From Thalassococcus halodurans (GTDB taxonomy: Bacteria; Pseudomonadota; Alphaproteobacteria; Rhodobacterales; Rhodobacteraceae): DNA of 64,000 bases. The notes under the pieces were generated by a model. It made no database searches. It was not told the origin of the DNA and was given only the letters and a program-made list of their open reading frames with translations. The stretch is taken from the NCBI RefSeq assembly GCF_900108225.1, contig NZ_FNUZ01000003.1, positions 372,001 through 436,000 of the forward strand, read 5' to 3'. A program made the translations under genes and the position numbers. This document shows positions 1 to 64,000 of this stretch, in pieces (the first letter of the stretch is position 1; every line of letters begins with the position of its first letter).

Positions 1-1
1 G

Positions 2-26
2 ACTATCCCCCCAATGGGAGGATAGT
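2..26. other. Hairpin near the window start
   Basis: A seven-base arm (2-8) pairs exactly with 20-26, and a CCC/GGG inner stem closes an AAT loop after one mismatch. No T run follows, so it is not a clear intrinsic terminator. It may belong to a gene ending before the window or act as an operator or mRNA structure ahead of xylA. Nothing else is recognisable between here and the xylA leader hairpin. Confidence 0.4.
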
Positions 27-158
27 AAGGATGCAGGTATGGTCCTGTGCCGCGCGTTTGCGTGGCCACTAGGGGTTCCGCCACCAAAGGCGACACCCTG
101 ATAGGCCATCAACCGACATCACCGAACATCCCCAACCAGAGTCTAATTCAGCGGAAAA

Positions 159-176
159 CGCAGGCTTCAGCCTGCG
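159..176 (+). other. xylA leader hairpin
   Basis: A perfect seven-base stem with a TTCA loop sits about 30 bases upstream of the xylA start codon and about 17 bases before its ribosome binding site. A stem of this kind in the 5' untranslated region could protect the mRNA or modulate translation. It lacks a T run and is not a terminator. Confidence 0.45.
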
Positions 177-205
177 CGCCGCGTCGCAAAGTTAAAGGAA
201 CCGCC

Positions 206-1513
206 ATGAGCACCGGATTTTTCGAAGGCCTGTCCAAAGTCACCTACAAAGGCGCTGATGGCGACGGTGATCTAAGCTTCCGTCACTACAATCCCGACGA
301 AGTTGTGATGGGCAAACGCATGGAAGATCACCTGCGCTTTGCCGTCGCCTATTGGCACAGCTTTGCATGGGAAGGCGGCGACCCGTTCGGCGGTCAGACC
401 TTTGAACGCCCGTGGCACCCCCAAGACGACATGGGCCGCGCCAAGATGAAGGCCGATGTCGCGTTCGAGATGTTCGAAATCCTCGGCCAGCCCTACTATT
501 GCTGGCACGACGCCGACATCCGCCCCGAACAGGGCAGCTACGCTGAAAACCTGTCGACCCTGAACGAAATCACCGACTACATGGGTGAAAAACAGGAAGC
601 CACAGGCACCAAGCTGCTGTGGGGCACGGCCAACATGTTCAGCCACCGCCGCTGGATGTCTGGCGCATCCACAAACCCCGATCCGGATGTCTTTGCCTAT
701 GCGGCAGCCACGGTGAAAGGCTGCATGGACGCGACGCACAAACTGAGCGGGGAAAACTATGTGCTGTGGGGCGGTCGTGAAGGCTATGAAACACTGTTGA
801 ACACCGACCTGAATCAGGAATTGGACCACATGGGTCGCTTCCTGAACATGGTGGTCGATTACAAACACAAGATCGGTTTCAAAGGCACCATTCTGGTTGA
901 ACCCAAACCGCAGGAACCGTCCAAGCACCAGTATGACTATGACGCGGCAACCTGCATCGGATTCCTGCGCAAATACGGGCTGGAAAACGAGGTAAAGCTG
1001 AACCTTGAACAGGGTCACGCCATCCTTGCCGGTCATTCGTTCGAACATGAACTGGCAGTTGCGGGTGCCGAGGGCATGCTGGGATCAATCGACATGAACC
1101 GGAACGACTATCAGTCCGGCTGGGACACCGACCAATTCCCGAACAACGTGCCCGAAGTGGCGCTGGCCTATTATCAGGTTCTGAAGGCAGGCGGCTTCAC
1201 CACAGGCGGCACGAACTTTGACGCCAAACTGCGCCGTCAGTCGCTGGATCCCGTCGATCTGATCGCCGGTCATGTTGGTGGCATGGATGTCTGTGCGCGC
1301 GGCCTGAAAGCGGCTGCGGCCATGCTTGAAGACGGCGGTATGGAAGATGCGCTGAAGGATCGCTACGCGGGTTGGGAAACACCTGAGGCACAGGCGATGC
1401 TGAACAGCGATCTGGAAACCATTTCGAACCGCGTTCTGTCCGACAACCTGAATCCCGAACCGCGTTCGGGCCGTCAGGAACGTCTGGAAAACTACATCAA
1501 CAAGTTCGTCTGA
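206..1513 (+). CDS. xylA: Xylose isomerase XylA
   Basis: Cytoplasmic enzyme converting D-xylose to D-xylulose. From the chosen ATG the protein has 435 residues, the normal class II length. The class II active-site residues fall at the positions known for that class: H101 and D104 (WHDADIRPE), E232 and K234 (VEPKPQ), E268 and H271 (NLEQGH), D296, D307, D309 and D339. The frame is open upstream to position 47, but an AAAGGA ribosome binding site lies just before position 206 and family homology begins at MSTGFF. It overlaps the next gene by one base (TGATG), implying coupled translation. No xylulokinase gene is visible and it may lie before the window. Confidence 0.97.
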
Positions 1514-2496
1514 TGACCAGCGCCGTCTCTGAAATCCGCAGCCACACCCTGTCTGATGGCGATGTGTCCGTAACCATCCTGTCGATGGGCGCGGCCACGC
1601 AAGACTGGCGTGTGCCTGACGGCACGGGGCGGCGTGTTCCCGTTGTTCTCGGCTATTCCGACCCTGCCGCTTATGCCACGCAAGGCGGGTTTCTGGGTGT
1701 GATCGTCGGGCGGGTTGCCAACCGCATCGCCGGATCAAGCTTTACCTTGGACGGCGTCACACATCATGTGACGCCGAACGAAGGGCCGAACCAGCTGCAT
1801 GGTGGCCCCAAAGGGTGGTGGGCCAAGAACTGGACACTGGAAGCCGACGGCGATCGGGCTGTGCAGTTGACGCTGTCCTCGCCCGACGGTGACATGGGGT
1901 TTCCAGGCTCTGTTCAGGCCCAAATCACCATTTCTTTGGATGGTCATCGCCTGACTTACGACATGTCCGCCACCTGCGAACGGCCGACGCCGATCAATCT
2001 GGCGAACCATAACTACTACAACCTGATGGGCAACGGGCCGATCTGGGACCACCAGATGAAAGTGAACGCGGATCGCTTTACGCCTACGGGCGGCGATCTG
2101 CTGCCAACCGGTGACATCGCCCCTGTTGAAGGCACGAAATACGACTACAGGCAGATGCGGCGCATTGCCGATGCCGATCCTGCACGCAGTGTCAGCGACA
2201 TCAACTTTGCCCTGAATGGCGAAAGGGACGAAGCAGTCTCTGTTCTTGCCCAAAACGGCCTTCAGTTGCGCATGTGGACCGATCAGCCGGGGCTGCAGTT
2301 TTATACCGGTCAAGGCATCACCGCCGGTGCAAAACCACTAGACGGTCAAACACACGCGCCGTGCCATGGCATCGCACTTGAACCGCAGGGTTTTCCGGAC
2401 GCGGTCAACCAACCCAATTTTCCATCAGTGATTTGCACGCCAGAAAAACCGTATAAACAAGTCACCACAGCCGAGATCGCGCCGAGGATGAAATGA
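1513..2496 (+). CDS. Aldose 1-epimerase (galactose mutarotase family)
   Basis: 327 residues. Interconverts the alpha and beta anomers of an aldose; next to xylA the substrate is plausibly D-xylose, supplying the anomer the isomerase uses. Family motifs are NRIAGSSFTLDG, the substrate-binding stretch NQLHGGPKGW, the central NLANHNYYNL (catalytic His region) and the C-terminal GIALEPQGFPDAVN, whose Glu is the usual base. There is no signal peptide. The start overlaps the xylA stop and the end overlaps the next start by four bases (ATGA), so the three genes look like one translationally coupled operon. Confidence 0.9.
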   Translation: MTSAVSEIRSHTLSDGDVSVTILSMGAATQDWRVPDGTGRRVPVVLGYSDPAAYATQGGFLGVIVGRVANRIAGSSFTLDGVTHHVTPNEGPNQLHGGPKGWWAKNWTLEADGDRAVQLTLSSPDGDMGFPGSVQAQITISLDGHRLTYDMSATCERPTPINLANHNYYNLMGNGPIWDHQMKVNADRFTPTGGDLLPTGDIAPVEGTKYDYRQMRRIADADPARSVSDINFALNGERDEAVSVLAQNGLQLRMWTDQPGLQFYTGQGITAGAKPLDGQTHAPCHGIALEPQGFPDAVNQPNFPSVICTPEKPYKQVTTAEIAPRMK

Positions 2497-3794
2497 CACG
2501 TTGGACCGCTGCCCTGTTCGCATTGGCAACACCGCTTGCCGCTGGCCCTTTGCCATCGGCTGATGCAGTTTTTCCGGAACAGGACCAGCGATTGGTCAAA
2601 CTTGGCTGGCACCTGTTTTACGACCCGATCCTAAGCGGCAACAAAGAGGTTGCCTGCGCGACCTGCCATCACCCGAAGCATGGCACCAGTGATGGCCTGT
2701 CTTTGGGTTTGGGCGATGGCGGACGCGGTTTGGGCCCCGACCGTGTAGCCAGCGTTAAAAACCCGCCTGAACAACGCATTCCCCGCAATGCGCCGGCCCT
2801 GTTCAACCTTGGCGCGGAAGAATTCGGCGTGATGTTCCACGACGGGCGACTGGAACGAAACCCTGATCACCCCGACGGCATCCGCACACCGCTTGGCGCT
2901 GAAATGGTGCACGGGTTCAGCGGCGTACTGTCCGCGCAATCCATGTTTCCTGTGTTGTCGGGCCACGAGATGGCCGGGCACTATTCGGAAAGCGACGTGT
3001 CACAGGCCGTAAGGCAGGGTTTTCTGACCGGTGAAGGCGGGGCATGGCAGATTATTTCGGACCGCGTGGCCGCGATCCCCGCCTACCGCGACGGATTTGC
3101 CGAGGTTTTGGGAAAAGACCAACGGATCGGGTTTACCCACATTTCTGACGCGCTGGCCGCGTTTATGGCTTGGGAATGGCGTGCGGATAACAGCCCGTTT
3201 GATCAGTACCTGAAAGGCGAAGCTGAGCTGGGTGACGCTGCCATGCGGGGCATGGAATTGTTCTACGGCGATGCCGGTTGCGGCACATGTCATTCGGGCC
3301 AGTTCCAGACTGATCACGATTTCCACGCAATCGCCATGCCCCAGATCGGGCCGGGCAAAGCCGCGCCTTACGAACGCCATGCGCGTGATGAAGGCCGGAT
3401 GCGCGTCACAGGCCGCGTGGACGATGCCTACGCATTCCGCACGCCGTCGCTGCGCAACATCACAGAAACCGGGCCATATGGCCACACAGGGGCCTATTCA
3501 TCGCTAGAGGCCACTGTGCGCCACCACCTGAACCCTGTCGGATCGTTGATGTCCTACGACAGAACACAGGCCGTTCTGCCGACACTAGAACGCGTAAATG
3601 ACTGGCGTGTAATGGATGACACAGACGAGGTTCTGGCCATTGCCGAGGCAAACGAATTGCACTCTCTGACGCTGTCCGATGGTCAGGTTGCAGATATTCT
3701 GGCCTTTCTGGAGACTTTGACCGACGAGGCATCCATCGCGGGCAAACTGGGCGTTCCGGACAGCGTTCCAAGCGGCCTTGCGGTACCGAACTAG
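2493..3794 (+). CDS. Di-haem cytochrome c peroxidase/MauG-family protein
   Basis: 433 residues with an N-terminal signal peptide (MTRWTAALFALATPLAAG), so periplasmic. Two c-type haem motifs are present: CATCH at residues 55-59 and CGTCH at 263-267, the layout of bacterial di-haem peroxidases and of MauG-like enzymes that oxidise protein side chains. FHDGRLERNPD and RTPSLRNITETGPYGHTG match the family. Members reduce H2O2 or modify a partner protein; which applies here cannot be read from sequence. It is coupled to the epimerase by ATGA, which is odd for a xylose operon. It converges on the FG-GAP gene three bases away, with no terminator between. Confidence 0.9.
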   Translation: MTRWTAALFALATPLAAGPLPSADAVFPEQDQRLVKLGWHLFYDPILSGNKEVACATCHHPKHGTSDGLSLGLGDGGRGLGPDRVASVKNPPEQRIPRNAPALFNLGAEEFGVMFHDGRLERNPDHPDGIRTPLGAEMVHGFSGVLSAQSMFPVLSGHEMAGHYSESDVSQAVRQGFLTGEGGAWQIISDRVAAIPAYRDGFAEVLGKDQRIGFTHISDALAAFMAWEWRADNSPFDQYLKGEAELGDAAMRGMELFYGDAGCGTCHSGQFQTDHDFHAIAMPQIGPGKAAPYERHARDEGRMRVTGRVDDAYAFRTPSLRNITETGPYGHTGAYSSLEATVRHHLNPVGSLMSYDRTQAVLPTLERVNDWRVMDDTDEVLAIAEANELHSLTLSDGQVADILAFLETLTDEASIAGKLGVPDSVPSGLAVPN

Positions 3795-3797
3795 GCT

Positions 3798-5333
3798 CTA
3801 TTCCGGCCTAATCCGAAGCAGCTTGCCGTTCCGCACGACTTTGATGTTCTGATTGGTCGCAGCGTAGGCCCAATCGCTGGCGACGCCGTCCGGCCAGATC
3901 ACGCGAAGCTTCACGCCCTGCGATTTACCCAGGCCGAAATGCTCGGGCACAAGGCTGCCGCCTGCATGGCCGCCACCAACGGTGATTTCCCGCGCGATCA
4001 CTCGGGTGCCTGTATCAAGCTCGATCCACGCGCCAACCGCGTCGCGGTTGGTGCCAGACTGTTGCAGGTCAACAGTCAGGTAAGCCCCCGTTCCAGCGGT
4101 CACGTTTTGCCAAACCTCAACCGGCGCGCGGCGATTTACGACGGCCAGATCCAGCAGACCGTCCATGTTCAGATCAACCAGCGCAGCACCGCGTCCGCGA
4201 TGCGTCGACGCAATGCCAGCGGTGTCGCCGGCTTCTGTCCAATTGCGCTGGCCTTCAGCGATCAGCAGAGAATTCGGATCCAACATCGCGTTTCCGGGCA
4301 TCTGTTCGACGTTGCCCTTGGCAATAAAGATGTCGTCCAGCCCGTCGTTTTGGACGTCACCAAACGCCGTGTGCCATCCGGTCGAGGGGCGGCCATCTTC
4401 GCCCGTGTAGGGCCGCTGCGCCGTCGTGCCCCAACCATAGGGCGCATCAACCCAAGACGGCGATCCAGCGCGTTCCATCACCTGAAGCCGCTGGTCGCCC
4501 ATCGACGACAACATGACATCCGGCAACCCATCACCCGTCACATCGCGGCTGGCAATGCCCATGCCCCACAGCTCGTATTCGTGCCAGCCATCCTCTTCGG
4601 TCAACAGGCGGGGCGTTTCATCCAGACGCCAAAGCTGTTCTGATCCACCGCGGACATAGTAGTGCCGATCATTGCTGACACGCAGGTCCGCTTGACCACT
4701 ACGCGACCAATCCGAAAACAACATCGACAGCGCACAAAAGCCTGGCGAAAGTGTCACTGATTCAGCGTAACTTGCGCCTTTGGGCCGATAGAGGGTGTTG
4801 TCATCACAGGCCTCGAACGGACCGTTTGGATCGTCACGATCCACGTAGTTTCCAAAGGCCAAAGTCGGCAGTGTCTGGCCGTTTCCCCATGTGGCGGAAA
4901 ACGCCGTTGTCCAGCGGTCGTCTGATATAAACCCAAGGTCTACAAAGTCGGAAAACGCGCAGTCGGGACCACCCTTCATCAAGCGGTTCTTTCCCGTGCC
5001 GATCAGCACAAGGTCGGTGACACCGTCGCTATCCACATCGATGGGATACGCCCCGCTAAGACCGGTCAACGCGATGGATGCGGGCGTATCCAGTTCGAAA
5101 GAGATAACTTCGCTGCTTGAGGTGTTCCGGAACAAACCTGCCGGTGCCTCACCCCCTGCTGCGAACAGCTCGGGCAGGCCGTCGCCGCTGCAATCAAAAA
5201 CGGCAAGACCGCCGCCAACAAAGTGATCCCACCCGCCGACATACTGATGTTCGGGAATAGCGACAGGTTCGAATTTCGGTCCGGCAATGGCGGGCGAGGC
5301 GGCCAGCAGAAGAACGTAAAGCTTAGCCTGCAT
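3798..5333 (-). CDS. Secreted FG-GAP/VCBS protein with ASPIC/UnbV domain (CRTAC1-like)
   Basis: 511 residues from the chosen ATG, which gives a clean signal peptide (MQAKLYVLLLAASPAIAG); a longer frame adds 16 residues with no secretion signal. The body is a beta-propeller of FG-GAP repeats with calcium-loop motifs such as DCSGDGLPELF, DVDSDGVTDL, DVTGDGLPDV, DVQNDGLDDI and DLNMDGLLDL. The C-terminal part (about residues 430-500) is an ASPIC/UnbV domain (VGAWIELDTG, LRVIWPDG). Such proteins are extracytoplasmic and their biochemical role is poorly defined. The start overlaps the 3' end of xylR by 11 bases, so it is probably co-transcribed with xylR, and it faces the di-haem peroxidase. Confidence 0.85.
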   Translation of the reverse strand: MQAKLYVLLLAASPAIAGPKFEPVAIPEHQYVGGWDHFVGGGLAVFDCSGDGLPELFAAGGEAPAGLFRNTSSSEVISFELDTPASIALTGLSGAYPIDVDSDGVTDLVLIGTGKNRLMKGGPDCAFSDFVDLGFISDDRWTTAFSATWGNGQTLPTLAFGNYVDRDDPNGPFEACDDNTLYRPKGASYAESVTLSPGFCALSMLFSDWSRSGQADLRVSNDRHYYVRGGSEQLWRLDETPRLLTEEDGWHEYELWGMGIASRDVTGDGLPDVMLSSMGDQRLQVMERAGSPSWVDAPYGWGTTAQRPYTGEDGRPSTGWHTAFGDVQNDGLDDIFIAKGNVEQMPGNAMLDPNSLLIAEGQRNWTEAGDTAGIASTHRGRGAALVDLNMDGLLDLAVVNRRAPVEVWQNVTAGTGAYLTVDLQQSGTNRDAVGAWIELDTGTRVIAREITVGGGHAGGSLVPEHFGLGKSQGVKLRVIWPDGVASDWAYAATNQNIKVVRNGKLLRIRPE

Positions 5334-6522
5334 TTTCGCCGATCTCGCGCAGGGACCGTTCGGCAACCTGATCAATTGCATAGGCTGCCGCCCCTTTTGC
5401 CCACATCAAATCGCCCCACTTATGGGTGACGATTTCCGGCGGTGGCAAGTCGACGTGAACGACCTGACGGCGCACGTCTTCGAAAACAGACTCTTCGAAC
5501 AGATGGTCGAACTGCATCCGTTCGCCTGCAAGAATGATCAACTGCGGATCAAACACGTTCACAAGGTTCGCAAGCCCCATGGCAAACATACGGCCCGCGC
5601 GGTTCACGATCTTCAGTGCAGCTTCGTCGCCATCTTTGGCCGCCTGTAAAACCGTTGCGACGCGCCTGTCATTTTCTTCGATATGAGGCGCTGAAATCGC
5701 CGCCTCACGCTCGATCGCGTAGTCGGCGACATAGGCCTCAAGGCAACCGCGCTGACCGCAGCGGCACATCGCGCCATCCAGCTGCACCTTTGTATGACCG
5801 AATTCAGCGCCGCACCCGCGGTCGCCTCGGTACAGCTGACCGTTCAGAACGATGCCCATACCAACACCGGATTCAATGGTCACAACGATGAAATCGGTAT
5901 GCTCTGTTCCGCGGCCGAAATACTGCTCGGCCACAGCGACAAGGTTGGCATCGTTGTCAATAAAAACAGGGACTTCGATCTTTTCCGAGATGATGTCCTG
6001 AAGCGGGATATTGCGTTCGGTCAACGACGGCGACCAATGCACAAATCCGCGCGATGCATCAATAAAACCGGCAAGCCCGATCCCGACCCCGGACAGCCGC
6101 GAATAGGGCATCGCGTATTTGTCCAACGCCGCCTTTAGGGCGGTGCGCAATTCCCCTGCCATATCCGCCGAAGACAGCACTGACGCGCTAAGTGGCGTCT
6201 CATATTCGCCGATCAATTCGCCTGCAAAATCCATAAGCGCAATCGACAGCGTATCGTGGGCAACTTTGACCCCTGCAACCAGATGCGCCTGACCTCGAAT
6301 CGCCAGATCGACCCTTGGCCGACCCCGCTTTGTTCCACGGTCGGATGCAGGGGCTGCGATCTCTTCGATCAGACCGTCGCGCAGCATTTCGGCAGTGACG
6401 GTTGTAACCGTCGCCTGAGAGATTCCCGTCGCCTGAGCCACGTCGATACGGGCGATTCGTCCGGCTGAACGAATCGCGTCTAATATGGCTTTTCTGCTTA
6501 GGCCACGCTGGTCCTGGATCAT
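5323..6522 (-). CDS. xylR: ROK-family xylose repressor XylR
   Basis: 399 residues from the chosen ATG, which is preceded by a GGGAGAGAG ribosome binding site; a frame open to 6675 lacks one. The N-terminus is a winged helix-turn-helix (IARIDVAQATGISQATVTT). The remainder is a ROK sugar-binding fold with an EFGHTKV histidine motif and a CRCGQRGCLEAYV zinc cluster. ROK regulators of this layout repress xylose genes and release DNA on binding xylose. Its position, divergent from xylFHG and convergent with the xylA unit, supports that role. The likely operator is the palindrome at 6622-6645. Confidence 0.9.
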   Translation of the reverse strand: MIQDQRGLSRKAILDAIRSAGRIARIDVAQATGISQATVTTVTAEMLRDGLIEEIAAPASDRGTKRGRPRVDLAIRGQAHLVAGVKVAHDTLSIALMDFAGELIGEYETPLSASVLSSADMAGELRTALKAALDKYAMPYSRLSGVGIGLAGFIDASRGFVHWSPSLTERNIPLQDIISEKIEVPVFIDNDANLVAVAEQYFGRGTEHTDFIVVTIESGVGMGIVLNGQLYRGDRGCGAEFGHTKVQLDGAMCRCGQRGCLEAYVADYAIEREAAISAPHIEENDRRVATVLQAAKDGDEAALKIVNRAGRMFAMGLANLVNVFDPQLIILAGERMQFDHLFEESVFEDVRRQVVHVDLPPPEIVTHKWGDLMWAKGAAAYAIDQVAERSLREIGENAG

Positions 6523-6621
6523 TTTTTGTCTCTCTCCCGACGAGAAGACGTAATTTATTTTTTCCACTAAATCAATTTTCATGACGCCAGCGGAATCGAG
6601 TGATTTTCGCCTGTCGAAAGA

Positions 6622-6645
6622 TTTAATTTGATTTTCAAATTTAAA
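6622..6645. promoter_or_regulatory. Putative XylR operator (AT-rich palindrome)
   Basis: An interrupted inverted repeat TTTAATTTGA / TCAAATTTAAA separated by three bases, one base short of perfect symmetry, lies in the 197-bp gap between xylR and xylF. It is about 75 bases before the xylF start and about 100 before the xylR start. AT-rich palindromes are typical of ROK repressor sites. A weaker ATTTA-N10-TAAAT pair at 6553-6572, close to the xylR start, may be a second site. Assignment to XylR is inferred from position. Confidence 0.6.
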
Positions 6646-6719
6646 CGCGGCATCATTCAGGAACACGCACCTCAAACCGCAAAAAGGAATCGGGGTGTTG
6701 TTACTGTTGGGAGGAAATT

Positions 6720-7751
6720 ATGAAAAAGTTTATCGCCGCTGCAGCGGCTACGTTCACTATGGCGGCATCCACAATGGCGATGGCAGAAAGCCACGGCGTC
6801 ACTGTTGGTGTGAGCTGGTCGAACTTCCAGGAAGAACGCTGGAAAACCGACGAAGCCGCGATCAAGGCAGCTCTGGAAGCCGCTGGCGCATCCTACATTT
6901 CGGCTGACGCGCAGGCATCTGCTGCCAAACAGCTGACAGACATCGAAGCCTTGATCACACAAGGCGCAGACGCGCTGATCATCCTTGCGATGGACAAGGA
7001 CGCGATCGGCCCGGCAATTGACCAGGCAGACGCAGAAGGCATTCCGGTTGTTGGTTATGACCGTCTGATCGAAGACGACCGCACCTTCTACCTGACCTTC
7101 GACAACAAAGGCGTTGGCCGCATCATCGCGGAAACAGTTACAGCGGCTCAGCCCGAAGGTAACTTCGCAATCATCAAAGGCGACAAGGGTGACCCGAACG
7201 CGCTGTTCCTGCTGGAAGGCATGATGGAAGTCATCGGTGACGACGTTGAGTCCGGCAAAATCAAGATCGTTGGCGAAGCATTCACCGACGGTTGGAAGCC
7301 TGACAACGCTCAGAAAAACATGGAACAGATCCTGACAGCCAACAACAACAACGTTGACGCCGTTCTGGCCGAAAACGACGGTATGGCTGGTGGCGTTATC
7401 GCCGCTCTGGAAGCACAGGGCCTGAACGTTCCGGTTGGTGGTCAGGACGGCGACCATGCTGCTCTGAACCGCGTTGCACGCGGCACCCAGACTGTATCCG
7501 TCTGGAAAGACTCGCGTCAGCTGGGCGCAGCTGCTGCTGATATTGCCGTTGCTCTGGCAGGCGGCACAGCGATGTCCGACATCGAAGGTGCTGTAAAATG
7601 GTCCGGCGGCGAGAAGGGCGTTGAAATGAACGCGATCTTCCTGGCACCGACACCGGTTACAAAAGACAACATCAACGTGGTTATCGATGCTGGCCACATT
7701 GCAAAAGACAAGGTCTGCGCAGGCGCCATGGACGGCGTAGCTGGCTGCTGA
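6720..7751 (+). CDS. xylF: D-xylose ABC transporter substrate-binding protein XylF
   Basis: 343 residues; a strong GGGAGGA ribosome binding site precedes the ATG. The signal peptide ends at AMA|ES, placing it in the periplasm. It has the type I sugar-binding fold of the XylF/RbsB family: GVSWSNFQEERWKTD at the N-terminus, LIILAMDKDAIGPAIDQA, VVGYDRLIEDD and LAENDGMAGGVIAAL. It captures D-xylose and delivers it to XylH/XylG. It is the first gene of xylFHG and divergent from xylR. A perfect hairpin just after the stop may stabilise its transcript so that it is made in excess. Confidence 0.95.
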   Translation: MKKFIAAAAATFTMAASTMAMAESHGVTVGVSWSNFQEERWKTDEAAIKAALEAAGASYISADAQASAAKQLTDIEALITQGADALIILAMDKDAIGPAIDQADAEGIPVVGYDRLIEDDRTFYLTFDNKGVGRIIAETVTAAQPEGNFAIIKGDKGDPNALFLLEGMMEVIGDDVESGKIKIVGEAFTDGWKPDNAQKNMEQILTANNNNVDAVLAENDGMAGGVIAALEAQGLNVPVGGQDGDHAALNRVARGTQTVSVWKDSRQLGAAAADIAVALAGGTAMSDIEGAVKWSGGEKGVEMNAIFLAPTPVTKDNINVVIDAGHIAKDKVCAGAMDGVAGC

Positions 7752-7760
7752 TCTGATTTC

Positions 7761-7790
7761 GCGACCCGGCGGATGCGTCTGCCGGGTCGC
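7761..7790 (+). other. Perfect hairpin between xylF and xylH
   Basis: A perfect ten-base GC-rich stem (7761-7770 with 7781-7790) closes a ten-base loop ten bases after the xylF stop. It is followed by CCCCC rather than a T run, so full termination is unlikely. It more plausibly stabilises upstream xylF mRNA or partly attenuates xylHG, as seen in many binding-protein transport operons. Confidence 0.6.
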
Positions 7791-7869
7791 CCCCTAATCC
7801 TTCTCCCGAAAATCACTGCTCCCTCCACGTGCCTTGTGCGCGTATGATCAGGGTATGAAAGAGGACGTG

Positions 7870-9198
7870 ATGAGCGATTCCACAACCACACCGACATCCA
7901 CCGATACGAGGCAACCGGCCAAAAGCGCCGTGTCCCGTTTCCTTCAAGCAACTGAACTGGACACACGCCTGATCGGTATGATCGGTGCATTGGCCCTGAT
8001 CTGGATCGGATTTCACCTATACGGCCAACTTGTGAATGGCTTCGGTGCCTTCCTGACGCCGCGCAACCTGTGGAACCTGTCGGTTCAGACCGCATCTGTA
8101 GGCATCATGGCCTGCGGTATGGTTTTGGTCATCATCACGCGCCACATCGACCTGTCGGTTGGTTCGCTGTTGGGTTTCTGTGCGGTGACAATGGGCGTCA
8201 CGCAGGTTTGGATTCTTCCCGGCCTTCTTGGCATCGGTCATCCGCTGATCTGGATTATCGCGGTCATCGTTGGCCTGATCACCGGCACGCTGGTTGGCGC
8301 ATTGCACGGTTGGCTGGTGGCCTACCGCAACATCCCCGCGTTCATCGTGACATTGGGCGGCCTTCTGGTCTGGCGCGGTGCTGCCTTCCTGATCGCCCGC
8401 GGTGAAACGATTTCCCCTGTTGATGAGACATTCAAGCTTTTGGGCGGTGGCCCTTTTGGTGCGATTGGCGCGACAGGCAGCTGGATTGTTGGTCTGATTG
8501 GCTGTGCCGCTGCAATTGCGATGGTTTTCTTCGGTCGCCGTCAACGCCTGCGCTTTGGCTTTGCCCTGCGCCCTGTCTGGGCCGACGTGTTCATTGCGGG
8601 CCTCAGCTGCTCGGCCATTATCGGTGCAGTTCTGCTGGTAAACTCTTACCCATGGCCCAAAGGCATCGTGAAGCGCTATGCCGCTGAAAACAACATCACC
8701 ATCCCTGAAGGTGGCCTGTTCATCAGCCACGGCTTTGCGATCCCCGTTCTGATCCTGATCGCCGTCGCGATCGTTATGACCATCGTCATGAGCCGCACAC
8801 GCTTTGGCCGCTATGTCTATGCCATCGGCGGCAACCCCGAAGCCGCCGCTCTGGCAGGTATCAACACCAAGCTGATGACCGTGAAAATCTTTGCCTTGAT
8901 GGGCTTCTTGGCCGGTCTGTCTGCTGCCGTGGCATCCGCCCGACTGGGGTCGGCCACAAACGCTCTGGGTACGCTGGACGAACTCTATGTCATCGCGGCG
9001 GCTGTTATTGGCGGCACGTCACTGGCAGGGGGTGTCGGCACGATCTATGGCGCGGTTCTGGGGGCCTTGGTCATGCAGTCGCTGCAAACCGGCATGGTTC
9101 TGATCGGCTTTGACGCTGCTATCCAGCAAATCGTTGTGGGTTCGGTCCTCGTTCTCGCTGTGTACCTTGATAACCTGTACCGCCGCGCGGCCAAGTGA
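7870..9198 (+). CDS. xylH: Xylose ABC transporter permease XylH
   Basis: 442 residues; an AGAGGA ribosome binding site supports this ATG over in-frame ATGs a few codons upstream. It is an inner-membrane permease of the RbsC/XylH family with about ten hydrophobic segments. Family motifs are [32 protein letters not shown] and, near the C-terminus, [20 protein letters not shown] and [14 protein letters not shown]. It is longer than ribose permeases because of an insertion around residues 200-280, as expected for XylH. It lies between xylF and xylG with short gaps. Confidence 0.93.
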
Positions 9199-9209
9199 GG
9201 AGCCAGACA

Positions 9210-9977
9210 ATGACAAACTCTCAGACACCCTTGGTCGACATGCGCAACATCCGGATCTCGTTCGGCGGGGTTCATGCGGTCGATGACGTCAGCGTTGATC
9301 TGTATCCGGGCGAAGTTGTGGGCCTGTTGGGCCACAACGGTGCCGGCAAATCCACGCTGATCAAAATCCTGTCCGGCGCGTACCAGATGGACTCGGGCGA
9401 AATTTACGTGGACGGCAAGCAGGCGGTTATCCGTAATCCCCGCGATGCCCGCGCCCACAACATCGAGACGATCTATCAGACCCTTGCGCTGGCGGATAAC
9501 CTTGATGCGGCGTCCAACCTGTTCTTGGGTCGTGAACTTACCACGCCGCTGGGGATGGTGGATGACGACGCGATGGAGGCCGAGACGCGCAAGATCATGG
9601 CGCGCCTGAACCCGAACTTTAAAAAGTTCAAGGATCCGGTATCGGCCCTGTCCGGTGGTCAGCGCCAGTCCGTCGCAATTGCCCGCGCGGTCTATTTCAA
9701 CGCGCGCATCCTGATCATGGACGAACCGACTGCGGCCCTTGGCCCCCATGAAACACAGATGGTGTCGGAACTGATCCAGCAGCTGAAAGCCGAAGGCATC
9801 GGCATCTTCCTGATCAGCCACGACATCCACGACGTCATGGAACTGTGTGATCGTGCGTCGGTCATGAAGAACGGCAAACTTGTCGGCACGGTCGACGTCA
9901 AAGACGTCACAGACGACGACCTGCTGAGCATGATCATTCTGGGCAAACGGCCCGGAGAGGACACTCCGGCAGTCTGA
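9210..9977 (+). CDS. xylG: Xylose ABC transporter ATP-binding protein (one-domain XylG)
   Basis: 255 residues from the ATG behind a GAGGAG ribosome binding site. Walker A is GHNGAGKST, the signature is LSGGQRQ, Walker B is [12 protein letters not shown] and the switch His follows in FLISHD. It energises xylose import through XylH. Unlike E. coli XylG, which has two ATPase domains in about 510 residues, this protein has only one and must work as a homodimer. The one-domain form is, from general knowledge, common in alphaproteobacterial xylose transporters. A shared hairpin terminator follows. Confidence 0.9.
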
Positions 9978-9983
9978 CAAAAG

Positions 9984-10010
9984 AAAACGGGCCCAAGCGG
10001 GCCCGTTTTT
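9984..10010. terminator. Bidirectional terminator between xylG and fbp
   Basis: An 11-base perfect stem (9984-9994 with 9999-10009) with a four-base AAGC loop. It begins with AAAA and ends with a TTTTT run, so it can work in both directions. It lies seven bases after the xylG stop and touches the fbp stop codon, serving both converging genes. Confidence 0.9.
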
Positions 10011-10981
10011 CATTTGGTGTGCAAATCGACGATGTAATCGACTTCGCTTTTTGACCCGAGGATCGTTGCGACCCGTTGATGGGGCTCGCTCGGCAACAAA
10101 TCCAGGATACGCTCTGTACCCGTGCTGCCCGCGCCGCCAGCGGCCTCGATCACCATGGCCATGGGCGCCACTTCATAAAGCAACCGCAAACGTCCGCCTT
10201 TGGCGCGGTTCGCATCATCCAGCGGATACAGAAACACGCCGCCGCGCATCAGGATGCGGTGCACTTCGGCCACCATCGACGCCACCCAACGCATATTAAA
10301 ATCCTTTCCGCGGGGGCCCTCTTTGCCCTGCAGACATTCATCAACATACTGCTGGATAGGCGCATCCCAGAACCGCTGGCGCGATGCGTTGATCGCAAAT
10401 TCCGGCGTGTCCTGTTTGATCGTCAGGGACGGGTGCGTGAGGCGGAAGATGCCGCTGCCCTGATGCAGAGTAAAGGACTGCACCCCGTGCCCATGCGCCA
10501 GAACCAGCATCGTCGCCGGACCATAAAGCGCATAGCCCGCCACGATCTGGTCGCTGCCCTTTTTCAGAACGTTACGATCGCCGTCTTTGGTCACGCGCAT
10601 GATCGAAAAGATCGTGCCGACAGACAGGTTGGTATCAAGGTTCGACGACCCGTCCAGCGGATCAAAGAACAGCAAGTAGTCGCCTTCTTCCGGCTCTTTC
10701 AGCCAGACGACTTCCTCGATCTCTTCGGACACCAGTGCCGCCAGACGGGGCGAGTTCGCGCAGGTTTCGACAAAGATATCGTTGGCGATGATATCCAGCG
10801 GCTTCTGATCTTCGCCCTGAACGTTGGTCGAATCCGTCAGCCCGAGGTTGCCTTTCAGCGGGCCATTCCGGACTTCATAAGCGGTGGACCGGCAGGCGCT
10901 GGCGATATCTTCCAGCAGGAAAATCAGATCGGGGTCGTGCCCTTTATCCGTCAAATGTCTGCGGAGTGTGATGTTCGTCAT
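10010..10981 (-). CDS. fbp: Class I fructose-1,6-bisphosphatase
   Basis: 323 residues. Hydrolyses fructose 1,6-bisphosphate to fructose 6-phosphate in gluconeogenesis, in the cytoplasm, with Mg2+. The metal and substrate motif FDPLDGSSNLDTN is present near residue 105, followed by VGTIFSI. Further family blocks are VAGYALYGPATMLVL, FLYPLDDANRAKGGRLRLLYE and the C-terminal GGAGSTG. The ATG at 10981 has a GAGG site upstream; the frame is open 16 codons further without one. No Calvin-cycle neighbour is visible, so a gluconeogenic role is likelier. It is separate from the flagellar genes upstream. Confidence 0.95.
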   Translation of the reverse strand: MTNITLRRHLTDKGHDPDLIFLLEDIASACRSTAYEVRNGPLKGNLGLTDSTNVQGEDQKPLDIIANDIFVETCANSPRLAALVSEEIEEVVWLKEPEEGDYLLFFDPLDGSSNLDTNLSVGTIFSIMRVTKDGDRNVLKKGSDQIVAGYALYGPATMLVLAHGHGVQSFTLHQGSGIFRLTHPSLTIKQDTPEFAINASRQRFWDAPIQQYVDECLQGKEGPRGKDFNMRWVASMVAEVHRILMRGGVFLYPLDDANRAKGGRLRLLYEVAPMAMVIEAAGGAGSTGTERILDLLPSEPHQRVATILGSKSEVDYIVDLHTK

Positions 10982-11038
10982 GCGCGCCCTCGTACCGGTT
11001 TTACGTGTCGTGACAGGGCAAAAGGCCAAGCCACACCG

Positions 11039-11782
11039 CTAGAAGTAACTGCGCACCAAACTGCCAGCAAGCAAAGACCACCCATCCGCCACCACGAAGA
11101 AGGCCAGCTTGAACGGAAGTGATACAATCGCGGGCGGCACCATCATCATGCCCATCGACATCAAAATCGCCGCGACTACGAGGTCGATGATCAGAAATGG
11201 CAGGAAAACCAGAAAGCCTACCTGAAAGGCGCGGGCGATTTCCGAAAGCATAAAACTGGGTACCAGAACAGAATATGCCGCATCATCGCCTACCGTCGCG
11301 CCGACGGTGTCTGGCCGGAGATCGGCGATCGCCGCGAACGTGTCAGGGTCGACACGGCCTGCCATGAAGATGCGAAACGGCTGCAAGCCTGCCTCAATCG
11401 CCTCGGACGTAGCCAGCGTATTGTTCATAAGTGGCTCTATTCCTGCAGAATAAGCCTCTTGAAAGACGGGCTCCATCACGAAGTACGTCAGGAAAAGCGC
11501 CAGACTGACGATCAACATGTTGGGTGGCGATTGTTGCAGGCCGAGCCCCTGTCGCAAGATCGCCAGAACGGTCACGATGAACGGAAAGCACGTCACCATG
11601 ATCGCCAGCCCGGGCGCCAGACTGAGCAGGGTGATGACCAGAATTAGCTGAAGGCTGGTGGCCGTCAGCGATCCTTCTTCCCCAAGGTTCAGCGATAGTT
11701 CCTGAGCGCTGGCGACATGCGGGAGCAACACGATCACCATCGTGAGCCAGACATACCGCAACGCCAAACCGGCTTTGACCAT
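11039..11782 (-). CDS. fliP: Flagellar export gate protein FliP
   Basis: About 247 residues. Core membrane subunit of the flagellar type III export gate. A signal peptide-like N-terminus ends near ASAQE, followed by LAPGLAIMVTCFPFIVTVLAILRQ and the C-terminal MMMVPPAIVSLPFKLAFFVV block, both diagnostic of FliP. A start at 11782 places an AAGGA site ten bases upstream; an ATG four codons earlier (11794) would overlap fliN but has poorer spacing. It is the last gene of fliF-fliH-fliN-fliP. Confidence 0.92.
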   Translation of the reverse strand: MVKAGLALRYVWLTMVIVLLPHVASAQELSLNLGEEGSLTATSLQLILVITLLSLAPGLAIMVTCFPFIVTVLAILRQGLGLQQSPPNMLIVSLALFLTYFVMEPVFQEAYSAGIEPLMNNTLATSEAIEAGLQPFRIFMAGRVDPDTFAAIADLRPDTVGATVGDDAAYSVLVPSFMLSEIARAFQVGFLVFLPFLIIDLVVAAILMSMGMMMVPPAIVSLPFKLAFFVVADGWSLLAGSLVRSYF

Positions 11783-11783
11783 A

Positions 11784-12074
11784 TCAGGTGGCATCCTTGA
11801 GTTCGGCGATATCCACCAACCTTACCGAAAGCTGAGCACGGCCATCCTCTTCGCTGACTTCCAGCACGCCCTGCCCGATCAACCGGTCGCCGACGTAGAG
11901 ATCGACAGGATCATCCACCTGCTTGTCCAACATCAGCACCGATCCGACACCGAACTGGGTCAGATCCCGCACGGTCGGGCGGGCGCGGCCGACCGAAACC
12001 GTGATTTCAATCGGTACGCTCGACAAGGATTGCAGTTCGGGGCGGAACATTCCGTTTTGTGTCGTCTTATCCAT
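11784..12074 (-). CDS. fliN: Flagellar motor switch protein FliN
   Basis: 96 residues, essentially one SpoA/FliN C-terminal domain: VPIEITVSVGRARPTVRDL, then VLMLDKQVDDPVDLYVGDRLIGQG and a short acidic tail. FliN forms the lower ring of the flagellar C-ring, binds FliH and helps set rotation and export. The length is near the lower limit for FliN. It overlaps the fliH-like gene by eight bases upstream and sits directly against fliP downstream. FliM and FliG are not in this window. Confidence 0.88.
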   Translation of the reverse strand: MDKTTQNGMFRPELQSLSSVPIEITVSVGRARPTVRDLTQFGVGSVLMLDKQVDDPVDLYVGDRLIGQGVLEVSEEDGRAQLSVRLVDIAELKDAT

Positions 12075-12669
12075 TCATTACAGCCCGTCGGTTTTCGCGT
12101 GAAAAGCTGACGATCGCCGCGCGGATGCCATCAACAATCTCGGAAAGATCGATGTGCTCCTCGACAGCGCCCAGCCGGATATCTGCCTGCCCTTCTTTCA
12201 GCGACCCGTCTTCAGCCACCGTCACCGGAAATCCGAAATCATGCGCCACAAGCGGTTCGACCACAGCAAGCTGTGACGGCGACACCGCGATTTCGGCACT
12301 CATCGGCGCAATGCGGCGTCCCTGTCGCGTCAAAACATCCGAGACCTGCATACCAAGGCTTTCATGCAGAATGACCGGCAGAAGGGTTTTTGAAATCTGC
12401 TCGAACAGGGGTTCAAGCGACCGCAGTACGTGCGTGTAGGCCTCGTGGTAAGTGAAGGACAAATCCTTCAGGTTCTGGGCAAACTCGGCCGAGATCGCAT
12501 CGATGCTATTGTCTTGCGACTGAAGCGCATCCTCCCACCCTGCCTTATAGCCCTGTTCGTAGGCAGACAGCTCAAAGGCCTGAATGTCCGCGCCCTTCAA
12601 CTGGCTGGGCATTTGCCCTTTGGCTCCGTTGCCGTCAGCGAATTCCTCAAGAAAATCCACGAGCTTCAT
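12067..12669 (-). CDS. FliH-like flagellar export ATPase regulator
   Basis: 200 residues. The N-terminal FELSAYEQGYKAGWEDAL has the YxxGxxxG pattern of FliH/HrpE proteins. A helical region with likely coiled coil and a C-terminal V-ATPase-E-like part (VEPLVAHDFGFPVTV, ADIRLGAVEEHIDLSEIVDGI) follow. FliH dimers tether the export ATPase FliI to the C-ring through FliN. Position between fliF and fliN supports this. An AGGAG site precedes the ATG, and four-base and eight-base overlaps connect it to its neighbours. Divergence is high, so the name rests on pattern plus context. Confidence 0.75.
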   Translation of the reverse strand: MKLVDFLEEFADGNGAKGQMPSQLKGADIQAFELSAYEQGYKAGWEDALQSQDNSIDAISAEFAQNLKDLSFTYHEAYTHVLRSLEPLFEQISKTLLPVILHESLGMQVSDVLTRQGRRIAPMSAEIAVSPSQLAVVEPLVAHDFGFPVTVAEDGSLKEGQADIRLGAVEEHIDLSEIVDGIRAAIVSFSRENRRAVMNG

Positions 12670-14267
12670 CGTCTTTGCTCCTCTGGCTCATCCAGCCACG
12701 ATCTGAGTATTTCGACCGCTTCTTCGCGCCTTTCATCCACCAAGCCGCGCAAACGCTGCGCGGGGTCAACAGGGGGCGCGACAGTCGCGATAGCGCCGTC
12801 GGTCCCGTTGAACGCACGGACTGAATCAATCTCGCCATCCAAAGCGGGCTGCATCGGACGAAGGGGGGATTCAGCAGGTTCAAGCGCAATCCGATCCGGC
12901 AATGCGGGTGCCGTGTTTGTCAGAATCGGACGCAAAACAAAGGCACCAACAGCAACGATGATCAGGCCCAGAACACCAATCCGCGCGATCTTCATGATTT
13001 CTGGTGAAAACCGTTCAAAGAACCCCGGAACCGCCGCGACAGAACCCAAGCCTTCGGTCTGCTTAAAGGGCATGGAATGCACAGTGATCACGTCACCGCG
13101 CGCTTCGTCAAAACCCACGGCGGAAGAGACGAGCTCTCGAAGCGCGGCCTGATCTTCTGCTGGCATTGGAACAAAGGCCTGCTGCCCGTCGGCGTTCTGC
13201 TCGAACGTGCCATTGACCAGAACTGCGACGGTCACCCGCCTGACGGCATCCGGCGTTCTGGTGACCTCGCGCGTGGTTTCGGACACCTCATAGTTCACAC
13301 GCTCGCGCGTTTCGCTTTCCTGATTGGAAGAGCCCGCCCCGCTGCCGCCCGCGCCATCCGGCAGGTTCGAGGCAACTGTAACACCCGCCCCGCCTTCATC
13401 CTGACTTTGACCTGTCCGCTCTTCGGTCTCGGAACTGATGACGAACCGACTGTCCGGATCAAAGCGCCGCTCGAACACGGATTCGCTTTCCTGAACTGCA
13501 TTTACACTGACCTCGACAACAGCATTGCCTGCCCCAACGCGCGCCTCAACCAGACGCAAAACCCTTTCGCGGAGCGATTTGACCATCGTTTCATGCACGT
13601 TCGCCGCGCTGGATGTACCGTCGCCGATCAAACCACCTTCTGCATCGACGACCGACACGTCATCGGGAAGCAACCCCTGAACGGCAGAAGCAACCAGATG
13701 ACGGATTGCGCGGGCTTCCTTTCCCGAGATCGGTCCATTGGTTCCGGTCACCGAAACGGACGCCGACGGCTTTGATTCGCGCTGAAACGGCTTGGACGAC
13801 CCGACCGCGATGTGTACGCGGGCCTTGGAAATATGTGCCCCAGCGACCAGCGTTCTGGCCAGTTCGCCCTCTTTTGCGCGCCAATACGCGGCGTCGAACA
13901 TCTGCGATGTCGTGCCAAAACCCGTTAGGGAATCAAGCAGTTCATAGCCACTATCCCCGACGCTGGGCAGGCCTTCGCTGGCCAATGACAGCCTAAGGCT
14001 GTCACGTTCCGTCATCGGCACATAGATCGATGTTCCTTCGACTTCATAGATAATGTTCCGGCTTTCCAGCGCCGAAATAACGTCGCCAGCCGAACGTTCA
14101 TCCAGACCAGAGTACAAAAGCGAAAGCGACGGTGCAGTCGCAACGCGGGTCATGCCCAGTACGGCGACAAACATCGCCACGGTTGCGCCCACCACAACCA
14201 AGCGCCGTCCCGCGCTGAGCGATTTCCAGATTGCCAGTAGTTGCTGCAACCCCGTCTCCTTCGCCAA
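12666..14267 (-). CDS. fliF: Flagellar MS-ring protein FliF
   Basis: 533 residues. Builds the inner-membrane MS ring, the base of the flagellum. A first transmembrane helix lies at about residues 23-43, then ring-building motifs LYSGLDERSAGDVISALES, YEVEGTSIYVP and ARVHIAVGSSKPFQRESKPSASVSV, a second transmembrane segment near residue 430 and a C-terminal tail for FliG binding. The reading frame starts with TTG at 14267; no ATG in frame gives an intact N-terminal helix and an in-frame stop lies upstream, so TTG is the likely start. It is first in the leftward operon. Confidence 0.93.
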   Translation of the reverse strand: MAKETGLQQLLAIWKSLSAGRRLVVVGATVAMFVAVLGMTRVATAPSLSLLYSGLDERSAGDVISALESRNIIYEVEGTSIYVPMTERDSLRLSLASEGLPSVGDSGYELLDSLTGFGTTSQMFDAAYWRAKEGELARTLVAGAHISKARVHIAVGSSKPFQRESKPSASVSVTGTNGPISGKEARAIRHLVASAVQGLLPDDVSVVDAEGGLIGDGTSSAANVHETMVKSLRERVLRLVEARVGAGNAVVEVSVNAVQESESVFERRFDPDSRFVISSETEERTGQSQDEGGAGVTVASNLPDGAGGSGAGSSNQESETRERVNYEVSETTREVTRTPDAVRRVTVAVLVNGTFEQNADGQQAFVPMPAEDQAALRELVSSAVGFDEARGDVITVHSMPFKQTEGLGSVAAVPGFFERFSPEIMKIARIGVLGLIIVAVGAFVLRPILTNTAPALPDRIALEPAESPLRPMQPALDGEIDSVRAFNGTDGAIATVAPPVDPAQRLRGLVDERREEAVEILRSWLDEPEEQRR

Positions 14268-14306
14268 GTCAATTTCTTCGACAAAGGTGAAAATGGTCCA
14301 CGCGAC

Positions 14307-14321
14307 TTAACAATCGGTTAG
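14307..14321. promoter_or_regulatory. CtrA-like binding site between fliF and fliL
   Basis: The sequence TTAA-N7-TTAG lies in the 98-bp gap between divergent fliF and fliL. It differs from the established alphaproteobacterial CtrA consensus TTAA-N7-TTAA by one base. CtrA activates flagellar genes in the Rhodobacterales, so position and pattern agree. Binding is not shown by sequence alone. Confidence 0.55.
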
Positions 14322-14365
14322 CCCATTCCGCCTAATTTGAATTTCAGGGCAGAAAGGAATGAAAA

Positions 14366-14896
14366 ATGACTGACACCTCCGAACCCAATAAAGCCGCCGG
14401 AAAAAAGCGTGGCGGGATGGCCGGTCTGATCGTGGGCATCGTGCTGGCAATTGTTGGCGGCGCGGGCGGTTTTTTTGCGGTCAGCAAAGGCTTGCTGCCA
14501 ATCGGCGCGGCCACGACCGAACACGTCGAACGCGAACCTGATCCGGTCGGCGAAGACCGCGCCTTTTACGAAAAGCAGCCGCGTCCGCCCGGGCCCGAAG
14601 AGGTCGAATTTGTGCGATTGCCACCAATCGCCGTCTCTATCAGCGGCGGCAATAACAGGCTTCTGCGCTTCTCGGCCGCGATCGAGGTCTATAAGCCCCA
14701 CGTGCAGCACGTCGTCGATTTGGAGCCAAGGGTTCTGGACGCCTTTAATTCGTATCTGCGCGCGTTGGAGCCTTCGGACATCGATAGTCCGGGATCGCTT
14801 CACAACATCCGCACCCATTTGGCGCATCGGCTGTATCTGGTGTTGGGGCCTGATGTGGTTCGCGACCTGATGATCATGGAATTTGTACTGACCTGA
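14366..14896 (+). CDS. fliL: Flagellar basal body-associated protein FliL
   Basis: 176 residues. A lysine-rich cytoplasmic start is followed by one transmembrane helix (GLIVGIVLAIVGGAGGFFAV, about residues 20-40). The periplasmic FliL domain contains FVRLPPIAVSISG, LLRFSAAIEV and the C-terminal IRTHLAHRLYLVLG. FliL surrounds the stator and supports torque. The ATG follows an AAGGA site. Divergent from fliF and followed after ten bases by the next flagellar-linked gene. Confidence 0.88.
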   Translation: MTDTSEPNKAAGKKRGGMAGLIVGIVLAIVGGAGGFFAVSKGLLPIGAATTEHVEREPDPVGEDRAFYEKQPRPPGPEEVEFVRLPPIAVSISGGNNRLLRFSAAIEVYKPHVQHVVDLEPRVLDAFNSYLRALEPSDIDSPGSLHNIRTHLAHRLYLVLGPDVVRDLMIMEFVLT

Positions 14897-14906
14897 GGTG
14901 GATTTG

Positions 14907-15419
14907 ATGGCACTGATTTCCGACATTTTGTTGATTCTGGCGGCGGCGACCGCTGGTATCTATTGCTTTGTTTTGTCCCGCCGCCTGTCGCGGTTCAGCG
15001 ACTTGGACAAAGGCGTTGGCGGGGCGATTGCGGTACTCTCTGCTCAGGTCGATGACATGACGCGCAACCTGCAGGCCGCACAGAATTCTGCGGGCGATTC
15101 GTCAAAGAAGTTGCTTGAGGTGACTGAAAGGGCCGAAGATGCGTCCCGTCGGTTAGAACTGATGGTTGCGTCGCTGCACGACATTCCCCAACAGCAGGCT
15201 CCGGCCCAATCCCCTGCGCCAGCACCACAGTCGCCAAGGGCCCCCGTAAGCACACCTGACGCGGCACCGGCAGCACCCGCAGCGCCTCAAGTGGCCGCTG
15301 TCACCCCCGCACCGGTGACGGAGGCGGCGGTCGCGGAAGCGGTCGAACCGGAAGAGCAAGCCCCCGAACCCCCGTCTGATCCGGTGTTCACCCCCAGAAT
15401 TCGCTTTGGGGTCGCGTGA
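14907..15419 (+). CDS. Membrane-anchored coiled-coil protein in the fliL-motE unit, function unknown
   Basis: 170 residues from an ATG with a GAGG site eight bases upstream; an in-frame GTG at 14898 is possible. One N-terminal transmembrane helix (ALISDILLILAAATAGIYCF) is followed by a helical, probably coiled-coil segment (about residues 35-90, with LSAQVDDMTRNLQAAQ). A long proline/alanine-rich tail ends in FTPRIRFGVA. I do not recognise a named family. Its place between fliL and motE, with a TGATG overlap into motE, suggests a flagellar motor or assembly role. The rich Pro/Ala linker suggests the tail reaches a distant partner. Confidence 0.75.
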   Translation: MALISDILLILAAATAGIYCFVLSRRLSRFSDLDKGVGGAIAVLSAQVDDMTRNLQAAQNSAGDSSKKLLEVTERAEDASRRLELMVASLHDIPQQQAPAQSPAPAPQSPRAPVSTPDAAPAAPAAPQVAAVTPAPVTEAAVAEAVEPEEQAPEPPSDPVFTPRIRFGVA

Positions 15420-16036
15420 TGAAAAATCTGTTCAAAGGGAAAGGGCGAAGATCGAAACGCAAAGCGCCCAAAAGCACATTGGCGGTGATTGCGTCCCTGT
15501 TTTTCATGTCGATCATCGTACGCCTGACAGATGGCGCGGAGGGTTGGATTGCGGCGGCGCAAGCCTCTGCATCCGCCTCCGAGGAGACGAGCTCGGATGA
15601 ATCCTCAGGCTATGACCGCGAGGCGATCAAACACGTTCTGGATGCGCTTCGCGAGCGCGAGAAAAACATCGCAGCACAAGAGCAGGACATCGAGAAACGA
15701 CTGGCGTTTCTTCATGATACCGAAGCACGCATCGATGAAAAGGTTGTCCAGTTGAGGGAAGCCGAGGCGATGCTGCGGTCCCGAATGGCGCAGTCGAACA
15801 CCGCCGCCGAAGAGGATCTGACCCAACTGACGACCGTCTACGCCAAGATGAAACCCAAAGATGCGGCGCTGCTGTTCGAGCAGATGGAACCAAAATTCGC
15901 AGCCGGTTTCCTTGGCCGCATGAAACCCGACGCGGCAGCCTCGATTATGGCCGGGCTAAGCCCGCAGGCCGCCTATACGATCAGTGTGGTTCTGGCCGGA
16001 CGCAACGCAAACGCCATCACTCAGGAGAAGAACTAG
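15419..16036 (+). CDS. MotE-like flagellar protein with MgtE N-terminal-like domain
   Basis: 205 residues. An N-terminal basic patch is followed by a transmembrane segment (LAVIASLFFMSIIV, about residues 21-37), a long charged coiled coil (about 65-135, REREKNIAAQEQDIEKR) and a C-terminal helical domain (YAKMKPKDAALLFEQMEP, FLGRMKPDAAASIMAGL). That domain resembles the MgtE N-terminal repeat found in MotE, the periplasmic chaperone of MotC in rhizobia. The ATG overlaps the previous stop. It is the last gene of the fliL unit and converges on the SCP2 gene six bases away. Confidence 0.8.
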   Translation: MKNLFKGKGRRSKRKAPKSTLAVIASLFFMSIIVRLTDGAEGWIAAAQASASASEETSSDESSGYDREAIKHVLDALREREKNIAAQEQDIEKRLAFLHDTEARIDEKVVQLREAEAMLRSRMAQSNTAAEEDLTQLTTVYAKMKPKDAALLFEQMEPKFAAGFLGRMKPDAAASIMAGLSPQAAYTISVVLAGRNANAITQEKN

Positions 16037-16042
16037 GAAACG

Positions 16043-16327
16043 CTATTTCAGAAGCTGGCTAAGCTTCATCGCAACGGTCATGTCGCCTGCCACTTTCAAC
16101 TTTCCCGTGGCGAAAGCCATCATCGGGTTCAGCTTGCCCTTGATCAGCTTTTCAAGATTAGCCAGCGACAGGCTGATGGTACAATCGGCGGGGATATCCT
16201 GAAGCATCGCCTGATCGCCGGACAGGACCAGTTGGCCGTCTGAACCACAGTCGAACTTGATGCTGTCGGACAGTGGTTTGCGTTCAAGACCTTTGCGCAA
16301 CAGCCCTGCGATTTCATCCAGCCCCAT
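16043..16327 (-). CDS. SCP2 sterol-binding-domain protein
   Basis: 94 residues, a stand-alone SCP2 domain: IKFDCGSDGQLVLSGDQA, ISLSLANLEKLIKGKLNPMMAFATGKLKVAGDM and a short tail. The fold has a hydrophobic tunnel that binds lipids or acyl-CoA; the bacterial substrate is unknown. A near-consensus GGAGGA site precedes the ATG at 16327. It lies downstream of argG behind a hairpin. Confidence 0.88.
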   Translation of the reverse strand: MGLDEIAGLLRKGLERKPLSDSIKFDCGSDGQLVLSGDQAMLQDIPADCTISLSLANLEKLIKGKLNPMMAFATGKLKVAGDMTVAMKLSQLLK

Positions 16328-16349
16328 AACGTTCCTCCAAAAACGATGC

Positions 16350-16375
16350 GGGGTCCGGCTATCTGGCCGAACCCC
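16350..16375 (-). terminator. Possible argG terminator or attenuator
   Basis: A GC-rich hairpin (five pairs, one mismatch, then four pairs and a wobble) lies between the argG stop and the SCP2 start. Read leftward it is followed within six bases by TTTTT. It could terminate argG transcription or reduce read-through into the SCP2 gene, whose ribosome binding site starts immediately after. Confidence 0.5.
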
Positions 16376-16404
16376 TGCAAACAAGTGAAACGTAACGGAA
16401 AGCT

Positions 16405-17631
16405 TTAGCCTTTCAGACGACGCTCCCGCGCGCCCAAGAGCTTCAGGCGCAGCGCGTTCAGCTGGATAAAGCCGGCCGCGTCCTTCTGATCGTAGGCACC
16501 TGCGTCGTCTTCGAAGGTAACGTGCGCCTCGGAGTACAGCGAGTGGTCGGACCAGCGACCAACTGTGCGTGCCAGACCTTTGTACAGTTTCAGGCGAACC
16601 GTACCGGTTACGTGTTCCTGCGACTTGTCGATCAGCGCCTGCAGCATCTCGCGCTCGGGCGAATACCAGAAGCCGTTGTAGATCAGCTCGGCATATTTCG
16701 GCATCAGCTCATCTTTCAGGTGGGCTGCGCCGCGATCCAGTGTGATCTGTTCGATACCGCGGTGTGCCTCAAGCAGGATGGTGCCGCCCGGCGTTTCGTA
16801 GATGCCGCGGGACTTCATGCCAACAAAACGGCCTTCGACCAGATCAAGACGGCCGATGCCGTGCTTACGGCCATATTCGTTCAGCTCGGTCAGGATGGTC
16901 GCGGGCGACATTGCCTGACCGTTGATCGCAACCGCGTCGCCCTTTTCAAATGTGACTTCGATGAATTCCGGTGTGTCCGGCGCATCTTCGGGGTTCACGG
17001 TACGCTGGTAGACGTAATCCGGTGCGTTTTCAGCCGGATCTTCCAGCACCTTACCTTCGGACGATGTGTGCAGCAGGTTCGCATCCACCGAAAATGGTGC
17101 TTCGCCGCGCTTGTCCTTGGCGATCGGAATCTGATTTTCCTCGGCGAAGGCCAGCAGTTTGGTTCGCGAAGACAGGTCCCACTCACGCCACGGCGCAATC
17201 ACCTTGATTTCGGGGTTTAACGCATAGGCTGCCAATTCGAAACGTACCTGATCGTTGCCCTTACCGGTCGCGCCGTGCGCCACCGCATCGGCTCCGGTTT
17301 CTTCGGCGATCTCGACCAGACGCTTGGAAATCAGCGGGCGTGCGATGGATGTGCCCAGCAGATACAGGCCTTCGTAAACCGCATTCGCGCGGAACATCGG
17401 GAAGACGAAATCACGCACGAATTCCTCACGCACGTCTTCAATGTAGATATTTTCCGGCTTGATCCCCAGCATCTCGGCTTTGGCGCGTGCCGGTTCAAGT
17501 TCTTCCCCTTGGCCAAGATCGGCGGTGAAGGTCACAACCTCGCAACCGTATTCCGTCTGGAGCCACTTCAGAATGATCGACGTATCAAGACCACCGGAAT
17601 AGGCGAGAACAACTTTTTTAGGCGCGGACAT
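16405..17631 (-). CDS. argG: Argininosuccinate synthase
   Basis: 408 residues. Condenses citrulline and aspartate with ATP to argininosuccinate in arginine biosynthesis. The N-type ATP pyrophosphatase P-loop AYSGGLDTS is near the N-terminus, with [24 protein letters not shown] and the C-terminal [22 protein letters not shown]. Two adjacent ATG codons follow a GAGGA site; the second (17631) gives MSAPKK and the better spacing. It is preceded by a TATAAT-containing promoter. Confidence 0.96.
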
Positions 17632-17662
17632 CATCAAATCCTCTGTCTGGGTTGGCGGCGCG

Positions 17663-17689
17663 ATTATAGGGTTTTGGCGTCAGGGGCAA
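17663..17689 (-). promoter_or_regulatory. Putative argG promoter
   Basis: On the minus strand a perfect TATAAT (17668-17663) lies about 30 bases upstream of the argG start. A TTGCCC hexamer lies 15 bases further upstream (17689-17684). The spacing is shorter than the ideal 17, but a perfect -10 box in GC-rich DNA is notable. Confidence 0.5.
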
Positions 17690-17759
17690 GGTTTGCAGCT
17701 ATCAGAACCGCCGAACCAGTGATAAGCCTTATGAAAGTTTGACCAACTGGGGGAAAATG

Positions 17760-18512
17760 ATGAAGGCTTGGCAGCTTTTCGTGCATTCGGTGCGCCTGAT
17801 CGTGAACAATTTCGAATCTGCCCTGCGGATATCGGGCGTGCTCTATCTGGTCCAAGCTATCACCCAGATTTACCTGTTCCAGAACATGGACACCGAAGTT
17901 CTGCCCGATGGGACTGAAATGCCTGTTATGGCCTTGGAAGACAGCTTTGCCTTCCTGCTGCTAAGCATCTTTTCCGTTGTCGCCAGTCTGTGGATCGCCG
18001 TGGCCTGGCACCGGTTTGTGCTGAATGAGGAATACCCGTCGGGCTGGATGCCCAAATGGCATGGGGCGAACATGTTGGGCTATCTCGGGCGTTCGATTCT
18101 GATCGGTCTGCTGATCACGGTCGGATGTTTGGTGATTTCGCTGCCCTTGGGCCTGATGGCCGCGCTGCTTCCTTTCCTTCTGCCCGCCATGCCGGTTGTG
18201 ATCATCCTGTTCGGGGTCTGGGTGTTTTTCCGTCTGTCCCCCGTTCTGCCCGCAGCGGCGCTTGGGCAGACTGTGTCACTAAGGGCGGCTTGGTCCGAAA
18301 CCGCCCCGTTTGCGAAGGTGATTTTGCAGCTTTCAACGATCGTGGTTGCCGCGTTTCTTCTGATCATGACGCCTTCCCTGCTTGCGGCTGGTACAGAGTC
18401 CGTCATTGGGCTGGTGTATGATCTCGCCATTGGCTGGCTTGTCACGATGGTCGGTATTTCCACGCTGACCACGGTGTACGGGCACGTGGTCGAAGGTCGC
18501 GGTGTCGAGTGA
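17760..18512 (+). CDS. Multi-pass membrane protein, function unknown
   Basis: 250 residues from the second of two adjacent ATG codons behind a GGGGGA site. About five to six hydrophobic segments are visible, for example SFAFLLLSIFSVVASLWIAV, ILIGLLITVGCLVISLPLGL, FLLPAMPVVIILFGVWVFF and IVVAAFLLIMTPSLL. The layout resembles the DUF975/glycerophosphoryl-diester membrane-domain type of bacterial inner-membrane proteins, but no catalytic motif can be seen. It is divergent from argG and upstream of the threonine ammonia-lyase, with no clear functional link to either. Confidence 0.8.
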   Translation: MKAWQLFVHSVRLIVNNFESALRISGVLYLVQAITQIYLFQNMDTEVLPDGTEMPVMALEDSFAFLLLSIFSVVASLWIAVAWHRFVLNEEYPSGWMPKWHGANMLGYLGRSILIGLLITVGCLVISLPLGLMAALLPFLLPAMPVVIILFGVWVFFRLSPVLPAAALGQTVSLRAAWSETAPFAKVILQLSTIVVAAFLLIMTPSLLAAGTESVIGLVYDLAIGWLVTMVGISTLTTVYGHVVEGRGVE

Positions 18513-18551
18513 CGGCTTGCCAGAACGGCGCTCTTGCGCCACTCAGATGCC

Positions 18552-19778
18552 ATGAGTGATTTCAAAGACCTTGCCAAAGCCGCCACACGCGAAATGCGTC
18601 AGGTGTTTCCCGAAACGCCGTTGCTACGCAATGCGCATCTGTCCGACATGTATGGCGCAGATATCTGGTTGAAGCGCGAAGACCTGTCGCCTGTACGGTC
18701 TTACAAACTGCGCGGCGCGTTCAACGCCATGCGCAAGCGCCCGGATGCGGAATTGTTCGTTTGCGCAAGTGCGGGCAATCACGCGCAGGGCGTGGCCTAT
18801 ATGTGCCGCCATTTTGGCAAGTCGGGCGTCATCTTTATGCCCGTGACGACGCCTGCCCAGAAAATCCAGAAAACGCGGATGTTCGGCGGCGATGCTATCG
18901 AAATCCGTCTGGTCGGCGACTACTTCGACGACACGCTGCGGTCGGCGCAGGAATACTGCAAAGAGGCCGGCGGCCATTTCCTGTCGCCTTTCGACGACAC
19001 CGATGTCATCGAAGGTCAGGCCTCGGTCGCGGTCGAAATCGAACAGACACTAGGCAAGGCACCCGAGCATATCGTCGTTCCTGTTGGTGGTGGCGGCCTG
19101 TCTTCGGGCATGCTCAGCTACTTCGGAACGGACAGCCAGTGGACATTTGTAGAACCACTTGGCGGCGCCTGCCTGAACGCGGCACTGCGTGCGGGCAAGC
19201 CGGTTCCCTTGGAAAAGGTAAACACCTTCGCGGATGGCGCGGCGGTCGCCCAGATCGGCCAGAACACTTTCAACGTTCTGAAAGATGTCGGGCTGGCCTC
19301 GTCCCTGACGATCCCCGAGGATCGTTTGTGCACCACCATTCTGGATATGCTGAACGTCGAAGGCATCGTTCTGGAACCTGCCGGCGCATTGTCTATCGAC
19401 GCGCTCAAGGATCTGGGGCAGGCCATTCGCGGCAAAACCGTTGTGTGTATCGCATCCGGCGGCAACTTTGATTTCGAACGTCTGCCCGAGGTGAAAGAAC
19501 GCGCCCAGCGCTATTCCGGCATCAAGAAATACTTCATCCTGCGCCTGCCCCAACGTCCCGGCGCATTGAAGGATTTTCTGGGCATTCTTGGCCCCGACGA
19601 CGACATCGCGCGGTTCGAGTACCTCAAGAAATCCGCGCGCAACTTTGGTTCGGTCCTCATCGGGATCGAAACATCGCACGCGTCGAATTTTGACATCCTC
19701 TTTGCCCGCCTGAACGAAAACGGATTCACGTTTCAGGATATCACCGAGGATGAAACACTGGCCCAGTTCCTGATCTGA
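18552..19778 (+). CDS. ilvA: Threonine ammonia-lyase (threonine dehydratase)
   Basis: 408 residues. PLP enzyme making 2-oxobutanoate and ammonia from L-threonine, the first step to isoleucine. The PLP lysine is in RSYKLRGAFNAM near residue 55. The phosphate-binding loop is PVGGGGLSSG and CASAGNHAQGVAY is diagnostic. The C-terminal part (RYSGIKKYFILRLPQRPGALKDFL to the end) is one ACT-like regulatory domain, so feedback control by isoleucine is likely. The ATG at 18552 begins family homology. It shares a TGATG junction with the next gene. Confidence 0.92.
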   Translation: MSDFKDLAKAATREMRQVFPETPLLRNAHLSDMYGADIWLKREDLSPVRSYKLRGAFNAMRKRPDAELFVCASAGNHAQGVAYMCRHFGKSGVIFMPVTTPAQKIQKTRMFGGDAIEIRLVGDYFDDTLRSAQEYCKEAGGHFLSPFDDTDVIEGQASVAVEIEQTLGKAPEHIVVPVGGGGLSSGMLSYFGTDSQWTFVEPLGGACLNAALRAGKPVPLEKVNTFADGAAVAQIGQNTFNVLKDVGLASSLTIPEDRLCTTILDMLNVEGIVLEPAGALSIDALKDLGQAIRGKTVVCIASGGNFDFERLPEVKERAQRYSGIKKYFILRLPQRPGALKDFLGILGPDDDIARFEYLKKSARNFGSVLIGIETSHASNFDILFARLNENGFTFQDITEDETLAQFLI

Positions 19779-20590
19779 TGCAGGTCGCGGGGCGCATTTG
19801 CATCGTCACTGGCGCCGGAAGCGGCATTGGACGCGCGATCGCCCATGCCCTTCGGGAAAAAGGCGCCGAGGTCGTCGTTTCGGACATCAACGAAGCAGCA
19901 TCCAATCAGGTCGCAGCAGAGGTCGACGGCCTGTCTATTCCCTGCGATGTCACCGATCCAAAGGCGATTTCAGGACTTTTCGAAAAGGCCCGCGACTGGA
20001 AAGGTCGCGTTGATCTGGTCTGCTCAAACGCGGGTTTCGCAAAGGGTGAACCCGAGGGCCCAACATCGGCCAGCGACGACCACTGGCAGCAAAGCTTTGA
20101 TGTCCACGTGATGGCGCATCTGCGGCTGTCCCGTTTGGCGCTGCCTGAGATGCTGGAACGCGGCGAAGGCTGCCTTGTAAATGTCGCCTCTGCAGCCGGT
20201 TTGCTAAGCCAGATTGGCGATGCCGCTTATTCAGCGACGAAATATGCCGCTGTTAGTCTGGCGCAATCCTTGGCCATCGAACACGGGTCGCAAGGGATTC
20301 ACGTGTCTGTCGTCTGCCCCCAATATGTGGCGACGCCCCTGCTGGGCTACGATAACGCTGCTGACGGCGATCAGAGCGGGCGCATCCTTAGCCCCCGAAA
20401 TGTTGCAGATTGCCTGATCGAAGGCTTGCAGAACGACCGATTTCTGATCCTGCCACATCCGGAAGTCCACGATTACGCCCTGAAACGTGCGACCGACATG
20501 GAACGCTGGATCAAGGGCATGCAAAAGCTGAAGGCAAAGGTGGACGCCAGCGGCAGCAGCGACCTGAAAGACTTCCACAAACTTCTTTGA
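19778..20590 (+). CDS. SDR-family NAD(P)-dependent oxidoreductase
   Basis: 270 residues. Classical short-chain dehydrogenase: cofactor loop TGAGSGIG at residues 11-18, structural CSNAGFAKGEP, catalytic Ser in VNVASAAG and the YSATK Tyr/Lys pair near residues 148-152. The acidic residue after the second strand (VVVSDINEA) favours NAD+ over NADP+. The substrate is not predictable. It is translationally coupled to ilvA by a one-base overlap, but nothing in the sequence ties it to isoleucine synthesis. Confidence 0.88.
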   Translation: MQVAGRICIVTGAGSGIGRAIAHALREKGAEVVVSDINEAASNQVAAEVDGLSIPCDVTDPKAISGLFEKARDWKGRVDLVCSNAGFAKGEPEGPTSASDDHWQQSFDVHVMAHLRLSRLALPEMLERGEGCLVNVASAAGLLSQIGDAAYSATKYAAVSLAQSLAIEHGSQGIHVSVVCPQYVATPLLGYDNAADGDQSGRILSPRNVADCLIEGLQNDRFLILPHPEVHDYALKRATDMERWIKGMQKLKAKVDASGSSDLKDFHKLL

Positions 20591-20599
20591 AGCCAGCAT

Positions 20600-20905
20600 T
20601 CAGGCACCGGCCAGCAACTGGGCCCGAGATTGCTCAAAAACGTTTCTTACCGATTGCGCCATACCATCAAACCCGCCGCCGTCCTCGATTGATGCGGCCA
20701 GCTCTGCCAAATCGCGGAACCCGACGTTTGATGCGCATCCCTTTAAGAAATGCATCTGGTTTTTCACCGCATCATCGGTTCCGGAGACATCCTGCAAACC
20801 GGTGATGGCGCCCTCTACTTCTTCCAGAAAAACGCCGACCAATTCGTCGAAATCTTCTTCGCCGAAGTCTTCTTTCAATGCTGCTACGCGGTCCCAATCA
20901 ATCAT
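20600..20905 (-). CDS. Histidine phosphotransfer (Hpt) domain protein
   Basis: 101 residues forming one Hpt four-helix bundle. The phospho-accepting His is in QMHFLKGCASNVGF, matching the Hpt consensus HxLKGxxxxxG. The ATG at 20905 lies behind an AGAGAGG site; an upstream GTG or ATG extension has none. It passes phosphate between a hybrid kinase and a response regulator. It is divergent from the REC-PP2C gene 129 bases away, a natural partner. Confidence 0.88.
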   Translation of the reverse strand: MIDWDRVAALKEDFGEEDFDELVGVFLEEVEGAITGLQDVSGTDDAVKNQMHFLKGCASNVGFRDLAELAASIEDGGGFDGMAQSVRNVFEQSRAQLLAGA

Positions 20906-21033
20906 ATCGCATCCTCTCTCGTGCACCATGAAAGCCGACCGTGAACAAAAACTGAAAGATACAAGTTTAGTTATGAAAATTTGAAGGTTCAGGTGCTGTT
21001 AAGGATGCCATCCGCATAAGCTGAGGCATGCTT

Positions 21034-22296
21034 ATGGATCAGGCCACCCACGTTTCTCAGGTCACGCCACCTGACATCGCAATGGACCCGTCGCGGGCAT
21101 TGCGCCACGTATTGGTTGTGGATGACAGCCGCGCCCAGGTTATGATGCTGTCACGCTTGTTGGGTCGCTGGGGTCTGAACGTATCCGTGGCAACATCCGC
21201 AAAGGACGCGCTGGATATCGCAAAAGAAAATCCGCCGGACCTGATCCTGTCCGACTGGGTGATGCCCGAAATGGACGGGCTGGAATTTTGCCGTGCCTTT
21301 CGGGAAAACAGCGCATCGCAGTTCGGCTATTTCATCCTTCTGTCCTCAAAAAGTGACAAGGGCGAAATCGCCGAAGGGCTGGATGCGGGGGCGGATGATT
21401 TTCTGACGAAACCTGTCCATGCCAATGAATTGCGCGCGCGCATCAATGCCGCCTCGCGGATCGTCTATATGCAGCGCGAACTGACCCGCAAAAACGGTAT
21501 GGTCAGCGACACGCTCGCTGAACTTCGCAAAGCATATGATGCAATCGACCGCGACCTGAAACAGGCACGCAGAATTCAGGATTCGCTTGTCCCCGAACGC
21601 ACAAGGCGGGTGGGGAATGTGCAGATCAGCATGCTGCTGCATCCATGCGGCCACGTCGGGGGCGATCTGGTCGGCATGTTCGATACAGGCGCGGGTGTCG
21701 GATTGTACGGTATTGATGTCTCGGGCCACGGGATTTGTTCGGCCATGGTTGCCGCCCGTGTTGCGGGGTACCTGAGCGATCAGTTCAAAGAACAAAACAT
21801 CGCAGTGAACCGGCATGGCGCCTCCTTCACCCTGAAGGAACCGGCCGAGGTGGCAGAGGCACTGAATTCCCGTTTGGTGTCGGACGCAGGCGTCGAAGAA
21901 TATCTGACAATGGCGTTTTGCACGGTCGATCCCGAAGGGCGCTATCTTAAAATGGTTCAGGCCGGCCATCCGCCACCTTTGCTATTGCGCAAAGGGCAGG
22001 CGCCTGAATTCATCGGCAAGGGCGGGCTGCCCATCGGGTTGATCAACGACGCAAGCCAGCATCAGTTGGAATGTTCCCTGAACGCAGGCGATCGGCTTTT
22101 GATTTATTCCGACGGTTTTGTTGAGGCCGAAATGCCCGACGGGTCGCTGTTGGACGATCGTGGATTGCTTGGCCTAATCGCGGAAACTCACGGGTCCGGC
22201 CCTGCGTATCTCGATGCGCTGTACGACAACTTGCTTAAAATCGTGGGGGACGTGCGCGATGATGACATCTCTGCCGTCTTGCTAGAGGTGCTTTAA
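21034..22296 (+). CDS. Response regulator with PP2C/SpoIIE phosphatase output
   Basis: 420 residues from the ATG with GAGG seven bases upstream. An N-terminal receiver domain (about residues 27-145) has the acidic pair VVDDSRAQ, phospho-acceptor Asp in LILSDWVMPEMDG and Lys in FLTKPVH. A helical linker (IDRDLKQARRIQDSLVPE) leads to a PP2C/SpoIIE phosphatase domain with metal sites GGDLVGMF, YGIDVSGHGICSAM and LLIYSDGFVEAE. Such proteins dephosphorylate an anti-sigma antagonist when phosphorylated. The layout matches RbaY, which acts in the Rba partner-switching pathway of Rhodobacter capsulatus; orthology is inference. It ends four bases inside the converging Nudix gene. Confidence 0.9.
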   Translation: MDQATHVSQVTPPDIAMDPSRALRHVLVVDDSRAQVMMLSRLLGRWGLNVSVATSAKDALDIAKENPPDLILSDWVMPEMDGLEFCRAFRENSASQFGYFILLSSKSDKGEIAEGLDAGADDFLTKPVHANELRARINAASRIVYMQRELTRKNGMVSDTLAELRKAYDAIDRDLKQARRIQDSLVPERTRRVGNVQISMLLHPCGHVGGDLVGMFDTGAGVGLYGIDVSGHGICSAMVAARVAGYLSDQFKEQNIAVNRHGASFTLKEPAEVAEALNSRLVSDAGVEEYLTMAFCTVDPEGRYLKMVQAGHPPPLLLRKGQAPEFIGKGGLPIGLINDASQHQLECSLNAGDRLLIYSDGFVEAEMPDGSLLDDRGLLGLIAETHGSGPAYLDALYDNLLKIVGDVRDDDISAVLLEVL

Positions 22297-22736
22297 CCCC
22301 GACGAAGCAGGTTGACCAACATCGCCCGGTCCCCGGGATTGCCCAAGGACTGCACCGCATCATAGGGGTCGACCCAATGCGCGGTGTGTCCGGGTTCGGT
22401 CGGGGGGCCGACCTGCAGTGTCGGACGGGCAAGGTACACGACGCACATCTTTTCCGCCCACAAATCGTACTCGGGCATGTAGGTAAATCGCCGGAACGCG
22501 CCGAGCCGCAACGGATCGGCCATCTTCCAACCCGTTTCCTCCAACACCTCGCGGTGAAGGGCCACGATCGGTGGCTCTCCCGGATCGATTCCACCCCCCG
22601 GTAACTGGAATTCAGGCTCTGGATCGAGCTGATGCGTGATCAAAAGCTGGCCATTCCGTTCAAGAATCGCGTAAACGCCGCGCCTGAATGTATAGCGCTG
22701 ACCGTTTCTAGGAACTTCCCCGTAGCGACGCGTCAC
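22293..22736 (-). CDS. Nudix hydrolase
   Basis: 147 residues. The Nudix box GGGIDPGEPPIVALHREV..EETGW (residues about 49-72) has the full GX5EX7REUXEEXGU pattern, so Mg2+-dependent hydrolysis of a nucleoside diphosphate-X compound is expected; the substrate is unknown. The frame starts with GTG at 22736 behind an AAGGGGG stretch. It overlaps the converging phosphatase gene by four bases. Confidence 0.87.
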   Translation of the reverse strand: MTRRYGEVPRNGQRYTFRRGVYAILERNGQLLITHQLDPEPEFQLPGGGIDPGEPPIVALHREVLEETGWKMADPLRLGAFRRFTYMPEYDLWAEKMCVVYLARPTLQVGPPTEPGHTAHWVDPYDAVQSLGNPGDRAMLVNLLRRG

Positions 22737-22837
22737 GTGACCCCCTTTGGTTCTTTGGCTTCAACCGGTGCTTGGACCCAGCGAACTGATACCTATATGA
22801 TGGCGAGATGCCAGCGAATGGCAAACAAGGAAACCTC

Positions 22838-23842
22838 ATGACGTCTGCTACAAAACTCGACTGGGACGATACAGTCCTGCCCTTCCAACTTGACGGCGCC
22901 GACATCCGCGGCCGCGTTGCGCGTCTGGACGGCGTATTGGACGCAGTGCTGAAACAGCACAACTACCCGCCAGCGGTCGAGGCGTTGGTGGCCGAAATGG
23001 CTTTGCTGACCGCTCTGATCGGCCAGACGATCAAGCTGCGTTGGAAACTGTCCCTGCAAATCCAGACCAAAGGTCCGGTCCGGATGATTGCAACGGACTT
23101 CTACGCGCCTGAGAAAGAGGGCGAACCCGCGCGCATTCGCGCCTACGCAAGCTTTGACGCAGATCGCATCACCGACGAAGACCCGATGAAACAGGTTGGC
23201 GAAGGCTATTTTGCAATCCTGATGGATCAGGGCAAAGGCACGACGCCGTATCAGGGGATCACACCGCTGGTCACAACATCGCTTGCCGCTGCAGCCGAGG
23301 CGTATTTTGCACAGTCCGAACAGCTGCCAACACGGTTTAGCCTGCGCTTTGGCCGGTCGACCGAAGCGGGCGGTGCCGAACACTGGCGCGCTGGCGGCAT
23401 CATGCTGCAACACATGCCCAAGGCATCGCCTTTCTCGCAGTTTGCGGGTTCAGAGGAAGGCGGAAGTGGCGAAGGCGGTCTTTTGTCGGCAAACGATCTG
23501 GTGTCGGATGACGATGAAGAAAACTGGAACCGCGTGAACATCCATCTGGACACGGTCGAAGAGCTTGAGCTGATCGGCCCGTCTGTTCCGCCGACCAACC
23601 TGTTGCTGCGCCTGTTCCACGAAGAAACGCCGCGCATCTTTGATCCGCTTCCGGTGGCGTTCGGCTGCACCTGTTCGGAAGACCGCGTGCGCCAATCGCT
23701 GTCGATCTATTCGGCAAAAGACATCGAAAAGATGACAACGCCGGAAAACACCGTCACCGCAGACTGTCAGTTCTGTGGCGCGCATTACGTGTTGGACCCA
23801 AAGACAGTCGGTTTTGAGGCGGAGGCGAATGACGCCGACTAA
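22838..23842 (+). CDS. hslO: Redox-regulated chaperone Hsp33
   Basis: 334 residues. Cytoplasmic holdase activated by oxidation. An N-terminal chaperone domain (LPFQLDGADIRGRVARLD, EMALLTALIGQTIKLRWKLSLQIQ) is followed by the C-terminal zinc-binding switch: CXC in FGCTCSEDRV and CXXC in DCQFCGAHY. The ATG follows an AAGGA site. It is longer than the E. coli protein because of a glycine/serine/acid-rich insertion (EEGGSGEGGLLSANDL) around residue 220. The end overlaps the next gene by 14 bases. Confidence 0.95.
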   Translation: MTSATKLDWDDTVLPFQLDGADIRGRVARLDGVLDAVLKQHNYPPAVEALVAEMALLTALIGQTIKLRWKLSLQIQTKGPVRMIATDFYAPEKEGEPARIRAYASFDADRITDEDPMKQVGEGYFAILMDQGKGTTPYQGITPLVTTSLAAAAEAYFAQSEQLPTRFSLRFGRSTEAGGAEHWRAGGIMLQHMPKASPFSQFAGSEEGGSGEGGLLSANDLVSDDDEENWNRVNIHLDTVEELELIGPSVPPTNLLLRLFHEETPRIFDPLPVAFGCTCSEDRVRQSLSIYSAKDIEKMTTPENTVTADCQFCGAHYVLDPKTVGFEAEANDAD

Positions 23843-24446
23843 CCAAACATCCGGCGACATTCTGGATCGTGTCAGACATGCCCTGTCGAAACCGGCGGGC
23901 ATGTCGACCGACTATGATCTGAACCCAGACGTTGTCTTGCCCGAGAACCGTGTTTTGCGGCCTGCGGGCGTGTTGGTGCCGTTGATTGAACATCACGGTG
24001 AAATGCGGCTTGTCCTGACCAAGCGCAGCTCGCGCCTGAAACATCATCCCGGCCAGATCGCCTTTCCCGGCGGGAAGGTTGACGAAGGGGACGCCGACGT
24101 TGTGGCAACCGCACTGCGCGAAGCACGGGAAGAGATCGGGCTGCCGTCCGACAAAGTCGACATCATCGGAAGGCTGCCGTCGCATGAAACCGTAACCAGC
24201 TTTGAAATGACGCCTGTGATCGGCCTGATCACCGAACCTTTCGATCCGATCCCGGAACCGGGCGAGGTAGACGAAGTGTTCACGGTTCCTTTTGAACACG
24301 TTCTGTCTGCAACCAGATTTGCGGTGCAGTACCGCCGCTGGCGTGGGCAACGACGGTATTATTACACGGTCCCTTACGGCCCCTATTACATCTGGGGCGC
24401 AACTGCGCGTATCTTACGCTCACTTGCAGACCGGATGAGCCCATGA
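23829..24446 (+). CDS. Nudix hydrolase, CoA pyrophosphatase-like
   Basis: 205 residues, starting inside the 3' end of hslO with GGAGG upstream. The Nudix box (PGGKVDEGDADVVATALREA..EEIGL) is preceded by LTKRSSRLKHHPGQIAFPGG, the LLTKR/HxGQISFPGG pattern typical of the NudL/CoA diphosphatase group. It probably hydrolyses CoA or a related nucleotide. It is coupled by ATGA to the tRNA nucleotidyltransferase gene, an arrangement common in Rhodobacteraceae. Confidence 0.9.
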   Translation: MTPTNQTSGDILDRVRHALSKPAGMSTDYDLNPDVVLPENRVLRPAGVLVPLIEHHGEMRLVLTKRSSRLKHHPGQIAFPGGKVDEGDADVVATALREAREEIGLPSDKVDIIGRLPSHETVTSFEMTPVIGLITEPFDPIPEPGEVDEVFTVPFEHVLSATRFAVQYRRWRGQRRYYYTVPYGPYYIWGATARILRSLADRMSP

Positions 24447-25606
24447 ACACAATCACCGCCGATTGGCTGACAGACCCCGCCGCCCAGAGCGTTTTTGCGA
24501 TGTTCGATGCGGCTGGTCATCAGGCCTTTGCCGTGGGGGGCTGTGTGCGCAACAGCCTTTTGGGCGTTGCGGTTGACGACGTCGACATCTCGACAGACGC
24601 GACGCCGGATCAAACCATCGCTTTGGCTGAACGCGCGGGTATCAAGGCGGTTCCGACAGGTATCGATCATGGGACGGTAACTTTGGTGGTGGATCGCGCC
24701 ACGTTTGAGGTCACGACGTTCCGCGCTGATGTTGAAACCGACGGGCGCCATGCGATCGTTCGGTTTTCCAAGGATGTCGCCGATGATGCAGTGCGTCGTG
24801 ATTTCACGGTAAACGCGCTTTATTGCGATGCGCAGGGCAAAGTCATTGATCCGCTCGGCGGCCTTCCTGATCTGAAAGCACGCCGTATCCGGTTTATCCA
24901 AGACCCCGACAAACGCATCCGCGAAGATTACCTGCGCATCCTGCGGTTCTTCCGGTTCTCGGCCTTTTACGCTGATCCCGACGCAGGCTTCGAGGCAAAC
25001 ACACTTGCCGCTATTGCCGCAAATCTTGACGGGTTAGAGACGCTTTCCCGTGAACGGGTAGGCACAGAAATGAAAAAGCTTCTGTGTGCAGCGGACCCAT
25101 CCCAAGCTGTCGCCGTGATGGAGCAAACTGGCGTTCTGATGCGGGTGTGCCCGGGTTCCAGCGCCAAGGCTCTGCCCCCGCTGGTTCATCTGGAACAGGG
25201 ATTGGGCATTGTGCCGGACGCCATCCGGCGTTTGGTGTCTTTGGGCATTTCCGATGCGGCAGATTTGCGCCTGTCCAAAGCGGAACAACGGCGCATTACC
25301 ACGCTACAGGAAATCGTCGCGCGGCCCGACAGCGCACGGGACCTTGGCTATTGGTATGGTGAGGACATGGCGGTGGATGGTTGCCTGCTGCGCGCCGCGA
25401 TGCTGGAACAGGCGCTATCGCCCGATGTGATTGCGGAAATCCGAACAGGGGCGGAACAAAAATTCCCGATTTCAGCAAAAGACTTGCAACCTGACTATTC
25501 CGGCCCAAGTTTAGGACAACGCCTTAGGTCGCTTGAACGAACTTGGGTCAAATCCAAATTCCAGCTGACCCGCCAAGAATTATTGGACCATCCCGAGATT
25601 GAGTAG
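24443..25606 (+). CDS. cca: CCA-adding tRNA nucleotidyltransferase
   Basis: 387 residues. Adds or repairs the 3' CCA of tRNA. The class II nucleotidyltransferase head has FAVGGCVRNSLLG and the catalytic acids DDVDISTDA; DGRHAIVRF and RRDFTVNALYCD are template motifs, and RIREDYLRILRFFRFSA is the helical neck. The C-terminal part is less conserved. It overlaps the Nudix stop by four bases. A poly(A) polymerase cannot be fully excluded, but cca fits better in an organism lacking a second copy in view. Confidence 0.92.
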   Translation: MNTITADWLTDPAAQSVFAMFDAAGHQAFAVGGCVRNSLLGVAVDDVDISTDATPDQTIALAERAGIKAVPTGIDHGTVTLVVDRATFEVTTFRADVETDGRHAIVRFSKDVADDAVRRDFTVNALYCDAQGKVIDPLGGLPDLKARRIRFIQDPDKRIREDYLRILRFFRFSAFYADPDAGFEANTLAAIAANLDGLETLSRERVGTEMKKLLCAADPSQAVAVMEQTGVLMRVCPGSSAKALPPLVHLEQGLGIVPDAIRRLVSLGISDAADLRLSKAEQRRITTLQEIVARPDSARDLGYWYGEDMAVDGCLLRAAMLEQALSPDVIAEIRTGAEQKFPISAKDLQPDYSGPSLGQRLRSLERTWVKSKFQLTRQELLDHPEIE

Positions 25607-25649
25607 CGTCGCGTAGTAATCCGGCTTGGCCGAGTAGGAAGCACGACTG

Positions 25650-27482
25650 ATGTTTTTATCCGATTGGATCCCCCACAACGCGCCCGCCGACGGGTCGCCG
25701 CCGAACAAACTATTCAAGTTCATTCTGTGGGCGGTCAAAGGCGCATGGCCCGCGCTGTGGGCAGCCGGGATCCTGTCTGTTGTTGCGGGCGTGGCCGAAG
25801 TATTTGCGGCCATCCTGCTTGGCATGGTAATCGACAAGGCGCTTGCTCTGGAACCCAGCCAGATTTTTTCAGACGGTATGGGATTGCTGCTGGGTGCGTT
25901 TGTCTTTTTCGCCCTGTTCCGCCCCATCCTGTTCGGCATGACGGCCTATTCCCAGACGATCATTGTCCAGCCGAATGTACTGAACCTGATCCTGTCTCGC
26001 CTGCACCGTTACACTCTGGGGCAGGCAGTTACGTTTTTTGACAACGATTTCGCCGGTCGCATCGCGCAGAAAGAGATGCAAACCGCCCGTGCGCTGAATG
26101 ATGTCGTGACCGAGATTATCCATACCGTCCTGTTTGCGCTGGCGTCGGTCGTGGGTGCGGTTTTGATGCTGGGCACCGTCGATATCCGTATTGCTGGTGG
26201 TCTGGTTGTCTGGATGGTTGCATATGTGTTCTTACTGCGGTTCTTCATGCCGCGCATTCGGACGCGATCACAGGCGCGGGCTTCGGCGCGTGCGATGGTG
26301 ACGGGCCAGATCGTGGACACGGTCACCAACATCAAAACGGTCAAGCTGTTCGCCCATGACGACCACGAAGACCGCGCGGCGCTGGATGCGATGGGGTCGT
26401 ATCGAAGCAAGTTCATCGCCTTTGGCCGCGTTTCGGCCAGCTTCCGATTTACGCTGATGGCGCTGGCGGGGTTCCTGCCTGTGCTGCTGATTGGCGGCGC
26501 GCTTTGGTACTGGTCGCGTGGCCTGATTTCTGCGGGCGACATTGCTGCGACCGGCGCTGTTTCCTTGCGATTGGCGCAGATGACAGGATGGGTCAGTTTC
26601 ACGCTGATGGGCCTTTATGCCAATCTGGGCGAAGTCGAAGACGGCATGCGTACACTTACGCCGCAACACACGCTGATGGACCCGGAAAATCCCAAAGAAC
26701 TGGTCGTGCCACACGGGCAGATCGACATCACCGACCTGTCCTTTGCTTACGGACAAAAAACTGGTGGGATCGAGAAGATTTCCCTGTCGATCAAGCCGGG
26801 AGAAAAGCTGGGTATCGTCGGGGCGTCCGGCGCGGGCAAATCGACGCTCGTTGCATTGCTGCTGCGGCTTTATGATCCTGAAAGCGGCAAGATCGAAATC
26901 GACGGCACGGATATTTCCGAGGTGTCCCAAAACAGCCTGCGCAGCAAGATCGGCATGGTCACGCAGGAAACCGCGATGTTCAATCGCTCGGCCTTTGAAA
27001 ACATCCGCTACGGCAAACCCGACGCAACGCTGGACGAGGTGATTGCCGCTGCCGAAAAGGCCGAAGCGCATGACTTCATCACCGCGATGCAGGATCACAA
27101 GGGCCGCACAGGATATGACGCGCATCTGGGTGAACGCGGGGTCAAGCTGTCGGGCGGTCAGCGCCAGCGGATCGCCCTTGCCCGCGCCATCCTGAAAGAT
27201 GCGCCGATCTTCATTTTGGACGAAGCGACATCGGCGCTGGATTCCGAGGTCGAGGCATCGATCCAGTCTGCTTTGGAACGCGTGATGGAGGGAAAAACCG
27301 TTCTGGCAATTGCCCACCGTCTGTCGACCATTTCGCACATGGATCGCATTCTGGTGCTGGATCAGGGTCGCTTGGCCGAAGAAGGCACGCATGACGAACT
27401 GCTGGCCAAAGGCGGGCTATATGCGCGCTATTGGGACCGTCAGTCTGGCGGCTTTGTCGCAACGCAGGATGCCGCCGAATAG
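25650..27482 (+). CDS. ABC exporter, fused membrane and ATPase domains
   Basis: 610 residues. The N-terminal transmembrane domain (about residues 25-330) has six hydrophobic segments; the C-terminal nucleotide-binding domain has Walker A GASGAGKST, signature LSGGQRQR, Walker B FILDEATSALD and switch His AIAHRLST. It forms a homodimeric MsbA-type exporter. The substrate is not predictable; lipid or drug export is usual for this half-transporter layout. It starts 44 bases after cca and lies before the RNA methyltransferase gene. Confidence 0.9.
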   Translation: MFLSDWIPHNAPADGSPPNKLFKFILWAVKGAWPALWAAGILSVVAGVAEVFAAILLGMVIDKALALEPSQIFSDGMGLLLGAFVFFALFRPILFGMTAYSQTIIVQPNVLNLILSRLHRYTLGQAVTFFDNDFAGRIAQKEMQTARALNDVVTEIIHTVLFALASVVGAVLMLGTVDIRIAGGLVVWMVAYVFLLRFFMPRIRTRSQARASARAMVTGQIVDTVTNIKTVKLFAHDDHEDRAALDAMGSYRSKFIAFGRVSASFRFTLMALAGFLPVLLIGGALWYWSRGLISAGDIAATGAVSLRLAQMTGWVSFTLMGLYANLGEVEDGMRTLTPQHTLMDPENPKELVVPHGQIDITDLSFAYGQKTGGIEKISLSIKPGEKLGIVGASGAGKSTLVALLLRLYDPESGKIEIDGTDISEVSQNSLRSKIGMVTQETAMFNRSAFENIRYGKPDATLDEVIAAAEKAEAHDFITAMQDHKGRTGYDAHLGERGVKLSGGQRQRIALARAILKDAPIFILDEATSALDSEVEASIQSALERVMEGKTVLAIAHRLSTISHMDRILVLDQGRLAEEGTHDELLAKGGLYARYWDRQSGGFVATQDAAE

Positions 27483-27536
27483 GCGCTAACCAAATGCCCA
27501 CTCGACGTGCGGGGCGATTTCGCGCAATAGGCAGGC

Positions 27537-28757
27537 ATGGAACAGTACAAGATCGACCGCTTGGGCCACCAAGGCGATGGCATCGCCGAAGGCCCCGTTT
27601 ATGTGCCCGGCGCGCTGCCCGGTGAAATCGTTCAGGGCACGCTGGACGGAAGCGTTTTGCGTGACGCGAAAATCATCGAGCCGTCATCGGATCGTGTTCG
27701 GCCGCCTTGTTCCCATGCCAAATCCTGCGGCGGCTGTCAGCTACAACACGCCAGCGATGATTTCGTCGCAAAGTGGAAAATGGAAGTGGTCGAACGCGCT
27801 TTGGCCGCGCATGGCATCACAACCCAAATGCGCCCGATCCTGACGTCGCCCGCCCAGTCGCGCCGCCGCGCTGCCTTTTCCGCCAAGCGCACCAAGAAGG
27901 CAGCGATCGCGGGCTTTCACAAGAAGCAATCCGACATCGTCATCGCAATTCCGAACTGTCAGTTGGTGCACCCCGATGTCATGGCCGCCCTGCCCTTGGT
28001 CGAGGAACTGGCCGTCGTGGGTGGCAGCCGCAAAGGCGAAATCAGTGTGTTGGTCACGCTGACGGACAACGGGCTTGATCTGTACGTATCGGGCGGCAAG
28101 CCGATCGACGACGCGTTGCGCATCACGCTGTCCGACCTGACCCGAAAATATAACATCGCGCGCATTTCGTGGGACGACGAAATCGCACTCCAGCGGGAAA
28201 AGCCAATCTTACGGCTGGGCAATGCACCTGTGTCCCCGCCACCCGGCGCCTTTCTACAGGCGACGAAGGATGGCGAGGCCGCGCTGGTTGCCGCGGTGCG
28301 GGAAATTGTAGGCTCTGGCAAACGCGTAGCTGACCTTTTCGCGGGCTGCGGCACCTTTGCCCTGCCCCTTGCCGAAAAGGCCGAAGTTTTGGCCGTCGAA
28401 GGCGACAAGGCGATGACCCACGCGTTGGAAGAAGGCTGGCGTCAGGGCAAGAACCTGAAAAAGCTGACCCCCCTTGCGCGCGACCTGTTCCGCAATCCGT
28501 TGCTGCCCGACGAGCTGGCCAAAATGGATGCCCTTGTCATCGACCCGCCCCGCGCCGGCGCAGAAGCCCAAGTCGCGCAGATTGCCAAAAGCAATGTGCC
28601 CGTGATTGCCCACGTGTCCTGTAACCCGACCACCTTCGCCCGCGACTGCGGCACACTTATTGCAGCCGGTTACCAGCTTGATTGGGTGCAGACGGTCGAC
28701 CAGTTCCGGTGGTCCACGCATGTGGAAGTTGTCGGGTGTCTTACGAAACGGAAGTGA
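27537..28757 (+). CDS. Class I SAM-dependent RNA m5U methyltransferase (TrmA/RlmD family)
   Basis: 406 residues. An N-terminal TRAM-like region (GDGIAEGPVYVPGALPGEIV) is followed by cysteines C58, C64 and C67 (CSHAKSCGGCQLQ) and a later Cys in IPNCQLVHP, the likely 4Fe-4S ligands. The SAM domain has VADLFAGCGTFALPLA and VIDPPRAG, and the catalytic cysteine is in HVSCNPTTFARD. It methylates uridine C5 in rRNA or tRNA; the target base is not determined. The ATG at 27537 has only a weak ribosome binding site. Confidence 0.9.
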   Translation: MEQYKIDRLGHQGDGIAEGPVYVPGALPGEIVQGTLDGSVLRDAKIIEPSSDRVRPPCSHAKSCGGCQLQHASDDFVAKWKMEVVERALAAHGITTQMRPILTSPAQSRRRAAFSAKRTKKAAIAGFHKKQSDIVIAIPNCQLVHPDVMAALPLVEELAVVGGSRKGEISVLVTLTDNGLDLYVSGGKPIDDALRITLSDLTRKYNIARISWDDEIALQREKPILRLGNAPVSPPPGAFLQATKDGEAALVAAVREIVGSGKRVADLFAGCGTFALPLAEKAEVLAVEGDKAMTHALEEGWRQGKNLKKLTPLARDLFRNPLLPDELAKMDALVIDPPRAGAEAQVAQIAKSNVPVIAHVSCNPTTFARDCGTLIAAGYQLDWVQTVDQFRWSTHVEVVGCLTKRK

Positions 28758-28847
28758 TCCGTTCACTGGTTTGTGAATCCAGCACAGTCGTTCTGTTCCG
28801 CATCGGGCAAATCGTGTAAGAACAGAAAAAACATATTGAGCAGCAGC

Positions 28848-29348
28848 ATGCCCGTTTTCAGAATTTTCATGGTCATCGCACTTGCCCTGACGCTGTCAGG
28901 CTGCGCGAGCAAATTCAAAACGTATAATGGCCCCGAAGTCACTCAGGTTCTGGTGAAAAAGGGCGAACGCAGAATGTACCTTTTGCACGGAAGCGAAGTG
29001 TTGAAATCCTACCGGATCGACCTTGGCTTTGAACCGCAGGGGCACAAGGCGATCGAAGGCGACGGAAAGACACCCGAAGGGCTGTATTTCATCAACCGCC
29101 GTAACGCGAATTCAAGGTTCCATTTGTCGCTGGGCATCTCGTACCCCAATCCACAGGACCGCGCTTTGGCGGCCGAATTGGGCAAAAGCGCGGGTGGCGA
29201 CATCTTTATCCATGGCGGTCCGCCCAAAGGCAGCGGCTACAAGCGTTTCACCGATTGGACATGGGGCTGCATTGCGGTCAGCGACGCGCAAATCGAAGAC
29301 ATCTATGCGATGGTTAAGAACGGCACACCGATCCTGATCCGCCCGTAA
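28848..29348 (+). CDS. L,D-transpeptidase-family lipoprotein
   Basis: 166 residues from an internal ATG that gives a lipoprotein signal peptide with lipobox LSGC; an in-frame start at 28773 does not. The YkuD domain follows, with catalytic motif FIHGGPPKG and WGCIAVSD (His and Cys of HXnSXGC type; here T-W-G-C replaces S-X-G-C). These enzymes make 3-3 peptidoglycan cross-links or attach proteins to peptidoglycan. The lipobox suggests membrane anchoring. The stop codon lies in the loop of a seven-base hairpin. Confidence 0.88.
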   Translation: MPVFRIFMVIALALTLSGCASKFKTYNGPEVTQVLVKKGERRMYLLHGSEVLKSYRIDLGFEPQGHKAIEGDGKTPEGLYFINRRNANSRFHLSLGISYPNPQDRALAAELGKSAGGDIFIHGGPPKGSGYKRFTDWTWGCIAVSDAQIEDIYAMVKNGTPILIRP

Positions 29349-29357
29349 ATCGGGCGG
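29339..29357. other. Hairpin across the stop codon of the lipoprotein gene
   Basis: A perfect seven-base GC stem (29339-29345 with 29351-29357) with a five-base loop that contains the TAA stop. No T run follows in either direction. It may protect the transcript 3' end or act as a weak terminator between converging genes. Confidence 0.45.
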
Positions 29358-29375
29358 CCTGATCGGACATACTGC

Positions 29376-29954
29376 TTAGAACGCGGTCGAGAACGTGTCG
29401 GAAATGTCGATCTGCACAGGTGCAGCCGCTGACGTGCCCGTGACCAAAGTCCACCAGATCTTGCCGTTTTCTTCCTGATACCAAGCAAAGCCCATCTCGG
29501 TCGCTTCCGGATCAATGATCACCTCTTTGGTGGCCGGATCTTCCATCCACGCAGCCAGCGTTTCCAGTTCTGTTTCGTAGGTTTCCGAGATATTTTCACC
29601 CAAGACGCGACCCGAGTACCCAACGCGCTGTGCGCGGATGATTGGCGAAGATCCGTCCGAGCCAAAGTGCCACGGGCGGTTTTGAACGGCCATATCTCGG
29701 GAATGCGTTGCAGCGGCCGCTTTCAACTGGGCGCTCAAAGTCAGCGGGGCAACGCCCGCCGCCTGCCGCAGCGAATTGACGGAATCAAACATACGGAATT
29801 CGATCCGCGACTCGTCAGCTGCGCGAATTCTGTAAAGCTTCGGCAAAGGTTTGCCATCAGGGCCAAGCGGCTGCTCGACCGGCTCAGTGACTGTGGGCGC
29901 ACATCCTGCAACGGCTACAGCGACTGAGAGTGCGAGAATGGCGAATAGTTTCAT
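29376..29954 (-). CDS. CAP-domain (SCP-like) lipoprotein
   Basis: 192 residues. A signal peptide with lipobox AVAGC indicates a membrane-anchored periplasmic protein. The CAP domain spans about residues 60-170: LRQAAGVAPLTLSAQLKAAAATHSRDMA, the His-containing WHFGSDGSSP, the Glu in GENISETY and the C-terminal MGFAWYQEENGKIWWTLVTG. Bacterial CAP proteins are widespread and mostly uncharacterised. It is convergent with one L,D-transpeptidase-like gene and divergent from another. Confidence 0.87.
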   Translation of the reverse strand: MKLFAILALSVAVAVAGCAPTVTEPVEQPLGPDGKPLPKLYRIRAADESRIEFRMFDSVNSLRQAAGVAPLTLSAQLKAAAATHSRDMAVQNRPWHFGSDGSSPIIRAQRVGYSGRVLGENISETYETELETLAAWMEDPATKEVIIDPEATEMGFAWYQEENGKIWWTLVTGTSAAAPVQIDISDTFSTAF

Positions 29955-29982
29955 GGTCAATTTTCCACAGTGAGAGAATTCT

Positions 29983-30001
29983 GCTATTGGAACGCAATAG
30001 C
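29983..30001. other. Seven-base hairpin between CAP and transpeptidase genes
   Basis: GCTATTG and CAATAGC pair perfectly with a five-base GAACG loop. The right arm can alternatively pair with GCTATT at 30014-30019, which is also part of the longer inverted repeat that follows, so mutually exclusive structures are possible. Confidence 0.5.
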
Positions 30002-30010
30002 GTGACATGC

Positions 30011-30070
30011 GTTGCTATTCAAACCCACTTGATCGTGAGCACGCCTGATGACAGGGGTTTGAATTGCGAC
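30011..30070. repeat. Long interrupted inverted repeat in a divergent promoter region
   Basis: Arms at 30011-30026 and 30055-30070 match as an inverted repeat in 14 of 16 positions, with a perfect ten-base core next to the loop. The 28-base centre contains a smaller CGTG/CACG stem. It lies about 58 bases from each of the two divergent start codons. No T run makes it a terminator. It may be a large operator, a structured leader or a small palindromic element. Confidence 0.6.
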
Positions 30071-30128
30071 TGAGGCTTTCGGGCCATATGTAAGTCACGA
30101 ATAAAGTTCATTTGACGGAGTTTTTGCA

Positions 30129-30731
30129 ATGACACAGTCAGCAAAATCACGACTCAGCCGCCGCGCGTTCATGGCAGGCACCGCATCGGTTCTTGCAACG
30201 CCAGCGCTTGCGCAGGACGTAAACAGCTCTGCAACAACAGAAATCGAACGCGATATCGGAAACATCGTGCGCCGCAACGCGTCCAGCTTCCGGTCGCTTG
30301 ATTGGCAGCCGTTTTTCTCGAACACGAAGAACGGGGCGATTCTTGTCGATATCCGCAGCCGCGCCCTGCACTTCTGGTCGGAAGATCAGACGATCTACAA
30401 ACTGTATCCGACGTCGGTCCCACTGACCGAGGATCTGACACGTCTGGGCCGCACAAAGATCACGCTGAAAGATCCGTCGCCCGATTGGCGCCCGACACCG
30501 TCGATGAAGCAGCGTAACCCCGAATGGCCTGACTACGTGGGCCCTGGCCCCGATAACCCGTTGGGCACGCGCGCAATGCACCTGAGCTGGCAGTATTACC
30601 GTATTCACGGCACGCACGACACACGCAAAATCGGGCGTCGTTCGTCCAACGGCTGCATTGGCCTGTACAACGAACACATTGAAGAGCTGTACGAATTGGC
30701 AAAAGTCGGCACACAGGTGTTGCTAATTTGA
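30129..30731 (+). CDS. TAT-exported L,D-transpeptidase
   Basis: 200 residues. The N-terminus has a twin-arginine signal (SRLSRRAFMAG) ending near ALAQ, so it is exported folded. The YkuD domain shows ILVDIRSRALHFW, LGTRAMHLSWQYYRIHGTHD and the catalytic RSSNGCIGL, with His, Ser and Cys all present. The ribosome binding site is ACGGAG eight bases before the ATG. It probably builds 3-3 cross-links in peptidoglycan. It is the second YkuD protein within 2 kb and is divergent from the CAP gene. Confidence 0.92.
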   Translation: MTQSAKSRLSRRAFMAGTASVLATPALAQDVNSSATTEIERDIGNIVRRNASSFRSLDWQPFFSNTKNGAILVDIRSRALHFWSEDQTIYKLYPTSVPLTEDLTRLGRTKITLKDPSPDWRPTPSMKQRNPEWPDYVGPGPDNPLGTRAMHLSWQYYRIHGTHDTRKIGRRSSNGCIGLYNEHIEELYELAKVGTQVLLI

Positions 30732-30880
30732 CGACATATCGGCAGCGCTCTATCCGAAGGGATAAAGTTGGGTTTGCAATCACCTCGGATTGCTGCTTAG
30801 TACAAAGTACGAGGTAAGTCTTGGGGCTTGCTTATTCCGCAAAATTGTTTGGAATGGCAGGCAATTATCTGGAGGATAAA

Positions 30881-31075
30881 ATGAAGAAACTCGCTCTCGC
30901 AGTCGCACTGACAGCAGCTGGCACATCCGCAATGGCCGGTTCCTACGCAAAAGACGACGTGGTTATGGAACCCGTTGTTGTTGTTGAAGAAACAGCTCAG
31001 GCATCGTCCTCTGCTGGCATCCTGGTCCCGCTGATCCTGCTGGCTCTGGTTGCTGCTGCGATCTCCGCTGACTAA
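30881..31075 (+). CDS. Small secreted or membrane protein, 64 residues, unknown function
   Basis: The ATG follows a strong GGAGG site. The signal peptide (MKKLALAVALTAAGTSAMA) is followed by a short acidic valine-rich segment (VVMEPVVVVEETAQ) and a C-terminal hydrophobic helix (GILVPLILLALVAAAI) ending in SAD. A mature protein of about 45 residues would span the membrane with its N-terminus in the periplasm. Codon use (CTG, GCT, GTT) resembles highly expressed genes such as xylF. A strong terminator follows directly, so this is a single-gene transcript. I do not recognise a characterised family. Confidence 0.82.
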   Translation: MKKLALAVALTAAGTSAMAGSYAKDDVVMEPVVVVEETAQASSSAGILVPLILLALVAAAISAD

Positions 31076-31096
31076 TCAGCGCGATTAAAGACAAAG

Positions 31097-31125
31097 AAAG
31101 GCGGTGCATTTGCACCGCCTTTTTT
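31097..31125 (+). terminator. Intrinsic terminator of the small-protein gene
   Basis: An eleven-base perfect stem (AAAGGCGGTGC with GCACCGCCTTT) with a four-base ATTT loop, followed by further T residues. It lies about 22 bases after the stop codon. Confidence 0.92.
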
Positions 31126-31191
31126 CTTTTCCGGATACTGAAATGAAACGCGGCGCCTAAAAATTAAGCGCCAGCGACTCTCATTTTGGAT

Positions 31192-32265
31192 TTAGTCCAG
31201 CCAACCCTTCAGGTTTTCTTCGATGACGGCAGACAGCGCTTTGATGTGGGCCGCGTCGTCGTTCAGGCAGGGAATATAGGTGAAATGTTCACCGCCAGCC
31301 TCTTCGAAGCTTTCCTTGATCTCTTCGTTGATCTCTTCCAGCGTTTCGATGCAATCGGCCGAGAAGGCAGGCGCACAAACGGCAATATTCTTCTTACCGT
31401 CTTCTTCAGCCAGACGCGCGACCTCTTTGACGGTGTAGGGCTTCAGCCACTCCTCGGGGCCGAACTTTGACTGGAAAGTCGTGGTGATCTGCGTGTCATC
31501 CCAGCCCAGACGCTCTTTCAGCAATCGAGTCGTTTTCTGGCACTGGCAGTGATAGGGGTCGCCCTCCATCAGATAGCGTTTCGGCACGCCGTGGTAGGAG
31601 CAGACCAGAATATCGGGCTTTTTCTCAAGCTTGGCATAGGCCGTCTCGATCGACTGGGCCAACGCCTCGATATATAGCGGATGTTCGAAATACGGATCGA
31701 CGGTACGCACCGTCGGCTGCCATTTTTCTTCCATCAAGGCACGGAAGAACTGATCATTGGCCGTGGCTGACGTCGCGCCCGCGTAGTGGGGATACAGCGG
31801 GAAGAACAGGATGTGGCGGCAGCCCGCATCGATCATCTCGCGCACTTTGGATTTCGTGGACGGATTGCCGTAGCGCATGCAGAAATCGACCATGACCTGA
31901 TCGCCGTAACGGGCCTGCATCGACTCGGCGATTTTGGATGTCTGATCCTTGGTGATCGTCATCAACGGGCTTTCGCCCTGCTCTTCGTTCCAGATCGATT
32001 TATAAGCCTCGCCCGATGAAAACGGGCGTTTGGTCAGGATGATCAACTGCAAAAGCGGCTGCCACAGCCACGGGCTGTAGTCGATGACGCGACGGTCAGA
32101 CAGGAATTCGTTCAGATAGCGACGCATCGACCAGTAGTCATAATTGTCGGGCGTCCCGAGGTTCGCCAGCAGAATGCCGACTTTACCTGGCATAATCTTG
32201 GGGTGGTCGGTGGGTGCGTGTACCGGGCAAACGGCTTTGTTCGATGCATCCAGCATGGGCGGCAT
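31192..32265 (-). CDS. hemH: Ferrochelatase
   Basis: 357 residues. Inserts Fe2+ into protoporphyrin IX, the last step of haem synthesis. Motifs are GILLANLGTPDNYDYWSMRRYL near the N-terminus, catalytic His in LVCSYHGVPKRY and FQSKFGPEEWLKPYT, with Glu in the C-terminal ETLEEINEE. The ATG follows an AGGAAGGA stretch; an ATG three codons later is possible. The cysteine pair in YHCQCQKT resembles those of other alphaproteobacterial ferrochelatases. It is separated from the next gene by a short gap. Confidence 0.96.
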   Translation of the reverse strand: MPPMLDASNKAVCPVHAPTDHPKIMPGKVGILLANLGTPDNYDYWSMRRYLNEFLSDRRVIDYSPWLWQPLLQLIILTKRPFSSGEAYKSIWNEEQGESPLMTITKDQTSKIAESMQARYGDQVMVDFCMRYGNPSTKSKVREMIDAGCRHILFFPLYPHYAGATSATANDQFFRALMEEKWQPTVRTVDPYFEHPLYIEALAQSIETAYAKLEKKPDILVCSYHGVPKRYLMEGDPYHCQCQKTTRLLKERLGWDDTQITTTFQSKFGPEEWLKPYTVKEVARLAEEDGKKNIAVCAPAFSADCIETLEEINEEIKESFEEAGGEHFTYIPCLNDDAAHIKALSAVIEENLKGWLD

Positions 32266-32312
32266 GTTCCTTCCTGTCCTTTAACGCCTAAGTATACTGC
32301 CTGACGTGTGGG

Positions 32313-33134
32313 TCAATCTTTCAACGGAATTTCCAAGGTTCCAAGGCTATCAGCGAGCCGTTGTGACGCAGAACCAGGCCGAAGCGGCTTTGGCTGGCTT
32401 TCATCAGGGGCCCATCCAGACAGCATAACGATTTCAAAGCTTGCAGGAATCCGGCCATCTTCGGTGGCATAGGAATTTGCGTAAATCTCGGATGCTTTCA
32501 GCAGGACGGCCCGCTGCGTGACAGTTTTCAGGCGGGCGTTCAGGGCATTCGTTTCGCCCATCGCCCGCAGATCGCGCATCAGATGCAGGGCACTGTCGTA
32601 GTGAACCGTCATCGTCGCTGAGTCGGCCACAGGCATGGCAAAGCCCGCACGTTGCAGCAAAGCACCCAGATCGCGGATATCGCCCATCGGGGCCACACGC
32701 GGGCTAAGGCCGCCTGTCACCTCGATTTCCGCCTGCCCGAGCGCAGCCCGCAATTCCGTCAGCGTGTTGCCCCCGAAACAGGGGACAAGGCACAGACCAT
32801 CAGGTTGAAGCGAACGACGGCATTGGATCAGCTGACCGACCGGATCATTCGCCCAATGCAGCGCCATAGCGTGGATCACCAGATCATGTGCGCCGGGCTC
32901 AAGCCTCAGTATGTCATCGTCGGCCACACAAACCGCATCCGGAAACGCCCCTCGCCACACATCGGCAAAAGGAGTGACCACGGCGACCTTGGTAAAGGTT
33001 CTGTTAATCATGCTCAGGCGATCCTGAACATCCTCGGCTGCGGCCTGATGCAGGAACAAGGCGGACGGGTCCGTGACACGGGCGCGGTGCATCAGCAAAG
33101 CGGCGCGATCAGTGATGTGATTCTGGTCTGACAT
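32313..33134 (-). CDS. SAM-dependent methyltransferase-like protein (BioC/NDUFAF5 type)
   Basis: 273 residues from the ATG at 33134; a start four codons earlier is possible. LEPGAHDLVIHAMALHWANDPVGQL and SLQPDGLCLVPCFGGNTLTELRAAL match the middle of BioC- and NDUFAF5-like methyltransferases. The canonical glycine-rich SAM loop is not obvious in the expected place, where VAVVTPFADVWRGAF is found. Mitochondrial NDUFAF5 is a hydroxylase of complex I, and alphaproteobacterial relatives may act similarly; this is inference. It is divergent from comF by 15 bases. Confidence 0.75.
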   Translation of the reverse strand: MSDQNHITDRAALLMHRARVTDPSALFLHQAAAEDVQDRLSMINRTFTKVAVVTPFADVWRGAFPDAVCVADDDILRLEPGAHDLVIHAMALHWANDPVGQLIQCRRSLQPDGLCLVPCFGGNTLTELRAALGQAEIEVTGGLSPRVAPMGDIRDLGALLQRAGFAMPVADSATMTVHYDSALHLMRDLRAMGETNALNARLKTVTQRAVLLKASEIYANSYATEDGRIPASFEIVMLSGWAPDESQPKPLRPGSASQRLADSLGTLEIPLKD

Positions 33135-33149
33135 GGCGAAGGACATAGG

Positions 33150-33878
33150 ATGCAAAGCCCTTGGGTGCAAAGGACACTTGCGATCATTTACCCGCCCCGC
33201 TGCCTTGGCTGCGGTGGTTTGGTGGAAAATACCATGGGTCTGTGCGGTGACTGCTGGCGTGATACGTCGTTTATCGCGGGGCTGACCTGCGGGAAGTGTG
33301 GAACGCCGCTACCCGGGGAAAGCGACACGGGCGAAACCTGTGATGACTGCCTGCGGATATCCCGCCCTTGGGGTGCTGGCCGCAGCGTTTTTCAGTACCG
33401 CGGCACAGGGCGCAAACTGGTTCTGGCGTTGAAGCACGGTGACCAGCACGACATTGTCGGCCCTGCAGCAATCTGGATGGCCCGTGCAGCCCGCGAGTTG
33501 ATGGAGAACGACACACTGATCATACCTGTGCCGCTACATCCATGGCGGCTGTTGAAACGGCGCTACAACCAGTCGGGACTTCTGGCAAACGCACTGGCCA
33601 AACGCACCGGCCATCAATTCTGTGGCGATGCATTGATGCGTGTTCGGCACACCGAAAGCCTTGATGGCAAAAACCGTGATGCACGCTTTGCGACATTGAC
33701 CAATGCGATCACAGCAAACCCCAAAAGGGCCGCAATGATTGAAGGCCGAAACATCCTGATTGTGGATGACGTGATGACATCCGGCGCGACCCTGGCCGCC
33801 GCAACCGAAGCCTGTTTCACAGCAAAAGCAGCCGAAGTGCGCGTTGTCGCACTAGCGCGCGTGGGAAAAGATACCTAA
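33150..33878 (+). CDS. ComF-family phosphoribosyltransferase-like protein
   Basis: 242 residues. The N-terminus has paired cysteines CLGCGG, CGDCW, CGKCG and CDDC, suggesting a zinc ribbon. A phosphoribosyltransferase-fold domain follows with PVPLHPWRLLKRRYNQSGLLA and the PRPP loop ILIVDDVMTSGATL. ComF proteins function in DNA uptake in competent bacteria and in DNA repair contexts elsewhere; the role here is not shown. It starts immediately upstream of glutaredoxin on the same strand. Confidence 0.9.
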   Translation: MQSPWVQRTLAIIYPPRCLGCGGLVENTMGLCGDCWRDTSFIAGLTCGKCGTPLPGESDTGETCDDCLRISRPWGAGRSVFQYRGTGRKLVLALKHGDQHDIVGPAAIWMARAARELMENDTLIIPVPLHPWRLLKRRYNQSGLLANALAKRTGHQFCGDALMRVRHTESLDGKNRDARFATLTNAITANPKRAAMIEGRNILIVDDVMTSGATLAAATEACFTAKAAEVRVVALARVGKDT

Positions 33879-33906
33879 ATCAGGGAGAACCGTGACGGAG
33901 AACCCA

Positions 33907-34164
33907 ATGCAGCCTGTTGAAATCTACACCTCGCCCCTATGTGGCTTTTGCCACGCCGCCAAAAAGCTTTTGACGGATAAGGGCGTAACATTCACCGAAA
34001 TCGACGTCTTCGCTAACCCAGATCGCAAACCTGAAATGCTTCAGCGTGCCAACGGTAGCCGCACTGTGCCGCAGATTTTTATCGGCGAAACGCATGTTGG
34101 CGGATGTGACGACCTTTATGCGCTGGATCGCGCAGGCAAGCTCGATCCGCTTCTGGCCGCGTGA
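33907..34164 (+). CDS. grxC: Glutaredoxin 3
   Basis: 85 residues, the normal GrxC length, from an ATG preceded by CGGAG. The dithiol active site is CGFC in SPLCGFCHAAK, with the cis-proline TVPQIFIG and GGCDDLYAL for glutathione binding. It reduces protein and low-molecular-weight disulfides using glutathione. It is followed by a four-base overlap with a nitrilase-family amidase. Confidence 0.94.
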   Translation: MQPVEIYTSPLCGFCHAAKKLLTDKGVTFTEIDVFANPDRKPEMLQRANGSRTVPQIFIGETHVGGCDDLYALDRAGKLDPLLAA

Positions 34165-35000
34165 GCAAGGTCGCCCTTCTACAAATCACGTCTTCGGACG
34201 ATCCCGTCGCGAACCTGACCATGGTTCGCGACATGATGGCAAACGCCAAAGCCCAAGGTGCCGAGTGGGTGTTGACGCCCGAGGTCACCAACTGCCTATC
34301 CGGTTCGCGCACCCACCAGAACGAAGTGCTTAGACCGCAGGCAGATTGCCCTGTTTTGGCAGGCCTTCGCGATGCAGCCAATGACATGGGTCTGTGGGTT
34401 CTGGCGGGGTCGCTTGCCGTCAAATCCAACCCACCAGAAACTCGTTTTGCCAACAGGTCTTTCCTGATCAACAACAAAGGCCAGATCGCGGCGCACTACG
34501 ACAAGATGCACATGTTCGATGTGCAAGTCTCGGAAACCGAAACCTACCGCGAATCTTCGGGCTATGCGCCGGGGGACCGCGCGGTTGTCGCGGACACGCC
34601 GTTTGGCAAAGTCGGCATGTCGATTTGCTACGATCTGCGCTTCGCATATCTGTATCGCGCGTTGGCCAAAGCGGGCGCAGACATCCTCACAGTGCCATCT
34701 GCGTTCTCGACCGCGACTGGCCCGTCGCACTGGGAACCGCTATTGCGCGCCCGTGCGATTGAAACCGGATGTTTCGTAATCGCCCCAGCCCAAACAGGCA
34801 CGCACAGCAGCGGCCGCGGCCCGACCCGCAAAACTTATGGGCATTCCATGGTGGTTTCGCCTTGGGGCGACGTTTTGTTGGACGCAGGAACGGACACCGG
34901 GGTCTTCGTGGTTGATCTGGACGTTAGCGACGTGCAGAAAGCGCGGAGTAAGATACCCGCATTGACCCACGACAGGACGTTTTCAGGACCTGATGAGTGA
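34161..35000 (+). CDS. Carbon-nitrogen hydrolase (Nit1-like, deaminated glutathione amidase)
   Basis: 279 residues starting at GTG, which overlaps the glutaredoxin stop. Nitrilase-superfamily triad: Glu in VLTPEVTN, Lys in YDKMHMFDV and Cys in MSICYDLRF. The sequence blocks match the Nit1 branch, which repairs deaminated glutathione. Adjacency to glutaredoxin fits a glutathione-linked role. The stop overlaps the MarR start by eight bases, so the three genes probably share an mRNA. Confidence 0.88.
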   Translation: MSKVALLQITSSDDPVANLTMVRDMMANAKAQGAEWVLTPEVTNCLSGSRTHQNEVLRPQADCPVLAGLRDAANDMGLWVLAGSLAVKSNPPETRFANRSFLINNKGQIAAHYDKMHMFDVQVSETETYRESSGYAPGDRAVVADTPFGKVGMSICYDLRFAYLYRALAKAGADILTVPSAFSTATGPSHWEPLLRARAIETGCFVIAPAQTGTHSSGRGPTRKTYGHSMVVSPWGDVLLDAGTDTGVFVVDLDVSDVQKARSKIPALTHDRTFSGPDE

Positions 35001-35433
35001 ACAGAACGCCCTTGCGATTTCGCTGATCAGTGAAATCCTGACTGCCGATCAGCTGTTGCGAAACAGGCTGACGAGGGTTTTGCCGAACAAAATGGAAATC
35101 TCGCATTTTTCGGTACTTAACCACTTGGCGGGCATCGGTGATGAACGCACGCCCGCCCAATTGGCCAAAAGCTTTCATGTCACCCGCGGCGCGATGACCA
35201 ACACGCTGTCCAAACTGGAAATCGCCGGCTACGTGCACATCCGCCCCGATTGGGATGACGCACGCCGCAAACTGGTTGCGATCAGCCCAGCGGGGGCACA
35301 GGCCCGGGATGCGGCGTTGGCGGCAATCACGCCGTTGATCAACGAAACTGTGGCTGATCTGGGCGATGATAAGGTGCGGGCCGCGCTGCCCGTGCTGCGC
35401 GACCTGCGGGTCAAGCTGGAAACAACGACCTAG
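34993..35433 (+). CDS. MarR-family transcriptional regulator
   Basis: 146 residues. Winged helix-turn-helix with [26 protein letters not shown] as recognition region, then the wing [20 protein letters not shown]. MarR proteins bind short palindromes and respond to small phenolic or oxidising ligands; the target is unknown. It overlaps the amidase upstream and its end overlaps the converging ubiG by four bases. Confidence 0.88.
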
Positions 35434-36173
35434 GGTTTGACCGAGGCCGTCACGTAGTTGACGCTAAGATCGCGGTCAGACAGCGACCATGACCACGTGA
35501 TCGGGTTGAACACCATCCCCTTACGATCCACGGGCGTGACACCCGACTTTGACAGCAGATCGAACAGTTCGTCCGGCGTGATGAATTTGGACCATTCATG
35601 TGTGCCCTTGGGCAGCCAGCGCATCACATGTTCGGCGCCGACAATCGCCATCATAAAGCTTTTCGGATTGCGGTTCAGGGTCGAACAGATGTGGAGCCCA
35701 CCAGATTTTAAAAGCTGCGCACAGGCCGTCAGATAGGCCAGCGGATCGGCCACATGTTCGACGACTTCCATGTTCAGAACGATGTCGAACTGTTCACCCG
35801 CCGCGGCCAGCGCTTCGGCCGTATTGTGGCGATAGTCGATGTCCAGACCGGACTGCGCCGCATGCGCCTGCGCCACGGGAATATTCCGTTCGGCAGCATC
35901 CACGCCCACAACAGTGGCCCCAAGACGTGCCATAGGTTCGGACAGCAAACCGCCCCCACAGCCGATATCCAGCAACCGAAGACCGGCAAAGGGCGATTCC
36001 GCCGACAGATCACGATCAAATTCAGCCGCGATCTGCGATGTGATATAATCCAGCCGGCAGGGGTTGAGCATATGAAGCGGCTTGAACTTGCCCTTCGGGT
36101 CCCACCATTCGGCGGCCATTGCCTCGAATTTAGCAACTTCTGCCGGGTCAACTGTGGTTTGAGTGTCGGTCAT
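35430..36173 (-). CDS. ubiG: Ubiquinone biosynthesis O-methyltransferase UbiG
   Basis: 247 residues. Performs the two O-methylations of ubiquinone synthesis. The N-terminal [29 protein letters not shown] is diagnostic. The SAM loop is [16 protein letters not shown], followed by [10 protein letters not shown] and [11 protein letters not shown]. The C-terminal [19 protein letters not shown] matches the family. It is convergent with the MarR gene and divergent from the peptidase gene. Confidence 0.95.
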
Positions 36174-36222
36174 GTCGAGAATCCCATGGTCATCTGCCCT
36201 GCTTGTCTCATATAGCTAGGCT

Positions 36223-37203
36223 ATGGACAAAGACTTGGGCCAAAAACGCGCAGTTCAGTATCTTTATTCGCCGATCGATCCGTTCGATCAGCGGATGATG
36301 TCCGTTTCTGATGGACACACCATCTATGTCGAACAGTGCGGAAATCCAGAGGGCATCCCCGTGATCGTTCTGCATGGCGGACCGGGCGGGGGCTGTAGCC
36401 CTGCGATGCGTCGCTATTTCGATCCGTCTGTCTACCGCGTGATCCTGTTTGACCAGCGCGGCTGCGGGCGATCGCGCCCCCATGCCAGCGTCACGGCGAA
36501 CACCACATGGGATCTGGTCGCCGACATCGAACACATCCGTGAAGAGCTGGGGATCGAAAAGTTCATTGTCTTTGGCGGGTCTTGGGGTGCGACTTTGGCG
36601 CTGATTTACGCCATCAGCCATCCCGAGTCGGTTCGTGCGCTTGTTTTGCGCGGTGTCTTCCTGATGACACAGGCCGAGCTTGATTGGTTCTACGGCGGCG
36701 GTGCCGGACAGTTCTGGCCGGAAACTTGGGCGCGCTTTGCCCGCCTGATCCCGCCTGAAGAGCGCGACGACATGATCGGGGCCTATCATCGCCGCCTGTT
36801 CAGTGGCGATCTGCGGATCGAAACCCATTTCGCGCGCGCATGGTCGTCGTGGGAAAATGCCTTGGCGTCGGTTGCGTCAAACGGCAATGGCGGCGATGCG
36901 CCCGGCGAATATGCCCGCGCCTTTGCGCGGCTTGAAAACCACTACTTCATCAACCGCGGCTTCCTTGAGGAAGACGGTTGGATTCTGAACAACATCGACC
37001 GCATCCAGCACATTCCCGGCGTCATTGTGCAAGGCCGGTACGATATGATCTGCCCGCCGCAGCGTGCGTGGGAACTTTCGGAAAGCTGGAAAGCGTCCGA
37101 GCTGCGCATGGTCCGCAACGCGGGCCACGCCCTCTCTGAGCCGGGCATCAGCGCCGAACTTGTCCGCGCTATGGATGAATTCGCGCAGACCCTCACCTCT
37201 TAG
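36223..37203 (+). CDS. pip: Proline iminopeptidase
   Basis: 326 residues. Alpha/beta-hydrolase of peptidase family S33 that releases N-terminal proline. The oxyanion motif is LHGGPGGGC, nucleophile Ser in FGGSWGATLAL, catalytic Asp in VIVQGRYDMICP and His near AGHALSEPG. No signal peptide, so cytoplasmic. It lies upstream of a peptide-type ABC transporter, which could supply its substrates, but a 113-base gap separates them and linkage is inference. Confidence 0.93.
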   Translation: MDKDLGQKRAVQYLYSPIDPFDQRMMSVSDGHTIYVEQCGNPEGIPVIVLHGGPGGGCSPAMRRYFDPSVYRVILFDQRGCGRSRPHASVTANTTWDLVADIEHIREELGIEKFIVFGGSWGATLALIYAISHPESVRALVLRGVFLMTQAELDWFYGGGAGQFWPETWARFARLIPPEERDDMIGAYHRRLFSGDLRIETHFARAWSSWENALASVASNGNGGDAPGEYARAFARLENHYFINRGFLEEDGWILNNIDRIQHIPGVIVQGRYDMICPPQRAWELSESWKASELRMVRNAGHALSEPGISAELVRAMDEFAQTLTS

Positions 37204-37316
37204 TCTAAAAACGACATTAAAAGTCGCATTTGGTCGTCTTTGCGTTGACGTACCATTCCTGCCGTGTTTCGCTGCGAGTCCACCAGAACCCAATTGGCAA
37301 GACCAACGAAGAACAC

Positions 37317-38312
37317 GTGAATTCGGTACCGAAAATCATCGCCCAAAGGTTGCTGTTGGGCCTGCTAACGCTGTTCGTCGTGTCGATCATCATCTTCACT
37401 GCTGTGAACATGCTGCCCGGGGATTTTGCGCAAGCCATCCTTGGCCAAAGCGCCACGCCCGAGGCTGTCGCTGCCATCCGCCGCGATCTGGGTTTGGATC
37501 AACCACCGATCACACGATACTTCACATGGCTTGCGGGTGTCTTGCAGGGGGATTTGGGCACGTCGTTCGCCCAAGCGAACTTTGCCAGCTTTGTGGGCGA
37601 GGATTCAGGCACACGCACCACTGTTGCCGACCAGATCGCCCCGCGCATCAAAAACACCCTGTTCTTGGCTGGCGTCACCGCCGTCATTGCGGTGCCTTTT
37701 GCCATAGGGCTTGGCATCTTGGCTGCGCTGTATCGTAACTCGGCCTTTGACAAGGTCAGCAACGTGTTCACGCTGACTTCGATCTCAAGCCCCGAGTTCT
37801 TTGTCGCCTACATCCTGATTTTGTTTCTGGCTGTTCTGAACCCGTGGCTACCGTCGTTGTCCAACATTTATGACGGCATGGCGTTCAGCGACCGGTTGGA
37901 AAAAACCATGTTGCCGGCTTTGGCCCTGACCCTTGTCGTCACAGCGCACATGATGCGGATGACGCGGGCGGCGATCATCAACCTGCTGGCCAGCCCTTAC
38001 ATCGAAATGGCGCGTCTGAAGGGCATGAAGCCGATGCGCGTGATCGTGCATCACGCCCTGCCCAACGCGCTGGCCCCGATCATCAATGTAGTCGCGCTGA
38101 ACCTTGCGTACCTTGTCACGGGTGTTGTCGTGGTCGAGGTGGTCTTCGTCTATCCGGGCGTGGGCCAGTTGTTCGTCGATAGCGTCAAGATCAGGGACAT
38201 TCCCGTGGTTCAGGCCTGCTGCCTGATCTTTGCGGCTGTCTACATCCTGCTGAACCTTCTGGCGGACATCCTGTCGATCCTGTCGAACCCGCGCCTGAGG
38301 CATCCGAAATGA
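37317..38312 (+). CDS. Peptide-type ABC transporter permease (DppB family)
   Basis: 331 residues from a GTG at 37317, where homology starts (PKIIAQRLLLGLLTLFVVSIIIF); the frame is open further upstream with no hydrophobic start. The DppB/OppB core has six membrane segments and the EAA-type loop ASPYIEMARLKGMKPMRVIVHHALPNAL. It couples by ATGA to the next permease gene. With the three downstream genes it would import oligopeptides or a related solute. Confidence 0.88.
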   Translation: MNSVPKIIAQRLLLGLLTLFVVSIIIFTAVNMLPGDFAQAILGQSATPEAVAAIRRDLGLDQPPITRYFTWLAGVLQGDLGTSFAQANFASFVGEDSGTRTTVADQIAPRIKNTLFLAGVTAVIAVPFAIGLGILAALYRNSAFDKVSNVFTLTSISSPEFFVAYILILFLAVLNPWLPSLSNIYDGMAFSDRLEKTMLPALALTLVVTAHMMRMTRAAIINLLASPYIEMARLKGMKPMRVIVHHALPNALAPIINVVALNLAYLVTGVVVVEVVFVYPGVGQLFVDSVKIRDIPVVQACCLIFAAVYILLNLLADILSILSNPRLRHPK

Positions 38313-39481
38313 TCACGTTGCTTTGGATCATAGGCGGGCTCTTGGCCCTTTTGGCGATCAGCTGGGTTTTGCGAAAGCTGGCGCAGGTGGTGTCTGGCAA
38401 CAAGCCGCTGTTCCGCGATATGCCTTTGGCCGTCGCCTTTGGCTATGTGCTGGGCGTTGTTGTTCTGGCGTTTGGTGTCTGGCTCTGGTTCCAGCCCAAC
38501 GCAGTGTTCTTCCGCTGGTTTGTGCAGGGTTTGGCCATTTCCGTGGTCGCCGCCTATGCTTTCCGCTTGCTCGGCCGGACGATTGGCACCAAGGCGACTA
38601 AGAAAGCTTTCCGCCAGATGCCGCTAACCGCCAGCTTTGGCTTTCTGGTGATCCTGATTTACGCAATCTGCGCCATCTTTGCGGGCGTACTGGCGCCCTA
38701 CGGTCAGGCCGAGGTGTTCCAGAACGTCAACGTCCTACCAGGCGGCAACCCCGCAACGGGCGGTGACCCTGCGCATCTTCTGGGAACAGACCAGATCGGA
38801 CGCGATCTGCTGACGCGCCTGATCTATGGCGCGCAGAACACCGTCGGTATCGCCTTTGCGACGGTCTGTCTGGCCTTCCTTGTAGGCGGCAGCCTTGGGT
38901 TTCTGGCGGCTGTTTTTGGCGGGTGGCTGGACAATATTCTATCGCGGATCGTTGATGTTCTGATGGCAATCCCGTCGCTGATTTTTGCCTTGCTGTTGAT
39001 GACAATCGCCAGCGCATGGGCGGGTTCGCAGCAGTGGTTGCTGACCGTTTACATGGTTCTGATTATCGCGCTGATCGATTCCACCCGCGTGTTCCGCCTT
39101 GCCCGCGCTGTCGGCCAATCGATTGTTGTGATGGATTACATCGAGGCCGCCAAGCTACGTGGCGAAGGTCTGGGCTATCTGATTTTCCGTGAAATTCTAC
39201 CCAATGCCACGGCCCCTTTGCTGGCGGAGTTGGGCCTTCGGTTCTGCTTTGTCTTCCTGACGATTTCCGCACTGTCGTTCCTTGGTATCGGCATCCAGCC
39301 ACCCTTGGCGGACTGGGGCACGATGGTGCGTGATCTGGCGCAGTTCATCAACTTTGCCGCCTTCTCTCCGCTTGCTGCTGCGCTGCCGCTGATGGCCGCT
39401 GGCGCGATTGCATTGTTGACCGTTGCGGTGAACTTTGTGGTGGACTGGATGCTGCACAAATCATCCGGGCTGAAGGAGTAA
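38309..39481 (+). CDS. Peptide-type ABC transporter permease (DppC family), long N-terminus
   Basis: 390 residues, longer than typical DppC (about 300). Residues 1-100 hold extra hydrophobic segments (LLWIIGGLLALLAISWVL, AVAFGYVLGVVVLAFGVWL, FVQGLAISVVAAYAFRLLG). After them the usual DppC begins, RQMPLTASFGFLVILIYA, with HLLGTDQIGRDLLTRLIYGAQ and the EAA loop EAAKLRGEGLGYLIFREILPNA. The extra segments may be a stable add-on of this transporter branch. It is the second permease gene of the operon. Confidence 0.87.
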   Translation: MITLLWIIGGLLALLAISWVLRKLAQVVSGNKPLFRDMPLAVAFGYVLGVVVLAFGVWLWFQPNAVFFRWFVQGLAISVVAAYAFRLLGRTIGTKATKKAFRQMPLTASFGFLVILIYAICAIFAGVLAPYGQAEVFQNVNVLPGGNPATGGDPAHLLGTDQIGRDLLTRLIYGAQNTVGIAFATVCLAFLVGGSLGFLAAVFGGWLDNILSRIVDVLMAIPSLIFALLLMTIASAWAGSQQWLLTVYMVLIIALIDSTRVFRLARAVGQSIVVMDYIEAAKLRGEGLGYLIFREILPNATAPLLAELGLRFCFVFLTISALSFLGIGIQPPLADWGTMVRDLAQFINFAAFSPLAAALPLMAAGAIALLTVAVNFVVDWMLHKSSGLKE

Positions 39482-39484
39482 GCG

Positions 39485-41134
39485 ATGTCTGACACCCTTC
39501 TGCGCATATCCAACCTGAAGATCGAAGGCCGGTCCGATGAAACGTGGATGCCGATCATCAAGGGCATCGACCTTGAACTGAAAAAGGGCGAGGTGCTGGG
39601 CCTGATCGGGGAATCTGGTGCGGGCAAATCCACCGTCGGCCTTGCAGCGATGGGCTACACTCGTGACGGTGTGCGTATCACCGACGGTGAGGTGTTGTTC
39701 GACGGTGTCGATCTGGTCAAAGCGTCACTGCCAGACAAACGCGCACTGCTGGGCAAACGGATCGCCTATGTCGCGCAGTCTGCGGCCGCGAGCTTTAATC
39801 CAGCGCACAAGCTGATCAACCAGCACGTTGAAGGCCCTGTGCGCCATGGCGTCATGAGCCGTGCCGAAAGCGAAGAAGACGCCATTCGCCTTTATGAACG
39901 CCTGCGCCTGCCGAACCCACAGGAAATCGGCTTTCGCTATCCGCATCAGGTATCGGGCGGGCAGTTGCAAAGGGCGATGACCGCGATGGCGATGTCTTGT
40001 CGTCCTGACCTGATCATCTTTGATGAACCGACCACTGCGCTGGACGTGACCACACAGATCGAGGTGCTCGCCGCGATCCGCGATATCGTGGATCAGTTCG
40101 GAACGGCGGCGATCTACATCACCCACGATCTGGCCGTTGTGGCGCAGATGGCCGACCGCATCAAAGTGCTGCTGCGCGGGGAAGAGGTGGAAGAGGCCAG
40201 CACAAAGGAAATGCTGTCCCATCCCAAAGAAGAATACACCAAAAGCCTATGGTCGGTGCGCAGCTTTAAACGCCCCGCCAAGCCCGCCATTCAGACAGAC
40301 GCCACACCGGTGATCCGCCTGAAAGACGTAAATGCTTCCTATGGCCAGACGCCCGTTCTGCATGACGTAAGCTTTGACATCCATGAAGGTCGGACCGTTG
40401 CCGTTGTCGGTGAATCCGGATCGGGCAAATCCACGGCGGCGCGCTGTATCACCGGGCTTTTGCCGCCCACGAACGGTACTGTCGAACTGGATGGAGAGGC
40501 GCTGCCTGCCGATTTCCGGAGGCGATCCAAGGACCAGCTACGGCAAATCCAGATGATTTATCAGATGGCGGACACGGCACTGAACCCGCGTAAATCCGTG
40601 GGTGAAATTATCGCCCGTCCTGTGGAATTCTACATGGGGCTGAAAGGTCGAGAAAAGCGCAAGCGCGTTGATCAGTTGATGGATCAGATCGAACTGCCGG
40701 CCTCTGAATTCTATGATCGTTTGCCCAGTGAATTGTCCGGCGGACAGAAGCAGCGCGTGGGCATTGCCCGTGCTTTGGCAGCCGAACCCAAGTTCATTAT
40801 TTGCGACGAAGTGACCTCGGCGCTTGATCAACTTGTCGCCGAAGGCATCCTTAAATTGTTGGCACAGCTACAAGATGAGCTAAAACTGTCTTATATGTTT
40901 ATCACGCACGACCTAGCCACAGTGCGCGCAATCGCGGATGATGTTGTCGTGATGAAGGATGGACGCGTGATCGAACAGGGCCCCAAGGCAGACATGTTCA
41001 CGCCGCCGCACCATCCGTACACTGACCTGCTGCTGAGTTCGGTTCCGGAAATGGATCCTGACTGGCTGACCAAACTGCTAGAAGAGCGCGGTCGTGACAA
41101 CGTAGGAGATATGGCCACCGACAAGATGGCCTGA
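39485..41134 (+). CDS. Peptide-type ABC transporter ATPase, two fused domains (DppD-DppF)
   Basis: 549 residues with two complete ATPase domains. The first has Walker A GESGAGKST, signature VSGGQLQR and Walker B LIIFDEPTTALD; the second has GESGSGKST, LSGGQKQR and FIICDEVTSALD. This fuses the DppD and DppF subunits in one chain. The ATG follows GGAG and the gap after dppC is three bases. It energises the two permeases above. Confidence 0.92.
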   Translation: MSDTLLRISNLKIEGRSDETWMPIIKGIDLELKKGEVLGLIGESGAGKSTVGLAAMGYTRDGVRITDGEVLFDGVDLVKASLPDKRALLGKRIAYVAQSAAASFNPAHKLINQHVEGPVRHGVMSRAESEEDAIRLYERLRLPNPQEIGFRYPHQVSGGQLQRAMTAMAMSCRPDLIIFDEPTTALDVTTQIEVLAAIRDIVDQFGTAAIYITHDLAVVAQMADRIKVLLRGEEVEEASTKEMLSHPKEEYTKSLWSVRSFKRPAKPAIQTDATPVIRLKDVNASYGQTPVLHDVSFDIHEGRTVAVVGESGSGKSTAARCITGLLPPTNGTVELDGEALPADFRRRSKDQLRQIQMIYQMADTALNPRKSVGEIIARPVEFYMGLKGREKRKRVDQLMDQIELPASEFYDRLPSELSGGQKQRVGIARALAAEPKFIICDEVTSALDQLVAEGILKLLAQLQDELKLSYMFITHDLATVRAIADDVVVMKDGRVIEQGPKADMFTPPHHPYTDLLLSSVPEMDPDWLTKLLEERGRDNVGDMATDKMA

Positions 41135-41203
41135 AAGACGCTTCCCAAGAAGTGCACCAAAATTGCGGGAGACCCCCGCCGAGGAAAAACAGGGAGACGA
41201 TAA

Positions 41204-42748
41204 ATGACACGAATTAGTAGACGCGGATTGTTGAAGTCCGGTGCCGCAGCCGGTGTTCTGGCAGCAACCGGTTTTCCGGTACGCGCCCAAACCGCCAAGC
41301 GTGGTGGTCGTCTGGTCGCCGGTCTATCCGGTGCCAACACATCCGACAGCTGGGACGGTCGTACGCATTCCGACCTGTTCATGAACGCCTCGGCGCAAGG
41401 TGCGGTGTTCGACAGCCTGACCGAAGTCGCCGCTGACGGCAGCCTGATCGGCGAACTGGCGACGGATTGGGAAGCAACGCCTGACGCGAAGGTCTGGACG
41501 TTCAACCTGCGCAAAGGCGTGACCTTCCACAATGGCAAGTCCTTTGGCGCGGACGACGTCATCGAAAGCCTTCAGATGCACGTCGCCGAGGGCGCGAAAT
41601 CCGGTGCGCAGCCGCTGGTCGCCCCAATCACGGAAATGAAGAAGATCACGGAACATCAGGTGCAGTTCACGCTGGAAGCAGGCAACGCCGACTTCCCCTA
41701 CCTGATGTCCGATTATCACCTGCTGATCTATCCTGCGGGCCAGATCGAAGAGGCGATTGCCCAAGGCATCGGCACAGGTATCTACCGCGTCAAATCCTTT
41801 GACCCTGGCGTGCGCTTTGTCGGTGAACGGGTGGAAAACCACTACAAAGACGGCCGCGCCGGTTGGTTCGACGAAATCGAATACATCGCGATTAACGACA
41901 ATACAGCACGGATGAATGCCCTGCTGACCGGTCAGGTGGATGCGATCAACCGGATCGATTTCAAAACCGAAGCGCTGCTGAAAGCGAACCCGAATGTCCG
42001 CATTCAGGAAGTGACCGGTAACCAGCACTTTACTTTCCCGATGCTGACAGACCTTGAGCCGTTCAATGATGTGAACATACGCAAGGCGCTGAAATTCGGC
42101 ATCAACCGTCAGGAGATGCTGGATAAGGTTCTTATGGGTCACGGTCGCGTTGCGGCAGACAGCCCGATCGGCCCTGCAAACCAGTACATGGCCGAACTGG
42201 ACCCGATCCCCTACGATCCCGATCAGGCCAAGTTCTATCTGAAGCAGGCCGGTATGGATTCCATCAACGTCGATCTTTCCGCATCCTCGGCCGCCTTTGA
42301 AGGCGCGGTTGATGCGGCGCAGTTGTATCAGGCATCGGCTGCGCGGGGTGGCGTTAACATCAACGTGGTTCAGGAACCCGCAGATGGCTACTGGTCGAAC
42401 GTCTGGCTGAAAAAGCCGTGGTGTGCATGCTACTGGTCTGGTCGGGCGACCGAGGACTGGATGTTCACATCCGCCTATGCCGCCGGCGCACCGTGGAACG
42501 ACAGCCACTGGGATCACCCGCGTTTCCAAGAACTGTTGATCACCGCTCGTGCCGAACTCGACAGTGGCAAACGCCGCGATCAATACACCGAAATGCAGAT
42601 GATCCTGCGTGACGAAGGTGGCGTGATTATCCCGATGTTTGCGAACTGGGTTCAGGCCGTATCGAACAAGATCGCGACACCCGAGAACGTCGGCAACCTT
42701 TGGCAGATGGACAACTCGCGTCTGGCAGAACGCTGGTGGAATGCCTGA
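41204..42748 (+). CDS. Peptide-type ABC transporter substrate-binding protein
   Basis: 514 residues. A TAT signal peptide (RISRRGLLKSGAAAGVLAATG) exports it folded. It is a family 5 binding protein (SBP_bac_5): WTFNLRKGVTFHNGKSFGADDVIESLQMH, NRIDFKTEALLKANP, ALKFGINRQEMLDKVLMGHGRVAADSPIGP. The ligand is not determined; dipeptide, oligopeptide or opine-like solutes are usual. It is the last gene of the operon, behind GGGAG, and a terminator follows. Confidence 0.9.
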   Translation: MTRISRRGLLKSGAAAGVLAATGFPVRAQTAKRGGRLVAGLSGANTSDSWDGRTHSDLFMNASAQGAVFDSLTEVAADGSLIGELATDWEATPDAKVWTFNLRKGVTFHNGKSFGADDVIESLQMHVAEGAKSGAQPLVAPITEMKKITEHQVQFTLEAGNADFPYLMSDYHLLIYPAGQIEEAIAQGIGTGIYRVKSFDPGVRFVGERVENHYKDGRAGWFDEIEYIAINDNTARMNALLTGQVDAINRIDFKTEALLKANPNVRIQEVTGNQHFTFPMLTDLEPFNDVNIRKALKFGINRQEMLDKVLMGHGRVAADSPIGPANQYMAELDPIPYDPDQAKFYLKQAGMDSINVDLSASSAAFEGAVDAAQLYQASAARGGVNINVVQEPADGYWSNVWLKKPWCACYWSGRATEDWMFTSAYAAGAPWNDSHWDHPRFQELLITARAELDSGKRRDQYTEMQMILRDEGGVIIPMFANWVQAVSNKIATPENVGNLWQMDNSRLAERWWNA

Positions 42749-42777
42749 TTTCGCGACCTGATTGCTGAAATGATAGG

Positions 42778-42806
42778 ACGCTCTGCCACACTGGCAGGGC
42801 GTTTTT
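42778..42806 (+). terminator. Intrinsic terminator of the peptide transporter operon
   Basis: A ten-base stem (42778-42787 with 42793-42802, one G-U pair) with a five-base loop, followed by TTTTT. It lies 30 bases after the binding-protein stop. Confidence 0.85.
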
Positions 42807-42824
42807 CTTTGTTAGGTCTCGCGC

Positions 42825-42840
42825 TTGGCCGGATGGGCTG
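42825..42840. promoter_or_regulatory. Weak RutR-like half palindrome upstream of the TetR gene
   Basis: The 16-mer TTGGCCGGATGGGCTG matches nine of fourteen defined positions of the RutR consensus TTGACCA-N2-TGGTCAA. It lies 32 bases before the regulator gene start. It may reflect autoregulation, but the match is poor and could be chance. Confidence 0.2.
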
Positions 42841-42872
42841 TTAGATTTTGCCTACTTGTATGGAATAGACCT

Positions 42873-43490
42873 ATGACAGAACCCGAAAAAACCTTTAGCC
42901 GCATTCAGTTGCGCAACCGCAAACGTATTCTGGATGCCGCGCTTGAGGTTTTTTCCCAGAACGGGTTTCGCGGCTCTACGCTTGATCAAATCGCTTCTGA
43001 GGCGGGCCTGTCCAAGCCGAACCTGATCTACTATTTTTCAAGCAAAGAGGACATCCACCGCACGCTTCTGGTGGACTTGCTGGATATCTGGCTGCAACCG
43101 CTTCGCGACATCGATGCGACCGGCGAGCCGCGCGAAGAATTGCTGCAATACGTTCAACGCAAGCTGCAGATGAGCAAAGAGATGCCGCGCGAAAGCCGCC
43201 TGTTTGCCAACGAAACCCTGCAAGGTGCGCCACGTCTGACGGAAATAATGGAAGGCGGGCTGAAGGATTTGGTCGATGAAAAGGCCGCAATCATCGACGG
43301 CTGGATCGCAGAGGGCAAAATTGCCAAGGTCGATCCCGTGCACCTGATCTTTTCGATCTGGGCGCTGACGCAGCACTACGCCGATTTCGAAGTGCAAATC
43401 AGGGCAATTCTGGGCAAGAAAGACCCGTTCAAAGGGGCAGAAATTTTCCTGGATATGGTGTTCCGCAAACTGCTTGATCCGAACACCTGA
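42873..43490 (+). CDS. TetR-family regulator, RutR-like
   Basis: 205 residues from the ATG giving MTEPEKTFSRIQLRNRKRIL. The helix-turn-helix is STLDQIASEAGLSKPNLIYYFSSKEDIHR. The C-terminal half (ESRLFANETLQGAPRL, HLIFSIWALTQHYADFEVQI) matches the YcdC/RutR ligand domain, whose E. coli member binds uracil. Convergence on the pyrimidine degradation operon and a RutR-like site at 50047-50062 support control of that operon. A shared terminator separates it from the binding-protein gene. Confidence 0.87.
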   Translation: MTEPEKTFSRIQLRNRKRILDAALEVFSQNGFRGSTLDQIASEAGLSKPNLIYYFSSKEDIHRTLLVDLLDIWLQPLRDIDATGEPREELLQYVQRKLQMSKEMPRESRLFANETLQGAPRLTEIMEGGLKDLVDEKAAIIDGWIAEGKIAKVDPVHLIFSIWALTQHYADFEVQIRAILGKKDPFKGAEIFLDMVFRKLLDPNT

Positions 43491-43495
43491 AACGC

Positions 43496-43524
43496 AAAAC
43501 GCCCCGAACAAACGGGGCGTTTTT
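43496..43524. terminator. Bidirectional terminator
   Basis: An eleven-base perfect stem AAAACGCCCCG with CGGGGCGTTTT and a six-base loop, flanked by A and T runs. It serves both the TetR-family gene and the pyrimidine operon, which converge here. Confidence 0.93.
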
Positions 43525-43542
43525 GTTTATCTTGCTTGCTGA

Positions 43543-44538
43543 TTATTCCAGAGCCGCGTCTGTGATATCCAGAGTGTAGGCACCGGTCGGCTCGACCGTG
43601 ATAACCGGATCGGAACCGCCCGCCAAAAGCGTCTGAACTGTGCGCTCATAATCCGCCGGATCAAGCGCGCCATTCGAACCTGCTGTCAGCTTGGCCACTT
43701 CGCCCATCATGCGGATCTGGTGTTCTTCGGTCTGTGCGCCGGCCTCGTCATAATCCAGAACGATCATGGCTGCGTCTTCGGGGTTTTCTTCGGCCCACTT
43801 CCAGCCCTTCATCGAGGCCTTCACGAAACGCACCATTTTGTCTTTGAAGGCCGGATCAGCAAGGTTTTCTTCCAGCACGTAAAGGCCGTCTTCCAGTGTG
43901 GCGACGCCCTGATCTTCGTACTTGAAGGTGACCAGTTCGTCGGGCGACACGCCCGAGTCGATGACCTGCCAGTATTCGTTATAGGTCATGGTGGAAATGC
44001 AGTCCGCCTGACGCTGAAGCAGCGGATCCACGTTGAAGCCCTGCTTCAGAACCTCGACACCGTTTTCGTCTTTACCATCTGTTTCGATGCCAAGTTGCGC
44101 CATCCAGCTGAGGAACGGGAATTCGTTGCCAAAGAACCAGACGCCCAGCGTGCGGTCCACCAGCGACTCGGGTCCTTCGATGCCCACATCGCCCCAGCAG
44201 GTCAGCATCATGCCAGAGGATTTGAACGGCTGTGCGATGTTCACCAGCGGCAGGCCCTTTTCACGGGCAGCCAGCGCGGCGGGCATCCATTCAACGGTTA
44301 CATCCGCACCGCCACCTGCGATGACTTGGGTCGGTGCGATATCAGGGCCACCGGGCAGCACGGTGACGTTCAGGCCCTCTTCTTCGTAGAAACCCTGTTC
44401 AAGCGCCACATAGTAGCCCGCGAACTGGGCCTGCGTGACCCATTTCAGCTGAAGCGTGACGTCTTCGAGATGACTTGCAGCCATAACTGGGCTTGCCAGC
44501 CCCAGTGCAGCCGCTGCAGCGTAGATGTAATTTTTCAT
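43543..44538 (-). CDS. NMT1/THI5-family substrate-binding protein (probable pyrimidine transporter)
   Basis: 331 residues. The signal peptide ends at VMA|AS, so periplasmic. The NMT1/THI5 fold is shown by VTLQLKWVTQAQFAGYYVALEQGFYEEEGL and PGGPDIAPTQVIAGGGADV. Members bind pyrimidine-like molecules; genomic linkage to preT-preA and dihydropyrimidinase suggests uracil, thymine or a dihydropyrimidine. AGGAGG precedes the ATG. It is the last gene of the leftward operon. Confidence 0.9.
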   Translation of the reverse strand: MKNYIYAAAAALGLASPVMAASHLEDVTLQLKWVTQAQFAGYYVALEQGFYEEEGLNVTVLPGGPDIAPTQVIAGGGADVTVEWMPAALAAREKGLPLVNIAQPFKSSGMMLTCWGDVGIEGPESLVDRTLGVWFFGNEFPFLSWMAQLGIETDGKDENGVEVLKQGFNVDPLLQRQADCISTMTYNEYWQVIDSGVSPDELVTFKYEDQGVATLEDGLYVLEENLADPAFKDKMVRFVKASMKGWKWAEENPEDAAMIVLDYDEAGAQTEEHQIRMMGEVAKLTAGSNGALDPADYERTVQTLLAGGSDPVITVEPTGAYTLDITDAALE

Positions 44539-44583
44539 GTCGACCTCCTAGTCGGATATGCGTTTTAGCATCGCAGCCTGAAC

Positions 44584-45435
44584 TTATTGTTTTGCCCTCT
44601 GACTGGGGTGCCAGAATGTCACCCGTTGTTCGAGGAAAGTCACCGCGCCATAGAAAAGGCTGCCAGCTATTGCGGCGGCGACAATTTCGGCCCAGACCAT
44701 GTCCAGCGCCAGTTGACCGACCGAAGTCGAGATACGGAACCCCATGCCTCGTGTCGGTGATCCAAAGAACTCGGCCACGATCGCACCGATCAGGGCCAAG
44801 GTGGTGGTAATTTTCAGACCGTTGAAGATAAACGGCATCGCGGCGGGCAGGCGCAGTTTGAAGAGCGTCTGGAAATAGCCCGCCCCATAGGTGCGCATCA
44901 GATCGCGCTGCATGGCCGTCGTGTCGCGCAAGCCCGCAACGGTGTTCACCAGCATCGGGAAGAAAACCATGATGACAACGACTGCCGCCTTGGACTGCCA
45001 GTCGAAACCGAACCACATCACAAGGATGGGTGCAGTCCCAACGATCGGCAGGGCGGCCATGAAGTTGCCAACAGGCAGCAGACCTTCGCGCAGGAACTGG
45101 TAACGATCCACAAGGATCGCCAGAAGGAAGCCCGCGCCGCACCCGATCAGATAGCCGGACAGCGCACCCTTGACGAACGTCTGAACGAAATCGCCCCAGA
45201 CCACGTCCAGATTGGCAACCAGAGTGCTGGCAATCTGTGTAGGCGGCGGCAGGATTACAGCCGGAACCCCCGCACCACGCACGATCAGTTCCCAGCATAC
45301 AAGAATGGTGACGCCAAAAATTGCAGGCACAGCAATCGACACCCAACGCTGTTTCGCGAAAGGCCCGTTGGCCAGATAGCCATTCAGGCCCCACGCGGCG
45401 ATCCAGAAGATGAAGGCAAGAACAACAAGGATCAT
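44584..45435 (-). CDS. ABC transporter permease for the pyrimidine importer
   Basis: 283 residues with six or seven hydrophobic segments. The SsuC/TauC-type core includes LPPPTQIASTLVANL and the EAA loop LMRTYGAGYFQTLFKLRLPAAMPFIFNGLKI. Pairs with the neighbouring permease, ATPase and NMT1 binding protein. The start overlaps the upstream permease stop by four bases (ATGA). Confidence 0.88.
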   Translation of the reverse strand: MILVVLAFIFWIAAWGLNGYLANGPFAKQRWVSIAVPAIFGVTILVCWELIVRGAGVPAVILPPPTQIASTLVANLDVVWGDFVQTFVKGALSGYLIGCGAGFLLAILVDRYQFLREGLLPVGNFMAALPIVGTAPILVMWFGFDWQSKAAVVVIMVFFPMLVNTVAGLRDTTAMQRDLMRTYGAGYFQTLFKLRLPAAMPFIFNGLKITTTLALIGAIVAEFFGSPTRGMGFRISTSVGQLALDMVWAEIVAAAIAGSLFYGAVTFLEQRVTFWHPSQRAKQ

Positions 45436-46379
45436 GTCAGCATCCCCATTCTTGTCAGCGTCCGCTTTTCAAGCCAGCCGATCAGCCATACCAGAAGCGC
45501 GGCCATACCTGCGGCAACAAACAGCGCTGCCCAGATTTGTTCTGTCTGACCATAGTAAGACCCGCCCAACATGCGTGCGCCAAGGCCGCCGCGTTGAACC
45601 GGCAGTTCGCCCACAATGGCACCCACCAAAGACGCCGCGATACCGATTTTCAGCGACGTGAACAGGTAAGGCACTGAGGATGGCAGGCGCAATTTCCAGA
45701 AGGTCTGGGACTTTGTGGCGTTGTAGGTTTTCAGCAGGTCCAACTGCATGTGATCCGGTGCGCGCAGGCCTTTGACCATACCCACGACGACAGGAAAGAA
45801 ACTGAGGTATGCGCTGATGATGGCTTTGGGGATCAGTCCGTTGATGCCGACAGAATACAGCACGACGATAATCATGGGCGCGAGCGCGACGATGGGGATG
45901 GTCTGGCTGATGATCGCCCATGGCATCACGCTCATATCCATGACACGGGAATGCACAATGCCGACGGCCAGCAAGACGCCCAGACCGGCACCAATCAGAA
46001 AACCGACAAACGTGGCGCTGAGAGTGATCCAGCCGTGATAGATCAAAGACCGCTTCGACAGGCTGCCCGAGCGAACGATGCCGCGACGTCCGTTGACCTC
46101 TTCCTCCCACGTGCTTTTCCAAAGCTCGGCGGTGATCTGGTGCGGCGAAGGCAGGCGTGCGCGGTCCTGTGACCAGCTTCCGCTTAAGGCATCGGTATTG
46201 CGCAAAACCAGCGCCAGATGCCCCATATCGCGCCGTTCAGCCGCGCTGGGCGGGTCAATGGTGACACCTGCGCGTTCGGCGGTTGTCAGCACCTCTTTCA
46301 CGTTCATCGGGATACAGGCGATATACCACACCGCCAGAAGCGCGATCACCACGGTCAGGACTGGCAATAGGCGCTTCAT
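45432..46379 (-). CDS. ABC transporter permease for the pyrimidine importer, second subunit
   Basis: 315 residues. A first transmembrane helix (LLPVLTVVIALLAVWYIACI) is followed by a large periplasmic stretch (about residues 30-110) and then the SsuC-like core with LLKTYNATKSQTFWKLRLPSSVPYLFTSLKIG as EAA loop. The periplasmic stretch is unusual for the family and could touch the binding protein. It lies one base after the ATPase gene and overlaps the next permease gene. Confidence 0.87.
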   Translation of the reverse strand: MKRLLPVLTVVIALLAVWYIACIPMNVKEVLTTAERAGVTIDPPSAAERRDMGHLALVLRNTDALSGSWSQDRARLPSPHQITAELWKSTWEEEVNGRRGIVRSGSLSKRSLIYHGWITLSATFVGFLIGAGLGVLLAVGIVHSRVMDMSVMPWAIISQTIPIVALAPMIIVVLYSVGINGLIPKAIISAYLSFFPVVVGMVKGLRAPDHMQLDLLKTYNATKSQTFWKLRLPSSVPYLFTSLKIGIAASLVGAIVGELPVQRGGLGARMLGGSYYGQTEQIWAALFVAAGMAALLVWLIGWLEKRTLTRMGMLT

Positions 46380-46380
46380 C

Positions 46381-47157
46381 CTAGACCTCCGATCCTGCCT
46401 TCAGGCCTTCGCGGACACGGTGAGCGATCTCGATGAATTCCTTTGAATCGCGAATTTCCAAGGGGCGTTCACGGGGCAACGTGCTTTCAATCACATCGGT
46501 GATCCGGCCAGGACGCGGCGACATGACGACGATTTTGGTCGAAAGAAACACGGCCTCGGGGATCGAGTGGGTGACAAAGCCCACAGTTTTACCTGTGCGG
46601 TCCCACAGCTTAAGCAGTTCTGCGTTCAGGTGGTCGCGCACGATTTCATCCAGTGCGCCAAAGGGTTCGTCCATCAGCAGGATATCGGCATCAAAGGCGA
46701 GCGCGCGCGCGATAGACGCGCGTTGCTGCATGCCGCCAGACAACTGCCATGGGAATTTCTTTTCGAAACCCGCAAGGTCGACCAGCTCCAGCGTGCGCTG
46801 AACCTGCTCGGCCTGCTTTTGTTTGGAATAGCCCATGATTTCCAGCGGCAAGCGGATGTTGCCGCCGATGGTGCGCCACGGGTACAGACCCGCGGCCTGA
46901 AACACATAGCCGTAGGCGCGGGCCTTACGCGCGTTATCGGGCGACATGCCGTTAACGGTCAGTGACCCGCCGGTGGGAGTTTCCAAGCCCGCGATGCAGC
47001 GTAGAAACGTGGTCTTGCCGCAGCCAGACGGCCCAATGAAGGAAACAAAATCGCCCTGCTGGATATCAAGGTTCACGCCTTTCAGCGCATGGACAGGTCC
47101 GTCATTCGTTTCAAACGTGAGGTTCAGGTCCTTGGCCTGAATCACAGGGGTCTTCAT
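46381..47157 (-). CDS. ABC transporter ATPase for the pyrimidine importer
   Basis: 258 residues of SsuB/TauB type. Walker A is GPSGCGKTTFLRC, signature LSGGMQQRASIARAL, Walker B ILLMDEPFGALD and switch His FVTHSIPEAVFLS. An AGGAAGA site precedes the ATG. It energises the two permeases downstream. The gene order ATPase, permease, permease, binding protein continues the catabolic genes. Confidence 0.92.
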   Translation of the reverse strand: MKTPVIQAKDLNLTFETNDGPVHALKGVNLDIQQGDFVSFIGPSGCGKTTFLRCIAGLETPTGGSLTVNGMSPDNARKARAYGYVFQAAGLYPWRTIGGNIRLPLEIMGYSKQKQAEQVQRTLELVDLAGFEKKFPWQLSGGMQQRASIARALAFDADILLMDEPFGALDEIVRDHLNAELLKLWDRTGKTVGFVTHSIPEAVFLSTKIVVMSPRPGRITDVIESTLPRERPLEIRDSKEFIEIAHRVREGLKAGSEV

Positions 47158-47202
47158 AGGGTCTTCCTTGCTTGGGTGTCTGGCTGGGGATGGGTTTACA
47201 GA

Positions 47203-48657
47203 TCAAACACCGGTTGCGGGTATTCCTGTTCGCTCGACCGGACGGGGCGAGGTCAGTTCTTTCCAAGTGCTGAGGGCGCGGTTCACAGGCGTGTTGGGCT
47301 CACGTTTGACGAACTCGCCATGGCCTTCCTGCGTCTTGATTTCGCCATCCATCACGGCAACCTGTCCACGGGTCAGCGTGTAGCGCGGCAGGCCTTTAAC
47401 CTTTTTGCCCTCGAACACGTTGTAATCGATTGCAGACTGCTGGGTGCTGCTGGTGATGGTTTTTTCCTTCTCAGGGTCCCAAACAACAAGGTCTGCATCC
47501 GCACCAACCAGAACCGCGCCTTTTTTCGGATAGCAGTTCAGGATTTTCGCGATGTTGGTCGAGGTTACAGCGACGAATTCGTTCGGGGTCAGGCGGCCTG
47601 TGCCTACACCGTATGTCCAAAGCATCGGCATTCGGTCCTCAAGCCCGCCGGTTCCGTTCGGGATCTTTGTGAAGTCACCGACGCCATAGCGTTTCTGCTC
47701 GGTCGTGAATGCACAGTGGTCGGTTGCCACGACGGAAAGAGAGCCGGACTGAAGACCGGCCCACAGGCTATCCTGATGCTGTTTATTGCGGAACGGGGGC
47801 GACATGACGCGGCGCGCGGCATGGTCCCAATCAGTATTGAAGTATTCGCTTTCGTCCAAGGTCAGGTGCTGGATCAGCGGTTCACCCCAAACGCGCTTGC
47901 CCTGCTGGCGGGCGCGGCGGATCGCTTCGTGGGATTCCTCGCAAGAGGTGTGGACAACATAGAGCGGCACACCCGCCATATCGGCGATCATGATCGCGCG
48001 GTTGGTTGCTTCGCCTTCGACCTGCGGGGGGCGGGAATAGGCGTGGGCTTCGGGGCCTGTGTTGCCCTCTGCCAGAAGCTTGGCGGACAATTCTGCAACC
48101 ACATCGCCGTTTTCAGCGTGCACCATGGCGATGCCGCCCAGATCGGCGAGACGGTTGAACGATGCGTAAAGTTCATCATCGTTGACCATCAATGCGCCTT
48201 TGTAGGCCATGAAATGCTTAAAGGTGTTGATACCGCGATCCTTGATCACGGTTTCCATTTCATCAAAGACCTGTTCGCTCCACCACGTGACGGCCATATG
48301 GAAGGAATAGTCACAATTCGCACGGGTCGATTTGTTGTCCCACATCTGGATCGCGTCCAGCAGGCCCTGACCCGGCGACGGCAGCGCGAAGTCGACAACC
48401 ATAGTGGTGCCACCGGACAGCGCCGCGCGCGTGCCACTTTCGAAATCATCGCTGGAGTATGTGCCCATAAACGGCATCTCGAGATGCGTGTGCGGATCGA
48501 TACCACCCGGCATTACGTAGCAGCCTGTGGCGTCCAATACCTCATCACCCGAAAGGCCTTGCCCGATTTCAATGATCTGGCCGTTCTCAATCAGAACATC
48601 TGCTTTGTAGGTCAGGTCGTGCGTGACGACCGTTCCGTTCTTGATCACAGTGGTCAT
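47203..48657 (-). CDS. hydA: Dihydropyrimidinase
   Basis: 484 residues. Opens dihydrouracil or dihydrothymine to the N-carbamoyl beta-amino acid. The amidohydrolase metal site is GIDPHTHLEMPFMG near residue 56, the carboxylated Lys lies in FKHFMAYKGALM, His in MVHAENGD and VVHTSCEES, and Asp in VVATDHCAF. The ATG at 48657 has GAGGAG upstream; the frame is open further with no site. It follows the amidohydrolase gene in the same operon. Confidence 0.95.
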   Translation of the reverse strand: MTTVIKNGTVVTHDLTYKADVLIENGQIIEIGQGLSGDEVLDATGCYVMPGGIDPHTHLEMPFMGTYSSDDFESGTRAALSGGTTMVVDFALPSPGQGLLDAIQMWDNKSTRANCDYSFHMAVTWWSEQVFDEMETVIKDRGINTFKHFMAYKGALMVNDDELYASFNRLADLGGIAMVHAENGDVVAELSAKLLAEGNTGPEAHAYSRPPQVEGEATNRAIMIADMAGVPLYVVHTSCEESHEAIRRARQQGKRVWGEPLIQHLTLDESEYFNTDWDHAARRVMSPPFRNKQHQDSLWAGLQSGSLSVVATDHCAFTTEQKRYGVGDFTKIPNGTGGLEDRMPMLWTYGVGTGRLTPNEFVAVTSTNIAKILNCYPKKGAVLVGADADLVVWDPEKEKTITSSTQQSAIDYNVFEGKKVKGLPRYTLTRGQVAVMDGEIKTQEGHGEFVKREPNTPVNRALSTWKELTSPRPVERTGIPATGV

Positions 48658-48712
48658 GGAAATACTCCTCGGATCATTGAATTCGTATAGCTTATCGGTT
48701 TGTGCCGTTCTG

Positions 48713-49963
48713 TCACGATACGATCTCGGCCGTTTCGACCACGGCGTGCAGAAGAACGTCTGCACCTGCGGTGGCCCATTCTTTCGAAATCTCTTCGGCT
48801 TCGTTGTGGCTTAGGCCATCGACACAAGGGCACATCACCATCGCGGTCGGTGCCACCTGATTGATCCAGCAGGCATCGTGCCCAGCGCCCGAAATGATGT
48901 TCATGTGGGAATACCCCAGACGTTCCGCCGCGCCGCGAATAGCACTAACGCAATCATCGTCAAAAGCTACGGGGTCAAAGCCGCCGACCTTTTCGAATTC
49001 AATCGTCAGGCCCATGTCTGCGGCGATTTTTTGGCCCTCTTCATGCAGGCGCTTTTCCATGTCCTGAATGACCGCCAGATCAGGCGAGCGGAAATCGACA
49101 GTGAACACGACCTTACCGGGGATCACATTGCGCGAGTTCGGGTAGACATCGATGTGGCCCGCGGCGCCCACAGCGTGGGGTTTGTGGGACCATGCGATTT
49201 CATCGACCTTTTCCAGAATGCGCGCCATACCAAGGCCCGCGTTCTTGCGCATCGGCATCGGGGTCGAGCCTGTGTGCGCATCTTTGCCGGTGATCGTGAC
49301 CTGTATCCACGCCAGGCCCTGGCCATGTGTCACGACGCCGATGTCCTTACCCTCGGCCTCTAGGATCGGGCCCTGTTCGATGTGGAGTTCGAAAAATGCG
49401 TGCATCTTGCGGGCACCGACGGGTTCGTCCCCACGCCAGCCGATCCGGTCCAGTTCATCGCCAAACCGTTTTCCCTGAGCATCCGTACGGTCTTCGGCCC
49501 AGTCTTGGGTGTGAACACCGGCAAACACACCCGAGGCCAGCATGGCAGGGGCAAAGCGCGTGCCTTCTTCGTTGGTCCAGTTTGTCACGACAATGGGGTG
49601 TTTGGTTTTGATGCCCATGTCATTTAGCGACCGGATCACCTCTAGGCCGCCTAAAACGCCCAGAACACCGTCGTATTTGCCGCCGGTGGGCTGTGTATCA
49701 AGGTGAGAGCCGACGTAAACAGGCAGCGCGTCCGGATCGGTGCCTTCGCGGCGGGCGAACATGTTGCCCATGGTATCGACGCCCATCGTACAGCCCGCGT
49801 CGTCGCACCATTGCTTGAATAGTGCGCGGCCTTCGCCGTCGGCGTCGGTCAGCGTCTGGCGGTTGTTACCACCTGCAACACCTGGGCCGATTTTGGCCAT
49901 ATCCATCAGGCTGTCCCAAAGACGGTCGCCATTGATCCGCAGGTTTTCACCGGGTGCGGGCAT
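48713..49963 (-). CDS. Zn-dependent N-carbamoyl-beta-alanine amidohydrolase
   Basis: 416 residues of the M20/AmaB (HyuC) hydantoinase-carbamoylase family. Metal ligands appear in YVGSHLDTQPTGGKYDGVLG, NEEGTRFAP, HIEQGPILE and the C-terminal GAGHDACW and GLSHNEAEE. Placed with dihydropyrimidinase, its role is the last step: N-carbamoyl-beta-alanine to beta-alanine, CO2 and NH3. The second ATG (49963) has GGGAG eight bases upstream, better than the first at 49969. Allantoate amidohydrolase is an alternative substrate class. Confidence 0.9.
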   Translation of the reverse strand: MPAPGENLRINGDRLWDSLMDMAKIGPGVAGGNNRQTLTDADGEGRALFKQWCDDAGCTMGVDTMGNMFARREGTDPDALPVYVGSHLDTQPTGGKYDGVLGVLGGLEVIRSLNDMGIKTKHPIVVTNWTNEEGTRFAPAMLASGVFAGVHTQDWAEDRTDAQGKRFGDELDRIGWRGDEPVGARKMHAFFELHIEQGPILEAEGKDIGVVTHGQGLAWIQVTITGKDAHTGSTPMPMRKNAGLGMARILEKVDEIAWSHKPHAVGAAGHIDVYPNSRNVIPGKVVFTVDFRSPDLAVIQDMEKRLHEEGQKIAADMGLTIEFEKVGGFDPVAFDDDCVSAIRGAAERLGYSHMNIISGAGHDACWINQVAPTAMVMCPCVDGLSHNEAEEISKEWATAGADVLLHAVVETAEIVS

Positions 49964-50046
49964 AAGCATGTCTCCCTGTTGTCGTGCCCTATGCCTTTTG
50001 GCTTGGTCGGGCTTGGATCACTGGATCGCCACTAGGCGAACAGAAA

Positions 50047-50062
50047 CTGACCAGCCGGTCAA
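50047..50062. promoter_or_regulatory. RutR-like operator upstream of the pyrimidine amidohydrolase gene
   Basis: A perfect 14-base palindrome TGACC-AGCC-GGTCA. In its 16-base window it matches 12 of 14 defined positions of the RutR consensus TTGACCA-N2-TGGTCAA. It lies in the 185-bp gap between preA and the amidohydrolase gene, 84 bases before the latter. On the minus strand the TTGACC could also serve as a -35 element. The remaining gap holds no gene. Confidence 0.65.
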
Positions 50063-50148
50063 GATTTATTCTGTGCGCTCGCGGCCTGAGATTGGTTTGA
50101 GTGAGGCACTGCACAAATCTGCATCAAAGCCATGCAGAGCCCTGGTTT

Positions 50149-51453
50149 TTATTCCGCCGCCTGTGAGGACGGGTTGTTCGGATGCATCGTCCAGTTGGCG
50201 TATTCATCCTGAACGGTCTGGCCTGTGCGTGGGTCTGTTGCACCCGCTGGCATCCGTTCCATCGTGATGCAGCCTTCGATCGGGCAAACATCGACACACA
50301 GGTTACATGCCACGCATTCGGCATCATTGACCTCGAACACGCGGCCTTCCTTCATCCAGATGGCCTGGTGGCTGGTATCTTCGCACGCGATATAGCAGCG
50401 ACCGCATTTGATGCAGGCGTCCTGATCGATCTTGGCCTTGGCGATGTAGTTCAGGTTCAGATACTGCCAGTCGGTCACATTGGGCACGGCCTGACCGATG
50501 AAGTCAGAGGTCGATGTGTAGCCCTTTTTGTCCATCCATTCAGATAGACCAGTGATCATTTCCTGAACGATCTTGAAGCCATACGTCATCGCCGCCGTGC
50601 AGACCTGAACATTGCCTGCACCGAGCGACATGAATTCAGCAGCGTCGCGCCATGTGGTGACCCCGCCGATACCGCTGATGGGCAGACCATGTGTTTCCGG
50701 ATCGCGGGCAATTTCGGCCACCATATTCATCGCGATAGGCTTCACCGCGGGGCCACAATAGCCACCGTGGCTGCCTTTGCCGTCAATCGACGGTTCAGGG
50801 CTGAAGTTATCGAGGTTAACGGACGTGATGGACGAGATCGTGTTGATCAGGCTTACCGCGTCAGCACCGCCATTCTTTGCTGCGCGTGCAGGGTAGCGGA
50901 CGTCAGTGATGTTCGGCGTCAGCTTCACGATCACGGGACGGTCGTAGTATTTTTTACACCAGCGCGTGACCATCTCTATGTACTCGGGCACCTGACCAAC
51001 GGCGGCACCCATGCCCCGTTCGCTCATCCCGTGGGGGCAACCAAAGTTCAGTTCGATCCCGTCAGCGTTGGTTTCCTCGACACGCGGCAGGATCGCCTTC
51101 CAAGCTTCTTCCTCACACGGGACCATGATCGATGCGATCAGAGCGCGGTCCGGGTAATCGGCTTTGACGCGGGCCATTTCCTCAAGGTTGGTTTCCAAGG
51201 GACGGTCTGTGATCAGTTCGATGTTGTTCAGGCCCAGAAGGCGGCGATCAGCGCCATAGATCGCGCCATAGCGGGGGCCGTTCACGTTGACGATTGGGGG
51301 GCCTTCCGATCCCAGTGTTTTCCAGACAACACCGCCCCAGCCGGCCTCGAATGCGCGACGGACATTGTATTCTTTGTCCGTGGGAGGGGCAGAGGCCAGC
51401 CAGAACGGGTTCGGCGAAGTGATGCCCAAGAAATTGGTCGTAAGATCAGCCAT
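50149..51453 (-). CDS. preA: NAD-dependent dihydropyrimidine dehydrogenase, catalytic subunit PreA
   Basis: 434 residues. The FMN barrel resembles dihydroorotate dehydrogenases: NPFWLASAPPTDKEYNVRRAFEAGWGGVVWKT, INFGCPHG-type ELNFGCPHGMSERGMGAAVGQ with the catalytic Cys region, and GIGGVTTWRDAAEF. Two 4Fe-4S clusters lie near the C-terminus (CIKCGRCYIACED and CVACNLCVDVCPIEGC). It reduces uracil or thymine to the dihydro form with electrons from PreT. It follows preT by three bases. Confidence 0.95.
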   Translation of the reverse strand: MADLTTNFLGITSPNPFWLASAPPTDKEYNVRRAFEAGWGGVVWKTLGSEGPPIVNVNGPRYGAIYGADRRLLGLNNIELITDRPLETNLEEMARVKADYPDRALIASIMVPCEEEAWKAILPRVEETNADGIELNFGCPHGMSERGMGAAVGQVPEYIEMVTRWCKKYYDRPVIVKLTPNITDVRYPARAAKNGGADAVSLINTISSITSVNLDNFSPEPSIDGKGSHGGYCGPAVKPIAMNMVAEIARDPETHGLPISGIGGVTTWRDAAEFMSLGAGNVQVCTAAMTYGFKIVQEMITGLSEWMDKKGYTSTSDFIGQAVPNVTDWQYLNLNYIAKAKIDQDACIKCGRCYIACEDTSHQAIWMKEGRVFEVNDAECVACNLCVDVCPIEGCITMERMPAGATDPRTGQTVQDEYANWTMHPNNPSSQAAE

Positions 51454-51456
51454 GGT

Positions 51457-52791
51457 TTACGCCTTTCCCATCAGAGTTTGATGAATGTCTTCTGCGGCAT
51501 CGCGGCCTTCCGCGACGGCGGTCACTGTCAGGTCTTCACCGCCCAGCGCGCAATCGCCACCGGCCCAGACGCCACCCACACTGGTACGCCCAGCGCCGGT
51601 GACAGCGATCTTGCCGCGTTCGATTTTCAGCTGTTCCGAAGTTTCGAGCGTTTGGCCAATCGCCTTGAACACCTGGTCTGCCGGAATTCGCATGGTTTCG
51701 CCGGTGCCCTGCAATCCGGTTGGCGTGTCGGCGGTGTACTCAAATTCAACCTCGACCACCGATCCGTTTCCGTGGAAGGCAACGGGCTGCAGATTATAGA
51801 GGATGCGAACGCCTTTCGAGGTCGCAAGGTCCTGTTCGAACTCGCTCGCTGCCATCCGATCTCGGCCACGGCGGTAGGCGATGGTAACGTTTTCAGCGCC
51901 AAGAAGTTTGGACTGAACAGCCGCATCAACAGCCGTCATACCACCCCCGATCACAACGACGTTTCGACCGATTGGCAGTGTTTTCAAATCATCTGTCTGG
52001 CGTAGCAGGCTGATGAAATCGACTGCATCGGTTACGCCGATTTTATCGGCGCCGCTTGCTGCCAGATCGTTTACGCCACCCAAGCCAATGGAAAGGAAGA
52101 CCGCGTCAAATTCCGAAGTCAGGTCGGACAGGTTCAGGCCCTGACCAAGTGCCTTTCCTGTTTCGATGGTGATGCCGCCGATTTTAAGAAGCCAGTCGAC
52201 CTCTTTCGCGGCGAAATCATCGGTGGATTTGTAAGCGGCAATGCCAAATTCGTTCAGGCCACCGGCCTTTGTGCTGGCCTCGTAGATGACCACGTCGTGG
52301 CCGCGCATCGCCAACCGGTGCGCACAGGCAAGTCCTGACGGGCCGGCCCCGACAACAGCCACGCGCTTGCCCGTATTGCCTTCACGCGCAAACGGATGAA
52401 TGCCTTGCGCCATCAGCGTGTCGGTCGCAAAGCGCTGAAGCTGGCCGATGATGACTGGTTTGCCCTCGGCCTCTTCCCGAACACATGCCTGTTCGCAAAG
52501 CGTTTCAGTGGGGCACACACGGGCGCACATGCCGCCAAGGATGTTCTGCGACAAAATCGTCTTTGCGGCGCCTTCGGGCTGGCCTGTTGCGATCTGGCGG
52601 ATGAACAGCGGGATGTCGATGTCGGTAGGACAGGCCGTGACGCAAGGGGCGTCGTGGCAGAAATAGCATCGGTCTGCGGCAACTGATGCTTCGTGTGGAT
52701 CAAGGGGGGCATGCAGGTCGGAAAAATTGTCAGCAAGCTGCTGTTCATTTAACCGTCCCGCAACAATTCCGGATGTTGTCGGACTGTTCAT
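51457..52791 (-). CDS. preT: Dihydropyrimidine dehydrogenase, flavin subunit PreT
   Basis: 444 residues, GltD-like. Cysteine motifs CYFCHDAPCVTACPTDI and CARVCPTETLCEQAC bind Fe-S clusters near the N-terminus. The FAD loop is VAVVGAGPSGLACAHRL, the NAD(H) loop VVVIGGGMTAVDAA, and the C-terminal GGVWAGGDCALGG closes FAD binding. It takes electrons from NAD(P)H and passes them to PreA. It is the first gene of the leftward pyrimidine set; the 170-base AT-rich upstream region should hold its promoter but I see no RutR-type palindrome there. Confidence 0.94.
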   Translation of the reverse strand: MNSPTTSGIVAGRLNEQQLADNFSDLHAPLDPHEASVAADRCYFCHDAPCVTACPTDIDIPLFIRQIATGQPEGAAKTILSQNILGGMCARVCPTETLCEQACVREEAEGKPVIIGQLQRFATDTLMAQGIHPFAREGNTGKRVAVVGAGPSGLACAHRLAMRGHDVVIYEASTKAGGLNEFGIAAYKSTDDFAAKEVDWLLKIGGITIETGKALGQGLNLSDLTSEFDAVFLSIGLGGVNDLAASGADKIGVTDAVDFISLLRQTDDLKTLPIGRNVVVIGGGMTAVDAAVQSKLLGAENVTIAYRRGRDRMAASEFEQDLATSKGVRILYNLQPVAFHGNGSVVEVEFEYTADTPTGLQGTGETMRIPADQVFKAIGQTLETSEQLKIERGKIAVTGAGRTSVGGVWAGGDCALGGEDLTVTAVAEGRDAAEDIHQTLMGKA

Positions 52792-52961
52792 TGGCTTTCC
52801 CTGCTAATTTTATTTTGGGTGTTTTAGCTGCACTCAGCTTGCTTCAATTCATTTTTTTATCAAACGGTAAATTTTTGAAATCAGGAAAAATCTTCAAAGA
52901 TGCTCAAAAGATTGGCAAAAATTCCCGCTCTTTGCCTGCAAAAACAACAGAATTCGACGAA

Positions 52962-54335
52962 TCAAGCAAGATTTGAGCGTAATACGTTAAGCCCAAGCGC
53001 CAAAGTCGCGTTTGCTGCGTCCTCGTCCTGCGCTTCGACGTAAAGGCGCAATTCGGGGGCATTTCCTGATGGTCTAACGTGCACGACCCGGCCATCCGTC
53101 AGATACATTCGCACGCCATCGGTTAGATCGGTTTTCTGTTCGGTCGAACCTAGCGCCGCCAGAAAACACGCGCGCGCCTCCGGATCTTGCGCCAGCTTGC
53201 CAACAAAAGCAGAAGAGCGGACCTGCGGAACGTCCTGAAGCCGGTCAGCGACCGTGATAACCCGCGGTTCGTGGGCGACGCGCTGGGAAACGGGGCCTTC
53301 ACCCGCCGCGACCAATGTCATGATCAAAGGCAAAACGCAGTCGCGCGTGATAAGCGGCGACAAGGTTCCGATAAGGACCGTGGCCTCGAACCCCAAAAGG
53401 AAACCGCCGTTCGCCTCGTAGCCGATAACCTTGCCGCCAGCCGCTTGCATACCGGCAATCACAAACGGCGATCCGATACGGGTCAGGTGGACGTTTGCAA
53501 AACCTTTGGCAGAAACACCGCTGTTCGAGGAAATGGGCGTGACGACAGTGTCGGCATCCAATGCCTCGGCTGTGATCTGGCCCATGACGTCGCCAGGAAC
53601 GATCTTGCCGTTTTCGTCAGCAAGCAGCGGCCTGTCGGAATCGCCATCCATCGACATCACGGCATCGAAGCCGTTCAACTGAACCCACGTACGGATGCTG
53701 TCGCGCGTTGCGCTATCGACCGCTTCGGTATCAACAGGAATGAACGTTTCGGAGCGTCCGAGTTCGGTCACCTCGGCCCCCAAAAGCCGCAGGATACTGG
53801 CCAGTACGTCGCGACCAACGGCAGAATGTGAGTAAAGCCCGATCCTTTTTCCGGCCAAAGCCGCACTTCCAAAAGCCGTCACGTATCGCAATACATAGCG
53901 AGAGTTCACTTCCGGATCGCTGACACGCTGCCCTTGGGCAACGGCCTGCACCGGCTTCTCCAAAGCCGCACAGATCGCTGTTTCATCCTTTTTGGCGATC
54001 TCGCCCGCGCGGGAATAGAATTTCAGCCCATTTCGATCCGCAGGTATGTGGCTGCCCGTGATCATGATTGCGCTGGCGTCCTGTTGTTGGGCCGTGAGCG
54101 CCAATGCAGGCGTCGGCACTTCGCCCGCGTCGATTGCAGTCATTCCCATGTTTTGGGCCGCAGTCATGACAATGTCGGCCAGGTTCGGAGAAGATGGCCG
54201 CAAATCACGGCCGACAAAGAGCTTACTTCCGACATCGCAGGATCGCAGGAAGGCCTGAACGTAGGATGTCACCAATTCCGGCGTCAGTTCCGTTACCAAT
54301 CCACGAAGCCCGCTGGTTCCAAACTTTGGTGACAT
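52962..54335 (-). CDS. Phosphomannomutase-family protein, unusual phosphoserine loop
   Basis: 457 residues from the ATG at 54335 (GTG two codons earlier is possible). It has FGTSGLRG at the N-terminus, metal loop DGDSDRP at residues 230-236, sugar loop GYEANGGFLLG and phosphate loop RPSGNAPELR. The phosphoserine loop is TGSHIPADRNG (Ser95) rather than the common TASHNP. It would convert mannose 6-phosphate to mannose 1-phosphate, feeding the mannose-1-phosphate guanylyltransferase at 60495. It is the third gene of the leftward unit after the export protein and a glycosyltransferase. Confidence 0.88.
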   Translation of the reverse strand: MSPKFGTSGLRGLVTELTPELVTSYVQAFLRSCDVGSKLFVGRDLRPSSPNLADIVMTAAQNMGMTAIDAGEVPTPALALTAQQQDASAIMITGSHIPADRNGLKFYSRAGEIAKKDETAICAALEKPVQAVAQGQRVSDPEVNSRYVLRYVTAFGSAALAGKRIGLYSHSAVGRDVLASILRLLGAEVTELGRSETFIPVDTEAVDSATRDSIRTWVQLNGFDAVMSMDGDSDRPLLADENGKIVPGDVMGQITAEALDADTVVTPISSNSGVSAKGFANVHLTRIGSPFVIAGMQAAGGKVIGYEANGGFLLGFEATVLIGTLSPLITRDCVLPLIMTLVAAGEGPVSQRVAHEPRVITVADRLQDVPQVRSSAFVGKLAQDPEARACFLAALGSTEQKTDLTDGVRMYLTDGRVVHVRPSGNAPELRLYVEAQDEDAANATLALGLNVLRSNLA

Positions 54336-54369
54336 AAACACCCCACGATTTACTGCATTCAGATCTTAT

Positions 54370-55539
54370 CTAACCTGATGCAAGCCTGACCGGCAAAGGG
54401 AAGTCGCAAACGTTTTCGTCAAATCCAATGTTTTTCAGCGCTTTGACAATGCCAGCGTGAAACCGGGCCTCGGTGAATTTACCAGCCTGTGCGGTGAACA
54501 AAGACGAGTCCGCCGACGCCAAACCGGATTTTAGGAACCTGTCTATTGCGCCGACCAAACTGTCGACGGTGGGATCATCAAAGAAAATCCCGGTCTGTCC
54601 GTCGATGACCGTATCAAGGACACCACCGCGACCATAGGCAATGACGGGACGACCCGCGGCCATAGCCTCGACAGGCACAATGCCGAAGTCTTCCTCGCCG
54701 GGAAAAATCAGCGCCCGACAGCGGCTGAGATAAGCGCGCAAGGTTGGGGCATCGACGTGACCCAGAAATTTCGTGCGTTGCCCTGCCAAAGAGTACAATT
54801 GGCGTATCTGCGCCTTGGATCCGCCGATGATGTTCAATGGCAAATCCATCTGTTTAAACGCCCGAAGCATCAGGTCAGGCCGTTTGTACGAGGCGAGATC
54901 GCCAACCCATAGATAGCTATCGCTGATTTCTTCTTTCGGGGCGGGCTGAAACGAGGAAACGTCCACCGGTGGCGCGACGACGGTAGCCTCTCGGCGCCAG
55001 TATTTCTGGATGCGTTTGGACACATGAGTTGAGTTTGCGACAAAACCATCTACACGCGCGGATGAAGAGACGTCCCACTGACGCAAGCCATGAGCGAAAA
55101 GGGGCATCACGGCCCTTTGCAGCGGACTGGCCTGTTCGCGGTACACATGGAACTGATCCCAAATGTAGCGCATCGGTGAATGACAGTAGCACAAGTGCGG
55201 CGCATCAGGCGGGGGCAACACACCCTTGGCAGGGCCGGATTCAGACGAAATGACCAAGTCGTATCCCCTGAGATCCAGCGCCTCGAGAGCGCGGGGCATT
55301 AAGGGGAGGTAGTTCTGATAGTGGCGCCTCGAGAACGGATATTGGGCAATGTTAGTCTCGATTATTCTATGGCGGCGCAATGTCGGACTAAGCTTTTCTG
55401 GAATAGCAACATGCGTGAAGATATCCGCTTGCGGGAACATCCGGCACAGCGATTCCAGAACCTTTTCGCCACCACGCATTCCCACCAGCCAGTAGTGGAT
55501 CAACGCGACCCGAGGCGCTTTTCTGGACCTGATGTACAT
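54370..55539 (-). CDS. Glycosyltransferase, GT4-type
   Basis: 389 residues. The GT-B fold is indicated by an N-terminal MRGGEKVLESLCRMFPQADIF and by the C-terminal donor-site pattern FPGEEDFGIVPVEAMAAGRPVIAYGRGG (E-X7-E). It transfers a sugar from a nucleotide donor during polysaccharide assembly. No membrane segment is seen. The gene starts three bases after the export-protein stop, so it is co-transcribed with it. Confidence 0.9.
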   Translation of the reverse strand: MYIRSRKAPRVALIHYWLVGMRGGEKVLESLCRMFPQADIFTHVAIPEKLSPTLRRHRIIETNIAQYPFSRRHYQNYLPLMPRALEALDLRGYDLVISSESGPAKGVLPPPDAPHLCYCHSPMRYIWDQFHVYREQASPLQRAVMPLFAHGLRQWDVSSSARVDGFVANSTHVSKRIQKYWRREATVVAPPVDVSSFQPAPKEEISDSYLWVGDLASYKRPDLMLRAFKQMDLPLNIIGGSKAQIRQLYSLAGQRTKFLGHVDAPTLRAYLSRCRALIFPGEEDFGIVPVEAMAAGRPVIAYGRGGVLDTVIDGQTGIFFDDPTVDSLVGAIDRFLKSGLASADSSLFTAQAGKFTEARFHAGIVKALKNIGFDENVCDFPLPVRLASG

Positions 55540-55542
55540 CGG

Positions 55543-56742
55543 TTATCCGTCGAAAAAGCTTAGGTCGTTAAGGCTGATAATCACCGTATCACCTGGCATC
55601 AGAGACAGGTTGGTGTCCGCAACCTCCAGCAATTCGCGCCCTGAGCGCGAGCTTTGAACACTGACGGTTTGGGTCGCTTCTTCTGACAGCAGGGCTGCGG
55701 CGAATTCCCCGCCGCTGAGCAATGCCAGTTGTTTAGCCAAACGGCGGTAGTTCAGCGTTTCTTGATCCAGCTTGGCCTGTGTCTGCATCAACTCAGTCAT
55801 CGCTTTTTGACGGCGGTCTTCGACAAAAGAAGACTTCGCCTTCAACACGTCCGACCATGCGCGGTCTGCCAGCAATATTGCCTGTTCGAGTTCCAGCTTT
55901 TTCGCCCGCGCATCTGCGTAGCGCTGTTGCGTAATCGCCTGTTGGGTCGAGGTCTGTAGACCCTTGGCAAGCAGCTCTTTCGAACGCGCCATTCCCTGTT
56001 CAGCCGTATCCAGAATTTCGTTCTGAACGGCCAGCTTCTGATCGAACAGTTCCTTTTGGCGCCACAGGTCGCCGACCTCTTTTTCCATAAAGGCAAGGGT
56101 TTCAGCGTAGTAGGACTGCTCTTGCATAAAGAGTGCTGTGACCTGATCTAACCTGATCTTGAAATTGACCGCAGTCGGTTGAGGAATACGGGAGATATCA
56201 GGCTCTAATTTAGCCAAATCCTGCAGTTTTGCGCTCAGCTTAGCTTCTTGCAGAACGAGCGTCGCCAATTCGTAGTTGGACGCCTTTCGTTGGCTTTCCA
56301 GCTCGATCTGCGCCCGCTCGAGTTCGATTTTGCTGATACCCCATTCCTGATGGCCTCCAGACATCGCCAAAGCGGTGGCAACGGTCATTCCCGGCGTGAA
56401 ATCGTAGCGGCCCGGACGTGCGACATCACCGAAGACGGTCACATGCGCATAGTTTGCAATGTCGATGGTGATGTCTGGATTTGAGTATAGGCCACGGTCC
56501 GCGAGAGCCGTTTCGATTGTGTGTTCCGCTTGATCCAGACTGAACCCTGAAACGGCGACCCCGCCCAAACCGGACAACCGGATTTCGCCATCCAGATCGA
56601 CCTTCATAACTGACGGCTCGGTGTCGCCTGGCAAAAGCAACTGCACCTCGTCGCCGACGATCAGCTGATAGTCGCCGGCCACCACCATGCTTGGCAGTGC
56701 AAGGGTAAGAGCCGCTAAGAGTGCTGGTTTCAGAGTGACCAT
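55543..56742 (-). CDS. Polysaccharide export protein (OPX/Wza-like)
   Basis: 399 residues. The signal peptide ends near VVAGDYQ; there is no lipobox Cys, unlike Wza. A polysaccharide export domain (YQLIVGDEVQLLLPGDTEP, VDLDGEIRLSGLGGVAVSG) is followed by an SLBB-like part (VTVFGDVARPGRYDFTPGMTVATALAMSGG). A long coiled coil then follows (about residues 140-350) and a closing beta segment (LSLMPGDTVIISL). It would form the periplasmic and outer-membrane export channel. It is first in the leftward unit and divergent from the SGNH gene. Confidence 0.88.
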   Translation of the reverse strand: MVTLKPALLAALTLALPSMVVAGDYQLIVGDEVQLLLPGDTEPSVMKVDLDGEIRLSGLGGVAVSGFSLDQAEHTIETALADRGLYSNPDITIDIANYAHVTVFGDVARPGRYDFTPGMTVATALAMSGGHQEWGISKIELERAQIELESQRKASNYELATLVLQEAKLSAKLQDLAKLEPDISRIPQPTAVNFKIRLDQVTALFMQEQSYYAETLAFMEKEVGDLWRQKELFDQKLAVQNEILDTAEQGMARSKELLAKGLQTSTQQAITQQRYADARAKKLELEQAILLADRAWSDVLKAKSSFVEDRRQKAMTELMQTQAKLDQETLNYRRLAKQLALLSGGEFAAALLSEEATQTVSVQSSRSGRELLEVADTNLSLMPGDTVIISLNDLSFFDG

Positions 56743-56793
56743 AAAAGAACCGGAGCCAGGTTAAGAACTGGCCTCATTAATTCTTGAGCAAGG

Positions 56794-56808
56794 TTAACAG
56801 CCCCTTAA
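56794..56808. promoter_or_regulatory. CtrA-type binding site between the export and SGNH genes
   Basis: A full TTAA-N7-TTAA, the established CtrA consensus, lies in the 174-bp gap between two divergent genes, 52 bases from the export-protein start and 109 bases from the SGNH start. Random occurrence is unlikely but not negligible. The rest of the gap has only a weak hairpin near 56760. Confidence 0.55.
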
Positions 56809-56916
56809 GCAGCGCATACAATCCGTTGCATCCGATGCGGTAGCGCACGGCGGCCTAAAGGCTTTTTAGCCAAACGCCCCAAAATTCGCGGTCAGCTTTT
56901 TCATAAGGGGTGCGAT

Positions 56917-59241
56917 ATGACCGAGAACGTGGTGGTGCAATTCGGAAACGAAGTCGCACGTAAGGATGTCCGATTTTTCACCGGCGAAGCGCTGGCGTTT
57001 CACTTTGACAGCGTTCCGACGGGCGCAAGCGTGGCCATCACGATCGCCGAGCATTCCCACCAATCGCCGCTTCTTCAACACGTGACGCAAGACAGCCAAG
57101 CGGTGCTTAGTACAGACGATCTTGCTGCGCTGCCCGAAGGTCAAAGCTGTGTCTACAACATCTGGCTGCTTGCGAACGGAGAGCAGGAACTGGTCCAGTA
57201 CGGAAGCTTGACGTCCCGTTCGACCATTCTTCCGGAAAACCTTTTGGGCATGACAACGGAAATCTTCTCGGCTGACACGCCGCCTACGCTTTTGATCGAT
57301 GGAGACAGCGTCATGGCGCATACCGGATTTCGCGATCTTCTGGTGTCGACTACGGGGGATGTCGCGCTGGTTCCGCCGGAATATAATCAGGCGGTCGGCG
57401 GTCATACGATCATCGACATGCTGGATAGCGCAGGCAGCGTGATTGAGCGGATTGTCCCAGACAATACGATTGTTGTGGTCGGGCCGATTGGCGCAAATCG
57501 TGAACTGAACGCGACTGTTGAAGATCATCGAGCGCAGATTCAGGATCTGTTTGACCGCTATGTCGCGGCTGGCGCGACGGTCGTTGCCGTGCCGACGTTA
57601 CCGGATGGTCGGACCAGTGCCGAAGACGTCGACCCCAATGGCAATGACGCATATTACGCCGAACTGGCGCAAATCATTCGCGATATCGCAGCGCTCAATC
57701 CGTCCGTGATTGCTGTCGATGTCTCTGGCTTTGATCCCGTGACCATGAAGGATGACCGGACACACCCCAATGTGTCCCATGGCGCCGCTTATCTAGCGGG
57801 GCAGACTGCCAGCACCATTCGCAGCCTTGTGGCGGGCAACCGGATGGACAATGCGGCGAACCGTTTGGGTGCGCTTGCCACATTTGACGGGGATACACCT
57901 GCCGCTGCAACGGGTGTCTCGGGCATCGTTCCGACAGGTTGGCAGGCTACACGCGCAGTGGGTACTGGAAGTTGGACGATTTCACGCGCCGTCAACAACG
58001 ACCTCATCGTATCGATCACCGATGCGCCGGACAAAGGCCAGCTACAGCTTAGAGTCGACGTCACAATGGAGGCCGCGACAGGCGAAATATTCGACAGCAT
58101 TTTTGAGGTGTCTGTCGATGCGGCCAGCACCGGTTTCAATGGCATCCAGACGCTGACAGTCGACGGCTCGATCCTGGGCGGGTATTTCGACGTCGCAGTC
58201 GCAAATCCACCCACTGAAACTTTGTATCCGCACGCAAAACTGGTCGCCTTGACCGCGGATAGAACCACCGTCCCTGCAATTCTTAGACTGTCTGTCGCAG
58301 CGGGTGGTTCGGTCACATATCGTGTGACGAAAGCCGGGCTTTTCAAAGTTGATTATGACCTTGGAACAACGCCTGTCATCTTGGTGCCCCCGACAAACAC
58401 AAGCCTGCCAACAATCGACAATCTGACACCGGTTGTAGGTGATACGTTGACGGCCTCGAACGGAGCGTGGAGCGGGTCACCAACCGCATATGCGACCCAA
58501 TGGCTGGCCGATGGTGTGGCGATATCCGGCGCAACCGAGAACATTTTGACGGTTGGGGCAGAACTGGAGGGGACTGCATTATCAGTCTCTGTTATTGCAA
58601 CAAATGCCGATGGCCAAAGCGCGCCTACGGTTTCTGCCGCAACCTCGGCGGTGACCGCGCCGGTGGCGAGCGCAATCGTCGCTTGGGACAGCCAGATCAA
58701 CAGCCCTGCGCCCGAGCAGCTGGCTTACAGCGATAGCGACAGGACAGTGTCGGCTACTGCCGCGATCAATGGTATGCGCCATACGCGGGGTGCGACCGCG
58801 ATTAGCGGAACGGTCTACTTTGAGATTGGCGCAACTGTCGGCGTAAACGGGTTGGGTATTTCCGGCGATACTATCGACTACGCAACCGGCGGCCAAAACG
58901 GTGTGTCCCGTTGCTATTGGTCGGGTGCATATGTTTTTCACACCGGCGGCGCGTCCTTTATGGGCAGCGGGAACACCATCGCGGACGGCGACATCATCCA
59001 GATCGCCATCGACACGACGACAAGCCAGTTCTGGCTGCGAAAGGCCGGAGACACTGTCTGGAACAACAACGCTGCGGCAGATCCCGCAACATCGACAAGT
59101 GGTTTCAGTTGCTCGGGCATGACCGGAGCGATCTATCCCTACGTGAATCTTAAAAATGATGCGGCAGCGCAGGTGGTATTGCACGGGTCCTCTGACAGGA
59201 TTGCGGGAACTGCGCCTGCTGGGTACGGGCCTATCGGCTAA
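56917..59241 (+). CDS. SGNH-hydrolase/Ig-like/SPRY-like multidomain surface or tail-type protein
   Basis: 774 residues with no signal peptide; an AAGGGG site precedes the ATG. Domain 1 (1-110) is a beta-rich module resembling phage baseplate or tail adaptors (YNIWLLANGEQELVQYGSL). Domain 2 (about 120-300) is an SGNH/GDSL hydrolase: GDS with Ser131, G161/G162, N194 in GPIGAN and DxxH with D280 and H283. A beta domain (300-480) and an Ig-like repeat (LPTIDNLTPVVGDTLTASNGAW, TQWLADGVAISGATENILTV) follow. Domain 5 (about 590-774) is SPRY-like (GTVYFEIGATV, IQIAIDTTTSQFWLRKAGDTVWNNN). It may de-acetylate or bind a polysaccharide. It sits inside the polysaccharide cluster and converges on a glycosyltransferase by 11 bases. 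Confidence 0.85.
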   Translation: MTENVVVQFGNEVARKDVRFFTGEALAFHFDSVPTGASVAITIAEHSHQSPLLQHVTQDSQAVLSTDDLAALPEGQSCVYNIWLLANGEQELVQYGSLTSRSTILPENLLGMTTEIFSADTPPTLLIDGDSVMAHTGFRDLLVSTTGDVALVPPEYNQAVGGHTIIDMLDSAGSVIERIVPDNTIVVVGPIGANRELNATVEDHRAQIQDLFDRYVAAGATVVAVPTLPDGRTSAEDVDPNGNDAYYAELAQIIRDIAALNPSVIAVDVSGFDPVTMKDDRTHPNVSHGAAYLAGQTASTIRSLVAGNRMDNAANRLGALATFDGDTPAAATGVSGIVPTGWQATRAVGTGSWTISRAVNNDLIVSITDAPDKGQLQLRVDVTMEAATGEIFDSIFEVSVDAASTGFNGIQTLTVDGSILGGYFDVAVANPPTETLYPHAKLVALTADRTTVPAILRLSVAAGGSVTYRVTKAGLFKVDYDLGTTPVILVPPTNTSLPTIDNLTPVVGDTLTASNGAWSGSPTAYATQWLADGVAISGATENILTVGAELEGTALSVSVIATNADGQSAPTVSAATSAVTAPVASAIVAWDSQINSPAPEQLAYSDSDRTVSATAAINGMRHTRGATAISGTVYFEIGATVGVNGLGISGDTIDYATGGQNGVSRCYWSGAYVFHTGGASFMGSGNTIADGDIIQIAIDTTTSQFWLRKAGDTVWNNNAAADPATSTSGFSCSGMTGAIYPYVNLKNDAAAQVVLHGSSDRIAGTAPAGYGPIG

Positions 59242-60301
59242 TCCCGCTGACTTCGGACAAATGGTGCCGGATCAGGTCTGCTGATCCGGCCCATGTGTAA
59301 CTGGCTGCGTGTTCAGTTCCCATGGCTGACAGTTCATCCCAAAGCTGGCTGGAGCCATTCAGCCTTTGGACGCACGTGGTCCATTCGTTGGCATCCGAGG
59401 GGTTTGCGAACATGGCCGCGTGACCGCACGTGTCCGGCAATGCCCCGCCGGTCGATGAAATAACCGGCGTGCCCAGCGCCATCGCCTCAAGCGGGGGCAG
59501 CCCGAAACCTTCGATGAACGACGGAAACAAAAGGGCCTGAGCAGACGCATAAAGTGCCCTTAGCTCGCCTTCTGAAACGCGCCCGATTGAGACCAGATTT
59601 CCCTTGTCAGCGCGCTGTGCGCCGCCTGCGAGAACGATTGGACGGTCTGTTTGAATGGCTTCCAGAAGGTCGATATTCTTATGTTTATGATTGCTGGCAA
59701 TCGCCAGAAAATAGCCCCTAGATGTCAACCCGTGCCGCGTCAAAACGGTCGTGTCAGGTTGGACACGCAGAATATGATCCGCGCCGTTCGGAATGACATG
59801 TGCCTTTCCCCTAGGAACGATGCCGAAGTGTTCCAACATCTTGCGGGAATAATCCGACACCGTGAAAACCACATCGGCGCGGCGGGCGAGTGTTGGCAAC
59901 AACAGGCGGTACCAATTCCGGAAGGACGCGCTGTAGCTTTCGGGTGCGGACCAGACTTGTGCGTCATGGATCATCACCGCCTGATGCCTGCGCAGCATAG
60001 GCCCCGTGTTGCAAAAATTGAGAAGCATCTGATTTTTGGAAAGGGCCGCGAGACTGCTCTGTTCCCAAAACGCGCCACCCCAGTGCTGAACCTTTCCAAA
60101 CGCCTCTACTGGCATCTCATCGGGTAGCGGAATGATCGTCTGGGCATCCGTTGGCACCACAATCTTTGGCGGCGGCACGCCATTTTGCGCAGACACATCC
60201 GCCAACGCGCAGGTTAATTCATAAGCCGTCCGATCAACACCTGTGGGCCTCCGCGTCAGGAAGCGGCCGTTGATTGCCAAATTGTCCAAGGCGTTTTGCA
60301 C
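59231..60301 (-). CDS. Glycosyltransferase, GT4-type
   Basis: 356 residues starting at a GTG. Motifs include the N-terminal AINGRFLTRRPTGVDRTAYEL, central MIHDAQVWSAPESYS and the donor site FIEGFGLPPLEAMALGTPVISS. It shares several of these patterns with the partial glycosyltransferase at the window end, so the two are probably paralogues. It transfers a sugar in polysaccharide assembly. It converges on the SGNH gene. Confidence 0.88.
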   Translation of the reverse strand: MQNALDNLAINGRFLTRRPTGVDRTAYELTCALADVSAQNGVPPPKIVVPTDAQTIIPLPDEMPVEAFGKVQHWGGAFWEQSSLAALSKNQMLLNFCNTGPMLRRHQAVMIHDAQVWSAPESYSASFRNWYRLLLPTLARRADVVFTVSDYSRKMLEHFGIVPRGKAHVIPNGADHILRVQPDTTVLTRHGLTSRGYFLAIASNHKHKNIDLLEAIQTDRPIVLAGGAQRADKGNLVSIGRVSEGELRALYASAQALLFPSFIEGFGLPPLEAMALGTPVISSTGGALPDTCGHAAMFANPSDANEWTTCVQRLNGSSQLWDELSAMGTEHAASYTWAGSADLIRHHLSEVSGISR

Positions 60302-60494
60302 AACGCACCCACTCTGATCTAGACCCGGATGCTGTACTCAGGGTTTAGAGAGGTTTCCAAACCGTTAAATTTTTGATGCGCATTGGCAACGCCTTGGAAG
60401 AGAACTGGTTTTTGACCCGTATTTCCTTAATGTGGCCTCTGTTCTCAGAAATGTTCACCACTTGGTAACCATTACAGTCAAAGGCTTGTGCATC

Positions 60495-61937
60495 ATGCAG
60501 AGCATCACACCTGTCATTCTTGCCGGCGGATCGGGCACACGGCTTTGGCCTTTGTCCCGCAAAAGCTATCCGAAGCAGTTTTCGCCCCTGATTGGCGACA
60601 CATCGCTGTTTCAGGCAACGGCCCGCCGTTTGCACGGTACTGCAGGTAAAATCAGGTTCGAAAAGCCTGTCGTGGTCGCCAATTCGGACTTCCGCTTCAT
60701 CGTGACCGAGCAACTGACCGAAGTCGGGATTGATCCGGGCACAGTGATGATCGAACCCTCGGGCCGGAACACTGCGCCTGCGGTTCTGGCTGCCGCGCTA
60801 CATCTGATGGATCGCAATCCCGAAGCCGTCATGCTGGTGGCCCCATCCGACCACCTCATTCAGGACAACGCCGCCTTTCACCAAGCCATCGCCAAAGGCA
60901 TGAAGGCTGTAAACGATGGGCGCATTGTGTTGTTCGGCATTCAACCTGACCGGCCCGAAACGGGCTACGGCTATCTGGAACTGGACACAGGTGGCGACGA
61001 TTGTCTGCCGCTGAAGGCATTTGTCGAGAAGCCCGATTTGACCACAGCCGAAGCGATGCTTTCGAAGGGGAACTACCTTTGGAATGCGGGTATCTTCCTG
61101 TTCCGCGCATCGGACGTTGTCGACGCGTTCCAGAAACACGCGCCCGAAATTGTTCCGCCCGTTCAGGCCTCTGTCAGCAATGCGCAACCTGATCTGGGTT
61201 TCTTGCGCCTCGCACCTGCCGACTGGGACCGCGCGCCAAATATCTCTATCGATTACGCGGTTATGGAAAAGGCGAGCGGCCTGGCCGTTGTGCCCTATAA
61301 CTCGGACTGGTCCGATTTGGGTGGATGGGATGCCGTCTGGCGTGCGTCTGATCAGGACAATTCGGGCGTTGCCGCAATCGGCAATGTGACAGCGATTGAA
61401 TGCAAAGACAGTATCCTTCGGTCAGAATCCGAACGACTGGAACTGGTCGGAATCGGGGTAGAAAACCTGATTGCCGTTGCCATGAACGACGCCGTCCTGA
61501 TTGCGTCCAAGGATCGCGCGCAGGATGTAAAGCTGGCCGTTGACCGGCTAAAGGCAAAATCAGCGACACAGGCTGAAGACTTTCCAAAAGAACACCGCCC
61601 TTGGGGCTGGTTCGAAAGCCTTGTCATCGGCGGCCGCTTTCAGGTGAAACGTATTCTGGTACACCCCGGCGCGGCGCTATCCCTGCAAAGCCATTACCAT
61701 AGGTCCGAACACTGGATCGTCGTCGAGGGCACCGCGCGTGTCACTGTGGACGACAAGGTCACTCTGGTGTCGGAAAATGAATCGATCTACGTGCCGCTGG
61801 GCGCAAAGCACCGGATGGAAAACCCCGGCAAGGTGCCAATGGTTCTGATCGAGGTTCAGACCGGAAGCTACGTAGGCGAAGACGACATCATTCGCTACGA
61901 GGACGTATATGCACGGGGACAAGGCGCAAAGGGCTGA
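60495..61937 (+). CDS. manC: Mannose-1-phosphate guanylyltransferase / mannose-6-phosphate isomerase
   Basis: 480 residues. The N-terminal nucleotidyltransferase (LAGGSGTRLWPLSRKSYPKQF, EPSGRNTAPAVLAAA, FVEKPDL) makes GDP-mannose. The C-terminal cupin (LQSHYHRSEHWIVVEGTA, ENESIYVPLGAKHRMENPG) is the type II isomerase domain with metal histidines. The ATG at 60495 begins family homology; a frame open to 60432 is not needed. It overlaps the next gene by 29 bases. With the phosphomannomutase it supplies mannose for this cluster. Confidence 0.94.
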   Translation: MQSITPVILAGGSGTRLWPLSRKSYPKQFSPLIGDTSLFQATARRLHGTAGKIRFEKPVVVANSDFRFIVTEQLTEVGIDPGTVMIEPSGRNTAPAVLAAALHLMDRNPEAVMLVAPSDHLIQDNAAFHQAIAKGMKAVNDGRIVLFGIQPDRPETGYGYLELDTGGDDCLPLKAFVEKPDLTTAEAMLSKGNYLWNAGIFLFRASDVVDAFQKHAPEIVPPVQASVSNAQPDLGFLRLAPADWDRAPNISIDYAVMEKASGLAVVPYNSDWSDLGGWDAVWRASDQDNSGVAAIGNVTAIECKDSILRSESERLELVGIGVENLIAVAMNDAVLIASKDRAQDVKLAVDRLKAKSATQAEDFPKEHRPWGWFESLVIGGRFQVKRILVHPGAALSLQSHYHRSEHWIVVEGTARVTVDDKVTLVSENESIYVPLGAKHRMENPGKVPMVLIEVQTGSYVGEDDIIRYEDVYARGQGAKG

Positions 61938-62946
61938 GTTGCTTCCGAACCTGCGCGCAGCACCCCTGACACGGGTCAAAAATCGCGATGCAGGTTTGGA
62001 CATTGCACGCGGCTTTGCGATGGTCCTTGTCGTCTTTGGCCATGCGCTGGTTGGTGCGCTTGGCGCTGGTCTTATCTCGGACAACGCAGAACGGGTTTTA
62101 ACCGCGATTTATGCGGTGCACATGCCGCTCTTCTTCATGATCTCGGGCTATCTGGCGCCCAGACTGATCAACCTTCCAACAGATGTTTTTGCAGCAAGGT
62201 TCTGGTCCCGATTGGTCTGGCCCTATCTGTTGTGGAGTTTGGTTTTGATGTCGGCCCATTTTCTAATGCGGGCCTATACAAATACCGCGATGACAGGCTT
62301 TCATCCTTTCACCATTCTGTGGAAACCGCCCGCAGTGATGTGGTTTCTCTACTATTTGGGCATCGCAATTCTGATTGCCCGCGCGGTGAGAGGGGCGCCA
62401 AATACGGTACGTGCAGCACTGGGCATGGCCGTTATCAGCGCGCCATACATCCTACCCGCCTTGCCCGACCAGACCCGTTTCATCGGCTTTTTTATCCTCG
62501 GAACGATGATCCCCAACGCGCGGGTTTCCGGAGCCTTCCCGAAATCATCGACAACGGTGGCAGTTATTATCACGGCCCTTAGTTTGCTAATGCTTTGGAC
62601 CCTGCCAATCGACAATACAGATGCGTATCCTGCGTCACAGATATGGCTATTACCGGCGGCATTTGCAGGGCCGTTTTTACTCTATCGAGCAAGCCAATAT
62701 GTGGCTCTGAATATGCCGAATGTTCCATTCATGCAGGTGCTTCGACTTATCGGACAGAACACAATGCCGGTTTTCGTTTTGCACATCCTGATAACCGCAG
62801 GAACCCGCATCGGATTGCTGAAAATCGGCGTTACAGACTGGGCCGTGATCATCTGCGCAGCGACCCTTCTCGGGCTGATTATTCCACTGTTGGCAGGCCA
62901 AATCGCCAATCGTGCAGGTATTGAGAAATGGCTTGGTTGGCGGTGA
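61909..62946 (+). CDS. Acyltransferase 3 family membrane protein
   Basis: 345 residues with about ten hydrophobic segments. The N-terminal DIARGFAMVLVVFGHAL holds the conserved Arg and His of the acyltransferase 3 family; YAVHMPLFFMISGYL is the second family block. Members O-acetylate or acylate sugars of surface polysaccharides. The ATG lies inside manC after a GAGGACG site. The end overlaps the last gene, so manC, the acyltransferase and the glycosyltransferase form one operon. Confidence 0.9.
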   Translation: MHGDKAQRAELLPNLRAAPLTRVKNRDAGLDIARGFAMVLVVFGHALVGALGAGLISDNAERVLTAIYAVHMPLFFMISGYLAPRLINLPTDVFAARFWSRLVWPYLLWSLVLMSAHFLMRAYTNTAMTGFHPFTILWKPPAVMWFLYYLGIAILIARAVRGAPNTVRAALGMAVISAPYILPALPDQTRFIGFFILGTMIPNARVSGAFPKSSTTVAVIITALSLLMLWTLPIDNTDAYPASQIWLLPAAFAGPFLLYRASQYVALNMPNVPFMQVLRLIGQNTMPVFVLHILITAGTRIGLLKIGVTDWAVIICAATLLGLIIPLLAGQIANRAGIEKWLGWR

Positions 62947-64000
62947 AGGCACGGTCGATCGTTATCAACGGGCGCTTCCTGAAGGACACAAACAGCGCCG
63001 TGAATGCGGTGGCGTTGAACCTGACCAAAGCATTGATCACCTCCGCCGATGAGAACGGATGGAAAGTACATCTTGCCGTGCCGAAACCGCTGGAAAACCG
63101 CGCAATGCAACTATCCCGCTCTGTCATCGCTATGGGCCAATCCACGGGTGCAGTGTGGGATCAGGTTTATATGCCCAAACTCCGCGAGGTCGGCGTGCCT
63201 GTGGGCCTGTTCAATTCAGTCCCGCTTCGAGGCAGCGGCTATGTCACGATGCTGCACGATGCCCACGTCTTCCGCACGCCGCAGTCTTACCGGTTCCCTG
63301 CACGGAAATGGCGGCAGCTGACCTCTCGGCGGGCTGGCGCGAGCGGCAACAGGATTTTAACGGTGTCCGAGCATTCAAAGCAGGCGCTACTTGCGCTCGG
63401 GATCGGACATGCGGACACGATAGGGGTGGTCCCAAACGGCCCAAGCACCGTCGTATCCACCAAACCCGACACCGCAGTTCTGAAGCGTTTGGAATTAGCA
63501 ACCGGCGCACCCTTCTGCCTCGGTTTCAGTTCGCTTCTACCGCATAAAAACGTGGCTTTCCTGATCGATGTATTCAGGGATCAACGGTTGGCCGACATCC
63601 CCTTGGTTCTGGTTGGCAACGCAACTTCCAAAGATTTTGAACGTATCGGATTGACCGTTCCTTCGGATGTCATCTTTGCGGGCCGATGCCCCGACGCAGA
63701 ACTGGCCGCGCTATATCAGGCCGCACAAACCGTTTTGATCCCGTCGCTGGAAGAAGGCTTTGGCCTGCCAGCGCTTGAAGCCATGTACTTTGGAAAGCAC
63801 CCCATCGTATCGCCCTATGGTGCACTGCCCGAGGTTGTCGGAAAAGCGGGCTATGTCGTGCACGACATGCGCCCATCTGATTGGGCCCGGTACATTGCCA
63901 AGATTTGCACAGGCCACGTGACCGCGCGGGATTGCCCACGGCAGCAGGCATCTCGATTTACATGGAACGCTGCCGCACAACGCGTCTGGGAACATCTGGA
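62928..64000 (+). CDS. Glycosyltransferase, GT4-type (partial, cut by window end)
   Basis: An open frame runs from ATG 62928 to the window edge (357 codons) with no stop; a GTG at 62943 overlapping the previous stop is an alternative start. Reading the translation gives INGRFLKDTNSAVNAVALNL, MLHDAHVFRTPQSYRF, VSEHSKQALLALG and the donor motif LEEGFGLPALEAMYFGKHPIVS. It resembles the glycosyltransferase at 59231-60301. It probably ends a few residues beyond the window, judging from its match to that protein's length. Confidence 0.88.
   Translation, partial: MAWLAVKARSIVINGRFLKDTNSAVNAVALNLTKALITSADENGWKVHLAVPKPLENRAMQLSRSVIAMGQSTGAVWDQVYMPKLREVGVPVGLFNSVPLRGSGYVTMLHDAHVFRTPQSYRFPARKWRQLTSRRAGASGNRILTVSEHSKQALLALGIGHADTIGVVPNGPSTVVSTKPDTAVLKRLELATGAPFCLGFSSLLPHKNVAFLIDVFRDQRLADIPLVLVGNATSKDFERIGLTVPSDVIFAGRCPDAELAALYQAAQTVLIPSLEEGFGLPALEAMYFGKHPIVSPYGALPEVVGKAGYVVHDMRPSDWARYIAKICTGHVTARDCPRQQASRFTWNAAAQRVWEHL

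Follow-up and report, generated by a model that had tools for sequence, protein, structure and literature searches.

A phage-tail-style SGNH hydrolase encoded within an exopolysaccharide gene cluster of Thalassococcus halodurans, a candidate receptor-processing fibre

Phage G7C gp63.1 and its relatives are tail-attached SGNH deacetylases acting on host surface polysaccharide. Among gene transfer agents (GTAs), virus-like particles through which such bacteria swap DNA, RcGTA has the head spikes GhsA/GhsB (Rcc01079/Rcc01080), and NCBIfam NF048002 is the family for its spike base. In R. capsulatus, the genes of the GTA head spikes adjoin the capsule genes responsible for the receptor (PMC10218006). 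The RcGTA tailspike TspA (Rcc02623) is a trimeric enzyme of the beta-helix type, encoded next to lysS (PMC13420450); the N-terminal domain of TspA is said to be unlike the anchoring domains of phages.

Here, we analyzed 64,000 nt of Thalassococcus halodurans (contig NZ_FNUZ01000003.1, positions 372,001-436,000, assembly GCF_900108225.1), hereafter the window. It includes a gene for a 774-amino-acid protein for which a phage-tail-style architecture had been predicted, namely a baseplate-like beta domain, an SGNH esterase, an Ig-like repeat and a SPRY-like end, without a secretion signal and within a polysaccharide gene cluster (Table 1).

Table 1. Features of the SGNH protein gene and its surroundings, in positions of the window.
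Feature	Residues	Position	Strand	Basis
Phosphomannomutase-like gene		52962..54341	-	named from translation
GT4 glycosyltransferase		54370..55539	-	Pfam scan
Wza-like polysaccharide export protein (Poly_export + SLBB)		55543..56742	-	Pfam scan
CtrA-type site TTAA-N7-TTAA		56794..56808	+	sole one in the window
Phage-tail-style SGNH protein gene	774 aa	56917..59241	+	ORF, coordinates as in the original prediction
N-terminal beta-sandwich	1-109	56917..57243	+	two-way profiles, AlphaFold, Foldseek/VIA
SGNH/GDSL hydrolase domain	about 120-305	57274..57831	+	motifs, PF13472, PHROG 6102
Catalytic-block residues	Ser131, Asn194, Asp280, His283	57307, 57496, 57754, 57763		
Ig-like module	about 484-590	58366..58686	+	phage-protein matches
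C-terminal domain	about 591-774	58687..59238	+	common to the G250 relative
GT4 glycosyltransferase		59231..60301	-	Pfam scan
Mannose-1-phosphate guanylyltransferase / mannose-6-phosphate isomerase (ManC)		60432..61937	+	Pfam scan
Acyltransferase 3 (Acyl_transf_3)		61909..62946	+	Pfam scan
Glycosyltransferase-like gene, truncated by the window end		62928..63998	+	named from sequence

The ORF starts with an ATG, with AAGGGG upstream, and the gene is divergent to its left neighbour and convergent to its right one, which it overlaps by 11 bp. It is conserved (96%) in the same-genus genome G001, and its dN/dS between the two genomes of the genus is 0.191, for a range of 0.012-0.325 in the compared EPS genes. 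As judged from these comparisons, the ORF is genuine and under purifying selection. We rejected the possibility that a signal peptide for secretion had been missed ahead of the annotated start, as the frame is open for 36 further codons there but devoid of a start codon. The N-terminus of the protein is not hydrophobic (the top 19-residue hydropathy mean is 1.46, at residue 571) and no GGxGxD (RTX) motif was found along the 774 residues, in line with the predicted lack of a secretion signal; signal peptides were judged by hydropathy for this protein and by eye on the N-termini of its relatives.

The Pfam scan identified two GT4 glycosyltransferases, a Poly_export/SLBB protein, ManC and Acyl_transf_3 around the gene, in agreement with the polysaccharide-building neighbours, acyltransferase included, of the original prediction; Wzc, a sugar transferase and further genes of the EPS cluster were named from sequence. 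The Acyltransferase 3 is a possible origin of acyl groups on the polysaccharide, and the SGNH protein may remove acetyl groups placed by this adjoining enzyme. It probably trims the same outer sugar coat that its neighbours build.

The hydrolase domain displays the SGNH blocks in the right order, with GDS at residues 129-131 (block I, Ser131), Gly161 (block II), Asn194 in GxN (block III) and Asp280/His283 in DxxH (block V). It is matched by PHROG 6102 "lipase" (E 6.8e-8) and, when the SGNH segment alone was compared, by Pfam Lipase_GDSL_2 (PF13472, E 8.9e-6, 26.8 bits, below the curated cut-off of 32.9), while tblastn of this part against phage records gave no match at E<=5. The motif order and the PHROG match support the proposed intact Ser131/Asp280/His283 esterase. 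The Ig-like module matches three PHROGs, with E-values between 1.5e-12 and 6.7e-10, and has a weak match to Hoc-like head decoration; tblastn retrieved 157 phage records and, among the 40 matches listed, all run through residues 453-612. The PHROG and tblastn results both point to a phage-type Ig module. Family matches obtained via this module alone (G182, G160, G049, G131, G120) were excluded from the relatives. The C-terminal ~185 residues share 32% identity with a single relative (G250); neither Pfam (E<=10) nor the sequences of the PDB (E<=1) yielded a match to them, and tblastn returned one phage, present as two records, at E 0.5. The full-length model was left unused due to its mean pLDDT of 41, and the SPRY-like end was not confirmed.

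For the N-terminal ~108 residues we found no Pfam family above cut-off (RskA_C is weak, E 0.006 and 17.3 of 29.4 bits) and no PHROG match. The AlphaFold model of this domain (pLDDT 86.7) retrieved phage baseplate proteins as nine of the 11 Foldseek PDB matches at E<=1e-3, and its structural matches include named BppU proteins in BFVD and TP901-1 ORF48 (Z 6.8), with 5-16% identity to the phage proteins in the structure alignments. The same fold search also returned non-phage structures, among them the beta domain of the mammalian sialic acid esterase SIAE (Z 7.8) and azurins (7.8), and Ig-like folds are common, so that by fold alone a beta domain of different ancestry, carried by an esterase, is possible. 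A profile built from the EPS-type N-domains retrieved four prophage tail-region proteins, with per-genome E-values between 5e-10 and 5e-6, and the reverse profile, made only of these four proteins, retrieved the EPS-type proteins among 1,907 ORFs with E-values from 4.6e-13 to 5.9e-9, a result that is not fully independent because the first profile had chosen the four proteins. Three of them lie on stretches that IMG/VR calls viral; the search recovered these three prophages at 100% identity and brought in no further member. The fourth, from genome G642 (L037:7381-10008), adjoins a tape measure gene (E 1.5e-77) and matches the tail-fibre PHROG 11419 over residues 442-873 (E 2.7e-37); its C-terminal part shows SGNH-like motifs by eye and no Pfam match. 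The G585 domain matches PHROG 1084 at E 0.011. Phage and EPS N-domains share 19-27% identity (window row), and a tree of ten N-domains has long branches and no supported split or order between EPS and phage rows. Since the two-way profiles agree with the AlphaFold/Foldseek matches to phage baseplates, the phage-tail architecture stands: the structural comparison does reveal a tail-like module, corresponding to the baseplate-like beta domain first proposed. As a whole, the combined architecture within a polysaccharide cluster thus holds for its beta domain, SGNH, Ig and EPS-neighbour parts, the SPRY part being unconfirmed.

By tblastn, the N-domain gave one match (E 6) in 50,697 phage records and none at E<=1 in plasmids, and the N-domain of the G642 prophage likewise gave none at E<=1; scans of viral contigs with three queries (the complete protein, A1 and A3) detected no relative. 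The G642 tail fibre matched 17 loci within residues 119-236 only, which we read as a common fibre linker, and the N-domain was in none of them (best profile score 9.4 bits, 964 ORFs). The class-wide search detected the N-domain in one of 289 genomes, that of the window. Prophage tail regions are the only homes found for the N-domain other than the EPS clusters, as expected if the fibre were meant not for a GTA but for phages, infecting or resident: phages with a matching tail might take up the host-made fibre (pseudotyping), or their assembly might be jammed by an excess of it. Set against this is the single N-domain match in the window's genome, and we regard such a role as very improbable.

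Strong relatives of the N-domain belong to four Rhodobacteraceae lineages (six records: G000, G001, G089, G250, G272 and HTCC2601), and every one found sits in an EPS cluster. The A2 profile run over the family set detected the domain in 5/394 genomes, with no new member; weak matches in G081 and G367 (E 0.004 and 0.005) were dropped, the corresponding ORFs being antisense to better genes. Behind one N-domain, the EPS-type relatives carry differing SGNH/SASA hydrolases, and this swapping of catalytic modules after a constant N-domain resembles the construction of receptor-binding proteins. Inspection by eye of the N-termini of the EPS-cluster relatives showed no signal peptide, and the Pfam scan gave no RTX match; the uniformly secreted enzymes that would have contradicted the original prediction were thus not seen.

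The main rival explanation is that of a soluble, domesticated enzyme: the EPS locus would have acquired an esterase from a phage tail, which the cell now employs to tailor or release its own polysaccharide with no particle involved, and which leaves by an unrecognised route or through lysis of part of the cells. The gene lies within the EPS cluster in all four lineages with a dN/dS like that of its EPS neighbours, all four clusters contain an AT3-type gene (that of G272, L067:1540-2613, was recognized by its sequence and has no profile match), and the G089 cluster also carries a GH16 protein and an RTX protease, all of which would suit this explanation. However, the scanned members show neither a signal peptide, as judged by eye, nor an RTX match, the genes on either side of this one lie on the opposite strand, and there is no reason for a free enzyme to retain a baseplate-type domain while its enzyme part is swapped. 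We thus consider a soluble esterase possible but not likely. A functionless prophage remnant or passenger, left in the EPS locus by recombination, would agree with modules having phage relatives and with the homologous EPS cluster of G040, which has no SGNH gene and shows insertion-sequence-like remnants at a similar place (from the reading of translations). This explanation is already weakened by the selection test; in addition, the ORF and active site are intact, the same kind of gene occurs in the EPS clusters of four lineages, and no further phage gene was noticed alongside among the neighbours by Pfam scan. It appears improbable.

As for a GTA, the marker PF13547 (GTA_TIM) is present in 11/11 genomes tested, including the five EPS-type ones, that of the window among them, a count that is uninformative because none of these genomes was without it. 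The spike-base gene NF048002 was found in none of five EPS-type genomes, among which that of the window (G001 being 80% complete), yet its baseline in the family is just 23/90; its absence therefore says nothing on whether the N-domain replaces the spike base. Spike-base genes occur near polysaccharide genes in several genera. Among the 20 spike-base loci examined out of 27 known (26 from the family set and one from G642), six have at least two EPS-type matches, vs one of 17 control stretches (plain ORFs), the controls being those at hand, non-random, and their single positive, L083, having been chosen for its Wza-like match. In G051 the spike base is followed by a SASA-type protein beginning with a Leu-Gly repeat, and at L019 (G049) a spike base is present with no EPS-type match in 11 kb. 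The N-terminus of the 774-aa protein, MTENVVVQFGNEV, contains no Leu-Gly star peptide of the type given in PMC7296036. With no such peptide, and no spike-base gene found in the genome, the SGNH protein does not belong to the known type of GTA head fibre. The original suggestion of a fibre encoded beside its own receptor gains support from the R. capsulatus precedent (PMC10218006) and from the proximity of spike-base and polysaccharide genes. Of the readings first offered, a GTA or tailocin fibre and a domesticated depolymerase are both plausible.

The CtrA-type site of the window is placed between the SGNH gene and the divergent Wza-like gene, and overlaps the -35 hexamer of a promoter-like site aimed into the SGNH gene, whose second hexamer ends at 56822. 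It is also present in G001, whereas in the other three lineages the 300 bp preceding the gene contain no such site; shuffling the window produced at least one such site in 17 cases out of 100. As a sign of GTA co-control, this site is only suggestive.

We propose that the gene encodes a receptor-processing fibre or tailspike of phage origin, which the bacterium retains within the cluster for the very polysaccharide serving as its receptor and which is mounted on a phage-like particle, a reading to which we give slightly less than an even chance. The N-terminal beta-sandwich would serve for docking, as in a phage-tail protein; the SGNH domain would cleave acyl groups in ester linkage, probably O-acetyl, off the exopolysaccharide made by the neighbours, and the Ig and C-terminal modules would grip or display the sugar. 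Produced in the cytoplasm and lacking an export signal, the protein would most likely be mounted on a phage-like particle, the first candidate being the resident GTA, and be released by lysis. We infer this docking, release and substrate, as well as CtrA control, from the features described above.

Against mounting on the GTA, the N-domain is rare compared with a GTA marker found in all 11 genomes tested, making it at best a lineage-specific GTA part, and the baseplates of the prophage N-domain members may differ from those of a GTA.

Beyond this locus, the EPS clusters of Rhodobacteraceae might carry lock-and-key cassettes, in which the genes for a surface polysaccharide are accompanied by an exchangeable enzyme or spike, docked on a particle, that recognizes and trims precisely this polysaccharide, a generalization we find rather unlikely for now. 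If true, an EPS locus moving between strains would bring along the matched gene-transfer key, directing GTA-borne DNA to cells that share this coat. In this scheme, the SGNH protein would be a baseplate-type key, with a constant docking domain and a variable SGNH/SASA esterase, and an Rcc01079-type spike base with its fibre a head-spike-type key. To the known location of R. capsulatus GTA head-spike genes beside capsule genes, our results add a second, structurally different phage-tail module, a baseplate-type domain with an esterase, in the EPS clusters of four lineages. If particle-borne, the linkage of receptor synthesis with a receptor-processing protein would be a recurring principle, and the choice of GTA recipients would become testable by a single gene deletion.

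As with the RcGTA head spikes (PMC10218006), a gene for a protein that here would bind a receptor adjoins polysaccharide genes, but the window protein has a baseplate-type N-domain and no Leu-Gly star peptide, and no spike-base partner was found in its genome. It shares with TspA (PMC13420450) a predicted activity on polysaccharide, an N-terminal beta-sandwich and a gene transcribed apart from its neighbours; it differs in that its gene lies in an EPS cluster and its sequence reads as an SGNH hydrolase rather than as a TspA-type beta-helix tailspike, the full-length model being too poor to add to this. The fold of its N-domain is that of BppU (TP901-1 ORF48 and relatives), with no match to Pfam above cut-off or to PHROGs, and unlike BppU-type baseplate-docked tail proteins its gene lies outside a phage tail module, with EPS neighbours. 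The G642 tail fibre likewise begins with the N-domain and ends with a part that looks SGNH-like by its motifs, as read by eye, but is encoded in a prophage tail module and has another linker. Finally, like the deacetylases of the G7C gp63.1 type, the window protein would be an SGNH esterase mounted on a tail and directed at the cell's surface polysaccharide; the former are encoded by phage genomes whereas this gene belongs to a host EPS cluster.

The original prediction described a phage-tail-style SGNH protein encoded among polysaccharide genes in Thalassococcus halodurans. The ORF (774 aa) and its coordinates are as claimed, and its neighbours include GT4, Wza-like, ManC and acyltransferase 3 (AT3) genes, the gene being divergent with respect to its left neighbour and convergent with respect to its right one. 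Flippase-, Wzc-, sugar transferase- and Wzy-like genes (named from sequence) lie outside the window in the same exopolysaccharide (EPS) cluster. A genome of the same genus (G001) carries the gene at 96% identity between identically ordered flanking genes, and the dN/dS for these two genomes is 0.191, with values of 0.012-0.325 for eight other cluster genes. Motif inspection located the SGNH hydrolase at residues 120-305 (GDS 129-131, Gly161, Asn194, Asp280/His283), which matches PHROG 6102 "lipase" (E 6.8e-8) and Pfam Lipase_GDSL_2 (E 8.9e-6, yet under the family cut-off). The intact esterase residues are thus present, as are the anticipated Ig-like repeat (residues 484-590), which has counterparts in phage proteins, and the predicted lack of a secretion signal: no signal peptide was found by eye or hydropathy, and an RTX motif is likewise absent. 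The lysine content is 1.0%. The C-terminal ~185 aa have one clear relative, in another Rhodobacteraceae genome (G250), and match nothing in Pfam or among PDB sequences, so that the proposed SPRY-like end is unproven. An 837-aa protein of G160, encoded near a contig end, combines SASA (E 2.5e-20) with an Ig module of the same kind.

Residues 14-108 (N-domain) were found again in other proteins. A five-member alignment was searched in 394 genomes of the family, 390 genomes of the order and an 84,980-species collection, the last by a pattern-based scan that recovered four loci but not the one in G250. Strong members occur in the window's genome, G001, Salipiger bermudensis (G089, HTCC2601), Carideicomes alvinocaridis (G272) and G250. 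Weaker matches in the genomes of the order (E 5e-10 to 5e-6) all lie in prophage regions, one each in G642 and G585 and two in G506. Tape-measure proteins are encoded upstream at three of these four loci (E 1.5e-77, 6.3e-65 and 5e-70), the neighbours at the fourth appear phage-like from their sequence, and IMG/VR viral records include the G585 and G506 members. The G642 protein starts with the N-domain, matches a PHROG tail fibre across residues 442-873 (E 2.7e-37) and ends with SGNH-like motifs recognized by eye, this end matching no Pfam family. A reverse profile of the four prophage domains alone recovered the N-domain proteins of the EPS clusters (E 4.6e-13 to 5.9e-9 among 1,907 ORFs) and nothing else at E ≤ 10; since these domains had been chosen via the first profile, the result shows consistency and does not count as independent evidence. 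The genome contexts of the four do not depend on the profile.

AlphaFold, given an 8-row alignment with three prophage-derived rows, predicted a beta-sandwich (mean pLDDT 86.7, pTM 0.79). Nine of the 11 PDB chains matched by Foldseek at E ≤ 1e-3 belong to baseplates, connectors or injection devices of phages. Of the 8 VIA entries listed with Z of at least 8, 7 are phage structures (tail, neck, connector or baseplate), headed by the Mycobacteriophage Douge baseplate (Z 10.8, rmsd 3.8, 99 residues); some BFVD matches are named BppU N-terminal domains. Non-phage Ig-like folds score nearly as high (among them a human cytokine receptor, Z 8.8; azurins, Z 7.8; beta domain of the mammalian sialic acid esterase SIAE, itself an esterase, Z 7.8). 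The fold alone is therefore indecisive, and the phage link rests on the profiles and genome contexts. Together with the model and its baseplate matches, these uphold the baseplate-like beta domain, and we consider the phage-tail character of the protein well supported and very probable.

Every strong N-domain member is located among EPS genes (Table), most of whose names were confirmed by phmmer (E ≤ 1e-8) against reference proteins taken partly from these very clusters. The enzyme after the N-domain varies: SGNH in the window protein, SASA in G272 (E 1.9e-15) and, just under the cut-off, in G089 (E 4.4e-5), and SASA-like motifs seen by eye in G250, whose protein matched no Pfam hydrolase at E ≤ 0.1. 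Receptor-binding proteins are designed in this way, the docking domain staying constant while the enzyme is exchanged. The homologous EPS cluster of G040 (Wza, three glycosyltransferases (GT), ManC, flippase, AT3) lacks the N-domain gene, and a phosphomannomutase was not seen there. Judging from the SGNH family and the gene neighbourhood only, the substrate would be acyl groups that the cluster's own acyltransferase adds. Among single mechanisms we favour, tentatively, use on a gene transfer agent (GTA) particle; a domesticated soluble EPS esterase, possible but less probable, follows closely. The S. bermudensis cluster also encodes an RTX subtilase and a GH16 protein, and in G051 an integrase-like gene directly adjoining a Wza-like gene marks a possible mobile-element entry site.

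Location of the window gene, related clusters and other features
Feature	Location	Remarks
Window gene	56917-59241 (+)	C6:428917-431238 of the 3.97-Mb genome; order: phosphomannomutase-like*, GT4, Wza-like export protein, window gene, GT4, ManC, AT3, glycosyltransferase-like* (*named from sequence)
TTAA-N7-TTAA	56794-56808	Only one in window; overlaps -35 of promoter-like site pointing into window gene
TTAA-N7-TTAA	L011:1513-1527	Window's genome, outside window; upstream of Wzc-like gene, same EPS cluster
G250 cluster	L014	Wza, N-domain gene, two AT3, flippase, Wzc, sugar transferase
G250 cluster	L068	Wzy, three GT, phosphomannomutase, resembling those of window
G089 and HTCC2601 clusters		ManC, phosphomannomutase, Wza, N-domain gene, sugar transferase
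G089, further along	L066	Wzc, AT3s, GTs, Wzy
G272 cluster	L030; L067	N-domain gene, sugar transferase, Wzc, three GT (L030); Wzy (L067); AT3-like gene (from sequence)
G089 RTX subtilase and GH16 protein	L017:14414-19231	EPS cluster
G089 large GH16-like protein	L066:15658-18831	From sequence
G051 integrase-like gene	L079:10276-11490	From sequence; EPS cluster
G051 spike base with next gene	L084:9959-12177	EPS cluster
G160 SASA/Ig protein	L018:12413-14923	
CtrA-type sites, spike-base genes (G002, G075)	L126:9239-9253; L130:9590-9604	~120-150 bp upstream, 2 of 20 genes

In R. capsulatus, CtrA is tied to GTA production and recipient ability. The pattern TTAA-N7-TTAA, which we take to be the CtrA full site, is expected 0.21 times per window by chance and occurred at least once in 17 of 100 shuffles. 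Both sites of the window's genome recur in G001, a genome too closely related to carry weight here, and none lies within 300 bp upstream of the N-domain gene in G250, G272, G089 or HTCC2601. The window site could equally serve the divergent Wza-like gene, and as a sign of CtrA control of the window gene it is suggestive only.

The spike-base family of the R. capsulatus GTA (RcGTA; NF048002, Rcc01079) occurs in 23 of 90 genomes of the family, and within homologous EPS clusters in G051 (E 7.5e-31) and G040 (E 4.7e-34); a third match, in G049 (E 7.1e-30), belongs to a locus chosen for its Ig match, with no EPS-type genes in the 11 kb covered. The G051 gene lies between AT3 and sulfotransferase-like genes, and after it comes the gene of a 652-aa SASA protein (E 2e-12) whose start, MRLGLTLGLG, is a Leu-Gly repeat; the two probably constitute an esterase-bearing head spike of a GTA. 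At least two EPS-type ORFs were present within 18 kb at 6 of 20 spike-base loci (L112-L131; one ORF at two loci, none at 12) versus 1 of 17 control stretches, that sole positive having been selected beforehand for its Wza-like gene. We rejected the window protein as a GTA head fibre: unlike the RcGTA head fibre, it has no spike-base partner gene that we could find in its genome and no Leu-Gly star peptide. The authors of the study on the RcGTA tailspike TspA describe its N-terminal domain as distinct from the anchoring domains of phages (PMC13420450). R. capsulatus has its GTA head-spike genes next to capsule genes (PMC10218006). There is thus a precedent for phage-derived proteins that act on a receptor polysaccharide and are encoded beside its genes, and the window protein is plausibly a further such case, differently built.
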